Of a stretch of DNA of 64,000 bases, positions 1 to 64,000 are shown piece after piece (the first letter of the stretch is position 1; every line of letters begins with the position of its first letter). Location of the stretch: positions 1 through 64,000 of the forward strand of contig JAOUPR010000003.1 of the NCBI GenBank assembly GCA_029879725.1, in the 5' to 3' direction. Both the position numbers and the translations under genes were made by a program. A model generated the notes under the pieces. That model was not told where the DNA came from, did not search any database, and was given only the letters and a program-made list of their open reading frames with translations. This stretch comes from Gemmatimonadota bacterium (GTDB lineage: Bacteria; Gemmatimonadota; Gemmatimonadetes; Longimicrobiales; Gaopeijiaceae).

Positions 1-1170
1 CCCACCCGCGGCCGCCAGTTCCCCCAACCAGAACGATACGTCCTCACGATGCACTTCCCTGAGCGCCTCCTCCCGCTCGCCATCGAGCGCCACTCCCCGC
101 CGCGCTCCATCGCGGAACCGGATCTCCCGCTTGACCAGTTCCAGGACGAACGCCGTCACGGCGGGATCGGGCGCGCCCACCAGGGCCGAGCGGTCGGGGT
201 CCGGCAGTGACCAGACGTAGCGGGCCACGACGTCCAGGTCCAGGCCACCACCCTCCCAGGTCGCCACGGGAGGGCCGGACACCGGGTCAACACCGCCCGG
301 CCCGGCCACGCCGGGGGGCTCCCCTTCCACGGGGAGGACGGCCAGGCGCCGCACCACGGCCGGCCCCTCCGGCGAGACCCGGGGAGAGATCCGGTCCAGA
401 AGCTCCCTTCCGGCCCGGGCGTCGGACTGCGCGATGATGCGCTCGGACAGCAGGCGCGCGAAGAGCCCGGCCACGTCCTGGAAGCGAGGTCGGTATACGA
501 CATGGAAACCCGCGGGGCTCTCCACCACCGACGAGACCTGACCCGGAAGGAGTTGCGTAGCCGCGGCCCGGAGCGGGCCGGGCACCTCGTCGGGCCGCAT
601 CAAGCCGAGAAGGCCGGTCTCGTCCCGCGTCTCCTGGTCTTCGCTCTGCGCCACCGCCGCGGCCCAGCTTCCGCCCGACGTGAGCCCCCCCAGGATCGCC
701 TCCGCGGTGCGGCGCTGCAGATTCCTCTCGGCCGGAGAGGTGCCGGCCTCGGTGCGCCGCAACACGTGGGCCAGGAGGACGAGCGTGTCGGACTCGAACG
801 CTTCCGCGGCGGCGGCGGGCGTCACGGTCGCGACGTCCCCCAGCCTCTCCCGACGCTCCTCTTCGAGCACCGCCTCGCGTCGTTCCAGCCAGAGGGACGC
901 CTCCATCGCCTCGGGGCCGAGGAGGTCGTCTCCGGCCGCGGCCCTCTGGGCCAGGGCCGCCATGGAGACCCAGTGGTCCACCAGGGACGCCACCGTGCCC
1001 GAGTCGAGGGAGAGCGGTTGCCCGAGCACGAGGAGGTCCGCGAGCCTCCCGGACGTCAGGGCCCGATCGCCCACCCGGGCGACAGGGCCCAGCGGACTCT
1101 CCTCCGCGCATCCGGCCAGCGCCAGCGAGGTGGCCAGCACCCACGCCGGCCACCTCCGATACCGGGACAT
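1..1170 (-). CDS. Parvulin-like peptidyl-prolyl isomerase lipoprotein (partial)
   Basis: The reading frame opens at an ATG at 1170 and runs off the left edge after 390 codons with no stop. The N-terminus is a lipoprotein signal ending LALAGC, with the lipidated Cys at residue 21. Residues about 130-230 resemble a parvulin domain: a leading LLAH, a helix with G-SW--A, then the typical LPGQVSSVVESPAGFHVVY ending. This is the PrsA/SurA-type fold that helps secreted or outer-membrane proteins fold in the periplasm. It begins 17 bases after the propeller gene stops, so the two are probably co-transcribed. I see no strong ribosome binding site. The C-terminal part has no family I recognise. Confidence 0.75.
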   Translation of the reverse strand, partial: MSRYRRWPAWVLATSLALAGCAEESPLGPVARVGDRALTSGRLADLLVLGQPLSLDSGTVASLVDHWVSMAALAQRAAAGDDLLGPEAMEASLWLERREAVLEEERRERLGDVATVTPAAAAEAFESDTLVLLAHVLRRTEAGTSPAERNLQRRTAEAILGGLTSGGSWAAAVAQSEDQETRDETGLLGLMRPDEVPGPLRAAATQLLPGQVSSVVESPAGFHVVYRPRFQDVAGLFARLLSERIIAQSDARAGRELLDRISPRVSPEGPAVVRRLAVLPVEGEPPGVAGPGGVDPVSGPPVATWEGGGLDLDVVARYVWSLPDPDRSALVGAPDPAVTAFVLELVKREIRFRDGARRGVALDGEREEALREVHREDVSFWLGELAAAGG

Positions 1171-1187
1171 CCCCCGGACGGGGACGG

Positions 1188-4100
1188 TCACGAGATCAGA
1201 CGGCATCCCTCCGGCCGCTCACATTCCGGAGCCACGGGAGCCAACCCCAACCGCTCCAACTCCCGGTTCACCGCGGCCAGGTCGGCGGACCAGATCTCTT
1301 CGAGGCGATCCGTGTGCGTCTTCAGTTCGTCCACCATGATCTGGAACACGTCGTACATCCCGTTGCCCGGCCGGCCGTCTCCGCGCTCGGACATGGAGAG
1401 GAGGTTGGCCAGGCGGTTGTTCACCTTGATGGGGAAGTTCAGCGGATCCTGATTGCTCCGGTTCCTCACCTGGTAGATGTCGCCCTCCACGGCGGAGGCA
1501 TTGGTGGTGAGACGCTCTCCGGCTTCAGCCAGGCGGGCGTCGTCGGACCTGGTCAGGCGGTCCTCGAGCTGGGCCTTGACGTTGCGGATGGCGATGACCG
1601 ACGAGTTGGCTTCGTTCACCTTGTCACGGAGTTGGACGCCGAATTCGTACTGGGCCACCATGTCCGCGTCGGTGACGTCGGTGATCCACGGATTCCGCCG
1701 CACCTCCACCGCGGTGGTCTCCGTGCGGCCGTCGGCGGTGAGGCGGACGGTGTAGCTTCCCGGCGGCACCGCCGGTGCCATGCTCCGAACCCCCCAGTAG
1801 ATCATCCCCGGGAAGCTCGCGGCGGGGTCGATGCTCAGATCCCACTGGAGCGAGTTCAGCCCGGCCGCCACCGGCATGGCCGGGCCCTGCCACCGGTCCC
1901 GTTCTTCGGTGGTGTCGGCGGGAAGGAAGGTGCGCACCACCGTCCCGGTCCCGTCGAGAATCTCCAGCCTGGCGTCCGCCGGGGTATCGGCGAGCCACCA
2001 CGAGAGCGTCACTCCATTGGCGGACCGGTACGCCGCCGCCGGCGCGAAGAGGACCACGGGGCGGGACGTCAGCCCCGCCTCGGCCTGCCGCAGCGGCGCC
2101 ATGTTGTCCAGCACCCAGAAGCCCCGACCGTGGCTGGCGATGGCGAGTTGATCGTGCTCCACGATGAGGTCCGCCACCGGGACGTCCGGGAAGCCCGGAT
2201 TCAGTTCCTGCCAGCGGGCGCCGTCGTCGTACGACACGTACACGCCGTGCTGCGTCCCGGCGTAGAGCATCCCCGCGCGGTTCGGATCCTCGCGGACGGT
2301 ATGCACGTACGCGTCCCCGCGGATGCCCGCCACGATCTTCGTCCACGTGCGGCCGTAGTCGGAGGTCTTCCACACGTACGGCGCGAAGTCGTCCAGGAGG
2401 GGGCGCCGCACGGAAACGTACGCTCTCCCCGCGTCGAAGGCCGAGGCATCGATCTGACTGACCCGCCCGAACGCAGGCATGTCCGGTGGCGTGACGTCGG
2501 CCCACGTCTTCCCGCCGTCGCGGGTCACGTGGACCAGCCCGTCGTCGGACCCGGTCCAGATCACGTCGATGTCCACCTTCCCCGGCGCCACCGAGAAGAT
2601 CGTGGCGTATACCTCGGGGCCGTTCATGTCTCCGGTGATGGGTCCGCCGGAATGCCCCAGGGTGCTGGGGTCGTGGCGGGTGAGATCGTCGCTCAACCGA
2701 TCCCACGTCGTACCGCCGTCGGTGGTTCTCCACAGACGGTTGGATGACGCGTAGAGTACCTCGGGATCGAGGGGAGAGAAGAGGATGGGGAAGGTCCACT
2801 GCCACCGCTCCACCATGTCGATGGCCGGTTCCCCGGAGTAGAACCACGGGTAGGGATTGACCTCGCGGGAGGTCCCCAGACGCCGGTTGAACTTGTCGAT
2901 GTAGCGACCGTTGTTGGTGCCCGAGTAGAAGAGGTCCAGGTCCCGGGGATCCGGGGCGATGTAGCCGGGCTCTCCGCCGCCCACCACGTACGCCACGTTC
3001 ATGGACCCTTCCGTGACGCTACGCGGCCGGCCACCGTACCCGCCGCCGCCCGCGCCGAAGCCGAAGCGCCCCGCGTTCCAGGCCGAAGGGAGGCAGAGGG
3101 TGCTGTTGTCCTGCTGCGAGCCGCAGACGTGGAAGGGGACGTGGGCCGTGGTGACGACGTGGTAGAACTGGGACGTCGGGAACTCCTGGTCGGTCCACTT
3201 CCCGGCGGTGTTGAAGCTCACCGCACCGCCGCCGTCGTTCCCCACCACGAGGTGGCTGGGATCCGCGGGATCGATCCACAGATCGTGGAAGTCGCCGTGG
3301 GTGCCGTTGTTGATGGTCTCGTACGTCTTCCCTCCGTCGGTGGAGCGGAAGAGGGAGGTGTTCTCCATGTAGACCACGTCCGGGTCCTGATGGTCGGCGA
3401 AGACGTGGGTGTAGTAGAAGGCGCGCTGGCGGATGGCACGGTCGTCGTTCACGAGCTCCCAGGTGGCGCCGGCGTCGTCACTCCGGAAGAGTCCCCCGTT
3501 GTCGTTCTCGTAGAGGGCGTATACCCGGTCGGAGTCGGCGCTGGACACGGCCAGCCCGATCCGCCCCACCAGACCCTCCTGGGGCATCCCGGGGTTCCGG
3601 GTCAGCTCGGTCCAGTTCTCGCCGCCGTCGGTGCTCTTGAACATCCCGCTCCCGGGGCCGCCGGAGGACATGGTGTACTCCTTCCGGAACGCCTGCCAGA
3701 GCGAAGCGTAGAGGACGTCGGGATCGTTGCGGTCCACGGCGATGTCGATGGCGCCGGTCTCGTCGTCGCGGTACAGGACCCGCTCCCAGGTGTCACCGCC
3801 GTCGGTGCTCTTGAAGACCCCGCGCTCCTCGCTGGGCGCGCTGTACTTCCCGAAGGACGCCACCCAGATGACGTCGGGGTCCGTGGGGTGGATCCGGATC
3901 TTCGAGATCCCGTGGGACTGGGAGAAGCCCACGTGCTCCCAGGTCTCACCTCCGTCCCGGGAACGGTACACACCGTCTCCGGGCATGATGTTGCCGCGGA
4001 TGCACGTCTCGCCGGTCCCGATGAAGACGAGGTCCGGGTCGGTCTCGCTCACCGCCACGGCGCCCACCGAGGCGGCCGTGATCTTGAAGTCGGTGACCGG

Positions 4101-4376
4101 CGCCCAGTTCTCCCCCCCGTCGCTGGTCTTCCAGAGACCGCCGCCCACGGCGCCGAAGTACGCCTCGTCGGGGCGCCCCACCACCCCGCTCACCGCGATG
4201 GAGCGGCCACCCCGGTCGGGACCCAGGTTCCGCCACTGGTACCCGGCCAGGAAGGCGGAGTCGAGGACCACGGCGCCGGAGCCCTGCTGGGCCGAGACGG
4301 GAGAAGGGAACGGCACGGCGGCCAAGAGAGTGAGGATGGCGGCCGCGGTACGGGAAGAATGACGCGTCGGAATCAT
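1188..4376 (-). CDS. Secreted sortilin-like Asp-box beta-propeller protein
   Basis: This 1062-residue exported protein starts at the ATG at 4376, which gives a clean signal peptide (hydrophobic run, then SPVSAQQ); an upstream in-frame ATG would add 33 residues of low-complexity sequence. Many Asp-box motifs of the S/T-x-D-x-G-x-T-W type recur (SDGGENW, SRDGGETW, STDGGDTW, TTDGGTTW, TRDGGKTW), as in the VPS10/sortilin, BNR and YVTN-like propellers often labelled glycosyl hydrolase. No catalytic glycosidase residues can be assigned. After the propeller comes an Ig-like region (about 780-900), then a helical tail of about 150 residues. It probably acts outside the cytoplasm in binding or processing. 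Such proteins are numerous in Gemmatimonadota. The substrate is unknown. Confidence 0.85.
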   Translation of the reverse strand: MIPTRHSSRTAAAILTLLAAVPFPSPVSAQQGSGAVVLDSAFLAGYQWRNLGPDRGGRSIAVSGVVGRPDEAYFGAVGGGLWKTSDGGENWAPVTDFKITAASVGAVAVSETDPDLVFIGTGETCIRGNIMPGDGVYRSRDGGETWEHVGFSQSHGISKIRIHPTDPDVIWVASFGKYSAPSEERGVFKSTDGGDTWERVLYRDDETGAIDIAVDRNDPDVLYASLWQAFRKEYTMSSGGPGSGMFKSTDGGENWTELTRNPGMPQEGLVGRIGLAVSSADSDRVYALYENDNGGLFRSDDAGATWELVNDDRAIRQRAFYYTHVFADHQDPDVVYMENTSLFRSTDGGKTYETINNGTHGDFHDLWIDPADPSHLVVGNDGGGAVSFNTAGKWTDQEFPTSQFYHVVTTAHVPFHVCGSQQDNSTLCLPSAWNAGRFGFGAGGGGYGGRPRSVTEGSMNVAYVVGGGEPGYIAPDPRDLDLFYSGTNNGRYIDKFNRRLGTSREVNPYPWFYSGEPAIDMVERWQWTFPILFSPLDPEVLYASSNRLWRTTDGGTTWDRLSDDLTRHDPSTLGHSGGPITGDMNGPEVYATIFSVAPGKVDIDVIWTGSDDGLVHVTRDGGKTWADVTPPDMPAFGRVSQIDASAFDAGRAYVSVRRPLLDDFAPYVWKTSDYGRTWTKIVAGIRGDAYVHTVREDPNRAGMLYAGTQHGVYVSYDDGARWQELNPGFPDVPVADLIVEHDQLAIASHGRGFWVLDNMAPLRQAEAGLTSRPVVLFAPAAAYRSANGVTLSWWLADTPADARLEILDGTGTVVRTFLPADTTEERDRWQGPAMPVAAGLNSLQWDLSIDPAASFPGMIYWGVRSMAPAVPPGSYTVRLTADGRTETTAVEVRRNPWITDVTDADMVAQYEFGVQLRDKVNEANSSVIAIRNVKAQLEDRLTRSDDARLAEAGERLTTNASAVEGDIYQVRNRSNQDPLNFPIKVNNRLANLLSMSERGDGRPGNGMYDVFQIMVDELKTHTDRLEEIWSADLAAVNRELERLGLAPVAPECERPEGCRLIS

Positions 4377-4503
4377 GGGCGTATCCGCTGGGATGCGTGG
4401 ACTTCTGGAACGTGCGGCAATGTATCCCGCCCCCCGGGACCCAGCCACCCTGAGGAGGGCGGCGGATCCCTTCACGGTGGACTCCCCTCGAGACGAACCG
4501 GGA

Positions 4504-5760
4504 TCAGTCCGGTTTCCCGAACGGAAGGCGGTTCACCACCACCGTCCCGTTGCTGACGATGACCAGGGGATCCTGGAGTGATCGCGGGTGCTCCAGGGGA
4601 TTCCGGTCGACCACCAGGAGATCGGCCTCCAGCCCTTCGCGCACCGATCCGGTCCGCTCCTCCACTCCCAGGAGCCGGGCGGCGCGGCTCGTGGCGGCCT
4701 GGAGCGCGTACAGGGGATCGAAGCCCAACTCCTCCACCATGAAGGTGACGGCGCGGGAGACGCGCGCGGTGCTCCCCTCACCGTAATCGGTATCCACGCC
4801 CACCACGATGGGGATGCCCAACGCGTACGCCCGGGCAACCATCTCCACACGTCGCGGCGCGATGTGCTGGCCACGGAGGAAGAGCGCGGGGTCGGAGTAG
4901 TCCCCCGGCTGGCCGAAGGACAGGACGGAACTCAGGGTGGGGACGAGCCACGTCCCGCGCTCCTTCATGAGGAGAAGCGTCTCCTCGGATGCGTACGTGC
5001 CGTGTTCGACGCTGGTGACTCCGGCCATCACCGCGGCCCGGATGCCCTCGTCCCCGTGGGCGTGGGCGGCGACCCGAAGTCCCCTCTCCGCCGCCGCGTC
5101 CACCACGGCGCGAAGCTGCCTCCGGGAGTACACCTGCTCCCGGGGATCCGTCTCCGGGAGCCCCGCCCTCTCGGTCCCGCGGGTCTTGATCCAGTCCACT
5201 CCGTGATCCGCGTTCACTCCGACCAGGAGCCGGAGGTCGTCTTCGGTCTCCACCGCACGGGTGAGGAACGGGTAGAGACGAGGGTCGGCCAGCGCCCCGT
5301 CGCCGAGGTCCGGAGTCACGTAGACTCCCGTCGCCAGGATGTCCGGCCCGGAGAGCGCCCCACGCCGCACCGCGTCTCGGATGGCCACGTCGGCGTAGCC
5401 GTCGACGCCGGCCGTCCGGACGGTGGTGACCCCTGACTCCAGGGCTCTCCGGGCGGCGGAGAGGGTGTTGAGATGGCTGTGGGCGTCGACGAGGCCGGGC
5501 ACGACCCAGTATCCACGAAGCTCCAGCTCCACCGCTCCCGGTGGAGTCGCGAGGTCCGCCGGACCGATCCTCCGGATGCGGCCGTCCTCCACGACCACCG
5601 ACACGTCCATGAGCGGATCGGAGGACACTCCATCCACCACGTTCACCCCCCTGAGGACCAGGGGTGGGGAGGATTGTGCCTCCAGCGACCCGGGCCACGT
5701 GAGCGCGCGGGCGAGGATCAGGAGGAGAACGAAGACGGGAGCCGGCACTCGGCGAGTCAT
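4504..5760 (-). CDS. Secreted metal-dependent amidohydrolase
   Basis: This 418-residue amidohydrolase-superfamily enzyme resembles imidazolonepropionase and prolidase-like members. It has an N-terminal signal sequence ending near SLEAQS. The TIM-barrel metal motifs are complete: H94-S-H96, a candidate carboxylated lysine K192 in DWIKTRG, H233 and H235 in AAHAHGDEG, H253 in VEHGTY and an Asp in VGVDTDYG. The substrate cannot be read from sequence; secreted relatives often act on dipeptides or cyclic amides. It lies 127 bases upstream of the propeller gene on the same strand, and may share a transcript with it. The ATG at 5760 has only a distant AGGA as ribosome binding site. Confidence 0.88.
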   Translation of the reverse strand: MTRRVPAPVFVLLLILARALTWPGSLEAQSSPPLVLRGVNVVDGVSSDPLMDVSVVVEDGRIRRIGPADLATPPGAVELELRGYWVVPGLVDAHSHLNTLSAARRALESGVTTVRTAGVDGYADVAIRDAVRRGALSGPDILATGVYVTPDLGDGALADPRLYPFLTRAVETEDDLRLLVGVNADHGVDWIKTRGTERAGLPETDPREQVYSRRQLRAVVDAAAERGLRVAAHAHGDEGIRAAVMAGVTSVEHGTYASEETLLLMKERGTWLVPTLSSVLSFGQPGDYSDPALFLRGQHIAPRRVEMVARAYALGIPIVVGVDTDYGEGSTARVSRAVTFMVEELGFDPLYALQAATSRAARLLGVEERTGSVREGLEADLLVVDRNPLEHPRSLQDPLVIVSNGTVVVNRLPFGKPD

Positions 5761-5863
5761 GGGCGAATCCTGGTAGGAGGATGAATGTCGGGGCGCTGGA
5801 AGTCCGTACGGACGCCCGGTCCACGGGACTCGAACGCCCTCGGCGCCCGGTCGGCGGCGGGGG

Positions 5864-6610
5864 TCAGGGAATGGGCACGCCCAACGTGTCGTGGTGGCGG
5901 AGGATGAGCTCCCTGAGGTACGCCCCGATGTAGTCCGCGCCCCGGAAGCCCGCCGCGATGGCGGCCGCCTCCTGCTCCTCCCGGGTGGCCTCGGGCGGGT
6001 TGGCGTACGCCTTGAGGTCCCGGTGGAAGGCGATGGTGAAGCCGTCCGTGGCGGATCCGGCGAGGCGGGTGAAGATCTTCGTGGGGGTGCGTCCCAACGC
6101 GGTGGCGTACGCGTTCTCCATCGCCCGCTCGCGGACCAGCTCCTCCCGCTTTCCCGCGAGTCCTTGATACATCTCCACGTGGTACAGACCGGCGCCCGCC
6201 CACGCGGCCTTCACCTCCGACACCGGAGGGCCGTTCACGAACACCTCCTCGCGCCACGCGGTACGGGCATCGATCTCCCGCTGCAGTTCCGCCCCGGTGC
6301 GGCCCGACGGGGTACGGGCCTCCGCGATGCGGGCGGTCCGCTCGGGAGAGAAGTACTCCGGCATCCCGTCCAGGGGATACAGGAGGAAGAGGTCCCACGC
6401 ATCTCCCTGGGTGTGACGCATCCACAGGGCGGGCTCGACGCCCACCGACGTGAGGAGCGCCCGCTTCTCCCGGTACAGGTCCAGGAGCTCGAGGAGCCGG
6501 CCCGGCGCCGCCTGCACGGTGAGGGTCCGGTACACGCCGGAGTCCTGACCCGACGTCGGTGAGGCCAGCACGACGACCGCCGTGGCCGCCAGGAGCGAGA
6601 TGCGCTTCAT
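5864..6610 (-). CDS. Secreted protein of unknown function, possible alpha-beta barrel
   Basis: The start was placed at the ATG at 6610 because it has a purine-rich AGGGGGGA ribosome binding site and opens a signal peptide ending TSGQDS; a longer frame has no such signals. The mature protein (248 codons in all) begins YRTLTVQAAPGRLLELLDLY and has a second block around VSEVKAAWAGAGLYHVEMYQ. This could be two tandem ferredoxin-like (dimeric alpha-beta barrel, NIPSNAP/EthD-like) repeats, but that is a guess from strand-helix spacing. It is upstream of the amidohydrolase by 103 bases on the same strand. No catalytic residues are identifiable. Confidence 0.6.
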   Translation of the reverse strand: MKRISLLAATAVVVLASPTSGQDSGVYRTLTVQAAPGRLLELLDLYREKRALLTSVGVEPALWMRHTQGDAWDLFLLYPLDGMPEYFSPERTARIAEARTPSGRTGAELQREIDARTAWREEVFVNGPPVSEVKAAWAGAGLYHVEMYQGLAGKREELVRERAMENAYATALGRTPTKIFTRLAGSATDGFTIAFHRDLKAYANPPEATREEQEAAAIAAGFRGADYIGAYLRELILRHHDTLGVPIP

Positions 6611-6874
6611 GGGTCCCCCCTGTGACGAGGTGAAGGCCGGGCGCGCCGCGGCTCTCCATTGGTCGCTGCGGACGGGCCTGCGCGAACGTCGACGACTGCA
6701 CTCGATATGGGCGATCGCACAGAGGGATGCAACCATACGACCGTCGCTCCGTCAGGAGTCCGCTCGCGCACGAGCCGTTGGCACCGCGCCGCGGGCGTCC
6801 TATCCTTGTCGTCACACCGGCACGTGACCACGGGTCCGGCCGACCTCCCCACGTGAGTTCATGGAGACAGCCTT

Positions 6875-8053
6875 GTGTCCCGTACAGTCCTCGGCATCAC
6901 CGCCCTCCTCGCCCTCCTCCTCCCCGCGTCGGCCATGAGCCAGTCGTCCGACCGACCCCGCGCCCGGGATCTGGGCGTCGTGGTGGGCGTGTTCGAGCCG
7001 GGCGAGCACAACGCCATCACCGACGTGGCGGGCATCCGCGTGGGGCACACCACCGTGTCGGACGGCGAGCGCGTCCAGACGGGCGTCACGGCCATCCTTC
7101 CCCACGGGGAGAACCCGTATTTCAGCAGGGTGCCGGCCGCCGTGTACGTCGGGAACGGATTCGGAAAGCTCCTGGGGGTCACCCAGGTCCAGGAACTGGG
7201 GGAGTTGGAGACTCCCATCCTCCTCACCTGTACGCTGTGTGTCTGGAAGGTGGCCGACGCCATGGTGGAGTGGATGCTGGACCGGGAGGGGATGCAGAAC
7301 GTCCGCTCCCTGAACGCCGTGGTCGGAGAAACCAACGACGGCGGGTTGAACGACATCCGCTCCCGGCCCGTGGAGCCGGGGCACGTGGTGTCCGCGCTGG
7401 AGTCGGCCGCGGGCGGGCCGGTGGCGGAAGGCGTGGTGGGGGCCGGAGCAGGCACCGTGGCCTTCGGGTGGAAGGGCGGGATCGGGACCAGTTCCCGGGT
7501 CCTCCCCGAGAGCCTGGGCGGATATACCGTGGGCGTGCTGGTGCAGTCCAATTTCGGGGGGATCCTCCAGATGAACGGGGCCCCGGTGGGGATCGAGTTG
7601 GGGCAGTACGCCTTCGCGGACCAGGTGCGCCGTGAAGGAGGCGAGGCGTACGACCCCGCCGCGGACGCGCAGGAGTGGGGATCCATCATGATGGTGGTGG
7701 CCACCGACGCCCCCCTCTCCCACCGGAACCTGGAACGCCTGGCGAAGAGGGTGATCATGGGGCTGGCGCGCACAGGCTCGTACGCGAGCAACGGCTCCGG
7801 GGACTACGTCATCGCCTTCTCCACCGCCGAGGAGGTGCGCAAGCGCCCCGATGGCGGATCCGTCCACGCCCTGGCCGACGTGGACAACGACCGCATGAGC
7901 GGGCTCTTCGAGGGCGCGGTCGAGGCCACCGAGGAGGCCATCTACAACTCCCTCCTGCGCGCGCACACCGTGACCAGCAACGGCCGCACGGTGGAGGCGC
8001 TCCCCATCGCGGAGACGCTGGAGATCCTGAAGAGGTACAACGCGGTGCGGTAG
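6875..8053 (+). CDS. Exported P1-family (DmpA-like) aminopeptidase
   Basis: This 392-residue protein of peptidase family P1 (DmpA/BapA, Ntn-type hydrolases that self-cleave) starts at a GTG at 6875 preceded by GGAGAC. The N-terminus is a signal peptide ending ASAMSQS. Family motifs are ITDVAGIRVGHTTV, the GGIGTSSR segment, VGVLVQSNFGG and the cleavage-site region WGSIMMVVATDAPL. G269-S270 corresponds to the Gly-Ser bond whose serine becomes the N-terminal nucleophile in DmpA. The later SGDYVIAFST motif is also present. It likely releases N-terminal residues from small peptides or amides in the periplasm. It converges on the MutS-like gene with only 13 bases between stops. Confidence 0.9.
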   Translation: MSRTVLGITALLALLLPASAMSQSSDRPRARDLGVVVGVFEPGEHNAITDVAGIRVGHTTVSDGERVQTGVTAILPHGENPYFSRVPAAVYVGNGFGKLLGVTQVQELGELETPILLTCTLCVWKVADAMVEWMLDREGMQNVRSLNAVVGETNDGGLNDIRSRPVEPGHVVSALESAAGGPVAEGVVGAGAGTVAFGWKGGIGTSSRVLPESLGGYTVGVLVQSNFGGILQMNGAPVGIELGQYAFADQVRREGGEAYDPAADAQEWGSIMMVVATDAPLSHRNLERLAKRVIMGLARTGSYASNGSGDYVIAFSTAEEVRKRPDGGSVHALADVDNDRMSGLFEGAVEATEEAIYNSLLRAHTVTSNGRTVEALPIAETLEILKRYNAVR

Positions 8054-8066
8054 CGGCCGGGGTGGG

Positions 8067-9941
8067 TCAGTCCCCGTCCAGTTCCAGTCCGCCCAGCCCC
8101 ACCGCCTCCAGCAGACGGAGCGCGTTGCGGGTGGTGGCGACACCCGGGCGGAGCGTGTAGTCGAAGGTGAGCCGGGTGGCGCCGTCCGTCTCGTGGACCG
8201 TCTCCCGGAAGTGCACGGCGTGGGCGGCCCGCTCCAGGTCGGGGGCGTCGGCCAGGGTGAGGTCGTGGGTGCTCACCGCCCCCACCGATCCGCTCCCGAG
8301 GAGGTGCCGGATCACGCCACGGGCCGCCACTCGGCGTTCGGCGGTGTTGGTTCCATGGAGGATCTCGTCGAGGAGATAGAGAACGGGAGGCGCCCCATCC
8401 TCACCGGCGTCGGCCGCCTCCACGATCTGCTTCACGCGCAGGAGTTCGGCCATGAACAGGGAGACCCCCTGGGCGAGGGAGTCCTCCACGCGCATGCACG
8501 TGCGGACGCGCAGCGGAGAGAGCGCCATGTACGATGCGCACACGGGGGCGCCGGCGCCGGCCAGGATCACGTTGGCCCCCAGCGCCCTGAGGAGCGTGCT
8601 CTTCCCCGACATGTTGGAGCCCGTGACCAGGAGGAAGGTCCCCGGGGGACCCACGGTGACCTCGTTGCCCACACACCGCGCCGGAGGGAGGAGGGGGTGT
8701 CCCAAGGCTCGTGCTTCCACCCCCGGCGGCCCGGACGTGCGCCACTCGGGAAAGGTCCACTCGGGGTGATCGTGGGCCGGTGAAGCCAGCGCCGCCAGGG
8801 CCTCCCATTCGCCCAACGCGTCGAGCCAGTCGACGGCCCGCGCACCCCAGGACCCGCGCCACGCGTCCAACCGGATGGCGAGGTGGAGGTCCGCCAGGAG
8901 CGCGACGGCGAGCACGGCGTAGAACATGTTTCGCCGGCTCTCCACCATGTCGGCCAGCCGGGAGAGGCGCCGCAGAGCGAGGTGCGCCGCGCCGTCGCCG
9001 GCGCCCAGGCGTTCACCGATCCGGCGCAGGGCCGCGGCATCCCATTCCCTCCCTTCGAGAAGCCGTAGCTGCGGGACGTACGCCCGCAGAGCGGGGCTCC
9101 CCAGGGCCACCGCGCTGAAATCCGAGGCCGCCCTGCGGCCCACCCGCCGCGCCAGCACCAACTGGGCCAGCGCGGGGACGACCCAGAACGGAGGAATCCC
9201 CCAGTTCATGGTCGACAGGAGAAGAACCAGCGTGGAGAGCGGCAGCACCCACGCCGCCCAGCGCAATCCGGTTCCGACGCCGTCCCGTCCCGCCGCCGCC
9301 CACCCAAGGAACCTCTCGATTCCACCCGGTCCGGGCGCGGCGTCCAGGCGCCCGTGCACCGTCACTTCCATCCGGAGGTCGAGGAGCGGGGCGAGCTCCT
9401 CCGCCGCCTCCCTCCGCGCGCGGGCCTCCTCCACCCGGGGAGGCGAGAGGAGCCAATCCCTGAGGACACGCCGTCCGCGGGTGGAGGTCACCGGCCCCAG
9501 GAGCCGGACCACCGACGTCCTTCCGCAGACGTCCAGATCCACGGCGTACGGATGGTCCGCGGGGACCTCCTCCCGGATCCGCTCCGCCTCGGGGAGGATG
9601 GCGTCCAGGCCCTCCCAGTCCCGGTCGAGGCGAAGGAGACCCTCCTCGGCGAGACTCCGGCGGGCCTCGTGCACGCGCCGGCGACGCCGTACGCGAGCAT
9701 GCACGGACACCAGCGCGAAGAAGACGATCAGCAGGCCGAGCGCTACACCGAACGCGATCCCGCCCGGCGTGCCGGTGAGGACGTCGGAGAGGACCCACGC
9801 TCCGGCCGCGGCCAGGAAGGTGACCACCCTGGCCGTGGACAAACGCCGGGACTCCCACCCCGACCGGTCCCTCGCCACCCGGTGGGCGGCCTCCCGCTCG
9901 ACATAGGCGTGGCGCGGATCGGGGGTCTCTCCACGGGTCAT
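8067..9941 (-). CDS. Membrane-anchored MutS-family ATPase
   Basis: This 624-residue protein carries only the MutS lever/clamp and ATPase parts. The P-loop G441-SNMSGK-S-T, the aromatic-hydrophobic Walker B with D525-E526, and the THD signature near residue 558 are intact. The mismatch-recognition domain of MutS (N-terminal Phe-x-Glu) is absent, and there is no Smr domain as in MutS2. Hydrophobic segments near residues 39-80, 227-266 and 338-356 look like membrane helices, so it belongs to the poorly characterised MutS-related membrane group. It starts two bases after serA ends, so it is the third gene of a serine-biosynthesis operon. Its function is unknown and a mismatch-repair role is unlikely. 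Confidence 0.8.
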   Translation of the reverse strand: MTRGETPDPRHAYVEREAAHRVARDRSGWESRRLSTARVVTFLAAAGAWVLSDVLTGTPGGIAFGVALGLLIVFFALVSVHARVRRRRRVHEARRSLAEEGLLRLDRDWEGLDAILPEAERIREEVPADHPYAVDLDVCGRTSVVRLLGPVTSTRGRRVLRDWLLSPPRVEEARARREAAEELAPLLDLRMEVTVHGRLDAAPGPGGIERFLGWAAAGRDGVGTGLRWAAWVLPLSTLVLLLSTMNWGIPPFWVVPALAQLVLARRVGRRAASDFSAVALGSPALRAYVPQLRLLEGREWDAAALRRIGERLGAGDGAAHLALRRLSRLADMVESRRNMFYAVLAVALLADLHLAIRLDAWRGSWGARAVDWLDALGEWEALAALASPAHDHPEWTFPEWRTSGPPGVEARALGHPLLPPARCVGNEVTVGPPGTFLLVTGSNMSGKSTLLRALGANVILAGAGAPVCASYMALSPLRVRTCMRVEDSLAQGVSLFMAELLRVKQIVEAADAGEDGAPPVLYLLDEILHGTNTAERRVAARGVIRHLLGSGSVGAVSTHDLTLADAPDLERAAHAVHFRETVHETDGATRLTFDYTLRPGVATTRNALRLLEAVGLGGLELDGD

Positions 9942-9943
9942 CG

Positions 9944-11548
9944 TCAGTCCAACCGCACGACCACGGCCGAAAGGACCTCGGGAAGTTCCAGCAGTTCCGA
10001 CCGCAGCGCCGCGTCGATCCCGCCGTCCACCGCGACGGCCGCAAGCGCGTCGCCTCCCCGGTCCTGCCTGGCCTGATGGTACTCGGCGATGTTCACCCCG
10101 CGTGCCCCGAGCAGGGTACCCACGCGCCCGATGACGCCGGGCACGTCGCGGTTCTTCAGAACCAGAAGCGTCCCCGCCGGAACCACGTCGATGTGGAAGT
10201 CGTTCACCCGCACGATGCGTGGGTGGGTGTCACCCAGGAGGGCGCCGGCGAGCGTGACCTCTCCCTTCTCCGCCTTCACCACGACCTCGAGATACTCGGT
10301 GTAGTCCGCCCGCCGCGCGGACCGCGTGCTGGACACTCCGATCCCCCTCCCCCGGGCCAGGTGCGCGGCGTTCACGAAGTTGACGTGTTCCTCGCCCAGC
10401 ACGTTCTCCAGGAGTCCCATGACGACGTACCGGGTGAGGGGGCTCTGCCCCTCGTCCGACGCGCCGGCGTAGCGGACCTCCACTTCCCGGGCCCCGCCGG
10501 GGACGATGGCACAGGCGAGGCGCCCCATCCGCCGGCCCAGATCGAGAAGGGGGCCGAGAGCACGCAGGACGTCTCCGCTGACGGCGGGCGCGTTGAGAGC
10601 CCGGCTCAGGTCGCCCTCGGCCAACGCGGCGCGCACGGCGGCGGAGATCTCCTGCGACACCAGCTCCTGCGCCTCCGACGTGGACGCACCCAGGTGCGGA
10701 GTGAGCACCAGGTTGGGCGCCTCGAGCAGGGGCGAGTCCTCGTCCAGCGGCTCCGCCGCGTACACGTCCAGCGCGGCACCGGCGATGACCCCTTCTTGCA
10801 AGGCCGCGGCCAGAGCGGCTTCGTCCACGACCCCACCCCTCGCCACGTTCACGAGGAAGGTGCTCTTCTTCATGCGGCGCAGCGCGTCGGCGCCGATGAG
10901 CCCGCGCGTGTCGTCGGTGAGAGGCACGTGAAGGGAGATGACGTCCGCCTCGGCCAGGACGTCGTCCAGGCTCCCCCGCTCGATCCGGAGGGCACGGGCG
11001 CCCTCGTCCGTGAGGTAGGGATCGTACGCCAGCACCTTCATCCCGAAGGCCATGCAGCGCACGGCCACCTCTCCTCCGATGCGCCCGGCGCCCACGAGAC
11101 CGAGGGTCTTCCCCCTCAGCTCGATGCCCTTGAAGCGGGAGCGCTCCCACTTCCCGGCACGCACGGAGGCATCGGCCGCGGGGACCTGGCGGACGACGGC
11201 GAGGATGAGGGCCATGGTGAGCTCCGCGGCGGAGACGGTGTTCCCCGCGGGGGCGTTCATGACGGCGATCCCCCGTTCGGTGGCCGCCTCGAGGTCGATG
11301 TTGTCCACCCCCACGCCGGCCCGCCCCACCACCCTCAGAGCCGGAGCGCCGGCCAGGAGCTCCGCCGTGACCGTGGTGGCGCTCCGCACCACCAGCCCCT
11401 GCGCGACGGACAGGGCCTCCCGGAACTCGGGGGTGGAGGTGTCGTCGATGCGGAACACGTCGAACCGCTCGTCCTCCAGGAGGGGAGCCAGCCCCGACGC
11501 GGAGACCTTGTCGGTGACCAGGACCTGGAACTTCTCCGGGCCGCTCAC
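9944..11548 (-). CDS. serA: D-3-phosphoglycerate dehydrogenase
   Basis: This 534-residue enzyme oxidises 3-phosphoglycerate to 3-phosphohydroxypyruvate, the first step of serine synthesis. The Rossmann motif LGLVGAGRIGGEVA lies near residue 150. The D-2-hydroxyacid dehydrogenase signatures VNVARGGVVDE and LHVPLTDDTRG and the catalytic-His region TPHLGASTSEAQE follow. An intervening (ASB) domain and a C-terminal ACT domain, with the ligand-site segment RDVPGVIGRVG, make this the long bacterial form. It starts at a GTG that overlaps the stop of the upstream aminotransferase (GTGA), so translation is coupled. The C-terminal ACT domain suggests serine feedback, though that is not proven for this form. 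Confidence 0.97.
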   Translation of the reverse strand: MSGPEKFQVLVTDKVSASGLAPLLEDERFDVFRIDDTSTPEFREALSVAQGLVVRSATTVTAELLAGAPALRVVGRAGVGVDNIDLEAATERGIAVMNAPAGNTVSAAELTMALILAVVRQVPAADASVRAGKWERSRFKGIELRGKTLGLVGAGRIGGEVAVRCMAFGMKVLAYDPYLTDEGARALRIERGSLDDVLAEADVISLHVPLTDDTRGLIGADALRRMKKSTFLVNVARGGVVDEAALAAALQEGVIAGAALDVYAAEPLDEDSPLLEAPNLVLTPHLGASTSEAQELVSQEISAAVRAALAEGDLSRALNAPAVSGDVLRALGPLLDLGRRMGRLACAIVPGGAREVEVRYAGASDEGQSPLTRYVVMGLLENVLGEEHVNFVNAAHLARGRGIGVSSTRSARRADYTEYLEVVVKAEKGEVTLAGALLGDTHPRIVRVNDFHIDVVPAGTLLVLKNRDVPGVIGRVGTLLGARGVNIAEYHQARQDRGGDALAAVAVDGGIDAALRSELLELPEVLSAVVVRLD

Positions 11549-12660
11549 GACAGCACCTCCGTCAACTCTCCGAGAAGGTCATCGAGCTCCTCCACGGTGT
11601 GATCCCCCATGTGACCGATGCGGATGGTCTCTTCCTTCAGCTTTCCGTACCCACCGCCGATGGTCCACCCGCGATCGCGCATGCTCGCGACCACGCTCGG
11701 TCCACGGACCCCCTCGGGAAGCTCGACGCACGTCACGGTGGGGGAGCGGAACCCCACGGGCGCCAGCACGCGGAGCGGGATGCCCCGATCCGACGCCATG
11801 GCATCCACCCATTCCCCGGTGCGCTGGGCCATGCGTGCGTGCCGGGCCCAGCGGGCCTCCATGGTCTCCGCCTCGATGTGGGCCAACTGCTCCCGCAGAG
11901 CGTAGAGGAGGGATACCGCCGGGGTGTTGGGGGTCTGGAGCTTCTCCAGGTTCCGGGCGAAGGCCACCAGGTCGAAGTACACCCCCTTCCCCGTCATGGT
12001 CGTGGATCGCTCCATGAGCGCCTCCGAGGCCACGGCGAACGCCAGCCCGGGCGGAAGCGCCAGCGCCTTCTGCGATCCGGTCAGGACGAAGTCCAACCCC
12101 CATTCGTCGGTGTGGACGGGAGCCCCGCCCACGCCCGTGACCGAGTCCACCAGGAGGAAGGTCCCGGGGAACTTCGCCACCACCGACGCGAAATCCTCGA
12201 TGGGGTTGAGCACGCCGGTGGAGGTCTCCGAATGGACCACGGTCACCGCGTCGTAGCTCCCCGCCCGGAGCGCGTCCGCGAGGGCGTGGGGGTCGGGGGC
12301 CCGGCCCCAGGGAACCTCGATCCGGTCCACCTCGACCCCGCAGGCTTCCGCGATCTCCGCGAACCGCTCGGAAAAAGCGCCGTTCACCAGGCTCAGCACC
12401 TTCCGCGGGGCGCCGTTGCGGATCCCGGCCTCCATGAACCCGGTGGCGGAGGAGGACGATACCAGGACCGGCCTCTCGGTCCGGAAGACGCTCCGGAGTC
12501 CGACCTGGATCTCGCCCATCAGCTCCTGGATGGCCGCGCCCCGATGGCCGATCATGGGCCGCGCCTGGCTGGCGAGGACTTCCGGACGGACCTCCGTGGG
12601 CCCGGGAAGAAAGAATCGCCCGAAGGCCTCGGACCCGACCGGCCCGGACTGCGCATCCAT
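11545..12660 (-). CDS. Class V aminotransferase, likely phosphoserine aminotransferase role
   Basis: This 371-residue PLP enzyme is of the alanine-glyoxylate/serine-pyruvate aminotransferase type. It starts at the ATG at 12660, 7 bases after an AGAGGTG; the frame stays open upstream but that sequence is not protein-like. The N-terminal FLPGPTEVRPEV and GHRGAAIQELM segments are typical of the family. The PLP lysine is in LTGSQKALALPPG, preceded by the Asp of LLVDSVTGVGG. Coupling to serA by a GTGA overlap suggests that it performs the serC step (phosphohydroxypyruvate to phosphoserine), as class V members do in some phyla. That role comes from context, not from substrate residues. Confidence 0.9.
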   Translation of the reverse strand: MDAQSGPVGSEAFGRFFLPGPTEVRPEVLASQARPMIGHRGAAIQELMGEIQVGLRSVFRTERPVLVSSSSATGFMEAGIRNGAPRKVLSLVNGAFSERFAEIAEACGVEVDRIEVPWGRAPDPHALADALRAGSYDAVTVVHSETSTGVLNPIEDFASVVAKFPGTFLLVDSVTGVGGAPVHTDEWGLDFVLTGSQKALALPPGLAFAVASEALMERSTTMTGKGVYFDLVAFARNLEKLQTPNTPAVSLLYALREQLAHIEAETMEARWARHARMAQRTGEWVDAMASDRGIPLRVLAPVGFRSPTVTCVELPEGVRGPSVVASMRDRGWTIGGGYGKLKEETIRIGHMGDHTVEELDDLLGELTEVLS

Positions 12661-12820
12661 CGCTCGCACCTCTACGTGATCCACCGGCGGCGCCGGTTCG
12701 ACTCGCCCTGGTGGTGCCCCCACCACCCTCATCGGGAAGCTAACCAAACGGCAGATTTTTCCCACCGGCGCGCACGGCGACCTCGAAGGTGCGCATCGTG
12801 CCCTTTCCCGCGTATCTTGT

Positions 12821-15547
12821 ATGGATCCCCCCACTCCGATTTCGAGATTCCGCCTTCGGCCGATCACTGCTCTCTTGAACACCTTTCTTCTCATCGTCGA
12901 GCTCGTGGGTCTGGAGGGGTTGGCGCTGTACTTCCACGCGCGGAGCCCCCGGTACGGGCTCGCTCCCCTCATCATCTTCCTCTCGGCGCTGGTCACGCTC
13001 CTCCACTCGACCGGCGCCACGCCCGATCTGGTCACCGTAGTCGGGGGGATGCGGGTGGTGGCCAGTGACGCCACCCTCGTGCCGGTGATCTTCGTGGGGC
13101 TCCTTCTCCTGTACGAGATGAACGGAACCGCCGCCGCCCGGGTGACCATCCTCGGGCTGATCGGAGTGAGCGCGTTGGTCCTGACGATCCAGTCCACCGT
13201 GGAGCTCCACGAGTTCTTCGCGGCGCCGGGGTCCGTCACCGCCCTCACCTCCGCCCGCCCCGCCGCCAGCCGCGCCATCTGGGTCACGGGGTCTTCGGTG
13301 CTTTCCTTCGCGGCGGGCTTCGTGTGGCTGGTGGTTTCCCACCAGACGCTCCGCGCCCGCCTTCCGCAGGGATTCCTTCCCTTCATCCCCGGTGTGGTGA
13401 TCATTTCGGCGCTCTGCCTGGACACCGTCCTCTTTCGTACCCTGGCCTTCATCGGCCAGACCCCGGCCAGCTCGCTCCACGCCGCCCTCGCCACGCGCGT
13501 CGTGGGAGGGTTGGTCGTCTGGCCGATGGTGGGCGCCTACCTGGCGAAGATGCGCCCCCGGTTCCCGGGCGCCACGGCGCTACAGGCTCGCTCCCCGTTC
13601 GATCTCCTCTTCGGATCCTTCGAGCGGCAGGAGGAGATCCTCCGTTCCACCGAGGAGCTCAGCCGCGCGCGGGAGGTCCAGTTGAAGACGGTGGTGGGAT
13701 CCGCCCCGGTCATCCTCTTCGCGCTGGACACCGAGGGGGTGTTCACCTTGTCCGAGGGCGCGGGACTCGCGGTGTTGGGCGTGTCCCCGAGGGAACTCAT
13801 CGGCCGGCCCGTACGGGATCTGTTCCCCACGGTCTCCCCGTACGTCGACCGGGCGGCGGCGGGGGAAAGCTTCCGCGCCATCGTGGACACCGGCCCCTAC
13901 GTGTTCGACACCTCGTTCAATCCCATCCGAACCGAGGAGGGAGTGGTGGGTGTGATGGGCGTCGCCACCGACGTGACCATCCAGTCCAGGGCGGAGGCGG
14001 CGTTGGAGGACAGCGAGGAGCGTTTCCGCCGCACCTTCGAGGAAGCCGCCGTGGGACTGGCGCATACCACGCCCCAGGGAGTCGTCCTCCTGGTCAACGC
14101 CCCCATGTGCACGATTCTGGCACGAGCCGGCCACGAACTCGTGGGACGGCCCTTCAGCGACTTCGTCCACCCCCACGACCGCGTGGAATACGACTCCGAC
14201 CAGGCGAGGGTGAACCACGCCACGGCGGATACACTGAACGTGACCGGTGACCGGAGACTGGTCCGCGAAGACGGCGAGGTCGTGTGGACCCGCCTTTCCC
14301 TCTCCAGCGTGAAGGACGACGAGGGCCGGTCAAAGTACTGCATCGTCGTCGCGGAGGACGTCACCGATCGCAGAGCCACCGAGGCGCAACTCCGCCAGGC
14401 ACAGAAGATGGAGGCGGTGGGCCAGCTCACCGGCGGGATCGCGCACGACTTCAACAACCTCCTCACCGTCATCTCGGGCTCCGTGGAACTCGCCCTGACC
14501 GAAGAGGAAGGCGCCGGGAACGGCGAGACCAGGCAGGTCCTCAACGACGCGCTGGCGGCGGCGAACCGGGGAGCGGCCCTGACCCAGCACCTTCTCGCCT
14601 TCTCCCGCAAACAGACCCTTCAGCCCCAGTCCATCGACCCCGCCTGGCTCCTCCCCCGGATGTCCGAGCTTCTCCAGAGAACCCTCGGGTCATCCATCAC
14701 CGTGGGTCAGGAGATCGCACCCGGAACACCTCCGCTGTCCGCCGACACCGCGCAGCTCGAAGCCGCCATCCTCAACCTCGCCATCAACTCACGGGACGCC
14801 CTGGGGGGAACCGGGTCGGTGAAGCTGGAGGCTCGCGAGCGGTCCTTTTCCGCCGCGGAAGCGAGCGCCCACGACGTCGCGGTCGGCTCGTACGTGGAGA
14901 TCTCCGTGCACGACGACGGACCGGGCATCTCCGCCGACATCCTGGATCGCGTGTTCGAGCCCTTCTTCTCCACCAAGGAGCCCGGCAAGGGGACGGGCCT
15001 CGGCCTGAGCATGGTGTATGGTTTCGTTCGCCAGTCGGGGGGAACCGTGGAGATCGAAAGCGCACCGGGAAGCGGGACCCGGGTGAGGCTCCTCCTCCCC
15101 TCCGACGCCGCCGAAGGGGGCCGCCTCCCGGTCGCCGCGGCGGCCGGGGTGGACACCGGGCCACGGCTGAACATCCTCCTGGTCGAGGACGATCCGGGTG
15201 TGTGTCGCGTCGCGGCGGCCATGCTCACCCAACTCGGGCACAGGGTGGTGACGGCGGGCGATCGGCCGGCCGCGCGTGCCATCCTGGAAGCAGGTGAGGC
15301 CCTCGACCTCGTGTTCACGGACGTGGTCCTCCCCAACGGCGAGACGGGGGTGGACGTGGCGCACGACGTGAGCGCTCTCCGGCCGGGCACCCCCGTCCTG
15401 TACGCCTCGGGTTACTCGGGCACGACCCTCACGAACGACGGAATCCTTCCCGACGGCGTTCGTCTCCTCCCCAAGCCGTACCGGAGGCCGGAGCTGGTGG
15501 CGGCCATCCGCGAACTCCTCGCCGAGAACTCCGCGGGCCCCACGTGA
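12821..15547 (+). CDS. Membrane hybrid histidine kinase with two PAS domains and receiver
   Basis: This 908-residue sensor has about seven hydrophobic segments in residues 15-245, then a PAS domain (285-390), a second PAS (395-515), a DHp domain with H542 in GGIAHDFNN, and an ATPase domain with N652/N656, DDGPGIS at 698-704 and GKGTGLGLS. It ends in a receiver domain with phosphoacceptor D834 in FTDVVLPNG. The HDFNN box marks the common hybrid kinase subclass; signalling would run from the membrane sensor to its own receiver. No DNA-binding partner is adjacent. It is divergent from the serine operon with 160 bases between them. The ATG at 12821 has no clear ribosome binding site. Confidence 0.92.
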   Translation: MDPPTPISRFRLRPITALLNTFLLIVELVGLEGLALYFHARSPRYGLAPLIIFLSALVTLLHSTGATPDLVTVVGGMRVVASDATLVPVIFVGLLLLYEMNGTAAARVTILGLIGVSALVLTIQSTVELHEFFAAPGSVTALTSARPAASRAIWVTGSSVLSFAAGFVWLVVSHQTLRARLPQGFLPFIPGVVIISALCLDTVLFRTLAFIGQTPASSLHAALATRVVGGLVVWPMVGAYLAKMRPRFPGATALQARSPFDLLFGSFERQEEILRSTEELSRAREVQLKTVVGSAPVILFALDTEGVFTLSEGAGLAVLGVSPRELIGRPVRDLFPTVSPYVDRAAAGESFRAIVDTGPYVFDTSFNPIRTEEGVVGVMGVATDVTIQSRAEAALEDSEERFRRTFEEAAVGLAHTTPQGVVLLVNAPMCTILARAGHELVGRPFSDFVHPHDRVEYDSDQARVNHATADTLNVTGDRRLVREDGEVVWTRLSLSSVKDDEGRSKYCIVVAEDVTDRRATEAQLRQAQKMEAVGQLTGGIAHDFNNLLTVISGSVELALTEEEGAGNGETRQVLNDALAAANRGAALTQHLLAFSRKQTLQPQSIDPAWLLPRMSELLQRTLGSSITVGQEIAPGTPPLSADTAQLEAAILNLAINSRDALGGTGSVKLEARERSFSAAEASAHDVAVGSYVEISVHDDGPGISADILDRVFEPFFSTKEPGKGTGLGLSMVYGFVRQSGGTVEIESAPGSGTRVRLLLPSDAAEGGRLPVAAAAGVDTGPRLNILLVEDDPGVCRVAAAMLTQLGHRVVTAGDRPAARAILEAGEALDLVFTDVVLPNGETGVDVAHDVSALRPGTPVLYASGYSGTTLTNDGILPDGVRLLPKPYRRPELVAAIRELLAENSAGPT

Positions 15548-15562
15548 CGTCCGGGCCGGTGA

Positions 15563-16081
15563 TCAGCGCCAGTGGTCCTTCCAGCGCGTATAGTGCACGG
15601 CCGTCACTCCCGCGCGCTCCAGTACGTCCAATCCCTCGGCGCTCCGGTACGCCTCCCGGTAGTACAGGTGACTCACCTTCGCCTGGACCATGAGCTTGGC
15701 GCACATCACGCAGGGGCTCGCAGTCACGAAGGCCACCTTGTCCGCCAGATCGCCCGGCGCCTTGACCAGGGCATTCATCTCGGAGTGGATGCACCCACAC
15801 CTTCCCGCCTCGTCCGTATCGCACCGATTGGGAAATCCCCGGACGTTGCCGTTGTATCCGATGGCGACGACGTGCTCCAGCGCGGCGTCGGTGATCACCG
15901 TGCCGACCTGGAGCCGGGCGCACGTGCTGCGCTTGGCCAGTTCGTCCGCCATCCGCATGTACACCTCGTAGAGGGGCGGCCTCGTCACCTGGTCCACGGA
16001 CGCCACGAAGTCGTCGGGAACCTCCACCACGTTGAGCGGATGGGTGTTCTCGGACACGCCGTCCTTGAAGATGAGGGGCAT
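15563..16081 (-). CDS. Deoxycytidylate deaminase (ComEB-like)
   Basis: This 172-residue zinc deaminase converts dCMP to dUMP, or acts on a related cytidine compound. The catalytic motif H99-S-E101 and the zinc cysteines in SPCVMC (C124, C127) are intact. The extra Cys/His-rich stretch NRCDTDEAGRCGCIHSE is typical of the dCMP deaminase/ComEB branch with a second metal site. The substrate-binding YNGNVRGFPN segment is also present. The start is the ATG at 16081; no ribosome binding site is obvious and upstream frame sequence is not protein-like. It is 115 bases downstream of batD on the same strand and converges with the histidine kinase. Confidence 0.92.
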   Translation of the reverse strand: MPLIFKDGVSENTHPLNVVEVPDDFVASVDQVTRPPLYEVYMRMADELAKRSTCARLQVGTVITDAALEHVVAIGYNGNVRGFPNRCDTDEAGRCGCIHSEMNALVKAPGDLADKVAFVTASPCVMCAKLMVQAKVSHLYYREAYRSAEGLDVLERAGVTAVHYTRWKDHWR

Positions 16082-16196
16082 CGGGCACGTCGCTCCGCGA
16101 AAGGAAGATGCCGATCCACGACCGGTCCGCCGGGATGGACGCGGCCGGGCCGCATCACCCGATCCGGACGCCCCGAAAGATCGGGAGCGCCGCGGG

Positions 16197-18377
16197 TCAG
16201 CGCAAACCCGCAGCGGGCGCGGCGGGCTCCAGAAGGGCCAACCGTGTTCTCTCCACCCACCCCGTCGCGGACGCGCCGTCGGATACCTGGATCCACTCCC
16301 CGTACTCACCCACGACCGCGAGGGCGGTGCCCGCCGCCAGGCGTACCGTGGATTCCGACGCCCACATCGGCTCGGGCCGCACACCCACGGACCCGTCGAC
16401 CACCACGGCGTACCGGCCCTCGGAATGGAGCCGCAGGCCCCACCCCACCAAGGCCGCGCCGGACATCACGGCCGCCAGGATCACCGCCACACGTCCGCCG
16501 GGTCGTCCCGGGACGGCGAGTCCCAGCCGCCAGGATCCCCACGCCACGGCGAGCACGGAGAAGATGGCCGCGGCCAGGGCTTCGCCGCGGCGGAACGGAA
16601 GACCGGGCAAGCCGGGATGCTCCCTCCCATGCCATCCGTCGGACCCCCACAGCGCCCGCCGGAGCCGGACGTCCCGCGGGTGCTCGCGAAGCCCGGACAT
16701 CCACGCCCAACGGTCCCATCCCTCTCCCGCGCGAACCTGCGTGAAGACCTCTCCCAACATCAGCCATTCGTCCGCGTCCGCTCCGGGCGCCTCGGCCCGG
16801 GTCATGGACTCCACGACGTCCGACTCACCGGGAACGAGGTCATGCTCCGGCGCGTGCGACGGCTCGGGATCGGCGCCGGCGGCGGCATCGCTGTACGGGT
16901 TCACGGGAACACGCCACTCCATTCCGGAGCCCCCCGGGAACGCCTCCGCGGCTTCCTCCACCACCTCCAGGGTGGTCTCCTCCGTGGCCACCTGCGCGAA
17001 CGCGCCCAGCCACGGATCGAAGTACGAGAAGACGATGGGTCCCAGCCGAAGGAGTCCCGATTCCACGGGCACCACCATCCAGGAAAACGTCTTCACCCCA
17101 CCCACGACCCCATCGCGCACCTCCAGGCGGGACCGCTCTCCCACCGGGCGCACCTCGGCTCCCCAGACAGGTCCGATATCGGGACGCGCCACGGACGACA
17201 CGTATCCGGCTCCCGCGACCTCGAGGGTGAGCAGCGCGCTTTCTCCCCAGCCCACCGACGCCGGAAACACGCGGGCGGAGACGTGATACCGCCCCACCGC
17301 TCCGGCCCATCCCGGGACCGCGTCGGACCGTGGGATGGGGAGTACCTGGGCCACCAGGGGTTCCGCGGCCAGAGTGTCCCCGAAGGGTGCGCCGCCCCCG
17401 CGGCTCCCGACCGCGTACACGAGGCGGACGGGATCGACCGTGAGGAGTCCCGCACGCACCGGGAAGAACGCGCGCATGAACGTATGGGCCTCCTGCACCC
17501 GTCCTCCCAGGGCCACCGCCTCCCCGGGAGCGAGGGGGATATCCACCACCCAGGCGTCCACTGCCTCGGGGGGGAAGAACTCCGGATCGCGGCCGAGTCG
17601 GGCACGAGCCTCCGGGGCGAACGTGGCGGTGGCCACCACGGTGAGCTGCTGCCCCACGTACACCCGCTCCGGAGCGATCCCCGACTCGAGGCGGATCATC
17701 CCCATGGGATCCTCGGCGGCGGTGGCGTACCGGTTCAGGCGTGGAACCAGCTCGTCCCACCATGGGTCACCCCGCGCCGACTCCGACCAGTTGTTCCCGG
17801 ACGGCGCCACGCCCCACCCCGCGGAACCGTAGCGACTCCAGGGAGAGGCCACCGCATCCCGTCCCTCCGCCGCGGGAGGCACTCCCTGGGAACGAACCGG
17901 GGGCTCACCGCGCCGGCCCCGCGTCTCGCGTGCGGCCCTTCCCCGGTCGGCGTCGGGACGGTTACCCCAGTCCAGACCGGGTGGAGAGACCTCGATCACC
18001 GGAACGGGTTCGGCGTACTCACGCCCCTCCCATTCCACGTACACCATCCCATCGGACAGCGTCCCGGAGCGCACCGCCTCCATGAAGAACTCCCGCTCGA
18101 CCACGGTGGAAGCGACCGATCCACTCCCCAACCCGGTGGAGGAGCGGTCCTGATGGTCCACCAGCACCGCGGCCTCTCCCAGGTCGATGTCGATGGCCGA
18201 CGGGGCCGACGCCGCGCGCACGCGCACCGTAACCGTGAAGGGGTCCCCTCCCCGGACCCGCAGAGGGCGGACGCCCACCGTGATCTCGGGCCGGGCCTGA
18301 CCCACCGCTCCCGCCGGCGGGAGGGAAATCAAGACGAGCGACATCGAGAGCATCGACTTCCACGCGTTCGTCACCAC
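16197..18377 (-). CDS. batD: BatD-like protein fused to a BatE-like C-terminal region
   Basis: This 726-residue envelope protein has a signal peptide (1-28) and a large beta-rich periplasmic part (30-480) typical of BatD/oxygen-tolerance proteins. The tail differs from plain BatD. A short helical region at 530-575 is followed by two membrane helices (about 600-620 and 627-648) and a bacterial SH3 domain (657-717) with VRPEP, GEYGEWIQV and GWV. That arrangement is characteristic of BatE, so this looks like a BatD-BatE fusion. It starts at a GTG behind AAGGAGGACCCC and overlaps the end of batC by 7 bases. It is the last gene of the operon. The Bat complex is tied to envelope stress and aerotolerance, but its biochemical role is unsettled. 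Confidence 0.82.
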   Translation of the reverse strand: MVTNAWKSMLSMSLVLISLPPAGAVGQARPEITVGVRPLRVRGGDPFTVTVRVRAASAPSAIDIDLGEAAVLVDHQDRSSTGLGSGSVASTVVEREFFMEAVRSGTLSDGMVYVEWEGREYAEPVPVIEVSPPGLDWGNRPDADRGRAARETRGRRGEPPVRSQGVPPAAEGRDAVASPWSRYGSAGWGVAPSGNNWSESARGDPWWDELVPRLNRYATAAEDPMGMIRLESGIAPERVYVGQQLTVVATATFAPEARARLGRDPEFFPPEAVDAWVVDIPLAPGEAVALGGRVQEAHTFMRAFFPVRAGLLTVDPVRLVYAVGSRGGGAPFGDTLAAEPLVAQVLPIPRSDAVPGWAGAVGRYHVSARVFPASVGWGESALLTLEVAGAGYVSSVARPDIGPVWGAEVRPVGERSRLEVRDGVVGGVKTFSWMVVPVESGLLRLGPIVFSYFDPWLGAFAQVATEETTLEVVEEAAEAFPGGSGMEWRVPVNPYSDAAAGADPEPSHAPEHDLVPGESDVVESMTRAEAPGADADEWLMLGEVFTQVRAGEGWDRWAWMSGLREHPRDVRLRRALWGSDGWHGREHPGLPGLPFRRGEALAAAIFSVLAVAWGSWRLGLAVPGRPGGRVAVILAAVMSGAALVGWGLRLHSEGRYAVVVDGSVGVRPEPMWASESTVRLAAGTALAVVGEYGEWIQVSDGASATGWVERTRLALLEPAAPAAGLR

Positions 18378-19063
18378 GGGGGTCCTCCTTCCTCCCTCCG
18401 CAATCGGGGGAGGGGGTCCATGAGCCGCTCCAGGGAACGGGAAAGGGTAGATCCCTCCCCGCTACGCAAAGCGTCCAGAATCCGGTTTGCCTCATCTCGG
18501 GAAAGGGGCTCCCGCCCACCTCCCACTCCGCGCGATTCCGAGCCGAGAGACACCCCGGCCCCATCACCCGAAGGGGGAGCGCGGTCCCGATGGAGGGCAC
18601 CCGCCAGAGCCAGATTCCACTGGGTGGGAAGGTGCCCCGGACGGAGCCTCAGCGCTTCTCTTCCAGCCTCCACCGAGGCGCGCGCCAGGGCAGGGCCGGA
18701 TGCCGGGTCGGCCGCCACCGCCTGGCGCAGTCGGGCCAGGGCGAGGTTGTGGTAGGCTCGGCGTCTCGACTCGGGGCCCACGGGCGCCGAGAGCACCGCC
18801 ACGAACTCCGTCGCGGCGGCGTCCCATTCTCCCTCGGCGAGACGAAGCGTCCCCTGGAGGTAGCGGGCACGGGCGCCGGGCCAACGTCGGGAGAAGCGGT
18901 CCGCCATGCGCGAAGCCGCCTCGATCTCGGCCGACTCCAGGGCCGCGGCGACTTCACGCCACGCCCGGGCCTCCCCGGCACGGCCACCGTGCCGGACCGC
19001 CGCCGACCCCGACCCGAGGACGAGGGACACGAAGAACAGTACGCGCCACGAGGTGATGCTCAT
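18371..19063 (-). CDS. batC: BatC-like TPR protein
   Basis: This 230-residue protein has an N-terminal membrane or signal segment (residues 5-22) followed by helical repeats that look like TPR units (YLQGTLRLAEGEWDAAATEF, AYHNLALARLRQA, LPTQWNLALA). The C-terminal LSRDEANRILDALRSGE helix is the conserved BatC signature. BatC proteins act as periplasmic or membrane scaffolds with BatA, BatB and BatD. It starts 4 bases after batB ends and overlaps batD. Assignment rests on order and repeats more than on any catalytic motif. Confidence 0.8.
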   Translation of the reverse strand: MSITSWRVLFFVSLVLGSGSAAVRHGGRAGEARAWREVAAALESAEIEAASRMADRFSRRWPGARARYLQGTLRLAEGEWDAAATEFVAVLSAPVGPESRRRAYHNLALARLRQAVAADPASGPALARASVEAGREALRLRPGHLPTQWNLALAGALHRDRAPPSGDGAGVSLGSESRGVGGGREPLSRDEANRILDALRSGEGSTLSRSLERLMDPLPRLRREEGGPPW

Positions 19064-19067
19064 CCGG

Positions 19068-20027
19068 TCAACGCCTCCATCGGTTCCACCGCCTGCGCGC
19101 CACGTCTTGCACGCTGTCGGTGAGCACCAGGATCAGCGCCAACGCGGCCAGCACGGCACCGGCCCTACCCGCCGGTTTTCCGCCCGAGTCCCCGGGCCCA
19201 CCGGAAAGGCTGCGGGCGACCGGCACGGCACCGCCGCCGGAGCCGCTCCACAGGAAGATCCCACCCGTACGGGAGGTCACCGCTTCGAGAGACCCGGGCC
19301 GGGCCCGGGACCAACTCCCGGGCACCCCGGGCACGGCCCCACCCTCCTCGGTTCCGACGCCGACGGCGTGGACCACGATCCCCGCGTCCCGTGCGCGGTC
19401 CGCGGCGGCCGTGAGCGCCTCCACCGTCTCGAATCCCTCTCCGTCCGAGAGGATCACCACGCTCCTCTTCCCCGCCGTGCCCACCACCTCCCCACCGGTG
19501 GACGCCTCCGCCTCGAGGACGTCCACGGCACCCTCCAATGCCGACGCCAGATCCGATCCCCCCGTGGAGAGCACGTCGGCGCCCAGCGCCTCGAGATATG
19601 TGGTGAGGAGCGCCCGATCCGTGGTGGGCGGAAGCAGGAGATGGGCGCGATCCGCGAACGCGATGAGGCCCAGTCGAGCATCTCCCGCCTCGCCGATGAT
19701 CCGGTATGCCGCCAGACGGGCTCGCGTGGCCCGGTCGGGCACCTCGTCGCCCACCGCCATCGACGCCGAGACGTCCACGACGAGCACCGCGTCGGAGGCC
19801 CCGGACCGCGCCGCCGGCTCCAGCGGAACCCCGTCCGGGATCTGGAGGGCCCCGCCCACGCACAGCGACGCCGATACGATCAGAGCGCCACCCGCTCTCC
19901 CATAGGGGGCATCGAGGCGCACCGCCAACGCGGCCACGCGACGCGCCCGGACCCTCTCGAAGGCGATGATGAGTCCGACCACCGCCACGGCGGTGAGGAG
20001 GGACGCCGGTTGAAGGGACGAGGTCAT
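19068..20027 (-). CDS. batB: BatB-like von Willebrand factor A domain protein
   Basis: This 319-residue inner-membrane protein has two N-terminal helices, a VWA domain and a C-terminal membrane helix near residues 288-310. The metal-ion-dependent adhesion site DVSAS is at D85-S87-S89, and the VWA fold continues through LGLIAFADRAHLLLP and ILSDGEGFETVEA. The start at 20027 overlaps the stop of batA (ATGA). BatA and BatB are paired VWA proteins held to interact with each other through the periplasm. The insert around GVGTEEGGAVPGVPG sits near the usual metal-site loop end. Confidence 0.9.
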   Translation of the reverse strand: MTSSLQPASLLTAVAVVGLIIAFERVRARRVAALAVRLDAPYGRAGGALIVSASLCVGGALQIPDGVPLEPAARSGASDAVLVVDVSASMAVGDEVPDRATRARLAAYRIIGEAGDARLGLIAFADRAHLLLPPTTDRALLTTYLEALGADVLSTGGSDLASALEGAVDVLEAEASTGGEVVGTAGKRSVVILSDGEGFETVEALTAAADRARDAGIVVHAVGVGTEEGGAVPGVPGSWSRARPGSLEAVTSRTGGIFLWSGSGGGAVPVARSLSGGPGDSGGKPAGRAGAVLAALALILVLTDSVQDVARRRWNRWRR

Positions 20028-20944
20028 GGCAGCCTCCCCCATGGACTCGCCAGGATTCCGCGCTCCAGCGCGAGCAGACCCAGAGCCCACCAGAGGAGTC
20101 CGGCGTGTCGGGAGACACGCGTGCGACGGTGGGCCTCCTCGAAGCGGGTGGGCTCCAGGGCGTCGATCTCGGCGTAGGCACGGTCCAGCCCCTCGCGATC
20201 GCCGACCACGAAATGCCGACCGCCTCCCACGCGGGCCACTTCGTCGAGGCGCGAGGGCCCGTCCGCCCCCGACGCCACGTCCAACGCGTGGATCCGGATG
20301 CCCAGAGCCGCCGCCGCGGCCGCGGCGGTGAGGGGATCGAGGACACCGGCGTTGCTCTCGCCGTCGGTGAGGAGCACCACCACCCGGGAGCGCGCCTCCA
20401 CCGAGCGTAGACGGTCCGCGGCCAGACCCAGCGCCGTTCCCATGGCCGTGCCGTCCTTCAAAGAGGAACCGCGTACCGACCTCGCCGCGGCGAGGAGCGG
20501 GCGGCGGTCCAACATGGGAGGCACCTGGATCACCGCCTCTCCGGCGAAGACCACGAGCCCCACCAGATCTCCATCCCGCCCCTCCACGAACCGGATCAAC
20601 TCCGCCAGGGCGGCGTCGAGCTTGCGCCTGCGCCCCAATCCGGGATCGGACATGCTCTCGGAGACGTCCAGGACGACCATGATGGCGGCCCCACTCCCCC
20701 GCTCTCCCGGGAGCGCCACCTCGCGCGTCCATCCCGAGGCGGCCCACGCCAGCACACACACCGACAGCGCCCGCGCGACCCCCGGCGCGTACGCGGCCAG
20801 ACGCGCCCGCCGCGAGGCCAGAGGGAGGGCCCCACCGGGATGGGACCACGACACTCCGGCGGCGCCCCTGGAGCGCAGAAACGACACGAGTAGGATTCCG
20901 GCCAGGGCCACGGCCGGCATCCAGGGCCAGCGCAGATCGCTCAT
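20024..20944 (-). CDS. batA: BatA-like von Willebrand factor A domain protein
   Basis: This 306-residue paralogue of the next gene has N-terminal membrane helices (about 8-23 and 55-70), a VWA domain with an intact D93-x-S95-x-S97 metal site (DVSESM), and a short C-terminal hydrophobic helix around LLWWALGLLALE. The VWA fold is recognisable through VGLVVFAGEAVIQVPP and VVLLTDGESNAGVLDP. The ATG at 20944 overlaps the upstream stop, giving ATGA coupling on both sides. It probably forms a metal-dependent protein-protein contact with BatB and the MoxR ATPase system. Confidence 0.9.
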   Translation of the reverse strand: MSDLRWPWMPAVALAGILLVSFLRSRGAAGVSWSHPGGALPLASRRARLAAYAPGVARALSVCVLAWAASGWTREVALPGERGSGAAIMVVLDVSESMSDPGLGRRRKLDAALAELIRFVEGRDGDLVGLVVFAGEAVIQVPPMLDRRPLLAAARSVRGSSLKDGTAMGTALGLAADRLRSVEARSRVVVLLTDGESNAGVLDPLTAAAAAAALGIRIHALDVASGADGPSRLDEVARVGGGRHFVVGDREGLDRAYAEIDALEPTRFEEAHRRTRVSRHAGLLWWALGLLALERGILASPWGRLP

Positions 20945-21879
20945 GCGGAACCCTCGACCGGATCCAGGTGGTCCAGCAGCGACGAGAGAGCCGCCGTCAC
21001 CTCCTCCGCGGTCGGAATGGACCCCTCGTACAGAACTCGGTCCGCCAGCATGAGAGTCCTCGCCACAGGATCGCGCGCGCCCCGGGACGGCTCCCGGCCA
21101 CCCCGCTCGACGAACTCGTGCGTGGTCTCTCCGCGTCCCACCACCCCGGCGTCGCGGAGCGCCCGCGCCGCCAGGACCGCGGCCTCCGCGGGATCCGCGT
21201 CCGCCACGGCGCGCGCGGCGCGGATCCGGCCCTCCGGCGTCGTACGCGCCACGAACGACGCGGGTGTCCCGGACGGATCCGGGTCGGAACGGCCACCCCG
21301 CGCACGGATCCACCCCGCGCCGCCCAGCGTCATCAGGAGGGTGGGCACCCACAGCGGGAGCGTCCACCATCCTCCGGCGAGTTCCGGGAGCCCTTCCGGT
21401 GCGGCGGGCCTCACCTGGAGCGCCCCCGGCGGGAGGGGCGACGATACCGTGACGTTCACGGGCGGGACCACGAGGCGGCGCCAGGATCCATCCGGCGCCT
21501 CCACGCGGAGCTCGAATCCGGGGAGGGTGTGGTCGCCGGTCTCCCACACGGTCAAGGGATAGGCCACCGACCACCACACTCCGGCGGAGTCGGCCGGATC
21601 ACGGCGGACCCTGGCGCTCCCCAACGCCTCGACCTCCCGCCCCCGGGGATGAGCTTCGGGATACCGCAATCGGAGGGTGTCCGCCAGAAGAAGTCGGACC
21701 TTTCGCACCAGGGCGTCCCCGGCGAGAGGCGAACCCGGAGCGACGTCCTGCGTCAACGAGAACGCTACCGGGGTGGGCGCGGGCGGTGTGGACGCGACGT
21801 CCTGACCCTCGAGGCAGGCCGGCACACCGACCCATACGACGCTCCACACGAGGACGCACCTCCCCCACCCCGTGCTCAT
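20941..21879 (-). CDS. Bat-operon membrane protein (DUF4381 position)
   Basis: This 312-residue protein starts at the ATG at 21879, which overlaps the DUF58 stop and gives a signal peptide (GRCVLVWSVVWVGVPACLEG). A periplasmic beta-sandwich-like part (30-170) is followed by one membrane helix (about 178-200) and a cytoplasmic helical tail of about 110 residues. No enzyme motif is visible. In Bat operons a single-pass protein of this shape (often DUF4381) sits between the DUF58 gene and batA. I assign it by position and topology only. Confidence 0.65.
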   Translation of the reverse strand: MSTGWGRCVLVWSVVWVGVPACLEGQDVASTPPAPTPVAFSLTQDVAPGSPLAGDALVRKVRLLLADTLRLRYPEAHPRGREVEALGSARVRRDPADSAGVWWSVAYPLTVWETGDHTLPGFELRVEAPDGSWRRLVVPPVNVTVSSPLPPGALQVRPAAPEGLPELAGGWWTLPLWVPTLLMTLGGAGWIRARGGRSDPDPSGTPASFVARTTPEGRIRAARAVADADPAEAAVLAARALRDAGVVGRGETTHEFVERGGREPSRGARDPVARTLMLADRVLYEGSIPTAEEVTAALSSLLDHLDPVEGSA

Positions 21880-22820
21880 ACCACCCTCCGCGGCGTACCG
21901 AAGTACCTCCGCAGTCGCGGGCCCGGGTCCTGCCACGGATCGACGTCGAGGGGAAGCAGTCCCAGCCGGAGGAACACGCTCTCCACGGACGCGCGATGGT
22001 CATTCTCCCATTCGGCCAACGCGGCCCGCACCGTGGGATCCGTGAGATCCACCAGGCGTCGGTCTCCGCTCTCGGGGTCGGACACCTCCAGCACCCCCGC
22101 CGCGGGAAGGTCCGCCGGCGACGGCTCACGAAACCAGATGGGGATCACGTCGTGGCTCCTCGTCAACGCCGTCAACGCGGAGACGACGGTTCCGGACGCG
22201 CCCGTATCCTGGAAGGGCCACCGGAAGTCGCTCAGGACGATGACCAGCGCGCGTGACCCGAGCGTTCGGTTGAGTCCCCGCAGGGCCGGAAAGGGATCGA
22301 CGAGTCCGCCGGGCGCGTCCTCCATGAGGGCGGAGAGCAGACGCCGCACGTGGTTGCGGCCCCGGGAGGGACGGATGCGCGTCGGGGTCGCCGCGTCGAT
22401 ACGGACGAGGCCCACCGGATGGTCTCCAGCGGCCGCCACCAGCGCCAGCGTCGCCGCGACCTCCGTGACCGCGTGGGCGGGCCGCGGAGACGCCAGGTCC
22501 TGGAGCGAGCCGGAACGATCCACCACCAGCACGATCTCCATCTCCCGATCGTCGACGAACTCCTTCACGTGCAGGCTCCCCTTCCGGGCCGTGACGTTCC
22601 AGTCCACCGCCCGGATCTCGTCTCCCGGCTCGTAGGCCCGAACACCGTCGGCCTCCACACCACGTCCACGGAAGACCGACGAAACCCTCCCGGCGAAGGC
22701 TCCCTCCGCCAGACGCCGTGCCCGGATCTCGAGATCGGCCACCCTGGGGAGTTTCCCGCACGGCTTCTCGCCTCGGTACTCTTCCCTGCGAGCCCACCGG
22801 AACCACGCGCGCCGGATCAT
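21876..22820 (-). CDS. DUF58 domain protein
   Basis: This 314-residue cytoplasmic protein has the DUF58 signature YEPGDEIRAVDWNVTARKG (residues about 63-81), followed by LHVKEFVDDRE and a VWA-like fold whose metal site is DRSGSL. Members are always encoded with a MoxR ATPase, as here, 6 bases away. The pair is thought to act as a chaperone or maturation module feeding the VWA proteins BatA and BatB. Several ATG-type starts are possible at the arginine-rich N-terminus; the first was used. Confidence 0.88.
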   Translation of the reverse strand: MIRRAWFRWARREEYRGEKPCGKLPRVADLEIRARRLAEGAFAGRVSSVFRGRGVEADGVRAYEPGDEIRAVDWNVTARKGSLHVKEFVDDREMEIVLVVDRSGSLQDLASPRPAHAVTEVAATLALVAAAGDHPVGLVRIDAATPTRIRPSRGRNHVRRLLSALMEDAPGGLVDPFPALRGLNRTLGSRALVIVLSDFRWPFQDTGASGTVVSALTALTRSHDVIPIWFREPSPADLPAAGVLEVSDPESGDRRLVDLTDPTVRAALAEWENDHRASVESVFLRLGLLPLDVDPWQDPGPRLRRYFGTPRRVV

Positions 22821-22826
22821 GACCGA

Positions 22827-23813
22827 CTACGGGAGTGGCACGACCGTGAGCAACTCCCGGATCACGTCGTCGGAGGTGACACCTCGCGCTTCGGCCTCGA
22901 AGGTCAGCACCAGTCGATGTCTCAGGATGTCGGGCGCCAGGGCCTTCACGTCATCGGGAAGGGCATGCCCGCGCCCGTGGAGGAACGCGCGGGCGCGGGC
23001 CGCCTTCATGAGGCCGATCCCGGCGCGCGGAGAGGCTCCGTACGAAACCCAACCGGCCGCGGCGGTCATCCCCGCGGCGGTGGGATCCCGGGTCGCTCTC
23101 ACCAGCGCCACCACGTACTCCTTGAGGGCGGGCGAGACCGCGACCTTCTCCACCGCCCGCCTGGTGGCGACGAGAGCTTCCACGGTGACGACAGGGGGAC
23201 GCACCACGTCCACGGATGCGTCTTCCGCCAGGGCGAGGATGCGCACCTCTTCGTCCCGCGACGGATATTCCACCCGTAGCATCATCAGGAAGCGGTCCAG
23301 TTGGGCTTCGGCGAGCGGGTACGTTCCCTGCTGCTCGATGGGATTGCGGGTAGCCAGGACGAGAAAGGGGTCCGGAAGAGGGAGCGTCTCTCCGCCCAAC
23401 GTCACCTGCCGCTCCTCCATGGCCTCGAGCAGGGCCGACTGAACCTTGGCGGGAGCCCGGTTCACCTCGTCGGCCAGGACCAGGTGGGCGAAGATGGGTC
23501 CCCTGAGAAGGCGGAAGGCTCCCCGGTCCGACTCGAATACCATGGTTCCGAGCAGGTCGGACGGGAGCAGGTCGGGGGTGAACTGGATACGGCGGAAGTC
23601 GGCACCCAACGATCCGGCCAGGGCGCGTACCATGCGCGTCTTGGCCAGGCCGGGCACGCCTTCCAGGAGCACGTGGCCGCCGGCCAGAAGGGCCACGAGA
23701 AGGTGGTCCACGACGTGGCTCTGTCCGACGATGCTGTGGGAAAGCGATTCCCTGATTGTGGCGACGATCTCCGACGTGCCGGCCGGATCCACGCGGATCG
23801 GGAGCGTGGCCAT
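22827..23813 (-). CDS. moxR: MoxR-family AAA+ ATPase
   Basis: This 328-residue AAA+ ATPase has Walker A GVPGLAKT (K58-T59), Walker B LVLADE (D115-E116) followed by NRAPAKVQSALLEAMEERQV, and sensor 1 in LATRNPIEQQGTYPLPEAQ-like sequence near 155, all typical of MoxR/RavA proteins. MoxR ATPases work with VWA-domain partners, which here are the DUF58, BatA and BatB products. It begins 16 bases after the cheZ stop on the same strand, with no room for a conventional promoter between them. Read-through from the chemotaxis genes is therefore possible; a promoter could also lie inside cheZ. Confidence 0.95.
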   Translation of the reverse strand: MATLPIRVDPAGTSEIVATIRESLSHSIVGQSHVVDHLLVALLAGGHVLLEGVPGLAKTRMVRALAGSLGADFRRIQFTPDLLPSDLLGTMVFESDRGAFRLLRGPIFAHLVLADEVNRAPAKVQSALLEAMEERQVTLGGETLPLPDPFLVLATRNPIEQQGTYPLAEAQLDRFLMMLRVEYPSRDEEVRILALAEDASVDVVRPPVVTVEALVATRRAVEKVAVSPALKEYVVALVRATRDPTAAGMTAAAGWVSYGASPRAGIGLMKAARARAFLHGRGHALPDDVKALAPDILRHRLVLTFEAEARGVTSDDVIRELLTVVPLP

Positions 23814-23829
23814 GGGAAGGTGTGGCGGC

Positions 23830-24531
23830 TCAGCCGCCGGGTGACGTGAAGATCTCGTCGACCAGGGCTTGACGGCTCTCGGCGTTCAAGGTGGTGGCGT
23901 TGGGATCGTTCGTCACCGTGGCGGCCGCGATGGAGTCGGACTCGACCCCTTCCTCCCCTCCGGAGGACTTGTGATCGAACAGTTTCGCCAGGCCGACCAT
24001 CCGCTCCTCCACGTCCAGGAGAACTCCCGACGCATAGCCCAGCTGCTGCGCGGTGATGTCCTGGAACTGGAGGAGATTCATGATCTGGAGAAGTTCGTCG
24101 CGGAGCTTCCCGCTGACCTCGGAGGGATCATCGCAGCCCTCCGCGGCCATCCCCTCGATGTCGTCGACCATCCCGAGGGCACGGTCGACGCTGTCGAGCA
24201 TGCTGGTGGTGGCCACCTCGGTAGCCGAACTGACCTCCGCGAGCTTTTCGTGGGTGCTCTTGATGCGCTCCATGGCCGCCTGCTCCAGGAGCCCCCGGCT
24301 CTGCCGCAGGCTGTCGATGACACCCATGATCTCGGTATAGGTGCGCACCAGGACCGTCACGAGTTCGGTGAATCCCGCGGGGTGGGTCGTGAGTTCCGTC
24401 ACCATCTGCTCCACCGCGGACCGCTTGGACGCTTCACTGTTCCCCAGATCCGACAAGACTCCCTGGACCTGGCGGAGGGTAGCCTCCGAATCGGAAAGGA
24501 CCTGTCGGCGGTCCCGGTCTCCGGGTGTCAT
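23830..24531 (-). CDS. cheZ: CheZ-type CheY-P phosphatase
   Basis: This 233-residue helical protein has the CheZ active motif QFQDITAQQL. D158 and Q162 occupy the D-x-x-x-Q positions that in E. coli CheZ (D143, Q147) dephosphorylate CheY-P. The acidic C-terminus carries a QALVDEIF helix after a flexible linker, matching the CheY-tethering peptide of CheZ. The ATG at 24531 overlaps the cheY stop (TGATG) with GGAG 7 bases upstream; a GTG one codon earlier is the alternative. A partner CheY is directly upstream. No CheA, CheW or receptor gene is in the window. Confidence 0.93.
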   Translation of the reverse strand: MTPGDRDRRQVLSDSEATLRQVQGVLSDLGNSEASKRSAVEQMVTELTTHPAGFTELVTVLVRTYTEIMGVIDSLRQSRGLLEQAAMERIKSTHEKLAEVSSATEVATTSMLDSVDRALGMVDDIEGMAAEGCDDPSEVSGKLRDELLQIMNLLQFQDITAQQLGYASGVLLDVEERMVGLAKLFDHKSSGGEEGVESDSIAAATVTNDPNATTLNAESRQALVDEIFTSPGG

Positions 24532-24905
24532 CACGCGGCTCCGACCGCACCCAGGGTCTGATCGATCTTCTCTTTCAGGACCTGGGGGGTGAACGGCTTG
24601 ACCACATAGTTGTTCACACCTGCCTGCGCCGCGAGGACGATGTCTTCGCGCACGGAACGGGTCGTGACCATGATGATGGGGATCTTCTTCCCCTCGTCCT
24701 TCGCGCGCACCGCCTTGACGAAGTCCAGGCCACCCATGTTCGGCATGTTCCAGTCTGTGATGACGAACTGGATGGATGCATCGAAAGCGGCCAGCGCCTC
24801 GTGTCCATCTCCCGCCTCCACGACCTCGGAATACCCGATGCGGTTGAGGGAATTCACAACGATGCGTCGCATCGTGGCCGAGTCATCCACGACCAGAAAC
24901 TTCAT
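24531..24905 (-). CDS. cheY: Chemotaxis response regulator CheY
   Basis: This 124-residue stand-alone receiver domain has all key residues: acidic pair D7-D8, phosphoacceptor D51 in ITDWNMP, the VTT switch threonine and K103 in VVKPF. When phosphorylated it binds FliM to bias rotation; CheZ encoded just downstream resets it. The WNMPNMGG segment is typical of CheY rather than of transcriptional regulators. It starts 39 bases after flgM ends. Confidence 0.97.
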   Translation of the reverse strand: MKFLVVDDSATMRRIVVNSLNRIGYSEVVEAGDGHEALAAFDASIQFVITDWNMPNMGGLDFVKAVRAKDEGKKIPIIMVTTRSVREDIVLAAQAGVNNYVVKPFTPQVLKEKIDQTLGAVGAA

Positions 24906-24944
24906 CCGTACGCCTCACTTCGCCCAAACTGGAAAAGGTTGCCG

Positions 24945-25232
24945 TCAAAGGTCGCCGGATTCGAGAATGGACCGAGCGACTTGTTCGGCCATCTCGGGAC
25001 TATCGTAGGCGCCTTCGCGGATTCTTCCCAGAACTTCCTGGAGCCGTTCACTGGCTTCCGCGTTCTGGGCCGCGAGGGCCTGTCCCTCCGACGAGATTTC
25101 GATTGAGTCGGTGCGTGCGCGATGCGAAGAAACGTCGCCAGCTTCCTGCTGGTCGAGTTCGCCGTTCCCTGGCGCCTTTTTGGGCGAAAGGGAGCGCATG
25201 GCACCGGATCCGGAAATGTGATAGATAGACAT
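24945..25232 (-). CDS. flgM: Anti-sigma28 factor FlgM
   Basis: This 95-residue protein has the FlgM layout: a disordered N-terminal half, then the conserved SIEISSEGQALAA strand and the C-terminal helices RLQEVLGRIREGAYDSPEMAEQVARSIL, which in FlgM wrap around sigma28. It keeps FliA inactive until the hook is complete and FlgM is exported. The start at 25232 has a strong AGGAGG 8 bases upstream. A partial sigma28-type promoter lies just upstream, so FlgM may be under its own target factor, as in other bacteria. Confidence 0.9.
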   Translation of the reverse strand: MSIYHISGSGAMRSLSPKKAPGNGELDQQEAGDVSSHRARTDSIEISSEGQALAAQNAEASERLQEVLGRIREGAYDSPEMAEQVARSILESGDL

Positions 25233-25257
25233 AAGCGAGCCTCCTGCTCACCTACGA

Positions 25258-25285
25258 GGTTCGGCACCCCGCCCGCTCAACTTGA
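25258..25285 (-). promoter_or_regulatory. Weak candidate sigma28 promoter for flgM
   Basis: On the minus strand TCAA, 16 bases, then GCCGAACC resembles the sigma28 pattern TAAA-N15/16-GCCGATAA, with five matches of eight in the -10 part. It precedes the flgM start by about 25 bases. The spacing equals that of the two better sites upstream of flagellin and fliD. It overlaps the end of the FliT-like gene's trailer. This is a tentative call. Confidence 0.35.
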
Positions 25286-25288
25286 GTT

Positions 25289-25720
25289 CTAGAGCGTAAA
25301 GTCCACATGGATCCTCCCCGGGGGGTCGGCATCCGTGGCGGGGGCTGCGTACTTCTCCACTGCTCGGTCGTTCCTTCTGGCGTCCCGGATCTCCCGGGCC
25401 GCCCCATCCCTCAGCTCGCGAAGCCGGGCCTCGATCCTGCGATCGGACGCCAGAGCGACACGAAGCATTTCCGCCACGTCCTCTCCGGACATGGCGCCCT
25501 CTTCGGGGTCGGCTCCCGGCTCCGCCGGATCCTCCCCCGAAACATCGAGTGTGTCCTGGAGGGCCTTCCGTTCCCCGGCGAGGACTTCGAACCGGGCCAC
25601 GTCACCGCTCTCCAGCGCCTCCTCCTGCGCATGCACGATCTGGGCATACCGCACCCACTCCTCGAGGCGACGGCGAGCCAGACGGTCGCCGGCGATCTCC
25701 GGCCCTCCCCGAGGCGTCAC
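25289..25720 (-). CDS. Probable FliT-like flagellar export chaperone
   Basis: This 143-residue, highly charged helical protein starts at a GTG overlapping the fliS stop (GTGA). It has no strong family motif, but the pattern matches FliT/FlgN-type chaperones: an N-terminal helix LEEWVRYAQIVHAQEEALESGD, a central acidic linker, a second long helix, and an A-x-x-K-Y...HVDFTL tail. Its position after fliD and fliS is where fliT usually sits. FliT chaperones FliD. It could also be an unrelated flagellar helper. Confidence 0.6.
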   Translation of the reverse strand: MTPRGGPEIAGDRLARRRLEEWVRYAQIVHAQEEALESGDVARFEVLAGERKALQDTLDVSGEDPAEPGADPEEGAMSGEDVAEMLRVALASDRRIEARLRELRDGAAREIRDARRNDRAVEKYAAPATDADPPGRIHVDFTL

Positions 25721-26157
25721 GCTGTGGGCCCCCTCACGCCGCCCTCGAGCGTCGTGTCGGGAAGCGTGGCCTCACCGCTCTCCACCAGACGCACGGCTTC
25801 CTCCCACGACTCGTGCAGTTCCCCCACCATCTCCGCCAGCGGTCCCAGCCGGGCGGCATCGAGGGCACGACTGGCCGCGTTGATCTCCTTGATCCAGTAG
25901 GCGTACAGGGACGCCAGCCGGACGGTGATCTCCCCGCCCTGGTCGAAGTCGAGGGCGGCCATGAGCTCGTACACGATCTCCCCGGCCTTCCCCAGACTCT
26001 CCGCCTTCCCTTCGATATCCTTCGCCTCGATCTGGCGCGACGCCTTCTTGAGGTTGACGAGGAGATGCTTGTACATGAGAGGGATGAGCCGCTCCGGAGA
26101 GCTCCCCATCACCGTCATTTCGCGATAGTTGCGAGCCTGATCGTAGCCGTTGGTCAT
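25717..26157 (-). CDS. fliS: Flagellin export chaperone FliS
   Basis: This 146-residue protein matches the FliS helical bundle: an N-terminal Y-x-x-A-R-N-Y segment, then SSPERLIPLMYKHLLVNLKKA, and the mid-protein ALDFDQGGEITVRLASLYAYW helix. FliS binds flagellin C-termini before export. It has a longer tail (about 25 residues) than common FliS proteins. The gene follows fliD by 12 bases and overlaps the FliT-like gene by GTGA coupling. Confidence 0.95.
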   Translation of the reverse strand: MTNGYDQARNYREMTVMGSSPERLIPLMYKHLLVNLKKASRQIEAKDIEGKAESLGKAGEIVYELMAALDFDQGGEITVRLASLYAYWIKEINAASRALDAARLGPLAEMVGELHESWEEAVRLVESGEATLPDTTLEGGVRGPTA

Positions 26158-26169
26158 CTAGGGAATCCC

Positions 26170-29100
26170 TCAGAATCCTGTCTGGGTGTACGCGGTGAGA
26201 CTGGCCAGCTGCTGACTGAGCCACTGCTGCTGTGTCTGGGCCAACGCCATGGCCTCCTCGAGGCGGGCGAAACGCTGGATCAGGTTGTCGCGACGGGCCT
26301 GGAGTCGATCCCGGATGTCGTCCACGCGGTCGTTCAGCCGCTTGATGCGCACGTCGCCGTTGTCCACGATGTCGTCGATGGAACCCGTCTCTCCACCGAG
26401 GAGCACCTCGGCCACCTCCTGAACCAGAGAGGCGATTCCCCGACTGTACGTCACCGACCCGGCCGACCCGGTGGCTTCACCGGTGTAGCTCACGATGAGC
26501 CCGTCCACCGCCGTGCCCTCGTCTCCTCGCAGGGTGGTGCCCAGCCCGGTCGCCGACATCCCCCCGATGGTGCCCATCACGTCCTGTCCCACGTACGATC
26601 CCGCCGCGACGCCGAGGGATGCGGAGCCGTCCGTGCCACCCGCCACGAAGGAGAGATCGAAGCCCGTGGCGGACCCGTAGTCGTCGTGCTGGATCCGTAG
26701 CTGGCCGCCTTCGGCGGACGCCGTGATCTGCGCCGTCCCGCGGCCACCCGACGTGGCTCCGAAACCTCCCACCGAGAAGGTTCCGCCCCCGGCGTTGTCC
26801 GAGGTGACGGAGAGGCTCAGGAGGTTGGATCCCGAGTCCAGAGCGGAAACCGTGAACGCGCCGTTCGCGAAGGTCACGTCCACGTCGGCACCCACCGCGT
26901 CCGCCACGGCGGTGCGGAGATCGCCGACGGTCTGGGTGGATATGTCGGTCACGCTGAAGTCCACGAAGAACGACGTGCCGTCGGTGCGCGTCCCCGAAAT
27001 GGAGATGGTGTCTCCGTTGTCCACTCCGAGGCCCACCCCCCCCGCGGTGTAGAGGTCCTGGAGGAGCGTGGCGTTCCCCGCCTGTGTACCCACCGCGTCG
27101 GAGTAGAGCGTCCCGGACGACTGGAGCACCCTGCGCGAGGCCGTGTCGAACTCGGTGTTGAGCGCGTCCACGATCTCCTGGAGGGTCATCCCGTTGGAGA
27201 GCGTGACGGAATACGTCGAGCCCGTGCCGGCGTCGGTGACCTGGAGAACGTCGTCGACTCCATCGTCCACGTAGGTTCCCCCGAATCCGATCCCCGTAAC
27301 CTGCGCTCGCGAAGCCGGCTGCGTGACGTTCACCTCGTAGGTTCCCGCCTTCACCTTCGATCCCGCCGAGAGATACTCCAGGGAGGAGTTGGAGGACGTG
27401 CCGATGGCACCGAAGAGACGGCTCACCGCCTGGGGATCCGCCGCGAGGGCGGCCTCCAGCTTTTCCGTATCCAGGTCGTACACTCCGGCCCGGTTCACCT
27501 CCACGCCCACGTGGGCAAGACGGGTGAACTGCCCCACCGTGCCCGAGGCGAGCCGGGTCTCCAGGGCCCCACGGAGCCGCGTCCGCATCTGGCGGATGAT
27601 GTTCTCTCCGGAGAGGGGGGGACGCTCCTTCCCGTCCTCCGCCCCCGCTCCGCTGAACTGGGCGGCCACGAACTCGGACAGATTGTTGAAGGCCTTGATG
27701 AAGTCCTTCACCTCCTGTGCCGCGGCCTTGGTGTCGCGGGCGATGTCCACCGTCACCTCGGACCCCGTGACCTGCCCGAGGTTGAGGGTGACGCCCTCGA
27801 TCACGTCGGAGACGCGATTGGAGCTACGCTCGAGAAAATTCCCGTCCACGCTGAACTGTGCGTTGCGGCCGGAGGCGACCTCGCGCTGGCGTCCCTGGCG
27901 GGACACGTCGAAGGCACCCAGGTCCAGCGTTCCACCCCCCTCGTTGTGCGCAACGATGCTCAGCGAGAGACGGCTGTCTCCCCCCTGGTCGTCGGTCACG
28001 GAGAGGCGCCCGTCCGCCGAGATGGAGGCCGTCGCGGTACGGCTCCCGGCGCCGAATCCGTCCACGGCGGAGTTGAGCTCGTTCAGGAGATCCTGGAAGG
28101 TGTCGTTGTTCCCCACCGTGTACGTCTTGGTGAAGGTCGTGCCGTCTCCGCGGATCCCCGAGAGGGTGAGCGTGTCTCCGTCCTGGACGTTGGTTCCCGA
28201 TCCGCTCAACCACAGGTCGGCCAGGCGCGTCGAGGCCGAGGCCACCGTGGCGGCGTCTCCGTCGGTGAAGGCATTCCCCCGCACCTCCTGAGCCACCGCG
28301 GCGCGTCCTCCCTGGAGGACTCCGAGCGCCTCGAAGATCCCATTGGCGTCGGTGAAGCCGGTGGTGCCCGAGATGTCGAGTCGCTTCACCGTCGTCCCGT
28401 CGCCCTGGACCTCGTCCACTACGCTTGCGGTGACGGCGCTCCCCGCACCCGCGGCGGCCGTGTTGATGGCGGACGCGATGTCGGAGAGCGACTGGGTCGC
28501 GAGATCCAGCGTGACGGAAAAAGACCCGATGGTCACGTCGCCCGAGGCGGGCGGATCGGTGAGCCCGAGAAGCCGATTCACCGCCGAGGTCGCGTTGGAG
28601 AAAGCGTCGCTGCGAGCCCCCGCCGACGTCTGGTTGCGGATTCCGACGGTGCCGTCGAGAAAGCCCAGCTCCTGGAGCGCGGTTCCGCCGGTGTCGGCCA
28701 GGCGCACTCCGTCGGCGCCGGCAGCATCGGCGGTGAGGATCAACCGATGGGCGTTGGGGCCGGAGCTCACCACCGAAGCGGAAACTCCCGAAGCCGCCCC
28801 GCCGGAGTTGGCCGCGTTGATGATCCGGGCCACGTCCGCGAGGGTGTCCGTGGCCGCGATGGACACGACTCCCCTACCGACCATGAACTCACCCGCGATC
28901 CCGAGTGCCTCGTCGGTGGACGCGAACACGTCACCGCTCAGCTTTTCCCTCGCCGCGAGTTGGTGCACCTGCAGCCCGTAGCTCCCGGGGGTCGCCGTGT
29001 CGCCCGCGGAGACGGATACCGCCCTGGCGTCGGCTTCGAGAAGCGCGTTGATGGACGTGGTGAAGGTCTTGAACGAAGAGCCGTCGGCCAAGGCCGCCGC

Positions 29101-29283
29101 CCTCGTGTTGAGCGCGTCCACACGTACACGGAAGTCACCCCAGGCGGCGTTGCGCGTCTGTTGTTCCTGCACCTTCCGTTGAAGGATCAGGGCAGGCCGC
29201 GACTCCACCTGGATGATCTGGTCCACCAGGGATCGGAAGTCGATTCCCGTGGCGAGACCGCTGAAGGAGGCTAGAGGATCCAT
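26170..29283 (-). CDS. fliD: Flagellar filament cap FliD, greatly enlarged
   Basis: At 1037 residues this is far longer than common FliD proteins (about 450-700). The N-terminal FliD_N region (SGLATGIDFRSLVDQII, then residues 10-110), the FliD_C core (about 475-640) and the C-terminal coiled-coil (945-1030) are canonical. Two inserts sharing a related sequence pattern lie at about 352-458 and 738-841, each with DGDTLTLSG or NGDTISISG, a D-L-L/D-L-R helix and NEGGGTLDLGAF or NAGGGTFSVGGF. FliD caps the filament and orders flagellin assembly. The ATG at 29283 sits 8 bases after a sigma28-type -10 element and has no ribosome binding site. Confidence 0.95.
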   Translation of the reverse strand: MDPLASFSGLATGIDFRSLVDQIIQVESRPALILQRKVQEQQTRNAAWGDFRVRVDALNTRAAALADGSSFKTFTTSINALLEADARAVSVSAGDTATPGSYGLQVHQLAAREKLSGDVFASTDEALGIAGEFMVGRGVVSIAATDTLADVARIINAANSGGAASGVSASVVSSGPNAHRLILTADAAGADGVRLADTGGTALQELGFLDGTVGIRNQTSAGARSDAFSNATSAVNRLLGLTDPPASGDVTIGSFSVTLDLATQSLSDIASAINTAAAGAGSAVTASVVDEVQGDGTTVKRLDISGTTGFTDANGIFEALGVLQGGRAAVAQEVRGNAFTDGDAATVASASTRLADLWLSGSGTNVQDGDTLTLSGIRGDGTTFTKTYTVGNNDTFQDLLNELNSAVDGFGAGSRTATASISADGRLSVTDDQGGDSRLSLSIVAHNEGGGTLDLGAFDVSRQGRQREVASGRNAQFSVDGNFLERSSNRVSDVIEGVTLNLGQVTGSEVTVDIARDTKAAAQEVKDFIKAFNNLSEFVAAQFSGAGAEDGKERPPLSGENIIRQMRTRLRGALETRLASGTVGQFTRLAHVGVEVNRAGVYDLDTEKLEAALAADPQAVSRLFGAIGTSSNSSLEYLSAGSKVKAGTYEVNVTQPASRAQVTGIGFGGTYVDDGVDDVLQVTDAGTGSTYSVTLSNGMTLQEIVDALNTEFDTASRRVLQSSGTLYSDAVGTQAGNATLLQDLYTAGGVGLGVDNGDTISISGTRTDGTSFFVDFSVTDISTQTVGDLRTAVADAVGADVDVTFANGAFTVSALDSGSNLLSLSVTSDNAGGGTFSVGGFGATSGGRGTAQITASAEGGQLRIQHDDYGSATGFDLSFVAGGTDGSASLGVAAGSYVGQDVMGTIGGMSATGLGTTLRGDEGTAVDGLIVSYTGEATGSAGSVTYSRGIASLVQEVAEVLLGGETGSIDDIVDNGDVRIKRLNDRVDDIRDRLQARRDNLIQRFARLEEAMALAQTQQQWLSQQLASLTAYTQTGF

Positions 29284-29291
29284 GTTGTTCA

Positions 29292-29319
29292 GTATCGGCC
29301 CGTACTCGGCACTTGATTA
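29292..29319 (-). promoter_or_regulatory. Sigma28-type promoter of fliD
   Basis: On the minus strand TAAT, 16 bases and GCCGATAC closely follow the sigma28 consensus (TAAA-N15/16-GCCGATAA). Only 8 bases separate the -10 from the fliD ATG, so the expected transcription start falls at or next to the start codon and the mRNA would be leaderless or nearly so. The flagellin promoter has the same 16-base spacing and -10 ending. Confidence 0.7.
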
Positions 29320-29354
29320 GTCCCGAAACGACCGGCTCGAAGGCATTCCGGGAC

Positions 29355-29389
29355 AAAAAAAGGAGCCGGGGGGTCGCCCCCCCGGCTCC
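29355..29389 (-). terminator. Rho-independent terminator of the flagellin gene
   Basis: On the minus strand a 12-pair GC-rich stem (GGAGCCGGGGGG with CCCCCCGGCTCC, 4-base loop) is followed directly by seven T residues. It lies 39 bases after the flagellin stop and upstream of the fliD promoter, so flagellin is a single-gene transcript and fliD is transcribed separately. Confidence 0.93.
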
Positions 29390-29428
29390 CGGAACCCAAC
29401 GGGCTCCTGCTCAACCTCCCGGAAGTCC

Positions 29429-30892
29429 TTATCCGAGGAGCCGCAGCACTCCCTGGGGAGCGGCGTTGGCCTGGCCGAGCATGGCCGTACCGGCCTGCTG
29501 CAGGATCTGGAACTTGGTCATCTGCGTGACCTCCGCAGCCATGTCCACGTCGCGGATGACCGACTCCGCTGCGGACAGGTTCTCCACCATGGACTCGGCG
29601 TTCGCGAAAGCGAAGTCGAGTCGGTTCTGCGCCGCACCGATGGCCGAGAAGGTATCGGACAGCTTGTCGATGGCCGTGTCGATGGACGCGAGCGCAGCCT
29701 GCGCCCCCGTGGCCGTCGTGAGGTCCACCGCGCTGGTGGTGACGCCCAGCTTCTGAGCGCTGAGGTTCACCGCGTCGAGCAGCACCAGGTCGTTGCTCGT
29801 GTAGTCACCCGAGGCGCTCACCAGGAACTGGGCCTGGGAGACGTCCGCCTGAGCGATGGTCAGCGTGTTGTTGGTGCCGATGTCGAAGGTCACGCTGTTC
29901 TGGCCCGCGTCGATGGCGATCTCCACACCGAAGTTCGTGAAGTTGAGCTTCTGCGACGAACCGTCGGCGTCGAGCGTCAGCGACTGGGTCGCGCCACTCG
30001 CGTCGGCGAGTTCGAAGGTGAAGGACTGATCCACCGTGATGGTCCCGATCACGCCGTCGGCCGCCGCGTTCACGTCGTTGGCGCCGTCACCGGTGATGGT
30101 GATCCCGGCGTTGGCGAAGACCACGTCTCCACCGGCGACGTTGAGGGACACGTCCACCGACTCGACGACGGTGTTGTTCCCGTCGAGGAGCTGGATGGCC
30201 GAACCACTCTTGTTCACCGTGTAGGTGCTCTCGGACAGCGTGTTGAAGTTGGCCTGCGTCGAGATCGAAGCCGTTCCGGTGAGCCCGCTAACCGTGGCGA
30301 GGCTCTCGGACTCGATGGTTCCGTCCACCTGGGTCACCGTGGCGGTGATGTTGCCGGCCGCGAGGCCGTTGAAGGTGGAGGCGTTGCGAACGTCCACGGA
30401 CACGCCCTGGATGTCGGCCAGGTTGTTCGCGATGGTCGTGTCGAACTCGTTGGCCGTGGAGGCCGCGGAGCCGTAGGTCCCGTCGAGGAGCGACTGGCCC
30501 TGGAACTTCGTGGTGTTCACGATCCGGTCGACTTCGGCGGACAGCTCGTCGAACTCGTTGTTCAGAGTCACGCGGGCCTGGGAGTCCACGGAGTCGGAAG
30601 CAGCCTGCGCGGCGAGCTCCTTCATCCGGTCGAGGATCTGCGACACCTGCTGGGCTCCACCTTCCATGACCTGAAGCACGGAGTTGCCCTGCTCGGTGTT
30701 ACGCGCCGCCTGCCTCGTGGCGCGGATGTCGGCCCGGAGGCCGTTGGCGATACCGAGACCTGCGGCGTCGTCGGCAGCGCGGTTGATCCGGAAGCCCGAA
30801 GAAAGCCGGCCCACGGAACGTCCGAACATCCTGCTGCTGTTGCCAAGCTGACGCAGGGTGCTCATCGCGGGGATGTTGGTGTTGATCCGCAT
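29429..30892 (-). CDS. fliC: Flagellin
   Basis: This 487-residue filament protein starts at the ATG at 30892, 9 bases after AAGGAGA. The D0/D1 ends are highly conserved: MRINTNIPAMSTLRQLG and RLSSGFRINRAADDAAGLGIANGLRA at the start, and AQNRLDFAFANAES, NLSAAESVIRDVDMA and ILQQAGTAMLGQAN at the end. The middle (about 165-390) is a variable Ser/Thr/Val-rich domain. Only one flagellin gene is present. It has its own sigma28 promoter, a leader with three GGA-loop hairpins (see that entry) and a strong terminator. FliS is encoded downstream. Confidence 0.98.
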   Translation of the reverse strand: MRINTNIPAMSTLRQLGNSSRMFGRSVGRLSSGFRINRAADDAAGLGIANGLRADIRATRQAARNTEQGNSVLQVMEGGAQQVSQILDRMKELAAQAASDSVDSQARVTLNNEFDELSAEVDRIVNTTKFQGQSLLDGTYGSAASTANEFDTTIANNLADIQGVSVDVRNASTFNGLAAGNITATVTQVDGTIESESLATVSGLTGTASISTQANFNTLSESTYTVNKSGSAIQLLDGNNTVVESVDVSLNVAGGDVVFANAGITITGDGANDVNAAADGVIGTITVDQSFTFELADASGATQSLTLDADGSSQKLNFTNFGVEIAIDAGQNSVTFDIGTNNTLTIAQADVSQAQFLVSASGDYTSNDLVLLDAVNLSAQKLGVTTSAVDLTTATGAQAALASIDTAIDKLSDTFSAIGAAQNRLDFAFANAESMVENLSAAESVIRDVDMAAEVTQMTKFQILQQAGTAMLGQANAAPQGVLRLLG

Positions 30893-30898
30893 GAGAGT

Positions 30899-30957
30899 CT
30901 CTCCTTCCATTGAGAGGTTTAACGGAGCGTCCTTGCTCCGTGGGGCATCCTTGCCCC
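30899..30957 (-). promoter_or_regulatory. Flagellin leader with three GGA-loop hairpins (candidate CsrA sites)
   Basis: In mRNA sense the leader holds GGGGC-AAGGAU-GCCCC (30957-30942), GGAGC-AAGGAC-GCUCC (30939-30924) and CUCUC-AAUGGAAG-GAGAG (30916-30899). Each presents GGA in a hairpin loop, and the third stem includes the ribosome binding site. The first loop with flanks, CAAGGAUG, fits the core of the CsrA SELEX consensus (CARGGAUG). CsrA blocks flagellin translation in this way in Bacillus subtilis. csrA lies about 6 kb away in the same cluster. Binding here is inferred. Confidence 0.7.
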
Positions 30958-30996
30958 GTGTTGGACCGGCTTCGAAATTCCGGCCGCTGAAGAACA

Positions 30997-31024
30997 GTAT
31001 CGGTGATGCCGAAACCAGAGTTTA
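30997..31024 (-). promoter_or_regulatory. Sigma28-type promoter of flagellin
   Basis: On the minus strand TAAA, 16 bases, then ACCGATAC fits the FliA consensus (TAAA-N15/16-GCCGATAA) at the -35 and at six of eight -10 positions. It implies a leader of roughly 100 bases before the flagellin ATG, enough to hold the three hairpins. The fliA gene for the matching sigma factor is at 44190-44954. Confidence 0.8.
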
Positions 31025-31124
31025 GCGTTTCATGAAAAGTTGTGTGATCGCTGGACTCGGGATCGCCCCTGTCCTTTATTAGAAGGCCCCGATCGTTCCC
31101 CCAGCCACTCGAACGGAGAGCAGC

Positions 31125-32375
31125 GTGAAGGATGCATTCGTAGCGCGTCAACCCATTTTCGACGCACGATACAACATCCACGGATACGAGCTTCTGTACC
31201 GTGCCGATCCGGACGCCGACTCCGCGGTCCACGACCGTTCCCACGCCGAGATGTCGTCCAAGGTGATCGTGGACAGCATCATCGGGATCGGCCTTCCTCG
31301 CCTCACCGGTGGCGCCACGGCATACATCAACATCCCGGAAGTGATGCTCCTCGAAGGGATCCCCGAGGTTCTGAATCCGAAGGACTTCGTCCTCGAGCTC
31401 CTCGAGTCGGTCCGCCCCACGCCCGAGGTCCTCGCGGCGTGTTCGGAGTTGAAGGAGAAGGGGTTCCGGCTGGCCATGGACGACTTCGTGTTCCGGCCGG
31501 AGTACAGCCCCCTCCTGTCCATGGCGGACGTGGTCAAGGTGGACGTGCTCGACCCGCGCCACGACCTCGCCGCGCTGGCGAGCACGCTCCAGTCGCACAA
31601 CGTGACCCTCCTGGCGGAAAAGGTGGAGAACCGGGAGGTCCATGATCGTTGCGAGGCCCTGGGGTTCGAGCTGTTCCAGGGTTTCCACTACTTCCGCCCG
31701 GAGACGATGAAGCGGAAGGACATGGCCGCCGATTCGGTGGCGCTCATCCGCCTCCTGAACCTCATCAAGGACATCAACGCCACCGACAGACAGGTCGAGG
31801 ACGCCTTCCGCTCGTCACCGGGACTCACGTACAAGCTCCTCCGCATCGTGAACTCGGCGGCCATGGGGGGACGCGGGATCGACTCCATCACCCACGCCAT
31901 GCGCCTTCTCGGGCGGGACCACCTCTATCGCTGGATGTCCCTCCTCCTCCTCACCATGGGAGGCGGCGGCGGCGAAATGCGCACGGAGATGATCAAGTCG
32001 GCCCTCATCCGCGGGCGGATGTGCGAGCTGCTGGGCGATGGAGTGCGAAGCGCTCGGGTGAGAGACGTCCCCGCCGGGGGCACGCTCTTCCTGGTCGGGC
32101 TCTTTTCACACCTGGACGCCCTCATCGGGGTGGACATCGAGGAGATCGTGGACGAACTGGATCTCAGCCAGGACGTACGCGATGCCCTCCTCCTGTTCAC
32201 GGGGAAGGCGGGGATCCTGCTGAGGACGGTGCTGGACTACGCGGACGCGGAGTGGGATTCCGCGGAAGGTCACTTCAGGGAACTGGGGGGAGACGTCTCG
32301 GTCCTGTCCGACCTCTACCTCGACTCCCTCACGTGGGCGGGCGACCGGATGAGCTTCCACGAGGTCGACTCCTGA
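31125..32375 (+). CDS. EAL-HDOD signalling protein (YuxH-like)
   Basis: This 416-residue protein starts at a GTG after GGAGAG. The N-terminal half (1-205) is an EAL fold in which the signature reads ELLYR (E22) rather than EALLR. An INI asparagine, ELLE, DDF, VKVD, EKVE and QGF are kept, but loop 6 (DFGxG) is replaced by DFVFRP, so cyclic-di-GMP hydrolysis is doubtful. The C-terminal half (205-400) is an HDOD domain. The combination is the YuxH/CdgJ family, which affects motility in Vibrio. It is transcribed away from flagellin and ends against the hybrid kinase gene with no gap. Confidence 0.88.
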   Translation: MKDAFVARQPIFDARYNIHGYELLYRADPDADSAVHDRSHAEMSSKVIVDSIIGIGLPRLTGGATAYINIPEVMLLEGIPEVLNPKDFVLELLESVRPTPEVLAACSELKEKGFRLAMDDFVFRPEYSPLLSMADVVKVDVLDPRHDLAALASTLQSHNVTLLAEKVENREVHDRCEALGFELFQGFHYFRPETMKRKDMAADSVALIRLLNLIKDINATDRQVEDAFRSSPGLTYKLLRIVNSAAMGGRGIDSITHAMRLLGRDHLYRWMSLLLLTMGGGGGEMRTEMIKSALIRGRMCELLGDGVRSARVRDVPAGGTLFLVGLFSHLDALIGVDIEEIVDELDLSQDVRDALLLFTGKAGILLRTVLDYADAEWDSAEGHFRELGGDVSVLSDLYLDSLTWAGDRMSFHEVDS

Positions 32376-34265
32376 TCAGAGCCCCTCGACGGCCTCCACC
32401 ATCTCCTCCAGGTCGAAGGGCTTCCTGATCGAGGGACGCCCGGAGGTCTCGATGAAGCGCTCCTTCTCGGCGGCCACGAAGCCACCGGTCATGAAGATGG
32501 TCCGCGTCTGCATGTGCGGCGCGACGCCTTCGAGGGACGTGAAGAAGTCCGGCCCGTCGGTCCCGGGCATGTGCACGTCCACGATCACGCGGTCGAATTC
32601 GTGGCCGTTCACCTGTTTGAGCGCGTCGTCCCCGTCCACTGCTTCGGTGACCCGGTGCCCACGGCGCTCCAGGAACCTCCGCACGACGCTACGGAGCGCG
32701 GCGTTGTCGTCCACGACGAGCACGTCGAGGCCGCCATCTCCGCGAGACTGGACGGCCACCGCGGCGGGAACACTCGGCTCCTCTTTGCGAACCTCCGGCA
32801 GTACCGCGGGAAACATGAGGGTGTAGCGCGTCCACACCTGGGGACGGCTTTCTACGTGGAAGCGGCCGCCGAACGACTCGGCGATCCCCCGTACCACGTC
32901 CAACTCGTCCGCTCCGGAGGCATCGCCCATGTCGAAGAGCGGCTCGAAGAAGCGACCGCCCGGATTCCTCGGCATCCCGACGCCGTCGTCGGACACCACG
33001 CAGTACACCCACCCTCCTTCCTCCCAGGTGCGCACCGTGAGGCTCCCTCCTCCGGGACGCAGAGACCCACGGGCCGACTGCACGAGCAGGCGGATGGCCC
33101 GCAGCACCTCCAGGCGGTCGGCCGGCAACTCCGGCAACTCCGGCCGCAGGAAGGAGAACACGCGCACGCGCTCGGCCTCCATCTCCTCCCGGTACCGTGC
33201 GAGGACTTCGTTCACGACTTCGTTGAGGGTGAAGGAAGATGCGGGCATGCTCTCGGACGCTCCGTCGAGCACGGCTCTGACCAGGCCATCGGCCTCCTCG
33301 ATCTCTTCCCGGGATCGCTGGATGTACAGCCGTTCCGCCGCCCCGGCCCGGGCCGGAACCCGCGCGGGCAAAGCCCGGGACAGGTCGTCCGAGGCATGGG
33401 CCACCCTCATGGCCAGGGCCAGGAGATGGGCCGTGGCGTCCGCATAGTCCCGCTCCTGAGCGGGTCGCCGATCCCTCTGGAACACGATGCGTCCCCCTTC
33501 CGCGCCTCCGTCGTCGAGACCGAAGGGCACGGCACCCAGAGAGACGGGGATGGGCTCCGACGCGTCGGGCGGGAAGGTGTGATCCTCCCACTCCAACACG
33601 CCGGAATCCGCCGGGCGGACGGCGGAGACGAGCGCGCCACCGGGAAGGTTGTTCAGCGCCCGCCCGAACGGAGTCTCGTCGTCCCACCCGGGCACGGAGC
33701 GGAACAGCCCGTGCGCGAAGATGACCCGCTCCCAACGGTCCACCACCAGTACGCCGTCGCATCCGCCCGCCTCGTCCCCGGCGCACCGCTTCATGGCCAC
33801 CCTCAACGCCGCGGTGGCGGCCAGGAGTTGCAGCCCTTCCAGGGCGTGGCACGCCGCACGCCATTCGTCTTCACCCACACCCTCGAAGCTGGCGCGATCG
33901 ACGGACACGGCCAGGCATCCCGCCACGCCCGACTCGGCGAAGAGAGGGAATATCCCCAGCGCGGGAACGGAGGCGACGCGCATGGCGGTGCGGAGCTCAC
34001 GCGATCCGTCCGAGAGCGCCTCCCGGCGCACGAGGATGGGGTGGCCGCTACGCCTCGCCGCCTCGGCGATCTCACGCCCGCCGGCGGTGGTCAGCGCCCT
34101 GCACACGTCTTCGGGAAGCCCCTCGCGGTGGACCACCTCGATCTCCGGGGGTACGCCCCAGAAGAGCACGGCGGCCCCGGGATCGCGGCCCAGAATCCTC
34201 GTAACGCCCTGAGACGCGGCCGTGATGGCGCTGAACAGGTCGAATCCCACACTCCCTGTAGCCAT
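32376..34265 (-). CDS. Soluble hybrid kinase-like protein with receiver domain
   Basis: This 629-residue protein has a GAF-like N-terminus (1-150), a PAS-like segment (170-270), a helical dimerisation region, a histidine-kinase ATPase domain (about 370-480, with VVSDDGVGMPRN and GIAESFGGRF) and a C-terminal receiver with D563 in VDVHMPGTDG. The usual H-box is poor: the best candidate is VAHASDDLSRAL, without the E/N that supports phosphotransfer. It has no membrane helices. It starts one base after motB ends, so it is the third gene of the motA-motB transcript. A motility signalling role is inferred from that. Confidence 0.85.
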   Translation of the reverse strand: MATGSVGFDLFSAITAASQGVTRILGRDPGAAVLFWGVPPEIEVVHREGLPEDVCRALTTAGGREIAEAARRSGHPILVRREALSDGSRELRTAMRVASVPALGIFPLFAESGVAGCLAVSVDRASFEGVGEDEWRAACHALEGLQLLAATAALRVAMKRCAGDEAGGCDGVLVVDRWERVIFAHGLFRSVPGWDDETPFGRALNNLPGGALVSAVRPADSGVLEWEDHTFPPDASEPIPVSLGAVPFGLDDGGAEGGRIVFQRDRRPAQERDYADATAHLLALAMRVAHASDDLSRALPARVPARAGAAERLYIQRSREEIEEADGLVRAVLDGASESMPASSFTLNEVVNEVLARYREEMEAERVRVFSFLRPELPELPADRLEVLRAIRLLVQSARGSLRPGGGSLTVRTWEEGGWVYCVVSDDGVGMPRNPGGRFFEPLFDMGDASGADELDVVRGIAESFGGRFHVESRPQVWTRYTLMFPAVLPEVRKEEPSVPAAVAVQSRGDGGLDVLVVDDNAALRSVVRRFLERRGHRVTEAVDGDDALKQVNGHEFDRVIVDVHMPGTDGPDFFTSLEGVAPHMQTRTIFMTGGFVAAEKERFIETSGRPSIRKPFDLEEMVEAVEGL

Positions 34266-34266
34266 G

Positions 34267-35139
34267 TCAGTCCCCCTCTCCGGATGTATCGGGAATCGGT
34301 TCGCTCGTCCGAAGCTCCGCCCCTAGCTGGTCCGGAGTGACGCCGGGGATCTTCAGTGAGTCGAGTGGTATTTCCAGGAAGGGCATCAGGAGGGAGATCC
34401 GGCGATTCCGCGGATCCCTCGGTGCATCTTCCACCTTCAATTGACGATCGGCATATCCCCGCACTTCCATGAGCCGCTGGATGGGGAGGCCGTTCCGGAC
34501 CAGGACCCGGCGGGCCGCGTTGGCGCGGTCCACGGAGAGCTCCCAGTTGGAGTACTCGACGCCGGGAAAGGCCAGCGCATCGGTGTGTCCCTCCAGGATC
34601 ACGTCACCGGGAACACGCCCCAGCTGCGACCCCACGACCTGAAGGACCTGGCGCAACGCCGGAGTGAGATCCGCCGACGACTTCTCGAAGAAGGTGGCCC
34701 CCTGCCCCGTTTCCATGAACTCGATGCGGAGGCCGTCCTGGGTGATCACCATCTCCACGTTGGCGTCGGCATGGTCGAGGAGTCCGCTTTCCTCGATGCG
34801 CCGCTCGATCTCCTCGATGACCTCCTGGAACTGACGCTCCTGCTGCTGCCTGTTGAGGATGATGGACTGGTTGTCCGCGAGGTTCACGATGAAGTTCCCC
34901 GCGGACATGGGGTTCCTCCCACCGGAAAAGGCCCGCTTGAAGCCCACCGGGTTCTGGAAGTACCCCTGCACCATGTCCTTCACGCCCTGGTCCATCCCCA
35001 TGATCCACATCACCAGGAAGAACGCCATCATGGCGGTGACGAAGTCCGCGTACGCGACCTTCCACGACCCTCCGTGGTGCGCGTGATGGGCCTTCTTCTT
35101 CTTCTTGACGATGATGATCCGTCCGCCGTGATCGCTCAT
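34267..35139 (-). CDS. motB: Flagellar motor stator MotB
   Basis: This 290-residue stator subunit has a basic N-terminus (KKKKK), one membrane helix with the proton-binding Asp in YADFVTAMMAFFLVMW, the plug-linker region, and a C-terminal OmpA-like peptidoglycan-binding domain (EGHTDALAFPGVEYSNWELSVDRANAARRVL). FVTAMMAFFL is typical of proton-type MotB. It overlaps motA by ATGA. Together they form the torque-generating ion channel anchored to the cell wall. Confidence 0.97.
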   Translation of the reverse strand: MSDHGGRIIIVKKKKKAHHAHHGGSWKVAYADFVTAMMAFFLVMWIMGMDQGVKDMVQGYFQNPVGFKRAFSGGRNPMSAGNFIVNLADNQSIILNRQQQERQFQEVIEEIERRIEESGLLDHADANVEMVITQDGLRIEFMETGQGATFFEKSSADLTPALRQVLQVVGSQLGRVPGDVILEGHTDALAFPGVEYSNWELSVDRANAARRVLVRNGLPIQRLMEVRGYADRQLKVEDAPRDPRNRRISLLMPFLEIPLDSLKIPGVTPDQLGAELRTSEPIPDTSGEGD

Positions 35140-36071
35140 GAGTCCCTTCCTCTGCGGCGGGTCATCTCCTCCAACTCGGAGAAGGACGGCCTGTCTTCGG
35201 GCTCGATGTTGCGGCGAGCGAACTCCACGGAAGTGATGGGGGGGTCTCCCCGCGCGAAGGACAGGAGCGCCGTGCGGATGGTGGCCATGTAACGCTCCTC
35301 GGAGGAGACCCTTCCCTGGATGGACGTGGCCATGGGTCCGAGGACCCCGTACGCGAGGAGGATCCCCACGAAGGTCCCCACCAGGGCGGCCGCCACGCTC
35401 TCACCCACCGCCTCGGGCGATCCGCCGATCTTCCCCATGGTGATGATCACGCCGAGCACCGCGGCGACGATGCCGAACCCGGGCATGGCGTCGCCCACGG
35501 TGGCCAGCGCGGTGGGCACCTGCATGGCCTCGTGGTGGTGCTGCTCCAGATCCAGTTCCAGGATCTCGGCGAGGTGATGGTCATCCACGGCTCCGGTGAG
35601 AAGCACCTTCATGGTGTCGGCGAGGAACGCGACGGCATGGTGGTTGCCGTGGAAGCTCGGATATTGCTTGAACAGCTCGCTGTCCTGGGGATTCTCCACG
35701 TGGGACTCGATCCCCACCAGCCCGTCCTTGCGTGCGGCGTAGAAGATGTCGTAGAGGACCTGGAGAAGCTCCCTGAACGCCTCGCGACCGTACGGACTGG
35801 GCTTCAGCAGGCCCATCGTGTGGGTGAAGATCCCCTTCACCACCGATGGCTTGTTCCCCACAAGGAGGGCACCGAATCCGGCGCCCCCGATTATGATGAA
35901 CTCGTTCACCTGCATGAGGACGGCAAGCTCTCCGTGATGCATCACGTATCCCGTGACGATACTCCCGAAGACGATGCCCAATCCGACGATGAGGAACACA
36001 GCGGTACCCTTGTCCGGCTTCCATGCCGTAGTGGAGACCAGGCTCGACAACCCGTCTCCGATTGATTCCAT
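35136..36071 (-). CDS. motA: Flagellar motor stator MotA
   Basis: This 311-residue inner-membrane protein has four hydrophobic segments (about 24-44, 52-72, 200-220, 235-255) and the large cytoplasmic loop that contacts FliG. The loop is followed by the conserved ALATVGDAMPGFGIVAAVLGVIITMG and VGTFVGILLAYGVLGPMA segments. The N-terminus is about 20 residues longer than in E. coli MotA. It begins 51 bases from a divergent histidine-protein gene and overlaps motB by ATGA. Confidence 0.97.
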   Translation of the reverse strand: MESIGDGLSSLVSTTAWKPDKGTAVFLIVGLGIVFGSIVTGYVMHHGELAVLMQVNEFIIIGGAGFGALLVGNKPSVVKGIFTHTMGLLKPSPYGREAFRELLQVLYDIFYAARKDGLVGIESHVENPQDSELFKQYPSFHGNHHAVAFLADTMKVLLTGAVDDHHLAEILELDLEQHHHEAMQVPTALATVGDAMPGFGIVAAVLGVIITMGKIGGSPEAVGESVAAALVGTFVGILLAYGVLGPMATSIQGRVSSEERYMATIRTALLSFARGDPPITSVEFARRNIEPEDRPSFSELEEMTRRRGRDS

Positions 36072-36122
36072 TCCGTGACCACAGTATCGTCCGAGCCGAC
36101 GGAAACTGGAGCCCCCCGAGCC

Positions 36123-36800
36123 ATGTCAGACCAGACCTATCCTCCCACGGCGCACACGGGTGCCGAGACGGAAATCGCGTCCCTCCTGGCCCAGGCCGGT
36201 TGGCTCGCAGCCGCGGATCAGATCGTTTCGGGGGTCTCCCACGACCTCAACGGGCGCATCGGCTCCCTCATGGGCCTCCTGGACCTCCTCAGCCACGGAG
36301 ACGGAGACGACCTTCCCGTGATGTCCTTCCTGGAAGAGGAGGTACATCGTCTCGAGGGATCGGTGGAGTTGCTGCGCATGATCCGCGGGCCCCTCACCGC
36401 CGACCCCGAGCCGCTCCCCGCGGAAGCCGTCGGCGAACGCATTCTGAAGCTCCACGAGCGCCGCCGTGGGTTCGAACGCCAGGAGACCGTACTGGCGATG
36501 GAGGAGGCCCTCCCCCCTGTCCTGGTGAACTGGTCCCGGTTCGGGCGGACCCTGGTCCTCCTCGTGGGCATGGTGGGAGCGGGCGTCCTCGACGGAGACG
36601 ATCGCAGACTGACCATCTCCTTCACGGGCTCACCCGACCAACTCACGATCCGGATCGGTCCATTGGCGGGGAAGGCGGAGCTTTGTCTCGATGCGCTCCG
36701 TCAGGTCGCCGCCCTGGACGGCGCCACCATCACGCCGGTGGGGGACGAAGCCGTGGAGGTCTCCCTCCCGTCCCTTACCCGGGCCCGGGCCGCCGTCTGA
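36123..36800 (+). CDS. ChpT-like histidine phosphotransfer protein
   Basis: This 225-residue protein has a DHp-type helical hairpin with the box VSGVSHDLNGRIGSLMGLLDLL (His near residue 40) but no recognisable N, G1 or G2 ATP-binding boxes in the following alpha-beta region. Such DHp plus pseudo-catalytic layout is that of ChpT-type phosphotransferases, which relay phosphoryl groups between response regulators. I chose the ATG at 36123 over a GTG at 36075, since it leaves a divergent promoter region with motA. It lies between motA and csrA, so a relay to motility is likely but unproven. Confidence 0.65.
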   Translation: MSDQTYPPTAHTGAETEIASLLAQAGWLAAADQIVSGVSHDLNGRIGSLMGLLDLLSHGDGDDLPVMSFLEEEVHRLEGSVELLRMIRGPLTADPEPLPAEAVGERILKLHERRRGFERQETVLAMEEALPPVLVNWSRFGRTLVLLVGMVGAGVLDGDDRRLTISFTGSPDQLTIRIGPLAGKAELCLDALRQVAALDGATITPVGDEAVEVSLPSLTRARAAV

Positions 36801-36822
36801 TACCCGCTGGGGCCCGGCGCGG

Positions 36823-37095
36823 TCAGGCCTTTTCCGCGCCGTCCTCGCCCGAATCCTCGTCCGTGTCGGCCTTTCTGGGCTGGAGCGATTCAAGCCACTG
36901 ACGATCATCCGAAGTGGCACCCGCGCGCACGTTCTCTTCGGCGATGCGGTGGACGATCTCTTCCCGGACGATCCCCACGGAGGTGGGTGCTTCGATCCCC
37001 AACCGCACGCCCCCGTTGTCGCTGGCGAGAACCACGATGCGGATCCCACCATCGATGAGGATCGCTTCGCCCGTCTTTCGGCTGAGGATGAGCAT
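36823..37095 (-). CDS. csrA: Carbon storage regulator CsrA
   Basis: This 90-residue protein begins with a textbook CsrA: MLILSRKTGEAILIDGGIRI, then GVRLGIEAPTSVGIVREEI with the RNA-contacting Val-x-Arg-x-Glu. The RNA-binding residues near R6 and R44 equivalents are present. A charged tail of about 30 residues follows the normal length. It lies 94 bases downstream of flgK, where flgL and fliW would normally precede it; neither is here. The start codon has no obvious ribosome binding site. Its likely target is the flagellin leader (30899-30957). Confidence 0.96.
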   Translation of the reverse strand: MLILSRKTGEAILIDGGIRIVVLASDNGGVRLGIEAPTSVGIVREEIVHRIAEENVRAGATSDDRQWLESLQPRKADTDEDSGEDGAEKA

Positions 37096-37189
37096 GGAGC
37101 GGAATGGTCGGGGGCCGCACCGTGGATGGGCAACTCCCGACCCAGGGCCTCGGCCTGTAGGCAGAAGGATGCGGCGGGCCCGACGAACG

Positions 37190-38566
37190 CTACATGTTGA
37201 TCAGCGACTGCAGCATCTCGTCCACGGCCGTGACGACCTTTGCCGCCGCCTGGTATGCCGTCTGGTACTGGATCATGCTCACCAGTTCTTCGTCGATGGA
37301 CACACCACTGATACTCATGCGACGGATGTCCGCCTGCTCGGCCAGCGCCCTGTGGACACCGACCGCATCCTGGGAAGAACGTACCGCCGAACCGACGTCG
37401 GACACCAGCCCCCTGAAATGCCCGCCCAGCGTCTTCCCCAGGGAGCCGATGGAGACGTCCCTGAGCGCGGCCAGGGAGAGCGCCACGTCGTTGGCCCCTG
37501 CGCGGTAACCGCCCAGCCCGTCCGGCGTACCGGCCGCGATGGCATCCGCGTCCGCCGCGACCTCCGCGGAGAGGGCGATGGTATCGGCCGTGAGGCCGGC
37601 GGGGTCGAAGAAGTCGATCCCCGTTCCACCCAGGGGATTGGTCCCCGTGACGTGGATGGCGTTGACCTCCGTCACCAACGCGTTGGCGAGTTCGTCCAGG
37701 GTGGCGCGGATGGCCGGAATGTCCTGGTTCAACACCTCCAGCATCCCCCCCACCGATCCGCCCAGGTCGGGAAGCATCCCCGGCCGGCCCTGGATCGCCA
37801 GCCCCACCGTCCCGCCCGAGGTGCGGATCTCGAGGGGGACGCTCACGACTCCGTCGGCGATGTGGTACCCCGACGCGGTGACACCCACCGACCCGTCGTC
37901 CTGGGGATGCACCTGGATGGGGATGAGCGTGGCGAGCTCGTCGAGGGCCCGGTTCCGCTGATCCCGTAGATCGCCGGCGGTGTCTCCCGCCGACTCCATG
38001 CTCACGATCTGCCGGTTGATGGAGGCGATGTCCTCCGTCAGTGCGTTGATCCTGTCCACGGACGCGTCGAGGCGGACCTCGACCTCCTGCCGGATCTGAT
38101 CCAGCCCGCTCACGAAGTCGTTGAACTGGGTCACGATCTGGGACGCGCGCTGACGCACCACCGTCCGGGCGGTCCCGTCGGTGGGGTTGGTCGCGAGATC
38201 ACCGAGAGCGGAGAAGAACTGGTCGAGCGTGGCGGACAACCCGAGGTCGGAAGGCTCTCCGAACATCCCTTCCACCCGGCCGAGAATGTCGGATCGGGCC
38301 TGCTCACCGGCGGAGTACGCGACCTCCCTCCGGAAGGTGTTGTCCAGGAGGAGGTCGCGAGACTGCTGCACGTCCTCCGCCCGCACACCCGTTCCGAACA
38401 CCCCGTAGGTGAGGTGGATGGGCGGGCCGGACTCCATGACGAGGCGCTGGCGGGTGTACCCCTCGGTGCTGGCGTTGGCGATGTTGTGCGACGTCACGTT
38501 CAGGGCCAGCTGACTCGTGCGCAGCCCCGACGTCGCGATTGAAAGAACGCTTCCGAGTGTAGGCAT
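37190..38566 (-). CDS. flgK: Hook-filament junction protein FlgK
   Basis: This 458-residue junction protein has the conserved N-terminal SIATSGLRTSQLALNVTSHNIANASTEGYTRQR and C-terminal EELVSMIQYQTAYQAAAKVVTAVDEMLQSLINM rod-hook motifs, with the FlgK coiled-coil (ARSDILGRVEGMFGEPSDLGLSATLDQFFSAL). It sits on the hook tip and accepts the filament. Its partner FlgL is not encoded downstream as usual. It starts 3 bases after the flgN stop. Confidence 0.97.
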   Translation of the reverse strand: MPTLGSVLSIATSGLRTSQLALNVTSHNIANASTEGYTRQRLVMESGPPIHLTYGVFGTGVRAEDVQQSRDLLLDNTFRREVAYSAGEQARSDILGRVEGMFGEPSDLGLSATLDQFFSALGDLATNPTDGTARTVVRQRASQIVTQFNDFVSGLDQIRQEVEVRLDASVDRINALTEDIASINRQIVSMESAGDTAGDLRDQRNRALDELATLIPIQVHPQDDGSVGVTASGYHIADGVVSVPLEIRTSGGTVGLAIQGRPGMLPDLGGSVGGMLEVLNQDIPAIRATLDELANALVTEVNAIHVTGTNPLGGTGIDFFDPAGLTADTIALSAEVAADADAIAAGTPDGLGGYRAGANDVALSLAALRDVSIGSLGKTLGGHFRGLVSDVGSAVRSSQDAVGVHRALAEQADIRRMSISGVSIDEELVSMIQYQTAYQAAAKVVTAVDEMLQSLINM

Positions 38567-38569
38567 CGT

Positions 38570-39115
38570 TCACACCTGCCGATTGATGAGGACACCGCTT
38601 CCGCCGGCCATGTCCTGGGTACCGTTGTTCACCTGCCCCCGACCGTACGTCTGCCCGGCCCGCGGGGTCGCGCCCACCAGGGCCCGGATGAGCTGATCAC
38701 CTGCCGTGATGGCCCCCTGGAGCACCCGACGATTCAGGTCCAGCTCCCGCGCCAGCGTCTGCGCCGCTTCGTGGAGCTCGTCCCTCGCCCTGCGCACCGA
38801 CTCGGTCATCCCCATCCCGAGGGCGGTGTCCAGCTCGGCGAGAGGCAACTCCTCGTTCCCCACCATCAGGTGGAGCAGGCTCTTTCTCCTTCGCTTCGCC
38901 TGCGCCAGCGTCAACAGGATCCGTTGCGCGGCGTAGACCGAATCGTCCACGGATCCCAGGTCGTCCTGGCCCACCGCGGTGCGCTGACGCTCCAGCACCC
39001 GCTCGAGCTCGCGGAGGAGGCGGGTCTCCGACCCGAACGCCTCCGCGAGGGTCTCCACCCGGCCCGAAACCGCCGTGGGCACTCCCAGGGGAAGAGGCGT
39101 GGACTGCACCGTCAC
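38570..39115 (-). CDS. flgN: FlgN-family export chaperone
   Basis: This 181-residue helical protein starts at a GTG overlapping the flgJ stop (GTGA). It has an FlgN-like heptad pattern (LLRELERVLERQRTAVGQDDL, AAQRILLTLAQAKRRRKSLL) and a C-terminal long helix ending near QLIRALVG. FlgN chaperones FlgK and FlgL, and it lies directly before flgK here. The tail from residue 145 is probably disordered. Confidence 0.85.
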   Translation of the reverse strand: MTVQSTPLPLGVPTAVSGRVETLAEAFGSETRLLRELERVLERQRTAVGQDDLGSVDDSVYAAQRILLTLAQAKRRRKSLLHLMVGNEELPLAELDTALGMGMTESVRRARDELHEAAQTLARELDLNRRVLQGAITAGDQLIRALVGATPRAGQTYGRGQVNNGTQDMAGGSGVLINRQV

Positions 39116-39483
39116 ACCTCCCCTGAACCGGAAGTATCGGCACCGGGCATCGCCGGGACGACCTGAGCGGCCTCCGCCAGGCCCATGTTCCGGGCGAAGT
39201 GGCGGTACAACGCCGAGCCGATCCCCCGCTCGCTCTGCTGCGCGGCCGCGTCGGCGATGTGCTGGTCCATGAGGCTCTGGAACATGTCCTCTCCGGCCCC
39301 GCCGGAAAGGGCACCTCCTTCGGGAACGGTCTCTCGCATGGCCTTGAAGATCTCCTGGTAGAAGGTCCCTTCCATGAGGTCGGCGGCGGCACGGAGCCGA
39401 GCCTCCTTCCCCTGGATGCGCCCGTTCTTCAGTGCCTCGAAGGCATCGATTCGGCCCATGGGACCCGTTCCGTCCACGCTCAT
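39112..39483 (-). CDS. flgJ: Rod-binding protein FlgJ, N-terminal domain only
   Basis: This 123-residue protein matches only the rod-scaffolding half of FlgJ (AADLMEGTFYQEIFKAMRETVP, ...GEDMFQSLMDQHIADAAAQQSERGIGSALYRHF). It has no glucosaminidase or other murein-degrading domain, so rod penetration of the wall needs another hydrolase. Single-domain FlgJ is common outside enterics. It overlaps flgI and flgN by four bases each. Confidence 0.93.
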   Translation of the reverse strand: MSVDGTGPMGRIDAFEALKNGRIQGKEARLRAAADLMEGTFYQEIFKAMRETVPEGGALSGGAGEDMFQSLMDQHIADAAAQQSERGIGSALYRHFARNMGLAEAAQVVPAMPGADTSGSGEV

Positions 39484-40592
39484 CGGATGGTCACCTCGGC
39501 GGAGATGGCCCCCACCTGCCGCAGCGCCTCGAACACCGACGCGATGGCCTGGGGGGGAGCGGCGACTCCATGCAGGGCCGCCGCCACGTCCTGAACGCTG
39601 ACCCCGGCCTGCATGCGCAGGTCGCCCGGAATCATGGAGGCCTCGGGGCCCGCGGCTCCGATGGCCAGGGTCATGCTACCGTGGCTCACCACCGCCTCTC
39701 CCACCTGGATGTCACCTCCCGCCACCACGGTTCCGCTGCGGCCGTCGATGACCACCAGCGCGGCGCGGAAGCGCTGCACGCGGAGATCACCGATCTGGGA
39801 AAACGTGGTCGCCCGGTTCACCGCGGCGTCACCCTGAAGCTGGAGGGCCACCGCTCCGGGATCCTGGACCACCGCGGTCCCGGCTCCCAGGGAGGCGTTG
39901 ATGGCATCGGCGATGCGCGAGGCCGTGGACACGTCGGGATCCCTCAGATGCAGGATCGTCGCGGTGGCGAAATCCGGCGTCGCCAGCGCCTGCTCCAGGA
40001 GCCCACCCCGGGGGAGGGACGCCGTGGTCTCGACTCCGTAGGACATCCCCGCGCCGCGCACGGCAGGTCCCTCGCTGACGAGCACGGGGCCCTGGGCGGT
40101 GGCCACCGGAGGTAGACTCGGGTCCGCCACCAGGGGCGTCATCCAGAGCACTCCCCCCCGGAGGGATACCGCGTCACCCACCGAAGCCACGGAGATGTCG
40201 AAGCGTCCGCCGGGACGGAGATACGGCGACGTCTCGGCCGTGACGAGCACCGCCGCGACGTTTCGGGTCCGGAGCATGTTCTCCGGAACCTCCACGTCGA
40301 AGCGCCGCAGGAGGTTGGCCACGGAACGGACCGTGTGGCCGGACGAGTATCCGCCGATCACACGGTCTCCGGTCCCGTCGAGCCCCACCACCAGTCCGTA
40401 CCCCACGAGCCGGACGGGGATGTCCCCGCCGGTCACGGTGAGATCGCTGATGCGCGTGTCCTGGGCGTGCACGGGGCCGGGGGGGGTCGCCAGGGCGAGC
40501 GCGCCGACCAGGAGGGCCGTCACGGCCTCCTTCGACACTCCCACCCGGAGGCGCCTCGACGCGACCGATGAAGATTTCCGATTCGTGTTCAT
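39480..40592 (-). CDS. flgI: Flagellar P-ring protein FlgI
   Basis: This 370-residue periplasmic ring protein starts at the ATG at 40592, overlapping the flgH stop (ATGA). Its signal peptide ends at PPGPVHAQ. FlgI motifs include RLVGYGLVVGLDGTGD, LRRFDVEVPENMLRTRNVAAVLVTA, and the C-terminal VQDVAAALH region. It surrounds the rod in the peptidoglycan layer. Its presence with FlgH shows a diderm envelope. Confidence 0.97.
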   Translation of the reverse strand: MNTNRKSSSVASRRLRVGVSKEAVTALLVGALALATPPGPVHAQDTRISDLTVTGGDIPVRLVGYGLVVGLDGTGDRVIGGYSSGHTVRSVANLLRRFDVEVPENMLRTRNVAAVLVTAETSPYLRPGGRFDISVASVGDAVSLRGGVLWMTPLVADPSLPPVATAQGPVLVSEGPAVRGAGMSYGVETTASLPRGGLLEQALATPDFATATILHLRDPDVSTASRIADAINASLGAGTAVVQDPGAVALQLQGDAAVNRATTFSQIGDLRVQRFRAALVVIDGRSGTVVAGGDIQVGEAVVSHGSMTLAIGAAGPEASMIPGDLRMQAGVSVQDVAAALHGVAAPPQAIASVFEALRQVGAISAEVTIR

Positions 40593-41194
40593 GGAATGAT
40601 CAGGTCGAGGATCTTGGACCAGATCCCGCGGGACTTGGTCAGCTCTCCGTTGGATCCGTACTGGATCTCGGCGTCGGCGACGCGCCACGACTCCACCGTG
40701 TTGGCGGTGGATACGTCCTGGGCACGAACCCATCCCCGGACGGTCACCTCCTGTTCGTGGTCGTCGATCCGCACTCGCTTGGTCCCCTCGAGTCGCACGA
40801 CTCCGCTGGGGAGCACCTCCACCACGCGCACGCTCAGCTCCGCGGAGAAACGCTCCCTGCGGCTGGCCTCGCCGCGGCTGCGGTCGGAGACGTCGTTGCT
40901 GCTGCGGAGATTTCCGCCGGCGGTGCCGAAGCCGACGCTCACCGCCCGGTCACGATCCCTGGCCTTGGAGTCGTTCCGGTCCGCCGAGGCCAGGGTGAGC
41001 TCGTCGATGAGGATGGTCACCACGTCACCCGTGCGGAGATCCACCCGATCGGACGTCCACGAGGTGCGCACCGGGGGTCCCGACGGGGGCGGCGGCGGGG
41101 GCGCCTGCTCTTGAGCCTGTGCCCTCCCCACCGACGGGAGCACCGCCAGGAGGGAAATCGAGACGATCACCCTCTTCAACACACGTCCCTTCAT
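40589..41194 (-). CDS. flgH: Flagellar L-ring protein FlgH
   Basis: This 201-residue outer-membrane ring protein has the FlgH pattern SDRVDLRTGDVVTILIDE, VVEVLPSGVVRLEGTKRVRI and VADAEIQYGSNGELT. It has a signal sequence but, unlike typical FlgH, no lipobox cysteine: the N-terminal 45 residues contain no Cys. A proline-rich stretch follows the signal. It overlaps flgA and flgI (ATGA on both sides). Confidence 0.93.
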   Translation of the reverse strand: MKGRVLKRVIVSISLLAVLPSVGRAQAQEQAPPPPPPSGPPVRTSWTSDRVDLRTGDVVTILIDELTLASADRNDSKARDRDRAVSVGFGTAGGNLRSSNDVSDRSRGEASRRERFSAELSVRVVEVLPSGVVRLEGTKRVRIDDHEQEVTVRGWVRAQDVSTANTVESWRVADAEIQYGSNGELTKSRGIWSKILDLIIP

Positions 41195-41952
41195 CGGCCT
41201 GGGCCTCCCTGCGTCACGTTTACGATGCCGGGCGCGATGACCACGCCCATGAGCCGCTCACCCTCGGAGGTCCGGACGTACACGGTCCCTCCCAGCGCGG
41301 CGGATCCAGCCGCCCTCCCAGGAACCCGGAGTACCACCGGTCCCTGTTCCCACACCAGCACCACCGCGGTGCCCGACGTGACCGCGTCGGGCACGCGGAG
41401 CGCGGGCTCCCGGAGGGGTTCTCCCTCGCGGACCACCCGCTGCGCGACCCAACCCGACATGTCCGGCTGGAGATCCGCGGCGGGCTCGCCCCACTGGACC
41501 TCTTCCCGCCATGCCACATCGGCGGACCGGAGGGCTTCTCCGCGCGCCAGGGTCCTCCCCGCCACGGGCGTCTTCACGCGGGTACCGACCCGGACGCGGA
41601 TCCCCGCGGAGACGGCCGCGCCGTCCTCCGAGAAACGGACCAGCCAGTAGCCGCTCGCGCCCGATCCTACCAAGGACATGGACGCATCCGGGGTCAGCGT
41701 CGTGCCTTCCCGCACCGCGCCCCACTCCAGCACCACCGCGGCGGCATCCACGTTCCACCGGCGAGCCACCTCCGCACGCACGCGAGCCTGCAGCGCCGGC
41801 GGGATGACACTGACCGTGGTATCCACCCCCCCGTGGACTCCCTCCTCGGGAGCACGGACCGCCTCGGGCACGCCGGCGCGAGCGTCCGTGGGAGTTCCCA
41901 CCGACGTCCCGCACAGGGCTACCAGAGTCAGGAGGGCGCGCATGGTCGGCAT
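41191..41952 (-). CDS. flgA: P-ring assembly chaperone FlgA
   Basis: This 253-residue periplasmic protein has a signal peptide and the SAF-like C-terminal domain of FlgA (GRTLARGEALRSADVAWRE, AQRVVREGEPLREPALRVPDAVTSG, VYVRTSEGERLMGVV). FlgA assists P-ring assembly by FlgI, which is encoded two genes later. It starts at the ATG at 41952, sharing the flgG stop (TGATG). A later ATG at 41943 is possible. Confidence 0.92.
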   Translation of the reverse strand: MPTMRALLTLVALCGTSVGTPTDARAGVPEAVRAPEEGVHGGVDTTVSVIPPALQARVRAEVARRWNVDAAAVVLEWGAVREGTTLTPDASMSLVGSGASGYWLVRFSEDGAAVSAGIRVRVGTRVKTPVAGRTLARGEALRSADVAWREEVQWGEPAADLQPDMSGWVAQRVVREGEPLREPALRVPDAVTSGTAVVLVWEQGPVVLRVPGRAAGSAALGGTVYVRTSEGERLMGVVIAPGIVNVTQGGPGR

Positions 41953-42737
41953 CAGCGGATGAGGCTGTTGGCCACTTCCGCCATCTGCTCGGCGGACTGC
42001 ACGGCCTTGGAGTTGATCTCGTACGCGCGCATGGCGGTGATGAGGTCCACCATCTCGCGCACGATCTCCACGTTGCTCCCCTCCAGGCTGCCCTGGACGA
42101 TGCGGCCGAAGCCGTCTTCCTGCCCGTAGCCCACCCGCGGCTGACCGGACGCCGCCGTCTCGGTGAAGATGTTCTCTCCCATGGCCTGGAGCCCGGGGGC
42201 GTTGGTGAATCGCGCCATCTCGATGCGGCCCACCTCGATGGTCTCCCCGCCCGCAGCGACGACGGAAACGACCCCGGTCCGGCCCACCGTGACCTGCACG
42301 GCGTCGTCGGGAACGGTGACTCCGGGGACCACCGTGTAGCCGCCATGGGTCACCATCGTGCCCTGGTCGGAGATGGTGAAGCTGCCGTCGCGCGTGTAGC
42401 CCATGGAGCCGTTGGGAAGCTGCACCTGGAAGAATCCATCGCCTTCGATGGCCAGGTCCAGCGGCCGGCCGGTCTGCTCGAGGGGGCCCTGGATCCCGAC
42501 GCGCTGCACGGCGGCGAGGCGCGTGCCCCGCCCGATCTGGATTCCCTCCACGGTCTGGGCGTCAGCCCCGTCCACCCGGGTCACACCCTGGGCGGACTGG
42601 TAGAGGAGATCCTCGAAGTGGGCCTGACTCCTCTTGAACCCCGTCGTGTTGACGTTCGCCAGGTTGTTGGAGATGACCTCCACGCGGGTCTGCTGCGCCT
42701 GCATCCCGGTCGCCGCGGTTCTCAATGCCGGATCCAC
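41952..42737 (-). CDS. flgG: Flagellar distal rod protein FlgG
   Basis: This 261-residue rod protein has the conserved N-terminal LRTAATGMQAQQTRVEVISNNLANVNTTGFKRS and C-terminal NVEIVREMVDLITAMRAYEINSKAVQSAEQM motifs of the rod-hook family, with the FlgG-type GVQIGRGTR-like variant EGIQIGRGTRLAAVQ near residue 70. It forms the distal rod inside the P and L rings. A gap of 35 bases separates it from flgF. Confidence 0.97.
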   Translation of the reverse strand: MDPALRTAATGMQAQQTRVEVISNNLANVNTTGFKRSQAHFEDLLYQSAQGVTRVDGADAQTVEGIQIGRGTRLAAVQRVGIQGPLEQTGRPLDLAIEGDGFFQVQLPNGSMGYTRDGSFTISDQGTMVTHGGYTVVPGVTVPDDAVQVTVGRTGVVSVVAAGGETIEVGRIEMARFTNAPGLQAMGENIFTETAASGQPRVGYGQEDGFGRIVQGSLEGSNVEIVREMVDLITAMRAYEINSKAVQSAEQMAEVANSLIR

Positions 42738-42772
42738 TTGATGTCCCCCTTGTCTCTACGATGTCACCGGCG

Positions 42773-43474
42773 TCAGCCGCCCACGCGGCCGAGCTCGGTG
42801 CTGATGGTCTGCATGACCTGGTCGCCCACCTGGACGGAGCGCTGGATCGCGCCGTACGCGCGTTGGATTTCCAGCATCTCCACCATGGCCGACACCGGGT
42901 CGACGTTGCTTTCTTCCAGATGGCCCTGCCGGAGCCTCACGGCCTCGGGGCGGACGACCTCCCGGCTTCCCGGGGGAATCCAGAGGTTCGCGCCTTCGCG
43001 CCGGAGCTCACCGGGATCCCCGGCGACCTCCACGCGCAGTCGGGCGATCCGACTCCCGTTCACCGACACCTGCCCATCTTCGGCGATCTCCACGTTCCCT
43101 TCCGGGAGAACCACCGGCTCCCGCCTCTCGTCGAGGAGGGGATGGCCGTCCAGGGTGACCAGCGTCCCCGCCTCGTCGATACGGAGCGACCCACCCCGGA
43201 TGAAGCGATCTCCCCCCGGCGCGTCCACCACCAGGAACCCGTCCGCCTCGAAGGCCACGTCCAATGGACGCCCCGTGGGCGAGAGGGTGCCGGCTCTGGT
43301 GTCGGTGTGCCCGCGCGCGACGGGGCCCACGCCCTCCAGGAGCTCCGCGAACACCCGCTCTCCCTTGAAGCCGGGGGTGGACACGTTGGCCAGGTTGTTG
43401 GCGACCGCCTCCTGCCGCCGCTCCCAGTAGCGGAGCGCGTGGAGGGTCCTTCCGCCGACGCCTTCGGGTCCCAT
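42773..43474 (-). CDS. flgF: Flagellar proximal rod protein FlgF
   Basis: This 233-residue protein has rod-family N- and C-termini (AVANNLANVSTPGFKGERVF and MVEMLEIQRAYGAIQRSVQ) and the shorter middle part of FlgF. It is the gene preceding flgG, as in most bacteria. An ASFAALLN-type start is lacking; the N-terminus is unusual in beginning MGPEGVGGRTLHAL. It follows the membrane HTH protein by 11 bases. Confidence 0.88.
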   Translation of the reverse strand: MGPEGVGGRTLHALRYWERRQEAVANNLANVSTPGFKGERVFAELLEGVGPVARGHTDTRAGTLSPTGRPLDVAFEADGFLVVDAPGGDRFIRGGSLRIDEAGTLVTLDGHPLLDERREPVVLPEGNVEIAEDGQVSVNGSRIARLRVEVAGDPGELRREGANLWIPPGSREVVRPEAVRLRQGHLEESNVDPVSAMVEMLEIQRAYGAIQRSVQVGDQVMQTISTELGRVGG

Positions 43475-43485
43475 GATCGTCTCCC

Positions 43486-44193
43486 TCAGTAGGTGAGCCG
43501 GCCGTCACGGAGCCGTCGGGCTCCACTGACGATCTCGGCCTTCCATTCGGCACGTTGCCCGGCCATGGCATCGCCGGCGGCCGGCACGACCCGCGGCGGA
43601 CGGACGGTGTACCCGGGCTTGGGCGCCCACGTAGGCGACTTGCGGGGTGCCGAAAGTCCCAACACCACGCGGACCGCATCCTGCGCCATCCCGGTGCGCT
43701 TGGAGATCTCCGCCACCGAGATTCCGTCGGAGGCGAGGGAACGGGCGGCCCAGAGGCGCCCTCCCATCTCCGTCTTCCTGGCCGACCGCCTCGCCTTGCG
43801 GCGTCGGATGGACGACCGGACGACGAGTGCGCCGACGAGGAGCGTCAGCGCGACGGACCCCGCGAACAGGTGTTCCGGACCGAGGTTCCACGACTCCCAG
43901 GGAAGCCGACTCGCGGGAGCGACGGGCTGCCGCGCGTCGGCGATCCCCAGGGAGTCGGCCAACCGGGCGGCTTCGAAGGTGCCGTCCAGATCCGCACCGC
44001 CCGACAGCGCCATTTCGGGAAGCGCCCCCGCGAGGGCCCTCCACGTACCCGGATCCTCGGGGTCGGTCAGGGCGCGGCGGGCGAGATCGGCCACCACTTC
44101 GGCCGGTCGGGGCGGAGACGCCGTCGTGGCCGTGTCCTGCCCCGCCACCGGCGACGCCGCCACGAGGATCACCAGGAGGAGCGCGGCCCTCAT
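43486..44193 (-). CDS. Single-pass membrane protein with cytoplasmic HTH-like segment
   Basis: This 235-residue protein has a signal-like N-terminus (MRAALLLVILVAASPVAGQ), a periplasmic part of about 85 residues, one membrane helix (about 112-132) followed by a basic stretch, and a cytoplasmic tail with a helix-turn-helix-like segment LASDGISVAEISKRTGMAQDAVRVVLGL. I do not recognise the family. The position directly downstream of fliA (ATGA overlap) recalls SwrB/YlxL-type motility factors of Firmicutes, which are also single-pass proteins after sigD, but there is no clear sequence link. Confidence 0.75.
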   Translation of the reverse strand: MRAALLLVILVAASPVAGQDTATTASPPRPAEVVADLARRALTDPEDPGTWRALAGALPEMALSGGADLDGTFEAARLADSLGIADARQPVAPASRLPWESWNLGPEHLFAGSVALTLLVGALVVRSSIRRRKARRSARKTEMGGRLWAARSLASDGISVAEISKRTGMAQDAVRVVLGLSAPRKSPTWAPKPGYTVRPPRVVPAAGDAMAGQRAEWKAEIVSGARRLRDGRLTY

Positions 44194-44954
44194 ACTCCAG
44201 ACCCCTCCATGAGGTGGCTGAGACGGCCCCGCAGCGATTGGATGGCCTTGGACCGGATCTGTGAGATCCTGGACTCGGTCACGCCCAGCACCGATGCGAT
44301 CTCGTGGAGCTTCAGCTCCTCGAAGTAGTACAGCGAGAGCACCAGACGCTCCTGCTCCTTCAGGTTGAGGATCTCGTCGCGGAGGAGCTGTAGCTCCTGC
44401 TCGCGGTTGATGTCCTCTTCGATCTCCTCACCTCCGGAGCCCTTGATGATCTCCTCGGCGGTGGCCGACCGTCCGGAGTCGTTCTCCATGGGCTGGTCGA
44501 TGGACATCTGGGAGGCCTGCTCCGTCTCCCTCTGCCACCGCCACAGCTTGTCGACGCCGATCCCCATCTCGTCGGCCATCTCCTCGTCGCTCGGCTCGCG
44601 CCTGAGTTCGGTGGTGAGGGCCTCACGGGCACGGGAGATGTCCCGCTGCTTCCGGCGGATCGACCGGGGCACATGGTCCCGACGGCGCAGGTCGTCGAGG
44701 ATGGCGCCTCTGATCCGCGGAGCCGCGAACGTGCTGAAGGCGAGCCCTCGCGACGTGTCGAAGTTGTCGATGGCGTTCATGAGGCCGATGGTGCCGGCAC
44801 TCACCAGGTCATCGAACTCGGCGTCCACCCTGCTGGACCGGATCACCTGCCGGGCCACGTGGTGCACGAGCCGAAGATGCTTGAGCATCAATTGATCCCG
44901 GGCGAGAAGGTCTCCACCGGTTTGGTATGCGTTCCAGAGCGAAATCGTTTCCAT
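44190..44954 (-). CDS. fliA: Flagellar sigma factor FliA (sigma28)
   Basis: This 254-residue sigma70-family factor of the FliA group has region 2 (HVARQVIRSSRVDAEFDDLVSAGTIGLMNAIDNFD and the FSTFAAPRIRGAILDDLR -10 recognition helix), region 3 and region 4 (LVLSLYYFEELKLHEIASVLGVTESRISQIRSKAIQSLR). The start was placed at the ATG at 44954 because GAGG lies 8 bases upstream; an ATG 9 bases earlier overlaps that site. It drives flagellin and fliD. FlgM at 24945-25232 is its antagonist. Its own promoter is the sigma54-type site at 44994-45010. Confidence 0.97.
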   Translation of the reverse strand: METISLWNAYQTGGDLLARDQLMLKHLRLVHHVARQVIRSSRVDAEFDDLVSAGTIGLMNAIDNFDTSRGLAFSTFAAPRIRGAILDDLRRRDHVPRSIRRKQRDISRAREALTTELRREPSDEEMADEMGIGVDKLWRWQRETEQASQMSIDQPMENDSGRSATAEEIIKGSGGEEIEEDINREQELQLLRDEILNLKEQERLVLSLYYFEELKLHEIASVLGVTESRISQIRSKAIQSLRGRLSHLMEGSGV

Positions 44955-44993
44955 GGGTACCATCCTCAGTTCCGTCGCGGTTGCCCCAGGTTA

Positions 44994-45010
44994 TGGCATG
45001 GGCCGTACCA
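44994..45010 (-). promoter_or_regulatory. Sigma54-type promoter of the fliA operon
   Basis: The minus-strand TGGTACGGCCCATGCCA fits the -24/-12 pattern TGGCACG-N4-TTGCW: the essential GG and GC are 12 bases apart, with A5, C6, G7 and T13 matching as well. It is 40 bases before the fliA ATG. The same 17 bases occur upstream of fliL at 54548-54564. Confidence 0.72.
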
Positions 45011-45048
45011 ACTCGCGGAAGGGATGGCGGAAGATTTTTCACACCATG

Positions 45049-45169
45049 TAACACATTGCTATATCACGATTTACGTGATTCGTGGCGAATCATCCACCCG
45101 GGGATCCGGCCTGCCTGAGGCGGAGATTGCGGAAGGATCTGCCGGGGCCCACGCGGTCGATTCTTCCGG
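45049..45169 (-). promoter_or_regulatory. Candidate activator region upstream of fliA
   Basis: Three short blocks, TAACACATTG (45049), GCGGAAGG...TGCCG (45129) and ACGCGG-N7-TTCCGG (45151), recur upstream of fliL at an exact offset of 9554 bases. They lie where enhancer-binding proteins usually bind relative to a sigma54 promoter, about 40-160 bases upstream. The activator is not encoded in the window. Confidence 0.5.
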
Positions 45170-45304
45170 TAGCGCCCGACGAACCGGTGTAGGACGAGGG
45201 GTCGCGTGGAGGTAGGAGGGGATGCCCAAGCGGGCGGTCGAGAAACCGCGGGCGAGGGCGGGACGAACGCGCGCCCGCGCGCAGGACCCTGGGAAGCCCG
45301 CCCC

Positions 45305-46168
45305 TCAGACTTCCCTGAAGAGGGGTACGACGGGAGTGTCGGAATCCGAGAGGCGGCGGCGGTCCGCGAGGATGCGGTCCACCACCATGGTCGCGGCGCG
45401 GGCCGCCGGAGAGGTCGGGTCGACTTCGTGCAGGGCCGCGCCGGCCACCACCCGGGCACGAACTCCCGGATCGTCCGGGACCCCACCGCCGAACGCGACG
45501 GTACCGCCCATGAAGGACGTGGCGGCCGACCGTACGATGCTGTGCACCTCGCGAGCCTCCTCGTCGGAGGCGCCGTTCACCACCAGCTCCACAGGGAGGC
45601 CCTTGAACTGGGTGTTGGCGATCTTGAACAGGGCGTACGACGCGGCCAGGGAAATCCGGTCCGGCGCGGTGACACAGAGCAAGCGCTCCGCTCCCGCCCG
45701 ACACGCGGCCATGACCGAGTCCAGCCGCGAACCTCCGTCCACGATGGTCAGGTCGAAGGCTTCGTACAGCCCCGCCACCCTCCGGAGCAGGGTACGCCGC
45801 TCCGCCGCGGCCACCGCCAGCGTCGCGTCCATCCCGCCGCCGCCGCCGGGAAAGAGGGACAGCCCGGGAGCGATGTCCAGCACCAACTCCCCCGGGGTCA
45901 GTGAACCGCCCCGCAGAGCGCCGATCCCCGGGCCCGGATCCGTGATCCCGAACATGAGGTGGAGAGACCCCACCATCTCGTCGGCATCCACCAGGAGCAC
46001 CCTGGCCCCTCGCCGCGCGGCGTCCACCGCCAGGAGCGCGGAAACGACCGAGGTGCCCACGCCCCCCTTCCCGGCACCGACCACCACCACCCCGGGTGTG
46101 GGTCGGAACGTGTCGTCTCGGCCTGAACTTCCCATGAAGGCCTTGAGCGAATCGACGGAACGGGTCAT
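45305..46168 (-). CDS. flhG: Flagellar number regulator FlhG (MinD-like)
   Basis: This 287-residue SIMIBI ATPase related to MinD works with FlhF to set flagellar number and place. The deviant P-loop reads GKGGVGTS: the signature Lys is present but the second, Walker A Lys is Thr. VLLVDAD and the switch-II-like FDLTIVDGGS are present. I placed the start at the ATG at 46168; a GTG two codons earlier is in frame. An N-terminal DQAxxLR-type FlhF-activating helix is only partly visible (SVDSLKAFM). It follows flhF by 32 bases and ends the operon. Confidence 0.88.
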   Translation of the reverse strand: MTRSVDSLKAFMGSSGRDDTFRPTPGVVVVGAGKGGVGTSVVSALLAVDAARRGARVLLVDADEMVGSLHLMFGITDPGPGIGALRGGSLTPGELVLDIAPGLSLFPGGGGGMDATLAVAAAERRTLLRRVAGLYEAFDLTIVDGGSRLDSVMAACRAGAERLLCVTAPDRISLAASYALFKIANTQFKGLPVELVVNGASDEEAREVHSIVRSAATSFMGGTVAFGGGVPDDPGVRARVVAGAALHEVDPTSPAARAATMVVDRILADRRRLSDSDTPVVPLFREV

Positions 46169-46200
46169 CGGCACTCGATCGGAGGGATGGGGCGTGTCCT

Positions 46201-47043
46201 TCAGCCGGCCCTGGCCACCTGCCGGTCTTCCTCGTCCCCATCATCGGCACGAATCCCCAGCGACGCCAGGATGCGGTGTCCCGCCGGTGCCAGGTCCGCC
46301 GGCACGTCGTGCCCGTCGGAGACCCAACGCGCCGGAAGCCCCACGAGCTCGGCGATCTCCGCCAACTCGAAGGCCTCGCCCGCTTCATCGAGCATGGAGA
46401 ACAGCACGTGGGTCACGTCCAGTCCCTCCATCTTCTCCCGCATCGACCGGAGCACGCCCCGGCGGAGACCGGCGGGGAGCACCAGATGGACCTCGTCGGG
46501 CTCCATGGCCGCCAGGATCCGCCGCCAGCCCTTGTCTTCGGTGAAGCCGCGTCCGGGGGTGTCCACCACGATGACGTCCACGTCGCGCATCCGCTGGAAG
46601 GCCGAGGCCACCTCCTGGGGATGGTACACCACCTCCAGGGGGAGATTCGCGATCTCGGCATACGTCTGCAACTCCTCGATGGCGCCCACCCGGAACGTGT
46701 CCAGGCTGATGATTCCCACCTTCTTGCTCCCCAGACCCCGGGGATGGAGGGCGAGCTTCACCGCCGACGTCGTCTTGCCGGCACCGGCGGGACCCACCAG
46801 GGCCACGACGTAGGGGCCGATGCGACGGCGGTTCCGCGCCCGTTCGGCCGCCGCCCGACCACCGTCGAGGCGGCGCTTGAACGACTCGACCGCCTCGGGC
46901 TTCGCGGCCAGTACCTCCACATATCCTCCGTCGGGACTCTGGACGGAACGAGTGCGGATGATCATGGCATCGTCGCCGAGGGCCTTGCGGACGTCCTTGG
47001 TGACCCGGTGGAGCTCACGGCCCCGGAACTTTTCAAGCTGCAT
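46201..47043 (-). CDS. flhF: Flagellar SRP-type GTPase FlhF
   Basis: This 280-residue protein has an abbreviated B domain (MQLEKFRGRELHRVTKDVRKALGDDAMIIRTR) followed by the NG GTPase domain: P-loop GPAGAGKTT (K90), DTFRVGAIEELQTYAE and D161-TPGRG. The guanine-specificity motif, normally TKLD, reads SMLD (216-219), and the GQ-VPxD loop reads GHDVPADL. FlhF normally recruits the first basal-body parts to the membrane. It overlaps the end of flhA by 11 bases. Confidence 0.92.
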   Translation of the reverse strand: MQLEKFRGRELHRVTKDVRKALGDDAMIIRTRSVQSPDGGYVEVLAAKPEAVESFKRRLDGGRAAAERARNRRRIGPYVVALVGPAGAGKTTSAVKLALHPRGLGSKKVGIISLDTFRVGAIEELQTYAEIANLPLEVVYHPQEVASAFQRMRDVDVIVVDTPGRGFTEDKGWRRILAAMEPDEVHLVLPAGLRRGVLRSMREKMEGLDVTHVLFSMLDEAGEAFELAEIAELVGLPARWVSDGHDVPADLAPAGHRILASLGIRADDGDEEDRQVARAG

Positions 47044-49162
47044 CCAGCATCTCCCAGGTTGCTACGCTCCGCAGGTTGGCCTGAGCAGGGAGCTCGGCCA
47101 ACGAAATCACGGGAACGTTGGGTAGAACAGGTTCGATGAGGCGCCGCACTCCCACCCGAAGCCCGGGAGGGGTGATGATCGGCGCGGGACGTCCATCTTC
47201 GGCGTAGGCCCGCGACAGGTCGTCGAGCCGTCCGAGGAGGGAGGTGAGGGTGTCGGGATCCATCATCTCGGTGGGGGCACGATTCGCCCGCGGGCTGAAG
47301 AGGCCCATGAGCGCCGCTTCCAGCCGGGGGCCCAGCGTGATCCCGCGAATGGCCCCGTCGAGTCCGACGAAACGCTCGCCGATGACGTTGGCGAGGGCCC
47401 TCCGTACGTGCTCCGTGAGCGCCTCGGCGTCCTTGGTGTGCTCGGACACGTCGGCCAGGGTCTCCAGGATGGTGACCATGTCGCGGATGGGCACCCGCTC
47501 CTTGAGAAGGCGTTGCAGAACGCGGTGCAACACACCCAGGGGAACTCGCGCGGGCACCACCTCGTCCACCAGCGCGGGATACGACTGCTTGAGGGTGTCG
47601 AGCATCTCCTGCACGTCCTGACGGCCCAGGAGGTCCGACCCGTGGGTCTTGAGCGTCTCCATGAGGTGGGTCGCCACCACCGTGGACGGCTCCACCACCA
47701 CGTATCCGGAGGCCTCCGCGTCCACGCGGTTCCGCTGGGGAATCCACTTGGCGGGCATGCCGAAGCTGGGATCGAAGGTCAGCTCGCCCTCGATCTCCTC
47801 CAGGACGGACCCGGTGTCCAGCGCCATGAGCAGGCGAGGCATCACCTCGCCCCGGGCCACCTCCGTCCCCCGGATCTTCATGACGTACTCGTTGGGCGGG
47901 AGGCGCACGTCGTCGCGGATCCGGATGGGGGGCACCAGGATCCCGAGTTCCAGGGCCGCCTGCTTCCGCAGGAGACGGATGCGCTCGAGTAGATCCCCGC
48001 CCTGCTTCTCGTCCACGAGGGCGATGAGGCCGTATCCGATCTCCAGCTCCACGGGATCGATCTGGAGGAGGTCGTGCACGGGGCTGCGCTCGGCGGCCGG
48101 TGCGTCCCCACCCCCGACCGGAAGGGCGGCGGCGGCGTCACGGGCAGCGATGCGGTCCCTCTTGTTCTGGGCGCTGGTGCGCGCCGCCAGTGCCGCTCCC
48201 CCGGAGAGGGCGAGAAAGGGGATGGACGGCATCCCCGGAACCAGTGCGAGAGCCCCCAGGAAGCCCGAGGCGATCCACATGGGCTTCGCCTCCCGGCCCA
48301 CCTGCCGCACCACCGCGGTGGCCACACGGCCCCCGCCGGAGGACGAGGTCACCATGATGCCCGCGGCCGTGGAGATGACCAGGGCCGGGATCTGGCTCAC
48401 CAGCCCGTCCCCCACGGTGAGGATGGTGTACTCGGAGAGCGCCCGGGTGACCGGCATCCCCCGCTGGATCACGCCCACGAAGAGTCCGCCGAGGATGTTG
48501 ATGGCCGTGATGAGGAGGCCGGCGATGGCGTCTCCGCGCACGAACTTGGCCGAGCCGTCCATGGCGCCGTAGAAGTCCGCCTCCTGCGAGACCTCCTCCC
48601 GGCGGCGCTTCGCTTCGGCATCGTCGATGAGTCCGGCGGAGAGATCTCCGTCGATGCTCATCTGCCGTCCCGGCATCGCATCCAGGGTGAATCGCGCTGC
48701 CACCTCGGCCACGCGCCCCGCGCCCTTCGTGATGACGATGAAGTTGATTCCCACCAGGATCAGGAAGATGACCACGCCCACGGCGTAGTTGCCGCCGATG
48801 ACGAACTCCCCGAAGGACTCGATGACCTTACCCGCCTCCCCCGTCCCCAGGATCAACCGGGTGCTGCTCACGTTCAGCGCCAGCCGGTAGAGGGTGAGGA
48901 GGAGGAGCATGGCCGGGAAGGACGAGAAGTCGAGGGGACGATCCGCGTACAGCGCCACGAGGAGCACCACCAGGGAGGAGGCGATGCTCAGGGCCAGAAA
49001 CAGATCCAGGAGGAACCCGGGGAGGGGGAGAACCAGCAGACCCACCACGAAGACGATCCCGATGATGACCAGGACCTCGCTCTGCTTGCGCAGCACGTCG
49101 GGGATCAGGAAGTCCACCAGGAACCCCGGGCTCTCCGCCGGGGGCAGCTTCTCGTCGCTCAT
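47033..49162 (-). CDS. flhA: Flagellar export gate protein FlhA
   Basis: This 709-residue protein has eight hydrophobic segments in the first 330 residues, the FHIPEP loop region (FTLDAMPGRQMSIDGDLSAGLID, with ...RRREEVSQEADFYGAMDGSAKFVRGDAIAG) and a large cytoplasmic C-domain that forms the nonameric ring. It docks substrates and chaperones at the export gate. It overlaps flhB by ATGA and flhF by 11 bases. Confidence 0.97.
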   Translation of the reverse strand: MSDEKLPPAESPGFLVDFLIPDVLRKQSEVLVIIGIVFVVGLLVLPLPGFLLDLFLALSIASSLVVLLVALYADRPLDFSSFPAMLLLLTLYRLALNVSSTRLILGTGEAGKVIESFGEFVIGGNYAVGVVIFLILVGINFIVITKGAGRVAEVAARFTLDAMPGRQMSIDGDLSAGLIDDAEAKRRREEVSQEADFYGAMDGSAKFVRGDAIAGLLITAINILGGLFVGVIQRGMPVTRALSEYTILTVGDGLVSQIPALVISTAAGIMVTSSSGGGRVATAVVRQVGREAKPMWIASGFLGALALVPGMPSIPFLALSGGAALAARTSAQNKRDRIAARDAAAALPVGGGDAPAAERSPVHDLLQIDPVELEIGYGLIALVDEKQGGDLLERIRLLRKQAALELGILVPPIRIRDDVRLPPNEYVMKIRGTEVARGEVMPRLLMALDTGSVLEEIEGELTFDPSFGMPAKWIPQRNRVDAEASGYVVVEPSTVVATHLMETLKTHGSDLLGRQDVQEMLDTLKQSYPALVDEVVPARVPLGVLHRVLQRLLKERVPIRDMVTILETLADVSEHTKDAEALTEHVRRALANVIGERFVGLDGAIRGITLGPRLEAALMGLFSPRANRAPTEMMDPDTLTSLLGRLDDLSRAYAEDGRPAPIITPPGLRVGVRRLIEPVLPNVPVISLAELPAQANLRSVATWEMLDAA

Positions 49163-50259
49163 CCCTCGGCTCCCTTCCAGACGGTCCTACCCCTGGGGCC
49201 CATCCCCTTCTGCCGGTACACCCACGCCAACACCTCGGCCACGGCCACGAACAGATCCACCGGGATCGCCTGCCCGACGGTGGCCGTGGCGAAGAGAGCC
49301 CGGGCCAGCGGCTTGTTCTCCACCGTGGGCACGTTGGACTCCCTCGCGATTTCCTTGATCTTCTCCGCCACCTTCCGCTCTCCCATGGCCAGCACGACCG
49401 GCGCGAAGAATTGATCGGGATCGTACTTGAGGGCCACGGCGATGTGGGTCGGGTTGGTCACCACCACGTCGGCCTCCGACACGGAGAGGAGCATGCGGCG
49501 GTGGGCGAGCTGACGGGCCATCGTCCGGCGCCGTACCTTCACCACCTGGTCGCCCTCCATCTCCTTGTGTTCCTTCTTCACGTCCTCACGGCTCATCTTG
49601 AGCTTCTTCTCGTGCTGCCAGATCTGGTATCCGTAGTCCGCCAGAGCGAGAAACAGGTACGCGAGTCCCGCCGAGAGAAGCAGCTTGACCGCATACCGCT
49701 GCAGGAGATCGAGGAGGGCGTACGGCGAGCTCTGTCCCAGAACCGGCACGTCGACCACCGCCTCGTCCAGCACCAGGTACACCGTCAGGGTGATGATCCC
49801 GAGCTTCACGAGAGATTTCACCAGCTCGACCACCGCCCGCCAACCCCAGATCTGCGGAATCTTCTTGATGGGGTCCAGCCTGGACCACTGAGGCTGGAGG
49901 GGCTTCAGCGTGAGCACCCCCCTCCCCTGGGCGGCACTCACCACGAGGGCCGTCCCGGTCATGATCAGGAGCGCCGGCGCCATGGCGCCCAGCGTCTTCC
50001 AGGCCAGAACCGTCACGTACCCCACCATGCCGTCCAATCCCACCGGGAGGGCCGTGAGTGACATCACGGCGAACCCGAACACGTCGGTGATGTCGTCGGC
50101 GAGCGCGCCACCGGCACCCGCCAGCGCGCCCGCGCCGGCGAGGAGGATGAACGCGGTGGTCACCTCCTGACTCCGGGGGACCTCACCGCGGTCCTGTGCT
50201 TCCTTGCGCCGCTTCGGTGTGGGCGCCTCGGTGCGTTCCTGGAAGGACTCTTCGGCCAT
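49159..50259 (-). CDS. flhB: Flagellar export switch protein FlhB
   Basis: This 366-residue protein has four membrane helices, an N-terminal basic stretch (ERTEAPTPKRRKEAQDRGEVPRSQEV) and the self-cleaving cytoplasmic domain with N269-P270-T271-H272, at the same numbering as in E. coli. Cleavage there switches export from hook to filament proteins in response to FliK. It starts at a TGATG overlap with fliR and overlaps flhA by ATGA. Confidence 0.97.
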   Translation of the reverse strand: MAEESFQERTEAPTPKRRKEAQDRGEVPRSQEVTTAFILLAGAGALAGAGGALADDITDVFGFAVMSLTALPVGLDGMVGYVTVLAWKTLGAMAPALLIMTGTALVVSAAQGRGVLTLKPLQPQWSRLDPIKKIPQIWGWRAVVELVKSLVKLGIITLTVYLVLDEAVVDVPVLGQSSPYALLDLLQRYAVKLLLSAGLAYLFLALADYGYQIWQHEKKLKMSREDVKKEHKEMEGDQVVKVRRRTMARQLAHRRMLLSVSEADVVVTNPTHIAVALKYDPDQFFAPVVLAMGERKVAEKIKEIARESNVPTVENKPLARALFATATVGQAIPVDLFVAVAEVLAWVYRQKGMGPRGRTVWKGAEG

Positions 50260-51077
50260 CAGAGTCCCCCATTCCCGGGAGCGAGGCGCTCGAGGATACC
50301 GCCGGTGATGTCCACGTACTGTTCGGGCCAGCGGTGGAACGCGGTGGCGATCAGGGGCAGCGTAACCGCCAATCCGAAGAGCCCGATGCTGATCTGGACG
50401 GGAAACGCCACCATGAGGATGTTGAGCTGCGGAACGGTGCGCGCCATGATCCCCAACGCGGCGTTCCCGATCATGATGGCGGCCACCACCGGTGCCGCGA
50501 AGCGAAGACCCATCCAGAGGAGGGTGCTTCCCAGACGTACCAGCGCGAACGTGCCCTCCTGGAAACGGAGGGGCGTCCCCAGCGGCAAGGCCGTCAGCGA
50601 GTCGTGCAGCGTCCCCAGGATGACCAGATGCCCTCCGGCGGCCACGATGAGGAGCAGTACGAAGAGTCCGAGGAACTGACCCAGCACCGGAAGCTGCGTG
50701 CTCGACATGGGGTCCAGCACGTTGGCGCCGGAGAGCCCCATCTGAACGGCGAGCATGTCACCCGCCGCCTCGGCGGCGGCCACGAAGATCCCCGCGCCCA
50801 GCCCCAAGGTGAGACCGATGACGAGCTCCCCGGTGATGGCCGCCGGCGTGAAGCGCACGTCGACCCCGGCCGCCGCCGTGGCCGCCGGCCACATGAAGAA
50901 GACCATGACACCCGTGAAGGCCACCTTCACCTGCATGGATACCGGGCGCGCCGAGAAGAGCGGAGCCGACCACATGAGGGCCGTGATGCGCATCAGGAGG
51001 AGCGCCGCGGCGGAAGACCCCGCCGGCGTGAAGAGCGTGAGCCCGCTCCACCCCTGGACGAAGGACAGGTCCGTCAT
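50259..51077 (-). CDS. fliR: Flagellar export gate protein FliR
   Basis: This 272-residue membrane protein starts at the ATG at 51077, overlapping the fliQ stop (TGATG); an upstream ATG would extend it into the fliQ frame. It has about six hydrophobic segments and the conserved AGDMLAVQMGLSGANVLDPMSSTQLPVLGQF and NILMVAFPVQISIGL segments. It forms the export gate with FliP and FliQ. Confidence 0.96.
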   Translation of the reverse strand: MTDLSFVQGWSGLTLFTPAGSSAAALLLMRITALMWSAPLFSARPVSMQVKVAFTGVMVFFMWPAATAAAGVDVRFTPAAITGELVIGLTLGLGAGIFVAAAEAAGDMLAVQMGLSGANVLDPMSSTQLPVLGQFLGLFVLLLIVAAGGHLVILGTLHDSLTALPLGTPLRFQEGTFALVRLGSTLLWMGLRFAAPVVAAIMIGNAALGIMARTVPQLNILMVAFPVQISIGLFGLAVTLPLIATAFHRWPEQYVDITGGILERLAPGNGGL

Positions 51078-51346
51078 CAGTGGATCAGCGCCGGGAGTGA
51101 GCGGAACAACTCCGTCGTGTACTGCATGAGATGCTGCAGCATCCACGAGAGGAGGAACAGGAACACCGCGCCCACGGCGAAGAGCTTGGGGACGAAGGAG
51201 AGCGTCTGCTCCTGAATGGAGGTCACGGCTTGCAGGATGCTCACCAGGAGACCCACCACCAACGCCACCGCGAGCAACGGACCCGCGAGGAGCAGCGACT
51301 GCAACAGTGCGTTGCGCGCGAGGTCCAGGACCAGGGCGATGGGCAT
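51077..51346 (-). CDS. fliQ: Flagellar export gate protein FliQ
   Basis: This 89-residue protein has two membrane helices (ALLQSLLLAGPLLAVALVVGLLVSIL and FAVGAVFLFLLSWMLQHLM) with the family linker QAVTSIQEQTLSFVPK. Length and layout are typical. It overlaps fliP and fliR by one base each (TGATG). Confidence 0.97.
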   Translation of the reverse strand: MPIALVLDLARNALLQSLLLAGPLLAVALVVGLLVSILQAVTSIQEQTLSFVPKLFAVGAVFLFLLSWMLQHLMQYTTELFRSLPALIH

Positions 51347-52527
51347 CAGAAGCTCTGCACCAGGCTACCCATCACCAGCGACCACCCGTCCACGAGCACG
51401 AAGAGGAGGAGCTTGAAGGGGAGCGACACCATCACGGGGGGAAGCATGAACATCCCCATGCTCATGAGCACCGACGCCACCACGAGGTCGATGACCACGA
51501 AGGGGAGGAAGACGGCGAACCCCATCTGGAACGCGCTGGTGAGTTCGGACGTCACGAAGGCCGAAGCCACGGTCACCATGGGGATGTCCTCGACCGTCTC
51601 GGGCGCGGGCCCCTGCTGCATCTGCACGAAGGCCACCAGATCCTGCTCGCGGGTGGCCTCCAGCATGAAGTTCCTGAAGGGAACGGCGGCCGCGCGTAGC
51701 ATGTCCCCCTCGTTCATCTCGCCCGCCACCCACGGCGCCAACGCCGTCTCGTTCACCTCCTGCATGGTAGGCGCCATCACGAACCCGGTGAGGAGGAGCG
51801 CCATGGCGGCCAGCAGGTGGGCGGGAGGCGCGGTCTGCGTCCCCAGCGCCTGCTTGAGCAGATGAAGAACGATGAGGATCCTGGTGAACGACGTCATCAG
51901 GAGGAGGAGCGTGGGGAGGAGCGTCAGGAACCCGATGAAGATCACCGTGCCCACGGGACCGCTGATCTCGAGCGGGTTCTGATCCTCGTCACCCAGGGTG
52001 AGGTTCATCCCGGGAAGTTCGTCCAACACGCGGGGGACGGTGGGCTGCCGGGGTTCGGCCACGGTGGGCTGATCCGGCTGCCGCGCACCCTGCTGTTGCG
52101 CCCCGAGCGGCGCGGCCCCGAACGGTAGTGCCACCAACGCCGGCACGAGGAGCATCAGGCTGCGCAGCCCCGCGACCTTCCGGCCCGCACGCTCGAGGAG
52201 GAGCGGGAAGCTGCGTCCGTCCACGGACGTGGCTTCGGGCGCGGCGGAGGCGTCGTCTTCGGCTGCCTTCCCCGCCTCGTCGAGGTCCACGTCCAGGAGG
52301 TATCGGACTCCGCCGTCTCCGTACGAGACCAGCGCCGTCCTGCCTCCCACGCGCACCGTCGCCAACCCCTGGCGCGGCGCCAATCCCACTCGGGACAGGA
52401 CCTCGATGCGGGTGTGTTGGTTCGAGCCCCCACTCCGCGGGGCCACCCGGCGGGCCACCTGGGCCAGAATGACCACCAGTCCGAGAACGAAGGCCAGCGC
52501 TGCGAACACACCGAGAGCTGCGGGCAT
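51346..52527 (-). CDS. fliP: Fused FliO-FliP flagellar export protein
   Basis: This 393-residue protein combines two usually separate proteins. Residues 1-115 match FliO: one membrane helix (3-26) and the IEVLSRVGLAPRQGLATVRVGG domain. Residues 122-145 are a signal-like hydrophobic helix (the N-terminus of normal FliP), followed by a proline-rich linker and the FliP gate core from about 185: FLTLLPTLLLLMTSFTRILIVLHLLKQALG, AMALLLTGFVMAP and MGMFMLPPVMVSLPFKLLLFVLVDGW. FliO assists FliP assembly, so a fusion is plausible. No stop or frameshift separates the parts. Confidence 0.9.
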   Translation of the reverse strand: MPAALGVFAALAFVLGLVVILAQVARRVAPRSGGSNQHTRIEVLSRVGLAPRQGLATVRVGGRTALVSYGDGGVRYLLDVDLDEAGKAAEDDASAAPEATSVDGRSFPLLLERAGRKVAGLRSLMLLVPALVALPFGAAPLGAQQQGARQPDQPTVAEPRQPTVPRVLDELPGMNLTLGDEDQNPLEISGPVGTVIFIGFLTLLPTLLLLMTSFTRILIVLHLLKQALGTQTAPPAHLLAAMALLLTGFVMAPTMQEVNETALAPWVAGEMNEGDMLRAAAVPFRNFMLEATREQDLVAFVQMQQGPAPETVEDIPMVTVASAFVTSELTSAFQMGFAVFLPFVVIDLVVASVLMSMGMFMLPPVMVSLPFKLLLFVLVDGWSLVMGSLVQSF

Positions 52528-52529
52528 GG

Positions 52530-52904
52530 TCAGGCGGCGCTTCCTTCGGAGCCGAACCCCTGGGGCCGGACGATCCTGGTGATCCGAATGCCGAACTGCT
52601 CGCCCACCACCACCACCTCACCTTCGGCGAAGCGGCGGTCGCCCACGAAGACGTCCACGGGCTCGCCGGCAAGCCGCTCGAGCTGGATCACGGACCCCCT
52701 TCCCAAAGCCAGGATCTCCTGGACGGACATGCGCGTCCGACCCAGCTCGATGGCCACGGGCATCTGGAGATCGTACAGGAGGGACAGCGCGGACGGGTCT
52801 CCCCCCGCGGCCATTCCGGCGGCCAGCTCATCGAAGTCGGCGGCGGCCGCCATGTCGCTGATCATATCCTCGGGAGGGAATACGGGCTGATCGTTCGGGT
52901 CCAT
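52530..52904 (-). CDS. fliN: Flagellar switch protein FliN
   Basis: This 124-residue C-ring protein has the SpoA domain: LQMPVAIELGRTRMSVQEILALGRGSVIQLERLAGEPVDVFVGDRRFAEGEVVVVGEQFGIRITRI. With FliM it forms the base of the C-ring. The 40-residue N-terminus is acidic and short. It starts 32 bases after fliM ends and 2 bases before fliP begins. Confidence 0.97.
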   Translation of the reverse strand: MDPNDQPVFPPEDMISDMAAAADFDELAAGMAAGGDPSALSLLYDLQMPVAIELGRTRMSVQEILALGRGSVIQLERLAGEPVDVFVGDRRFAEGEVVVVGEQFGIRITRIVRPQGFGSEGSAA

Positions 52905-52936
52905 TGTGCAGCTTCCTCAATCCAATGTGGTTGGTG

Positions 52937-53956
52937 TCAGTGGTCGTTCTCGCGGCCCGCCTCGATGAGGTCCTCGGGCTCGGGGTCTACGTGGTCCGTC
53001 ACCCGCACCGCCAGGCTGTTTCCCATCCGTCCGGGCGTGCCCTGGAACCGGCGCTGCCCCGCCACGAAGAGGTCGAGGCGGGCGTTGGGAGAGAGCCCGG
53101 TCTCGAGCACGCCGCCGGGAGCGAGGCTCGCCAACGTGCCCAACGTGGCATGGAACGCCGGGAAGCGGGCACCCACCGTGATGCGGGCGTCACGCACCGA
53201 CTCTTCCAGCTGGTCGCGGTCGTGGGCTCGCTCCTCCGGAGTGCCCAGAAGATTCTGCGTCCTCCTCTTCGAGGCGCCGGTGAAGAACTTCTCCACCGTG
53301 ACGAAGGGGAGGCACACCAGGAAGAGCGAACTCGAATCCCCCGTGTGCGCCTCGATGTTCGCCACCAGGACCGGATCCTCACGGTTGGCGGCCTGGAGCA
53401 TTTCGGGAATCGATTCGAAGGAGGTGATCTGCAGATCCATCTGCACGTAGTCCGCCCACACCTCCATGAGATGATACGTGGCGCGTTCGGCCACCACCTC
53501 GACGAACTTCTTCTCCATCAGGCTGAGGGGCCGGTCGGGAACTCCGTGGCGCCCCGTCCCACCCAGGAGCCGGTCCACCAGGAAGTACGCGAACTCGTGA
53601 CCGAAGTCGATCACCCCCTGCTGTCCCGACGTGCCCACGTCGATGATGTAGGAGGCGCACGGAGACGGGAGCGCGAGCATGAACTCTCCGAAGGTGAGCT
53701 GCTCCACGCTCTGCAGTTCGAGTTCGACCTGGTCCCGCACTCGCGTCGTGATCCATCCCTCCAGCGACTTGGCCAGGAGGCCATACATGGCGGTCAGCGA
53801 GCGCTTGCGCTCCTTGGAGATCCGGGCCGGACGGCGGAAGTCGTAGAGCTGGACCTCCGGAATGCCGCGCGAAGGGGATCTCGCCTCCTGGGCCGCGGGC
53901 GCACCTCCACTGAAAAGGAGGTCGATCTCGTTCTGTGAAAGGCTCTCGTTGGACAC
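52937..53956 (-). CDS. fliM: Flagellar switch protein FliM
   Basis: This 339-residue protein begins with the CheY-P-binding motif LSQNEIDLLF, then has the CheC-like middle domain (residues about 50-230) and a C-terminal SpoA domain (KSVRDARITVGARFPA... and a domain ending near VRVTDHV). It starts at GTG. FliM transmits CheY-P binding to rotor reversal; the partner CheY is at 24531-24905. It follows fliL by 4 bases. Confidence 0.97.
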   Translation of the reverse strand: MSNESLSQNEIDLLFSGGAPAAQEARSPSRGIPEVQLYDFRRPARISKERKRSLTAMYGLLAKSLEGWITTRVRDQVELELQSVEQLTFGEFMLALPSPCASYIIDVGTSGQQGVIDFGHEFAYFLVDRLLGGTGRHGVPDRPLSLMEKKFVEVVAERATYHLMEVWADYVQMDLQITSFESIPEMLQAANREDPVLVANIEAHTGDSSSLFLVCLPFVTVEKFFTGASKRRTQNLLGTPEERAHDRDQLEESVRDARITVGARFPAFHATLGTLASLAPGGVLETGLSPNARLDLFVAGQRRFQGTPGRMGNSLAVRVTDHVDPEPEDLIEAGRENDH

Positions 53957-53960
53957 TTGA

Positions 53961-54488
53961 CTACTGGATCACGAACTGGGGAATGAAGATGTGGCGGACC
54001 ACGTGGTCCCCCATCACACGCTGGATCGCGATCATCATCTCCTCCACGAGCACCGGACGCAGGCTCATGTCGGAAAGCTCCTCCACGGTCTTTCCGCCCA
54101 ACACCACCACCAGGGCGTCGCGGAGCGCGATATCACGGGCGGACAGGACGTCCACCTGCTCGGCCTGGAAGGTCTCCAGGGCTATGCTGGTGAGGAGGAA
54201 GCGCGCGCCCCGCGATCCCGCGGGATTGACCACGAGGTTGTCGATGACGTGCAATGCCGCCTCGCCACCCTCGCCGCCCGAGCCGCCCCCTTCACCGTGA
54301 CCGCCCCCGCCTTCCGGCGACTGTGCCATGGCCCGCTCCGCGAGCATGGGAGCCACCATGGGGCCGAGAACGGTCATCCCGGCCGCTCCACCGCCGCCGA
54401 TTCCCACGAGGGCGATGATCAGGGCCGGAAGAATTCCGCCCTTCTTCTTGCCGCCTTCCATCTCTTCCAGAACGTCGCTGTCCGCCAT
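53961..54488 (-). CDS. fliL: Flagellar basal-body protein FliL
   Basis: This 175-residue single-pass protein has a cytoplasmic N-terminus, one helix (LPALIIALVGIGGGGAAGMTVLG), a glycine/glutamate-rich linker and the periplasmic FliL domain (DNLVVNPAGSRGARFLLTSIALE...). It supports the stator around MotAB. The ATG at 54488 has AAGGAG 9 bases upstream. It is the first gene of the export and switch operon, 60 bases from the sigma54-type promoter. Confidence 0.92.
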   Translation of the reverse strand: MADSDVLEEMEGGKKKGGILPALIIALVGIGGGGAAGMTVLGPMVAPMLAERAMAQSPEGGGGHGEGGGSGGEGGEAALHVIDNLVVNPAGSRGARFLLTSIALETFQAEQVDVLSARDIALRDALVVVLGGKTVEELSDMSLRPVLVEEMMIAIQRVMGDHVVRHIFIPQFVIQ

Positions 54489-54547
54489 CTTCCGGAACTC
54501 CTTCGTGTTTGCCCATTACCGCGGGTACCGTCGCACACCCTTCCCAT

Positions 54548-54564
54548 TGGCATGGGCCGTACCA
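54548..54564 (-). promoter_or_regulatory. Sigma54-type promoter of the fliL operon
   Basis: The 17 bases TGGTACGGCCCATGCCA on the minus strand are identical to the fliA site at 44994-45010, and they fit the -24/-12 pattern (GG and GC 12 bases apart). The site lies 60 bases before the fliL ATG. Confidence 0.72.
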
Positions 54565-54602
54565 CATGGATCATGCGACTCGGACCCGACTTCATTACGA
54601 TC

Positions 54603-54723
54603 TAACACATTGTGGCACAATTACTTATGTGAATATGGACTTTGCGTAGGGAAGAATCGTCCGGGTGGACTCGGGGAGCGATGCGGAAGGGATTGCCGCT
54701 CCCGACGCGGCGATTATTTCCGG
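54603..54723 (-). promoter_or_regulatory. Candidate activator region upstream of fliL
   Basis: The blocks TAACACATTG (54603), GCGGAAGG...TTGCCG (54683) and ACGCGG-N7-TTCCGG (54705) align without gaps to those upstream of fliA, with a constant offset of 9554. A CACA...TGTG dyad at 54616-54631 replaces the TCACG...CGTGA dyad seen near fliA. Confidence 0.5.
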
Positions 54724-54730
54724 GTACGAC

Positions 54731-54764
54731 ATGCCCCCGCCCCGGACTTCCGGGACGGGGGCAT
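54731..54764 (-). terminator. Long hairpin after flgE, possible terminator
   Basis: ATGCCCCCGCCCCGG pairs with CCGGGACGGGGGCAT over 14 of 15 positions around a 4-base loop. It is 53 bases downstream of the flgE stop. No U-run follows on the minus strand, so ordinary intrinsic termination is uncertain; it may stabilise the 3' end or limit read-through into fliL. Confidence 0.5.
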
Positions 54765-54816
54765 GCGGATCCCCAGGGGGAACCGGACCGGGCGCCGGCG
54801 AAAACCGGCATCATGG

Positions 54817-56064
54817 TCAGCGCTTCAGGGATACCACTTCCTGAAGCATCTCGTCGGACGTGGTGATGACCCGAGCGTTGCTCTGGAAGCCCCGCTGTGC
54901 GGTGATCATCTGAGTGAACTCCTGGGCCAGGTCCACGTTGGACATCTCCAGGGCGCCCGAGGTGATGGTCGACTGGCTTCCCTCCCCCGGGTACCCGAGG
55001 ATGGGCGACCCGGAATTCGAAGACACCTGGTACATGTTGTCTCCGCTCCGGATCAGACCCGCCGGGTTGTTGAAGTCCGCCAGCACGAGCTGCGCCAGCG
55101 TGAGCGTCACGCCGTTGGTGAAGGAGCCCGTCACGGTACCGGTCTGGTCGATGGAGAAGCGCTCCAGGTCACCCATGGTGTACCCGTCCTGCTCCTTCAA
55201 AACGGCCGTGGACGGCGCCGCGAACTGGGAGAGCCCCGCGATGGATCCGCTGGCTCCGAAGTCCATGGCCACCGTGGTATCCACCGACCCGTTGGTGGGC
55301 GTGAACACGAAGGGCGTGACCGGAATCGGATCGGTGAGCCGCCCCTGGTTGTCGAAGGTCAGCGTCCCCAGATCTCCGGACACCACCGTCCCCCCGGTGA
55401 CCGAGGCCTGATAGTCCCAGGTGGTCCCCGACGTCTTGGTGAAGGTGAGGGTCATCTCGTGCGTGTCGCCGATGGCGTCGAACACGGTGATGGTGGTCTC
55501 GCGCGTCGACCCGATGGGATCCGCCCCGTCCAGGTTCCCCGCCAGGGCGACCTCGGTGGTGGCTCGCGCGGCTGACTTCTGCCCGAAGGGGAGCTGGATG
55601 TCCTGGATGGCATCGCTGAGGATCCCGTCCGTGGCGATCCGGCCCTGAACCACGAAGCCGTTGGTGGACGCCACCAGCCGGCCGTTGGCATCGAGCTGGA
55701 AGTTGCCCGAACGGGTGAAGAAGTTCTGGGTCCCGTCGGACGCAACGAAGAAGGCCTCGCCCTGGATGGCCAGGTCGGTGCCCACACCCGTGGACTCCAG
55801 GTTCCCCTGGGTGAAGAGCAGATCGATGGACCCGATGTTCATCCCCAGGCCCACCTGGATCGGGTTCACGCCTCCGGACACGTCACCGGAGTCTCCCGGC
55901 GGACGGCTGGCGCCCTGGAGGAGCTGCGCGAAGCCCTCCTCGAACGTGACCCGGCTGGCTTTGTAGGCCGTCGTGTTCACGTTGGCGATGTTGTTTCCGA
56001 TCACGTCCATCTTGATCTGATGGTTCCGGAGGCCGGACACGCCGGCGAAGAGTGAACGCATCAT
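54817..56064 (-). CDS. flgE: Flagellar hook protein FlgE
   Basis: This 415-residue hook protein has the N-terminal LFAGVSGLRNHQIKMDVIGNNIANVNTTAYKASRVTFEE and C-terminal NVDLAQEFTQMITAQRGFQSNARVITTSDEMLQEVVSLK rod-hook motifs, with a FlgE D1/D2 middle. The start could be either of two adjacent ATG codons (56064 or 56061). It follows flgD by 15 bases and ends the operon that begins with fliF, off the right edge. Confidence 0.97.
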   Translation of the reverse strand: MMRSLFAGVSGLRNHQIKMDVIGNNIANVNTTAYKASRVTFEEGFAQLLQGASRPPGDSGDVSGGVNPIQVGLGMNIGSIDLLFTQGNLESTGVGTDLAIQGEAFFVASDGTQNFFTRSGNFQLDANGRLVASTNGFVVQGRIATDGILSDAIQDIQLPFGQKSAARATTEVALAGNLDGADPIGSTRETTITVFDAIGDTHEMTLTFTKTSGTTWDYQASVTGGTVVSGDLGTLTFDNQGRLTDPIPVTPFVFTPTNGSVDTTVAMDFGASGSIAGLSQFAAPSTAVLKEQDGYTMGDLERFSIDQTGTVTGSFTNGVTLTLAQLVLADFNNPAGLIRSGDNMYQVSSNSGSPILGYPGEGSQSTITSGALEMSNVDLAQEFTQMITAQRGFQSNARVITTSDEMLQEVVSLKR

Positions 56065-56079
56065 GGTGTGTGATACTCC

Positions 56080-56769
56080 TTACAGTGTGTTGGATGGATC
56101 CTGCTGCACGATGATTTCGACGACATCCGCAAGCGGGATCTCCAGATCCCCTGAGAACAGCACCGGTCCCTGGGGACCGTATCGCAACCCGTCGACCCGG
56201 GTGCGAGTGAAGGTCTGGACCTGAACGGGCTCCCCCGACAGGTCGTTCACATGGAGCTCGTAGCGATACCGGCCGGGGGCCAACCCGTCCGTCGCGGATC
56301 CGAGCTCGATCTCCTGGCGGCCACCGTCGACGGGGCCGACCTGACGAGATCCGACCTTCTCTCCGTTGGCGTCGTAGATGTCCAGGGTGGCCACGCCCCC
56401 CTGTCCCGCCACGCCCACCGTCACGGATTCTCCGGCCGCACCCGTGACGTCGACGGTATCGCCGATCACGAGCACGGACTTTCCCAACACGCCCACCGCC
56501 GCGGTGTTGTTCAACGCGGTGGCCATGAGTGTATTCGTTTCCGTCTGCGCCTGGATGTTCTCATTCACGTTGATGAGCTGCTCCAGACTGGAGAACTGCG
56601 CCAGCTGAGCCGCGAACTCCTCGGGATTGCTCGGGTTGAGCGGATCCTGATGGCGGAGCTGGGCCACCAGGAGTTGGAGGAATTCCTCCTTTCCGAGATG
56701 CCCCGGCGCCCTCGCGTCCGTCGCCTGGATGGGCTGCCCGTAGGTAGCCGCCATGTCCGTGTAGATCAC
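56080..56769 (-). CDS. flgD: Hook assembly scaffold FlgD
   Basis: This 229-residue hook cap has the conserved N-terminal EFLQLLVAQLRHQDPLNPSNPEEFAAQLAQFSSLEQL, then a Tudor/Ig-like pair of domains (DIYDANGEKV, APGRYRYELHVND). It is needed for hook polymerisation. The start overlaps the fliK stop (ATGA). Length is typical. Confidence 0.96.
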   Translation of the reverse strand: MIYTDMAATYGQPIQATDARAPGHLGKEEFLQLLVAQLRHQDPLNPSNPEEFAAQLAQFSSLEQLINVNENIQAQTETNTLMATALNNTAAVGVLGKSVLVIGDTVDVTGAAGESVTVGVAGQGGVATLDIYDANGEKVGSRQVGPVDGGRQEIELGSATDGLAPGRYRYELHVNDLSGEPVQVQTFTRTRVDGLRYGPQGPVLFSGDLEIPLADVVEIIVQQDPSNTL

Positions 56770-58733
56770 CGATTCCTCCTCTGCTGATCCCTGCGGGACT
56801 GCTGAAATTCACCGTCTGCGCCGTACCGGGGATTCCGGCCCTGGCGGGAGGACGGGTCCCCCGTGCCTTCTCGATTCCCACTCGTGGGGTCCCCACCCGA
56901 CAGGAGGGCGCGCATCACTTCCGCGGCCCGGTCGGAGCGACTCCCCATGAATCCACCGGTGTCCGCCTCCGAGCCGGCGGCGACGCCGTTCACCGCGATC
57001 CTTCCGGCGTCGAAGCCACGGGACTCCAGGGTCCGCTGCAGCTCGTCGACGCGGGCACGGAGCTCACGGGCCTGCACCGGGTCGGCCATGTCCACCTCGG
57101 CCCCCACGAGCCGGTTGGTCAGATCCACGCGGACCTGTTCCGCCGACCCGGCGGTTCCGTCCAGACGGATGGCCACCCGGTTGGGCGCGATCCCCTTCAG
57201 GAGTTCCCGGGCTTCCATGATCTGGTCGACGCGGGTGAGGGGGTCGGGGCCGGCGACTTCCCGGACCGCATCGGCCCGCAGGGAGCCCATGTCCCCGGCG
57301 CGGGCGAGAAGCTCCGCTGCCGCGGCACGCATCTCCACCGTGCTGCGCCGGGCGGAAGACGCATCGGCCAGGTCGGCCGCTTGCACCGCCTCCTCACCGG
57401 ATGGCGACCGCCGGTCCCTCCCCGATCCGTTGGGCGACCCATCACTCCTCCCGGACGTGCCGGCGAGGGTGGGTGGGGCGTGCAGAGGTGTCCCCGGCGA
57501 GGAGCCACCATCGGTGCTCGCCACCGCGGAGCCCGCGAAATGGAGATCCTCGGGACCCCGTACGGACACGACCGGCGGCGCCGAACGTCGGGGAGTGACC
57601 TCCGCGACGGCCGGTGCCGGTGAGCCGGAAGCCGCCAACGAAGGCATGCTGCCGGGTCTCGGCACCCGGGAAACCCGGGCCGTGGTGGCCACGTCCGCCA
57701 CCTCCGCCACCCGAGCCACGCGGACCCGGCGATCTTCGGCAACCGGAAGCGCCTCTTCGGCGGACGGCAACTCCACATGACCCGGATCCATGGCGCCCAG
57801 AGTGTGGAGTCCCTCCTCGCGGGCGACCTTTTGCAGCCGTTCGTACGCCTTCCGATTCCCCCACGAGCCGTCCACCATCAGGTCGGCGGCCGCGCCATCC
57901 TTGTGGAGGGAATCGAGGGTCCACGTCACCACGGGTCCGGTGCGGGTGCGACCCTGCCCGTAGAGATACCGCTGCCGGGCCGCGCTACGCGCACCCTCCA
58001 CCAACTCCACGCGATGTCCGTGCTCCGACGCCATGCGGTCGATGACCCGCTCCAGACGGACCTGGAGGTCCGGGTCCAGTCGGTCCCAATCGCGGTCGAC
58101 CCGCTCCACGGACGCGAGTTCGGCGGCTCGGGCACCTTCGGACCCATCGACCTCGCCGACGACCATCTCCGCTTCGATCGTCTCACCCTCGAGGCTCGCC
58201 GAGTCTGCCCGGGCGACCGTGCCGGCCGGGAGGGTCACCACCTCGGAAGCAGCATCGGCGGCCCCCTCGACGGGTATGTCCCGGGACTCGGCCGCACGCG
58301 TGAGGCCACGGATGCCCGGACGGAGGTCGCTCCCTCCGATCCCGGAAACGTCCACCGGTCCGCGCGCGCCCTCGGGAAGCGAGGCGGTGCTCAACACCGA
58401 CTGCGTCCACCCTGCGGGAAGCGTGCGGAACTCCCCACCGACGGCCAGGTCCGGCGCCGCGACGTCCGGCTCGACGTCCGGCTCGATGTCCGCCGCGACG
58501 TCCGCCGCGAGGGCTCCCTCCGGAGGCGGGACCGTTCCGGATCCACCGAAGACGCCACCTCGATTTCCGGCCGGGATGGGGGCACCCCCATTTCCCAGGA
58601 TCGAAAGAATCAGGTTGGCGAACTCGGGGGATTCCACGGGAGCCGTCTTCGCGGCGCCCGCCTGGGACGTGGGGTGCGCCAACCCACCCGTCGGGGCCCC
58701 CAGGATGAGGGGGAACAGGGACACGATCATCAC
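56766..58733 (-). CDS. fliK: Hook-length control protein FliK with an embedded M15-type metallopeptidase domain
   Basis: This 655-residue protein is placed between the motE-like gene and flgD. Its residues about 500-585 match the FliK C-domain (LLKGIAPNRVAIRLDG...VRVDLTNRL...LQRTLESRGFDAGRIAVNGV), which signals to FlhB. Residues about 218-325 look like a peptidase of the M15 (VanY/L-Ala-D-Glu endopeptidase) type: SLHKDGAAAD fits S-x-H-x-x-G-x-A-x-D (H277, D284), followed by a D316-P-G-H319-x-E321 site, with GRTRTGPVVT before it. The rest is Pro/Ala/Gly/Arg-rich linker. Normal FliK has no such domain. The hydrolase activity is inferred from motif completeness. Confidence 0.88.
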   Translation of the reverse strand: MMIVSLFPLILGAPTGGLAHPTSQAGAAKTAPVESPEFANLILSILGNGGAPIPAGNRGGVFGGSGTVPPPEGALAADVAADIEPDVEPDVAAPDLAVGGEFRTLPAGWTQSVLSTASLPEGARGPVDVSGIGGSDLRPGIRGLTRAAESRDIPVEGAADAASEVVTLPAGTVARADSASLEGETIEAEMVVGEVDGSEGARAAELASVERVDRDWDRLDPDLQVRLERVIDRMASEHGHRVELVEGARSAARQRYLYGQGRTRTGPVVTWTLDSLHKDGAAADLMVDGSWGNRKAYERLQKVAREEGLHTLGAMDPGHVELPSAEEALPVAEDRRVRVARVAEVADVATTARVSRVPRPGSMPSLAASGSPAPAVAEVTPRRSAPPVVSVRGPEDLHFAGSAVASTDGGSSPGTPLHAPPTLAGTSGRSDGSPNGSGRDRRSPSGEEAVQAADLADASSARRSTVEMRAAAAELLARAGDMGSLRADAVREVAGPDPLTRVDQIMEARELLKGIAPNRVAIRLDGTAGSAEQVRVDLTNRLVGAEVDMADPVQARELRARVDELQRTLESRGFDAGRIAVNGVAAGSEADTGGFMGSRSDRAAEVMRALLSGGDPTSGNREGTGDPSSRQGRNPRYGADGEFQQSRRDQQRRNR

Positions 58734-59311
58734 CTACCTCCACGACCTGTGAGAAGCACCCGGCTCAGGGCCGCGGCGCGGTCCGAGTCGAAGGTGCCGA
58801 GTATCTGGGCGGCCTGTCGCTCGCTGAGTTGCAGTAGAACGGCCGACACCTCGGCATCGCTCATTTCCGCCAGGACGTCCGACGCGTCGGCGGGCTTCAT
58901 GGCGGCGAAGATCTTCGCGAGTCTCCGGGTGCCTTCCGCGTTCATCGCCGGCGCCGCTTCTTCCGCGGGCGCCTCCGGTTCGGTTCCTTCGGCGACCTGC
59001 ACGCCCTCGTCGGCACCGACGCTCTCCGCGCCCGCCGACAGCGTGTCGGACACCTCGACCTCCGCGTGTCCACCATCAGCCACTCCGTCGGCGACGGGCT
59101 CTTCCTGGCCCAGGGGGAGCTGGACGGCCCCGTGGTCGTCTCCGGCGGCCATGGCGGCGATCTCCATCTCCGCCTCGGCGGCGGCGAGCGAGTCCGCCAC
59201 CATCTTCTCTCTGGCGGCGACGATCTCGTCCTTCAGGCGCATCCCCTGGATGGCGCCACCGGCTCCTGCGCCGATGGCCAAACCCACCACGAGGGCAAGG
59301 AACATCTTCAT
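58730..59311 (-). CDS. MotE-like flagellar chaperone
   Basis: This 193-residue protein has an N-terminal membrane helix, a coiled-coil or acidic linker and a C-terminal MgtE-N-like domain (RLAKIFAAMKPADASDVLAEMSDAEVSAVLLQLSERQAAQILGTF), as in MotE/YlxF proteins that guide MotC or FliK-related functions. It lies between fliJ and fliK with ATGA overlaps on both sides. Its exact role is not established here. Confidence 0.82.
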   Translation of the reverse strand: MKMFLALVVGLAIGAGAGGAIQGMRLKDEIVAAREKMVADSLAAAEAEMEIAAMAAGDDHGAVQLPLGQEEPVADGVADGGHAEVEVSDTLSAGAESVGADEGVQVAEGTEPEAPAEEAAPAMNAEGTRRLAKIFAAMKPADASDVLAEMSDAEVSAVLLQLSERQAAQILGTFDSDRAAALSRVLLTGRGGR

Positions 59312-59778
59312 GCTTCGTTGTCTCCCTTGGATCCCGTGCCGCTCCGTCCATGGCGGGTCAGAGCGACTTCATCCATGGTCTTCTGTTCCAACCGCGTTTG
59401 TTCACCGTGCCACTGCTGGAGGCGCCTCTCACGGAGCTGGCCGATGGCGCGCCGCTCCTGTACGGCCTCGTGATATCCCTTCATGGACTCCACGACCTGC
59501 TCGTCGGCCTTCCGGCACTCGCCGTCCGCGGCGCTGATCCGTGCGTCCACCTGGCCCACCACGTAGGCCAGGTTCTGGAGGTGCCCCACCGCGCCACCGA
59601 GTCCATGGGCGGTGGCCAGGCGCTCGCGCCCGGCCGCCCTCGCCGCCTCGAGATCCTCCCGCGCCGTGCGGGCGGCATCGGCGTCCATCCGGGCCCGTGC
59701 CAGTCCGCGCGCCCTCTCGTTCTCCCGCTCCTCCCGGAGTTCGAGGACCTTCTGGAGGGAAAACCGGAACGCAGCCAT
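59308..59778 (-). CDS. fliJ: Flagellar export protein FliJ
   Basis: This 156-residue coiled-coil protein begins FRFSLQKVLELREERENERARGLARARMDADAA, typical of FliJ, and remains helical to QLRERRLQQWHGEQTRLEQKTMDEVAL. It links FliI and FlhA at the export gate. It starts at a TGATG overlap with fliI and overlaps the next gene by ATGA. The assignment is supported by position between fliI and the motE-like gene. Confidence 0.92.
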   Translation of the reverse strand: MAAFRFSLQKVLELREERENERARGLARARMDADAARTAREDLEAARAAGRERLATAHGLGGAVGHLQNLAYVVGQVDARISAADGECRKADEQVVESMKGYHEAVQERRAIGQLRERRLQQWHGEQTRLEQKTMDEVALTRHGRSGTGSKGDNEA

Positions 59779-61100
59779 CAGCGGGTACCTCCGTGAGCGG
59801 CTTCGGCCAGCGCCAGGAGATGGTCCCGGGTCTCGCCGAAATCCGCGGCATGGTCCGGGCTCTGGCGAAGGAAGTCGTTGATGGCCGGACGGAGCGCGAC
59901 GGCCGCGTCCACCACCGGGTCACTCCCTTTCTGGTAGGCACCCACGGAGATCAGGTCCTCCTTCTCCCGGTGGGCGGCCACCAGCGACGTGAGGCCGTTG
60001 GCCGCGTCGCGATGGTCCCGTGATACGATGTGGTCCCGGACCCGGCTGGCGCTCTCCGTGACCTCGATGGCCGGAAAATGGCTGGCCGAAGCGAGGCGCC
60101 GGCTGAGGACGACGTGGCCATCCAGCACCGAACGCACGTGGTCCGCCACCGGTTCGTTGAAGTCGTCGCCCTCCACGAGCACCGTGTAGATCCCGGTGAT
60201 CCCACCCTCGGCACCGTTCCCCGCACGCTCGAGGAGCCTGGGAAGGGCCGCGAACACCGAGGGTGGATATCCCTTGGTCGTGGGGGGCTCACCCACGGCG
60301 AGCCCGATCTCACGCCACGCCATGGCCACCCGGGTGACCGAGTCCACCATGAGAAGCACCTGCTTTCCCTGATCGCGGAAGTACTCCGCGATGGCCGTGG
60401 CCACCAGGGCGCCCCGGGTACGCACCAGAGCCGACTGGTCTCCCGTGGCCACCACCAGGACGGATCGCTCCATCCCTTCGGCACCCAGGGAATTCTGGAT
60501 GAAGTCCCGGACTTCCCTGCCGCGCTCACCCAACAGGGCGATCACGTTCACGTCCGCCTGGGCGTGCCGGGCGATCATCCCCAGGAGCGTGCTCTTCCCG
60601 ACGCCGCTCCCCGCGAAGATCCCGATGCGCTGCCCGCGGCCTACGGTGAGCACACCGTCGATGGCCCGCACTCCCGTGGCCATGGGCTCGTCTATGGGCA
60701 TGCGATCGAGGGGGTTCGGCGGATCCGCGGACAACGGAACCCTCACGGTCGCGCCCAGGTCGCCGAGGCCGTCCATGGGCTGACCCAGGCCGTCCAGCGT
60801 GCGCCCCAGGAGGCCGGGACCGACGGCGACGCCGAAGGATCTCCCCATGGGCTCCACCGCGCTTCCCGGATGGATCCCCTCGACCTCACCCAGGGGCATG
60901 AGAAGGACTCCGCCTTCGTGGAATCCCACCACCTCGGCCATGACGCGCGTGTCGTGGGTCAGGCTCCGCACACGGCAGAGTTCCCCCATGGCCACGTCGA
61001 GTCCCACCGCCTCGATCACCAGGCCCACCACGCGGGTGGCCCTTCCGTACTGGGCGAAGCGGGGAGTCTCCTCCACGGATTCCAGGAGCGCCTCAAGCAT
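59778..61100 (-). CDS. fliI: Flagellum-specific ATPase FliI
   Basis: This 440-residue ATPase has P-loop GSGVGKST (K169), Walker B VLLMVDSVTRVAMAWREIGLAVGEPPTTKGYPPSVFA and the conserved GLGQPMDGLG and GKSTLLGMIARHA segments. It energises export substrate unfolding. It overlaps fliH by 8 bases and fliJ by 1 base. The N-terminal FliH-binding helix region is short. Confidence 0.97.
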   Translation of the reverse strand: MLEALLESVEETPRFAQYGRATRVVGLVIEAVGLDVAMGELCRVRSLTHDTRVMAEVVGFHEGGVLLMPLGEVEGIHPGSAVEPMGRSFGVAVGPGLLGRTLDGLGQPMDGLGDLGATVRVPLSADPPNPLDRMPIDEPMATGVRAIDGVLTVGRGQRIGIFAGSGVGKSTLLGMIARHAQADVNVIALLGERGREVRDFIQNSLGAEGMERSVLVVATGDQSALVRTRGALVATAIAEYFRDQGKQVLLMVDSVTRVAMAWREIGLAVGEPPTTKGYPPSVFAALPRLLERAGNGAEGGITGIYTVLVEGDDFNEPVADHVRSVLDGHVVLSRRLASASHFPAIEVTESASRVRDHIVSRDHRDAANGLTSLVAAHREKEDLISVGAYQKGSDPVVDAAVALRPAINDFLRQSPDHAADFGETRDHLLALAEAAHGGTR

Positions 61101-61725
61101 CGGTCAACACCCGATAGAGGCGTTCCAGGGCCGCGTCGACGCGGCCGTCCACGATGCTGTCGGGACCTTCCACCACCACACCGCCGGGAACCACCTCGGG
61201 GTCCGGAATCCAGCGGGCGTCCCGTCCACCGGTGGTGTCCTCCGGCGGCATGACACCGTCTTCCAGATTGCCTCCCAGAAGGCCCAGGTCGGTGGGATGG
61301 AGACGGATGCGTAGCCGATGGTCCAGGGGGAACGACGCGATGGACTTGCGCACCAGTTCACGGTACGTGTCCACGTCTCCGCGAAGCTCTCGACCCACGA
61401 TGTGACGGGCGATGGCCGTCGACAACGCCACCAGATTGTCCATCAGGTTCTTCTCCCACGTCTCGCGGTGGGCGGTGACGAGTTGGAGCGTCTCACTCAG
61501 GGCATCGAACACGTGCGTGAGGTCCCGTCGCGCCGCCACCCGGGCCGCCTCCTCACCCTCGGCACGGCCGCGGCGGTAGGTGGCCTCGAGCTCCTTGGCG
61601 TGACGATCCTCGCGGATGGCGTCCAACTCCTCCTGGCTCGGGCCCCGCTGGGGCTTGGCTGCCAGGTCGGTGAGGTCCCATGCCACGTGGGTCATCGTAT
61701 CGCCGGATTCGGGGGAGGCGCGCAT
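61093..61725 (-). CDS. fliH: Flagellar export ATPase regulator FliH
   Basis: This 210-residue protein has the GXXXG-like helical N-part (YRRGRAEGEEAARVAARRDLTHVFDALSE) and the C-terminal FliH domain (LDHRLRIRLHPTDLGLL, and VVPGGVVVEGPDSIVDGRVDAALERL). It binds FliI and FliN. The ATG at 61725 is 8 bases after fliG ends; a second ATG ten codons later is possible. It overlaps fliI by 8 bases. Confidence 0.93.
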   Translation of the reverse strand: MRASPESGDTMTHVAWDLTDLAAKPQRGPSQEELDAIREDRHAKELEATYRRGRAEGEEAARVAARRDLTHVFDALSETLQLVTAHRETWEKNLMDNLVALSTAIARHIVGRELRGDVDTYRELVRKSIASFPLDHRLRIRLHPTDLGLLGGNLEDGVMPPEDTTGGRDARWIPDPEVVPGGVVVEGPDSIVDGRVDAALERLYRVLTDA

Positions 61726-61733
61726 GGATATCG

Positions 61734-62780
61734 TCAGGCCACGATGGCGTCGTCGCTGCCGCCGATGAAGATCTCACCGGCCTCTTCCAACGCACGCGCC
61801 TGCTTGACGATGTTGGCCTGCGCCGCTTCGATGTCGCTGACGCGTGCCGGTCCGAGGAATTCCATCTCCTCGAGAAGCGAATCGCGCGCCCGGGAGGACA
61901 TGGAGCCGAGGATCTTCTCCCGGAGCCCGTCCGTGGCCAGCTTGAGCGCCAGTGACAGCTCGCGGGTATCCACGTCCCGGAGAAGACGCACGATCCCCTT
62001 GTCGTCGAGCTTGACCACGTCCTCGAAGACGAACATCAGGTTCTTGATCTGCTCCGAGAGATCCATGTCCACCTCGGCGACACCATCCAGGAGCTCCTTC
62101 TCCAGGCCCGCGGCAAGGAGGTTCAGCACCTCCGCGACCGCGGCGGGCCCACCCGCCAGTGATCCGTCGCCGCTCATCGACAGCGCCGCGTCGGATCCCA
62201 CCGACTCCTGGATCACCGAAAGGATGTCGGGCATGACCTTTTCCATGCGTGCCATCCGCAGGAGGATGTCGCTCCCCTTCGTGGGCTCCATCTCACGCAG
62301 GATGGCTGCCGTCTGATCCGGATTCAGGAACGCCAGGATCAGGGAGATCGTCTGGGGATGCTCGTTGCGGATGATGGCCGTGAGTTGCTGCGGGTCGGCG
62401 TTGCGGAGATGGGTGAGTGAGAGATGGTCGCTGAGCTGAGACTCGATGCGTTTCAGGACCTGTGCGGCCTTGGAAGGACCGAAGGCCTTCTCCAGGATCC
62501 GCCGCGCGAAGTCCACGCCGCCGGATGCCAATGAGAACGCCGCCTCTTCCGTCTTCTGCCACTCCGCCAGCACCGCCTCCACGACGGGGCCGGGAACGCG
62601 ATCCATCTTGGCGATCTCGAAGGAGATGGCCTCGACTTCCTCCGGATCGAGCCCGTTGGTGATGGCGGCGGAGGCTTCCTCACCCACCGCCATGAGAAGG
62701 ATGGCGACCTTCTGGCGTCCGCTGAGATGCTCGACTTCGAGCGCCCGCTTGTCGACCCTCTCGAGTGCCGTCGACGCCAT
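61734..62780 (-). CDS. fliG: Flagellar motor switch protein FliG
   Basis: This 348-residue protein has the three armadillo-like domains of FliG: FliF-binding N-domain (LSGRQKVAILLMAVGEEASAAI), middle domain (EHPQTISLILAFLNPDQTAAIL) and torque-generating C-domain (LVFEDVVKLDDKGIVRLLRDVDTRELSLALK...EKILGSMSSRARDSLLEEMEFLGP). Charged torque-helix residues are present. It starts one base after fliF ends. Confidence 0.97.
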   Translation of the reverse strand: MASTALERVDKRALEVEHLSGRQKVAILLMAVGEEASAAITNGLDPEEVEAISFEIAKMDRVPGPVVEAVLAEWQKTEEAAFSLASGGVDFARRILEKAFGPSKAAQVLKRIESQLSDHLSLTHLRNADPQQLTAIIRNEHPQTISLILAFLNPDQTAAILREMEPTKGSDILLRMARMEKVMPDILSVIQESVGSDAALSMSGDGSLAGGPAAVAEVLNLLAAGLEKELLDGVAEVDMDLSEQIKNLMFVFEDVVKLDDKGIVRLLRDVDTRELSLALKLATDGLREKILGSMSSRARDSLLEEMEFLGPARVSDIEAAQANIVKQARALEEAGEIFIGGSDDAIVA

Positions 62781-62781
62781 G

Positions 62782-64000
62782 TCAGGCCTCCTTCATCCAG
62801 GCGCGAATCACCTTGGCCGTCATCTGCGGATCCACGATCTGATACTGCTGCCGGACCGGCTTGGCCGGGACGGCGTCCGGAACGGGAAGCTTCCCCGGCT
62901 CGTCGCTCGCCGGCATCCTCATGTCCTCCACCCGGGTGACCGGGCCGACCGGAATGGCCTTGAAGGACGCGAGCACCCGGGTGCCCAGGAAGAACGCCAC
63001 CAACAGTCCGGAGAGCGCGATCAGCGGACGCTGGAGGGCCTGCAACAGCGCGAAGATGTCGATCCCTTCCGGCGGGAGAGCTTCCGGCATCCCCTCGAAG
63101 GGCATGCTCACCACGGAGATCGCGTCCCCCCGGTCGTTGGAGACACCCACCGCGTTCCTCACCAGCGCCTCCACCCGCTGCATCTCCTGCTGAGTCCTGG
63201 CCGAGAAGGTCACCGTTCCGTCCGCCCCTTCGGAGCGACGATCGTTCACCACCACGGCCACGGTCATCCGCTCCAGGCGGGCACCGCCGCGGCTGAGCGT
63301 CTCCACCGAATGCGCGGTCTCGAACACGGTGTTCGAGGTCACGGAGCTCGCGCCCTCCAGGTCTTCCTCACCGGGAGTGATCTCGGAGCGGTCCTCGGAG
63401 ACGATGGTCTGGAGGTCCGGGTTCACGTCCTGGACCGTACGGTCGATCTGGTCGAAGTTCAGGTCCGCGGCCACCTGGATGGACACGTTCCCGACGCCCA
63501 CCATCTGCTCCACCATCCGTTGAGCCTTGGTCTCGAGATAGTTCTCGATCTGGCTGCGGATCTGGAGTTGGCGCGACGAGAGGGCCACCCCGTCCTCACC
63601 ATCGGGGTTGGACAGGAGTCTTCCACGATCGTCCAGGACGGTGACGTTCTCGGGGGCCAGAGCCTCCACGGAGCTGGCGACCAGGAACTGGATCCCCTCC
63701 ACCACGGAGTCGTCGGGCCGGAGCCCGGCGCTGTGCGCCACCACCACCGATGCCTCCGACGCCCGGTCGGCTCCTCTCAGGAAGGAGGACTCCTGGATGG
63801 CGAGGTGCACCTGCACGGACTCCACTCCACGCATCCTGCCGATGGTGCGCTCCAACTCTCCCTCCAGGGCGCGACGATAGTTCACGCGCTGGGTGAAGTC
63901 GGTCATCCCCCAGGAGGGCTCGTCGAAGATCTCGAACCCAGGACGTTCGCCCGGGGTGATGATCCCTTCCGCCGCCAGGAGCACCCGTGCCCGCGGCGCC
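62782..64000 (-). CDS. fliF: Flagellar M-ring protein FliF (partial)
   Basis: Only the C-terminal 405 residues of FliF lie in the window; the frame continues past 64000. The YscJ/FliF core (LAAEGIITPGERPGFEIFDEPSWGMTDFTQRVNYRRALEGEL, then VESVQVHLAIQESSF), the beta-collar region, the second membrane helix (PLIALSGLLVAFFLGTRVL) and the FliG-binding C-terminus (PQMTAKVIRAWMKE) are intact. It forms the MS-ring. The first membrane helix is off-window, as probably are fliE, flgB and flgC. Confidence 0.97.
   Translation of the reverse strand, partial: APRARVLLAAEGIITPGERPGFEIFDEPSWGMTDFTQRVNYRRALEGELERTIGRMRGVESVQVHLAIQESSFLRGADRASEASVVVAHSAGLRPDDSVVEGIQFLVASSVEALAPENVTVLDDRGRLLSNPDGEDGVALSSRQLQIRSQIENYLETKAQRMVEQMVGVGNVSIQVAADLNFDQIDRTVQDVNPDLQTIVSEDRSEITPGEEDLEGASSVTSNTVFETAHSVETLSRGGARLERMTVAVVVNDRRSEGADGTVTFSARTQQEMQRVEALVRNAVGVSNDRGDAISVVSMPFEGMPEALPPEGIDIFALLQALQRPLIALSGLLVAFFLGTRVLASFKAIPVGPVTRVEDMRMPASDEPGKLPVPDAVPAKPVRQQYQIVDPQMTAKVIRAWMKEA

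Follow-up and report, generated by a model that had tools for sequence, protein, structure and literature searches.

How does the flagellar rod cross the peptidoglycan in bacteria whose FlgJ carries no hydrolase, and can the hook-length ruler FliK take over this task? The question is raised by a gene in the 64,000-nucleotide stretch of Gemmatimonadota DNA analysed here (hereafter the window), whose product had been read, in an earlier note made on the letters alone, as a FliK with an embedded M15-type peptidoglycan peptidase domain. Rod passage through the wall differs among bacteria, being served by a hydrolase fused to FlgJ or by a separate transglycosylase, and the identity of this domain, its distribution and its likely role are considered in turn.

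A FliK gene with an additional domain

The frame of the gene is open throughout; its GTG start overlaps the stop of a motE-like gene, and its stop overlaps the start of flgD (Table 1). The operon order in homologous loci is FliF-G-H-I-J-MotE-FliK-FlgD-FlgE, and the succession motE-like, fliK-M15, flgD is found both there and in the window, in agreement with the place between motE-like and flgD that had been claimed for the gene. Elsewhere in the window, FliO and FliP domains lie in one ORF (51346-52527), a FliO-FliP fusion, and loci of the family here called f4 have ORFs of similar length.

From the N to the C terminus, sequence and model together indicate a low-complexity region, the M15 domain followed by a (VAx)n array and a linker, and, at the end, the C-terminal switching domain of FliK. 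This last domain, which the earlier note had placed at residues 500-585, was recovered at nearly the same residues: PF02120 (Flg_hook) was not matched by the window protein alone and was matched by 53 of 59 homologous C-terminal domains, while the AlphaFold model, of moderate quality (pLDDT 71), gave Salmonella FliK (2rrl) and PscP (5cuk) as its first matches, both with probability 1.00. Homologue profiles, AlphaFold and Foldseek results and operon position thus bear out the proposed architecture, and on these sequence and model grounds the product is confirmed as a bifunctional FliK, with a C-terminal FliK domain and an embedded predicted M15 peptidase domain.

Table 1. Coordinates of the features discussed, in the window unless a locus is named.
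Feature	Coordinates	Strand	Description	Evidence
fliK-M15 fusion gene	56766..58733	-	655 aa, GTG start	ORF, operon position, homologues
M15 peptidase domain	57759..58103	-	residues ~211-325	phrog_6523, PDB profile, AlphaFold, Foldseek
Zinc motif 1, S275-x-H277-x-x-G-x-A-x-D284	57882..57911	-		invariant columns
Zinc/catalytic motif 2, D316-P-G-H319-V-E321	57771..57788	-		D316, G318, H319 invariant in 65 domains; E321 nearly so
(Val-Ala-x)4 array	57684..57719	-	residues 339-350, close behind the M15 domain
FliK C-terminal (substrate-switching) domain	56964..57227	-	residues ~503-590	PF02120 in homologues; structure match
flgD, hook cap	56080..56769	-	directly downstream of fliK-M15, overlapping start	PF03963, E 6e-21
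flgE-type hook gene	54817..56064	-		ORF; kept beside flgD in homologous loci
motE-like gene	58730..59311	-	directly upstream of fliK-M15	MgtE_N, E 2e-6; conserved position
fliJ + fliI	59308..61100	-	upstream, same operon as fliK-M15	ORFs, conserved order
flgJ, rod-binding only	39112..39483	-	tail of 24 aa after the match	PF10135, E 2e-13, residues 47-94 of 123
f11 FlgJ with C-terminal SLT domain	L258:9335-10225, L259:7535-8410

Identity of the M15 domain

Both halves of the expected metal site are present at the residues proposed for them, as S275-L-H277-K-D-G-A-A-A-D284 and D316-P-G-H319-V-E321. The two motifs, SxHxxGxAxD and DxxHxE, are intact together in 63 of 64 loci, and H277, D284, D316 and H319 are invariant across 65 M15 domains. 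Comparison with M15 profile models gave a divided answer. Alone against Pfam, the window protein matched no M15 model, and PF13539 had no match in the window's own genome, whereas the endolysin family phrog_6523 matches the domain (E 3e-14) and part of the homologous domains do match Pfam (VanY 36/65, Peptidase_M15_3 28/65, best 4e-6). Since the window sequence alone missed both the M15 models and Flg_hook, homologue profiles and models were used instead. Against the PDB, the single window sequence matched 2vo9 (E 7e-5) and 6akv (E 5e-4), and the profile matched 6akv, LysB4 (E 2e-13), and 2vo9, Ply500 (E 4e-13).

A structural match, the lack of which the earlier note had named as a possible refutation, was also obtained: the AlphaFold model of the domain has a confident M15 fold (pLDDT 92.6), and its top Foldseek match is Ply500 (2vo9; E 1.3e-7, probability 1.00, TM 0.73), to which H277 and D284 align directly. 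Both histidines and D284 are presumably the counterparts of the zinc ligands of Ply500, and D316 that of its catalytic acid. By fold and motifs, the domain is of the phage L-Ala-D-Glu endopeptidase-like M15 zinc peptidase type, with a predicted activity.

Distribution of the fusion

Scanning 84,980 species by pattern gave 64 loci in which the domain is full-length; one more locus (L089) is frame-split. The fusion loci share the flagellar operon order, except at contig ends and where genes were missed by the comparison; 10 homologues in related genomes and the 64 database loci (genomes partly shared) carry this domain at the corresponding place in the operon. Every fusion locus is labelled Gemmatimonadota or bears a vague or different MAG label. 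On the FlgE tree, L089 (named Planctomycetota) and L092 (Kuenenia) group within the clade of Gemmatimonadota; these contigs are probably misnamed MAGs with Gemmatimonadota flagellar genes.

Two sets of matches were rejected as fusions. Weak M15 matches in f3 genomes (L011-L018) belong to a separate family, with ORFs of ~320-450 aa, no FliK domain and relatives without a FlgD match; those outside Gemmatimonadota (L133-L147) have neither nearby flagellar genes nor a FliK domain. A FliK domain was also sought in 80 viral M15 loci and found in none, so no phage among them carries the fusion.

In a survey of 395 genomes of the phylum, 101 with and 294 without FlgD, a strong M15-FliK match (E at most 1e-45) was found in 82 of the 101 and in 3 of the 294; of these three, G041 has a gene that continues up to the contig end, and two have their match at most 0.8 kb from the contig start. 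M15-FliK and FlgD stand 0.8-1.9 kb apart on one contig in 78 of 83 pairs (G093 counted). The genomes with FlgD and no M15 comprise eight of family f4, six of the outgroup class f11 and four at contig edges (G019, G206, G273, G360), these last not scorable for the fusion. Outside f4 and f11, the fusion is therefore present in 82 of 83 assessable flagellated genomes, the remaining one having a decayed copy. The distribution is wider than first noted: within Gemmatimonadota the fusion extends across a class, is a fixed trait of most flagellated Gemmatimonadetes and strictly accompanies flagellar genes. One genome, G021, has two FliK-M15 genes (L007, L020), along with a second set of flagellar genes on another contig, and is possibly a mixed MAG (6% contamination).

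One change suffices for the fusion on the FlgE tree, where f4 is sister to the fusion clade, and on this tree the fusion would have arisen once.

Constraint on the domain and the (Val-Ala-x)n array

Among close pairs, the median dN/dS is 0.125 for M15, 0.375 for the N-terminal region, 0.40 for the linker and 0.30 for the FliK C-terminal domain. M15 is the part of FliK under the strongest purifying selection, which, together with the invariant residues, argues for an active enzyme and not for a relic or a spacer.

A further feature, which the earlier note had not mentioned, is a run of Val-Ala-x triplets. At least three consecutive triplets are found in the linker of 55 of 58 full-length FliK-M15 proteins (shuffles give 0.9 proteins), typically 20-40 residues past the M15 domain and with a mean longest run of 17 aa. 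None of 14 FliK proteins or fragments from f4, f11, G093 and G206, which are plain, decayed or partial, has the array. Its codons vary, so the array is not a DNA repeat; a four-repeat DNA pattern has its sole matches in fliK in G000, G035, G054, G075, G092 and G145, and further matches outside fliK in some larger genomes.

FlgJ and wall hydrolases

The window protein is not a bifunctional rod protein of the FlgJ type, its rod-binding counterpart being a separate gene (39112-39483) without a hydrolase domain, as had been claimed. The same holds for all examined fusion carriers, in which FlgJ is rod-binding only and ends 4-50 aa past the rod-binding match. In f11, FlgJ runs 179-188 aa past this match (five genomes measured); both f11 FlgJ proteins scanned have a C-terminal SLT transglycosylase domain, and the SLT match coincides with the rod-binding frame in 6/6 genomes. 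Class f11 thus has the reverse arrangement, FlgJ-SLT with a plain FliK, in keeping with the task of opening the wall having been transferred. Its hook-protein ORFs (L244, L245, L248, L249) are ~1,035 aa long, roughly twice the size in other families.

Family f4 combines a rod-binding-only FlgJ with a plain FliK and has neither hydrolase-FlgJ nor M15-FliK, so that wall opening there must fall to a different enzyme. Beside motAB, f4 has HD-domain and histidine-kinase-type ATPase genes (L256:10430-12342, L257:5711-7696). The decayed copy is that of G093 (L250:4833-6551), where the M15 motif is lost, the FliK frame is open, the VAx array is missing and the flagellar genes are kept; G135, of the same genus, has a strong M15 match. 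As for a second FlgJ-type hydrolase, which the earlier note regarded as a possible objection, GH73 had no match in 80 flagellated genomes; unlinked SLT transglycosylases do exist in 79 of these 80, with three matches in the window's own genome, on contigs other than that of the flagellar cluster. Taken together, f4, G093 and the unlinked SLT genes indicate that other enzymes can suffice for wall opening.

Proposed role and competing explanations

The reading we favour, and hold to be rather probable on sequence and model evidence, is that the exported FliK-M15 peptidase opens the wall for the rod, standing in for the hydrolase domain of FlgJ, and that the same protein times the hook switch. 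FliK is among the substrates that the flagellar export gate takes early, and would exit through the rod as this grows; for as long as the rod tip lies in the periplasm, the exported protein would fold there, bind zinc and cut stem peptides around the tip, probably at L-Ala-D-Glu, letting rod and P-ring pass the sacculus. Once the outer membrane is crossed, FliK-M15 would be delivered outside, and for this reason wall cutting at the site would shut off, while the C-terminal domain would still time the hook-to-filament switch. A precedent for the periplasmic route is a FliK-Bla fusion of Salmonella, which leaves via the flagellar gate into the periplasm in early rod assembly, as seen by ampicillin resistance (PMC13344023). 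In the same system, periplasmic export declines once the PL-ring is assembled (PMC13344023). Against the favoured reading, export at the hook stage would send a large share of the enzyme out of the cell, and the plain FliK of f4, the decayed M15 of G093 and the SLT genes of nearly all flagellated genomes also count against it.

These last observations lend themselves to another explanation, in which the rod-binding-only FlgJ recruits a lytic transglycosylase encoded elsewhere to make the hole, in the manner of SltF in Rhodobacter or BB0259 in Borrelia, and an active M15 only helps, for instance by trimming cross-links for the P-ring or around the hook. It accounts for the ubiquity of SLT genes, for the survival of f4 and G093 without an intact M15-FliK and for the pairing, elsewhere, of single-domain FlgJ with separate SLT enzymes (PMC8517470), but the SLT matches of the window's own genome sit away from the flagellar cluster, and the strict retention and strong constraint of M15 suggest more than a minor helper; we regard it as rather unlikely. 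An improbable explanation is that M15 is non-enzymatic, a folded bead which sets ruler length, senses peptidoglycan or slows FliK export, and so feeds the switch. Its position within the ruler region, the control of the Salmonella switch by FliK export speed (PMC13344023) and the non-enzymatic action of which M15-fold proteins are capable, with hedgehog proteins among the fold matches, would suit a bead, which would however not need zinc and catalytic residues that are the same in all 65 domains.

It is very improbable that the enzyme, released with FliK into the medium during hook growth, acts outside the cell, for example on neighbours or on the cell's own surface. FliK secretion does go on after outer-membrane passage (PMC13344023), and the fold family is that of endolysins. 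Nevertheless, outer membranes shield Gram-negative neighbours, and the adjacent flagellar genes leave no room for an extra candidate immunity gene between them. The amount of protein would also be small, since each flagellum exports few FliK molecules. Finally, a chance motif or prophage remnant within fliK, which could be suspected from the failure of the window sequence alone to match Pfam M15 models, is refuted by the homologues and has a negligible probability, given 64 further loci with the same position in one clade, the low dN/dS of the domain and its confident fold.

On the favoured reading of FliK-M15 as the wall-opening enzyme, we lean slightly towards a history in which Gemmatimonadetes took this enzyme away from FlgJ, the rod cap, and placed it on FliK, the secreted ruler, the sacculus being cut before the hook is timed, with the (VAx)n array, seen only beside an intact M15, as second element of the device. 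Such a shift from FlgJ-SLT to FliK-M15 within one phylum, with an intermediate family having neither, is suggested by the distribution. FlgJ-SLT loss may have preceded FliK-M15 gain; a gain of SLT in f11 is equally possible.

Comparison with known systems

FliK-M15 is a variation on the known idea of flagellar export substrates that bear hydrolases. As in FlgJ with a C-terminal hydrolase (GH73 in Salmonella, SLT in f11), an export substrate carries a peptidoglycan hydrolase, here a predicted one, that would serve rod passage; FliK takes the place of FlgJ as carrier, the domain is internal and of the M15 peptidase type instead of a glycosidase, and the organism's own FlgJ has no enzyme domain. 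SltF of Rhodobacter sphaeroides and BB0259 of Borrelia are non-FlgJ proteins that cut the wall where FlgJ is rod-binding only, as is proposed for FliK-M15; those are stand-alone transglycosylases, whereas here the predicted enzyme is fused to the ruler. The closest solved relatives, Ply500 (2vo9) and LysB4 (6akv), share the fold and both motifs and are stand-alone lysis enzymes, in contrast to this conserved bacterial domain between FliK regions. The C-terminal switching domain is shared with FliK (Flg_hook, PF02120; 2rrl) and with the injectisome ruler PscP (5cuk), and the operon place by flgD with FliK. The sources searched yielded neither a FliK nor a PscP that bears an enzyme domain, and open-licence PMC full text no description of a FliK with an M15, peptidase or hydrolase domain; the earlier note, too, knew of none.

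FliK-M15 may be how these bacteria open the wall for the flagellum. It appears as a third solution, a predicted peptidase inside the length ruler, shared by most members of one class that have flagella, and would let a single exported molecule both open the wall and control length. In Salmonella FliK-Bla, an enzyme is borne into the periplasm by FliK in rod assembly (PMC13344023); there it is a laboratory beta-lactamase construct, here a natural, internal predicted peptidase, and FliK-M15 is in this sense the natural counterpart of laboratory FliK-enzyme fusions.
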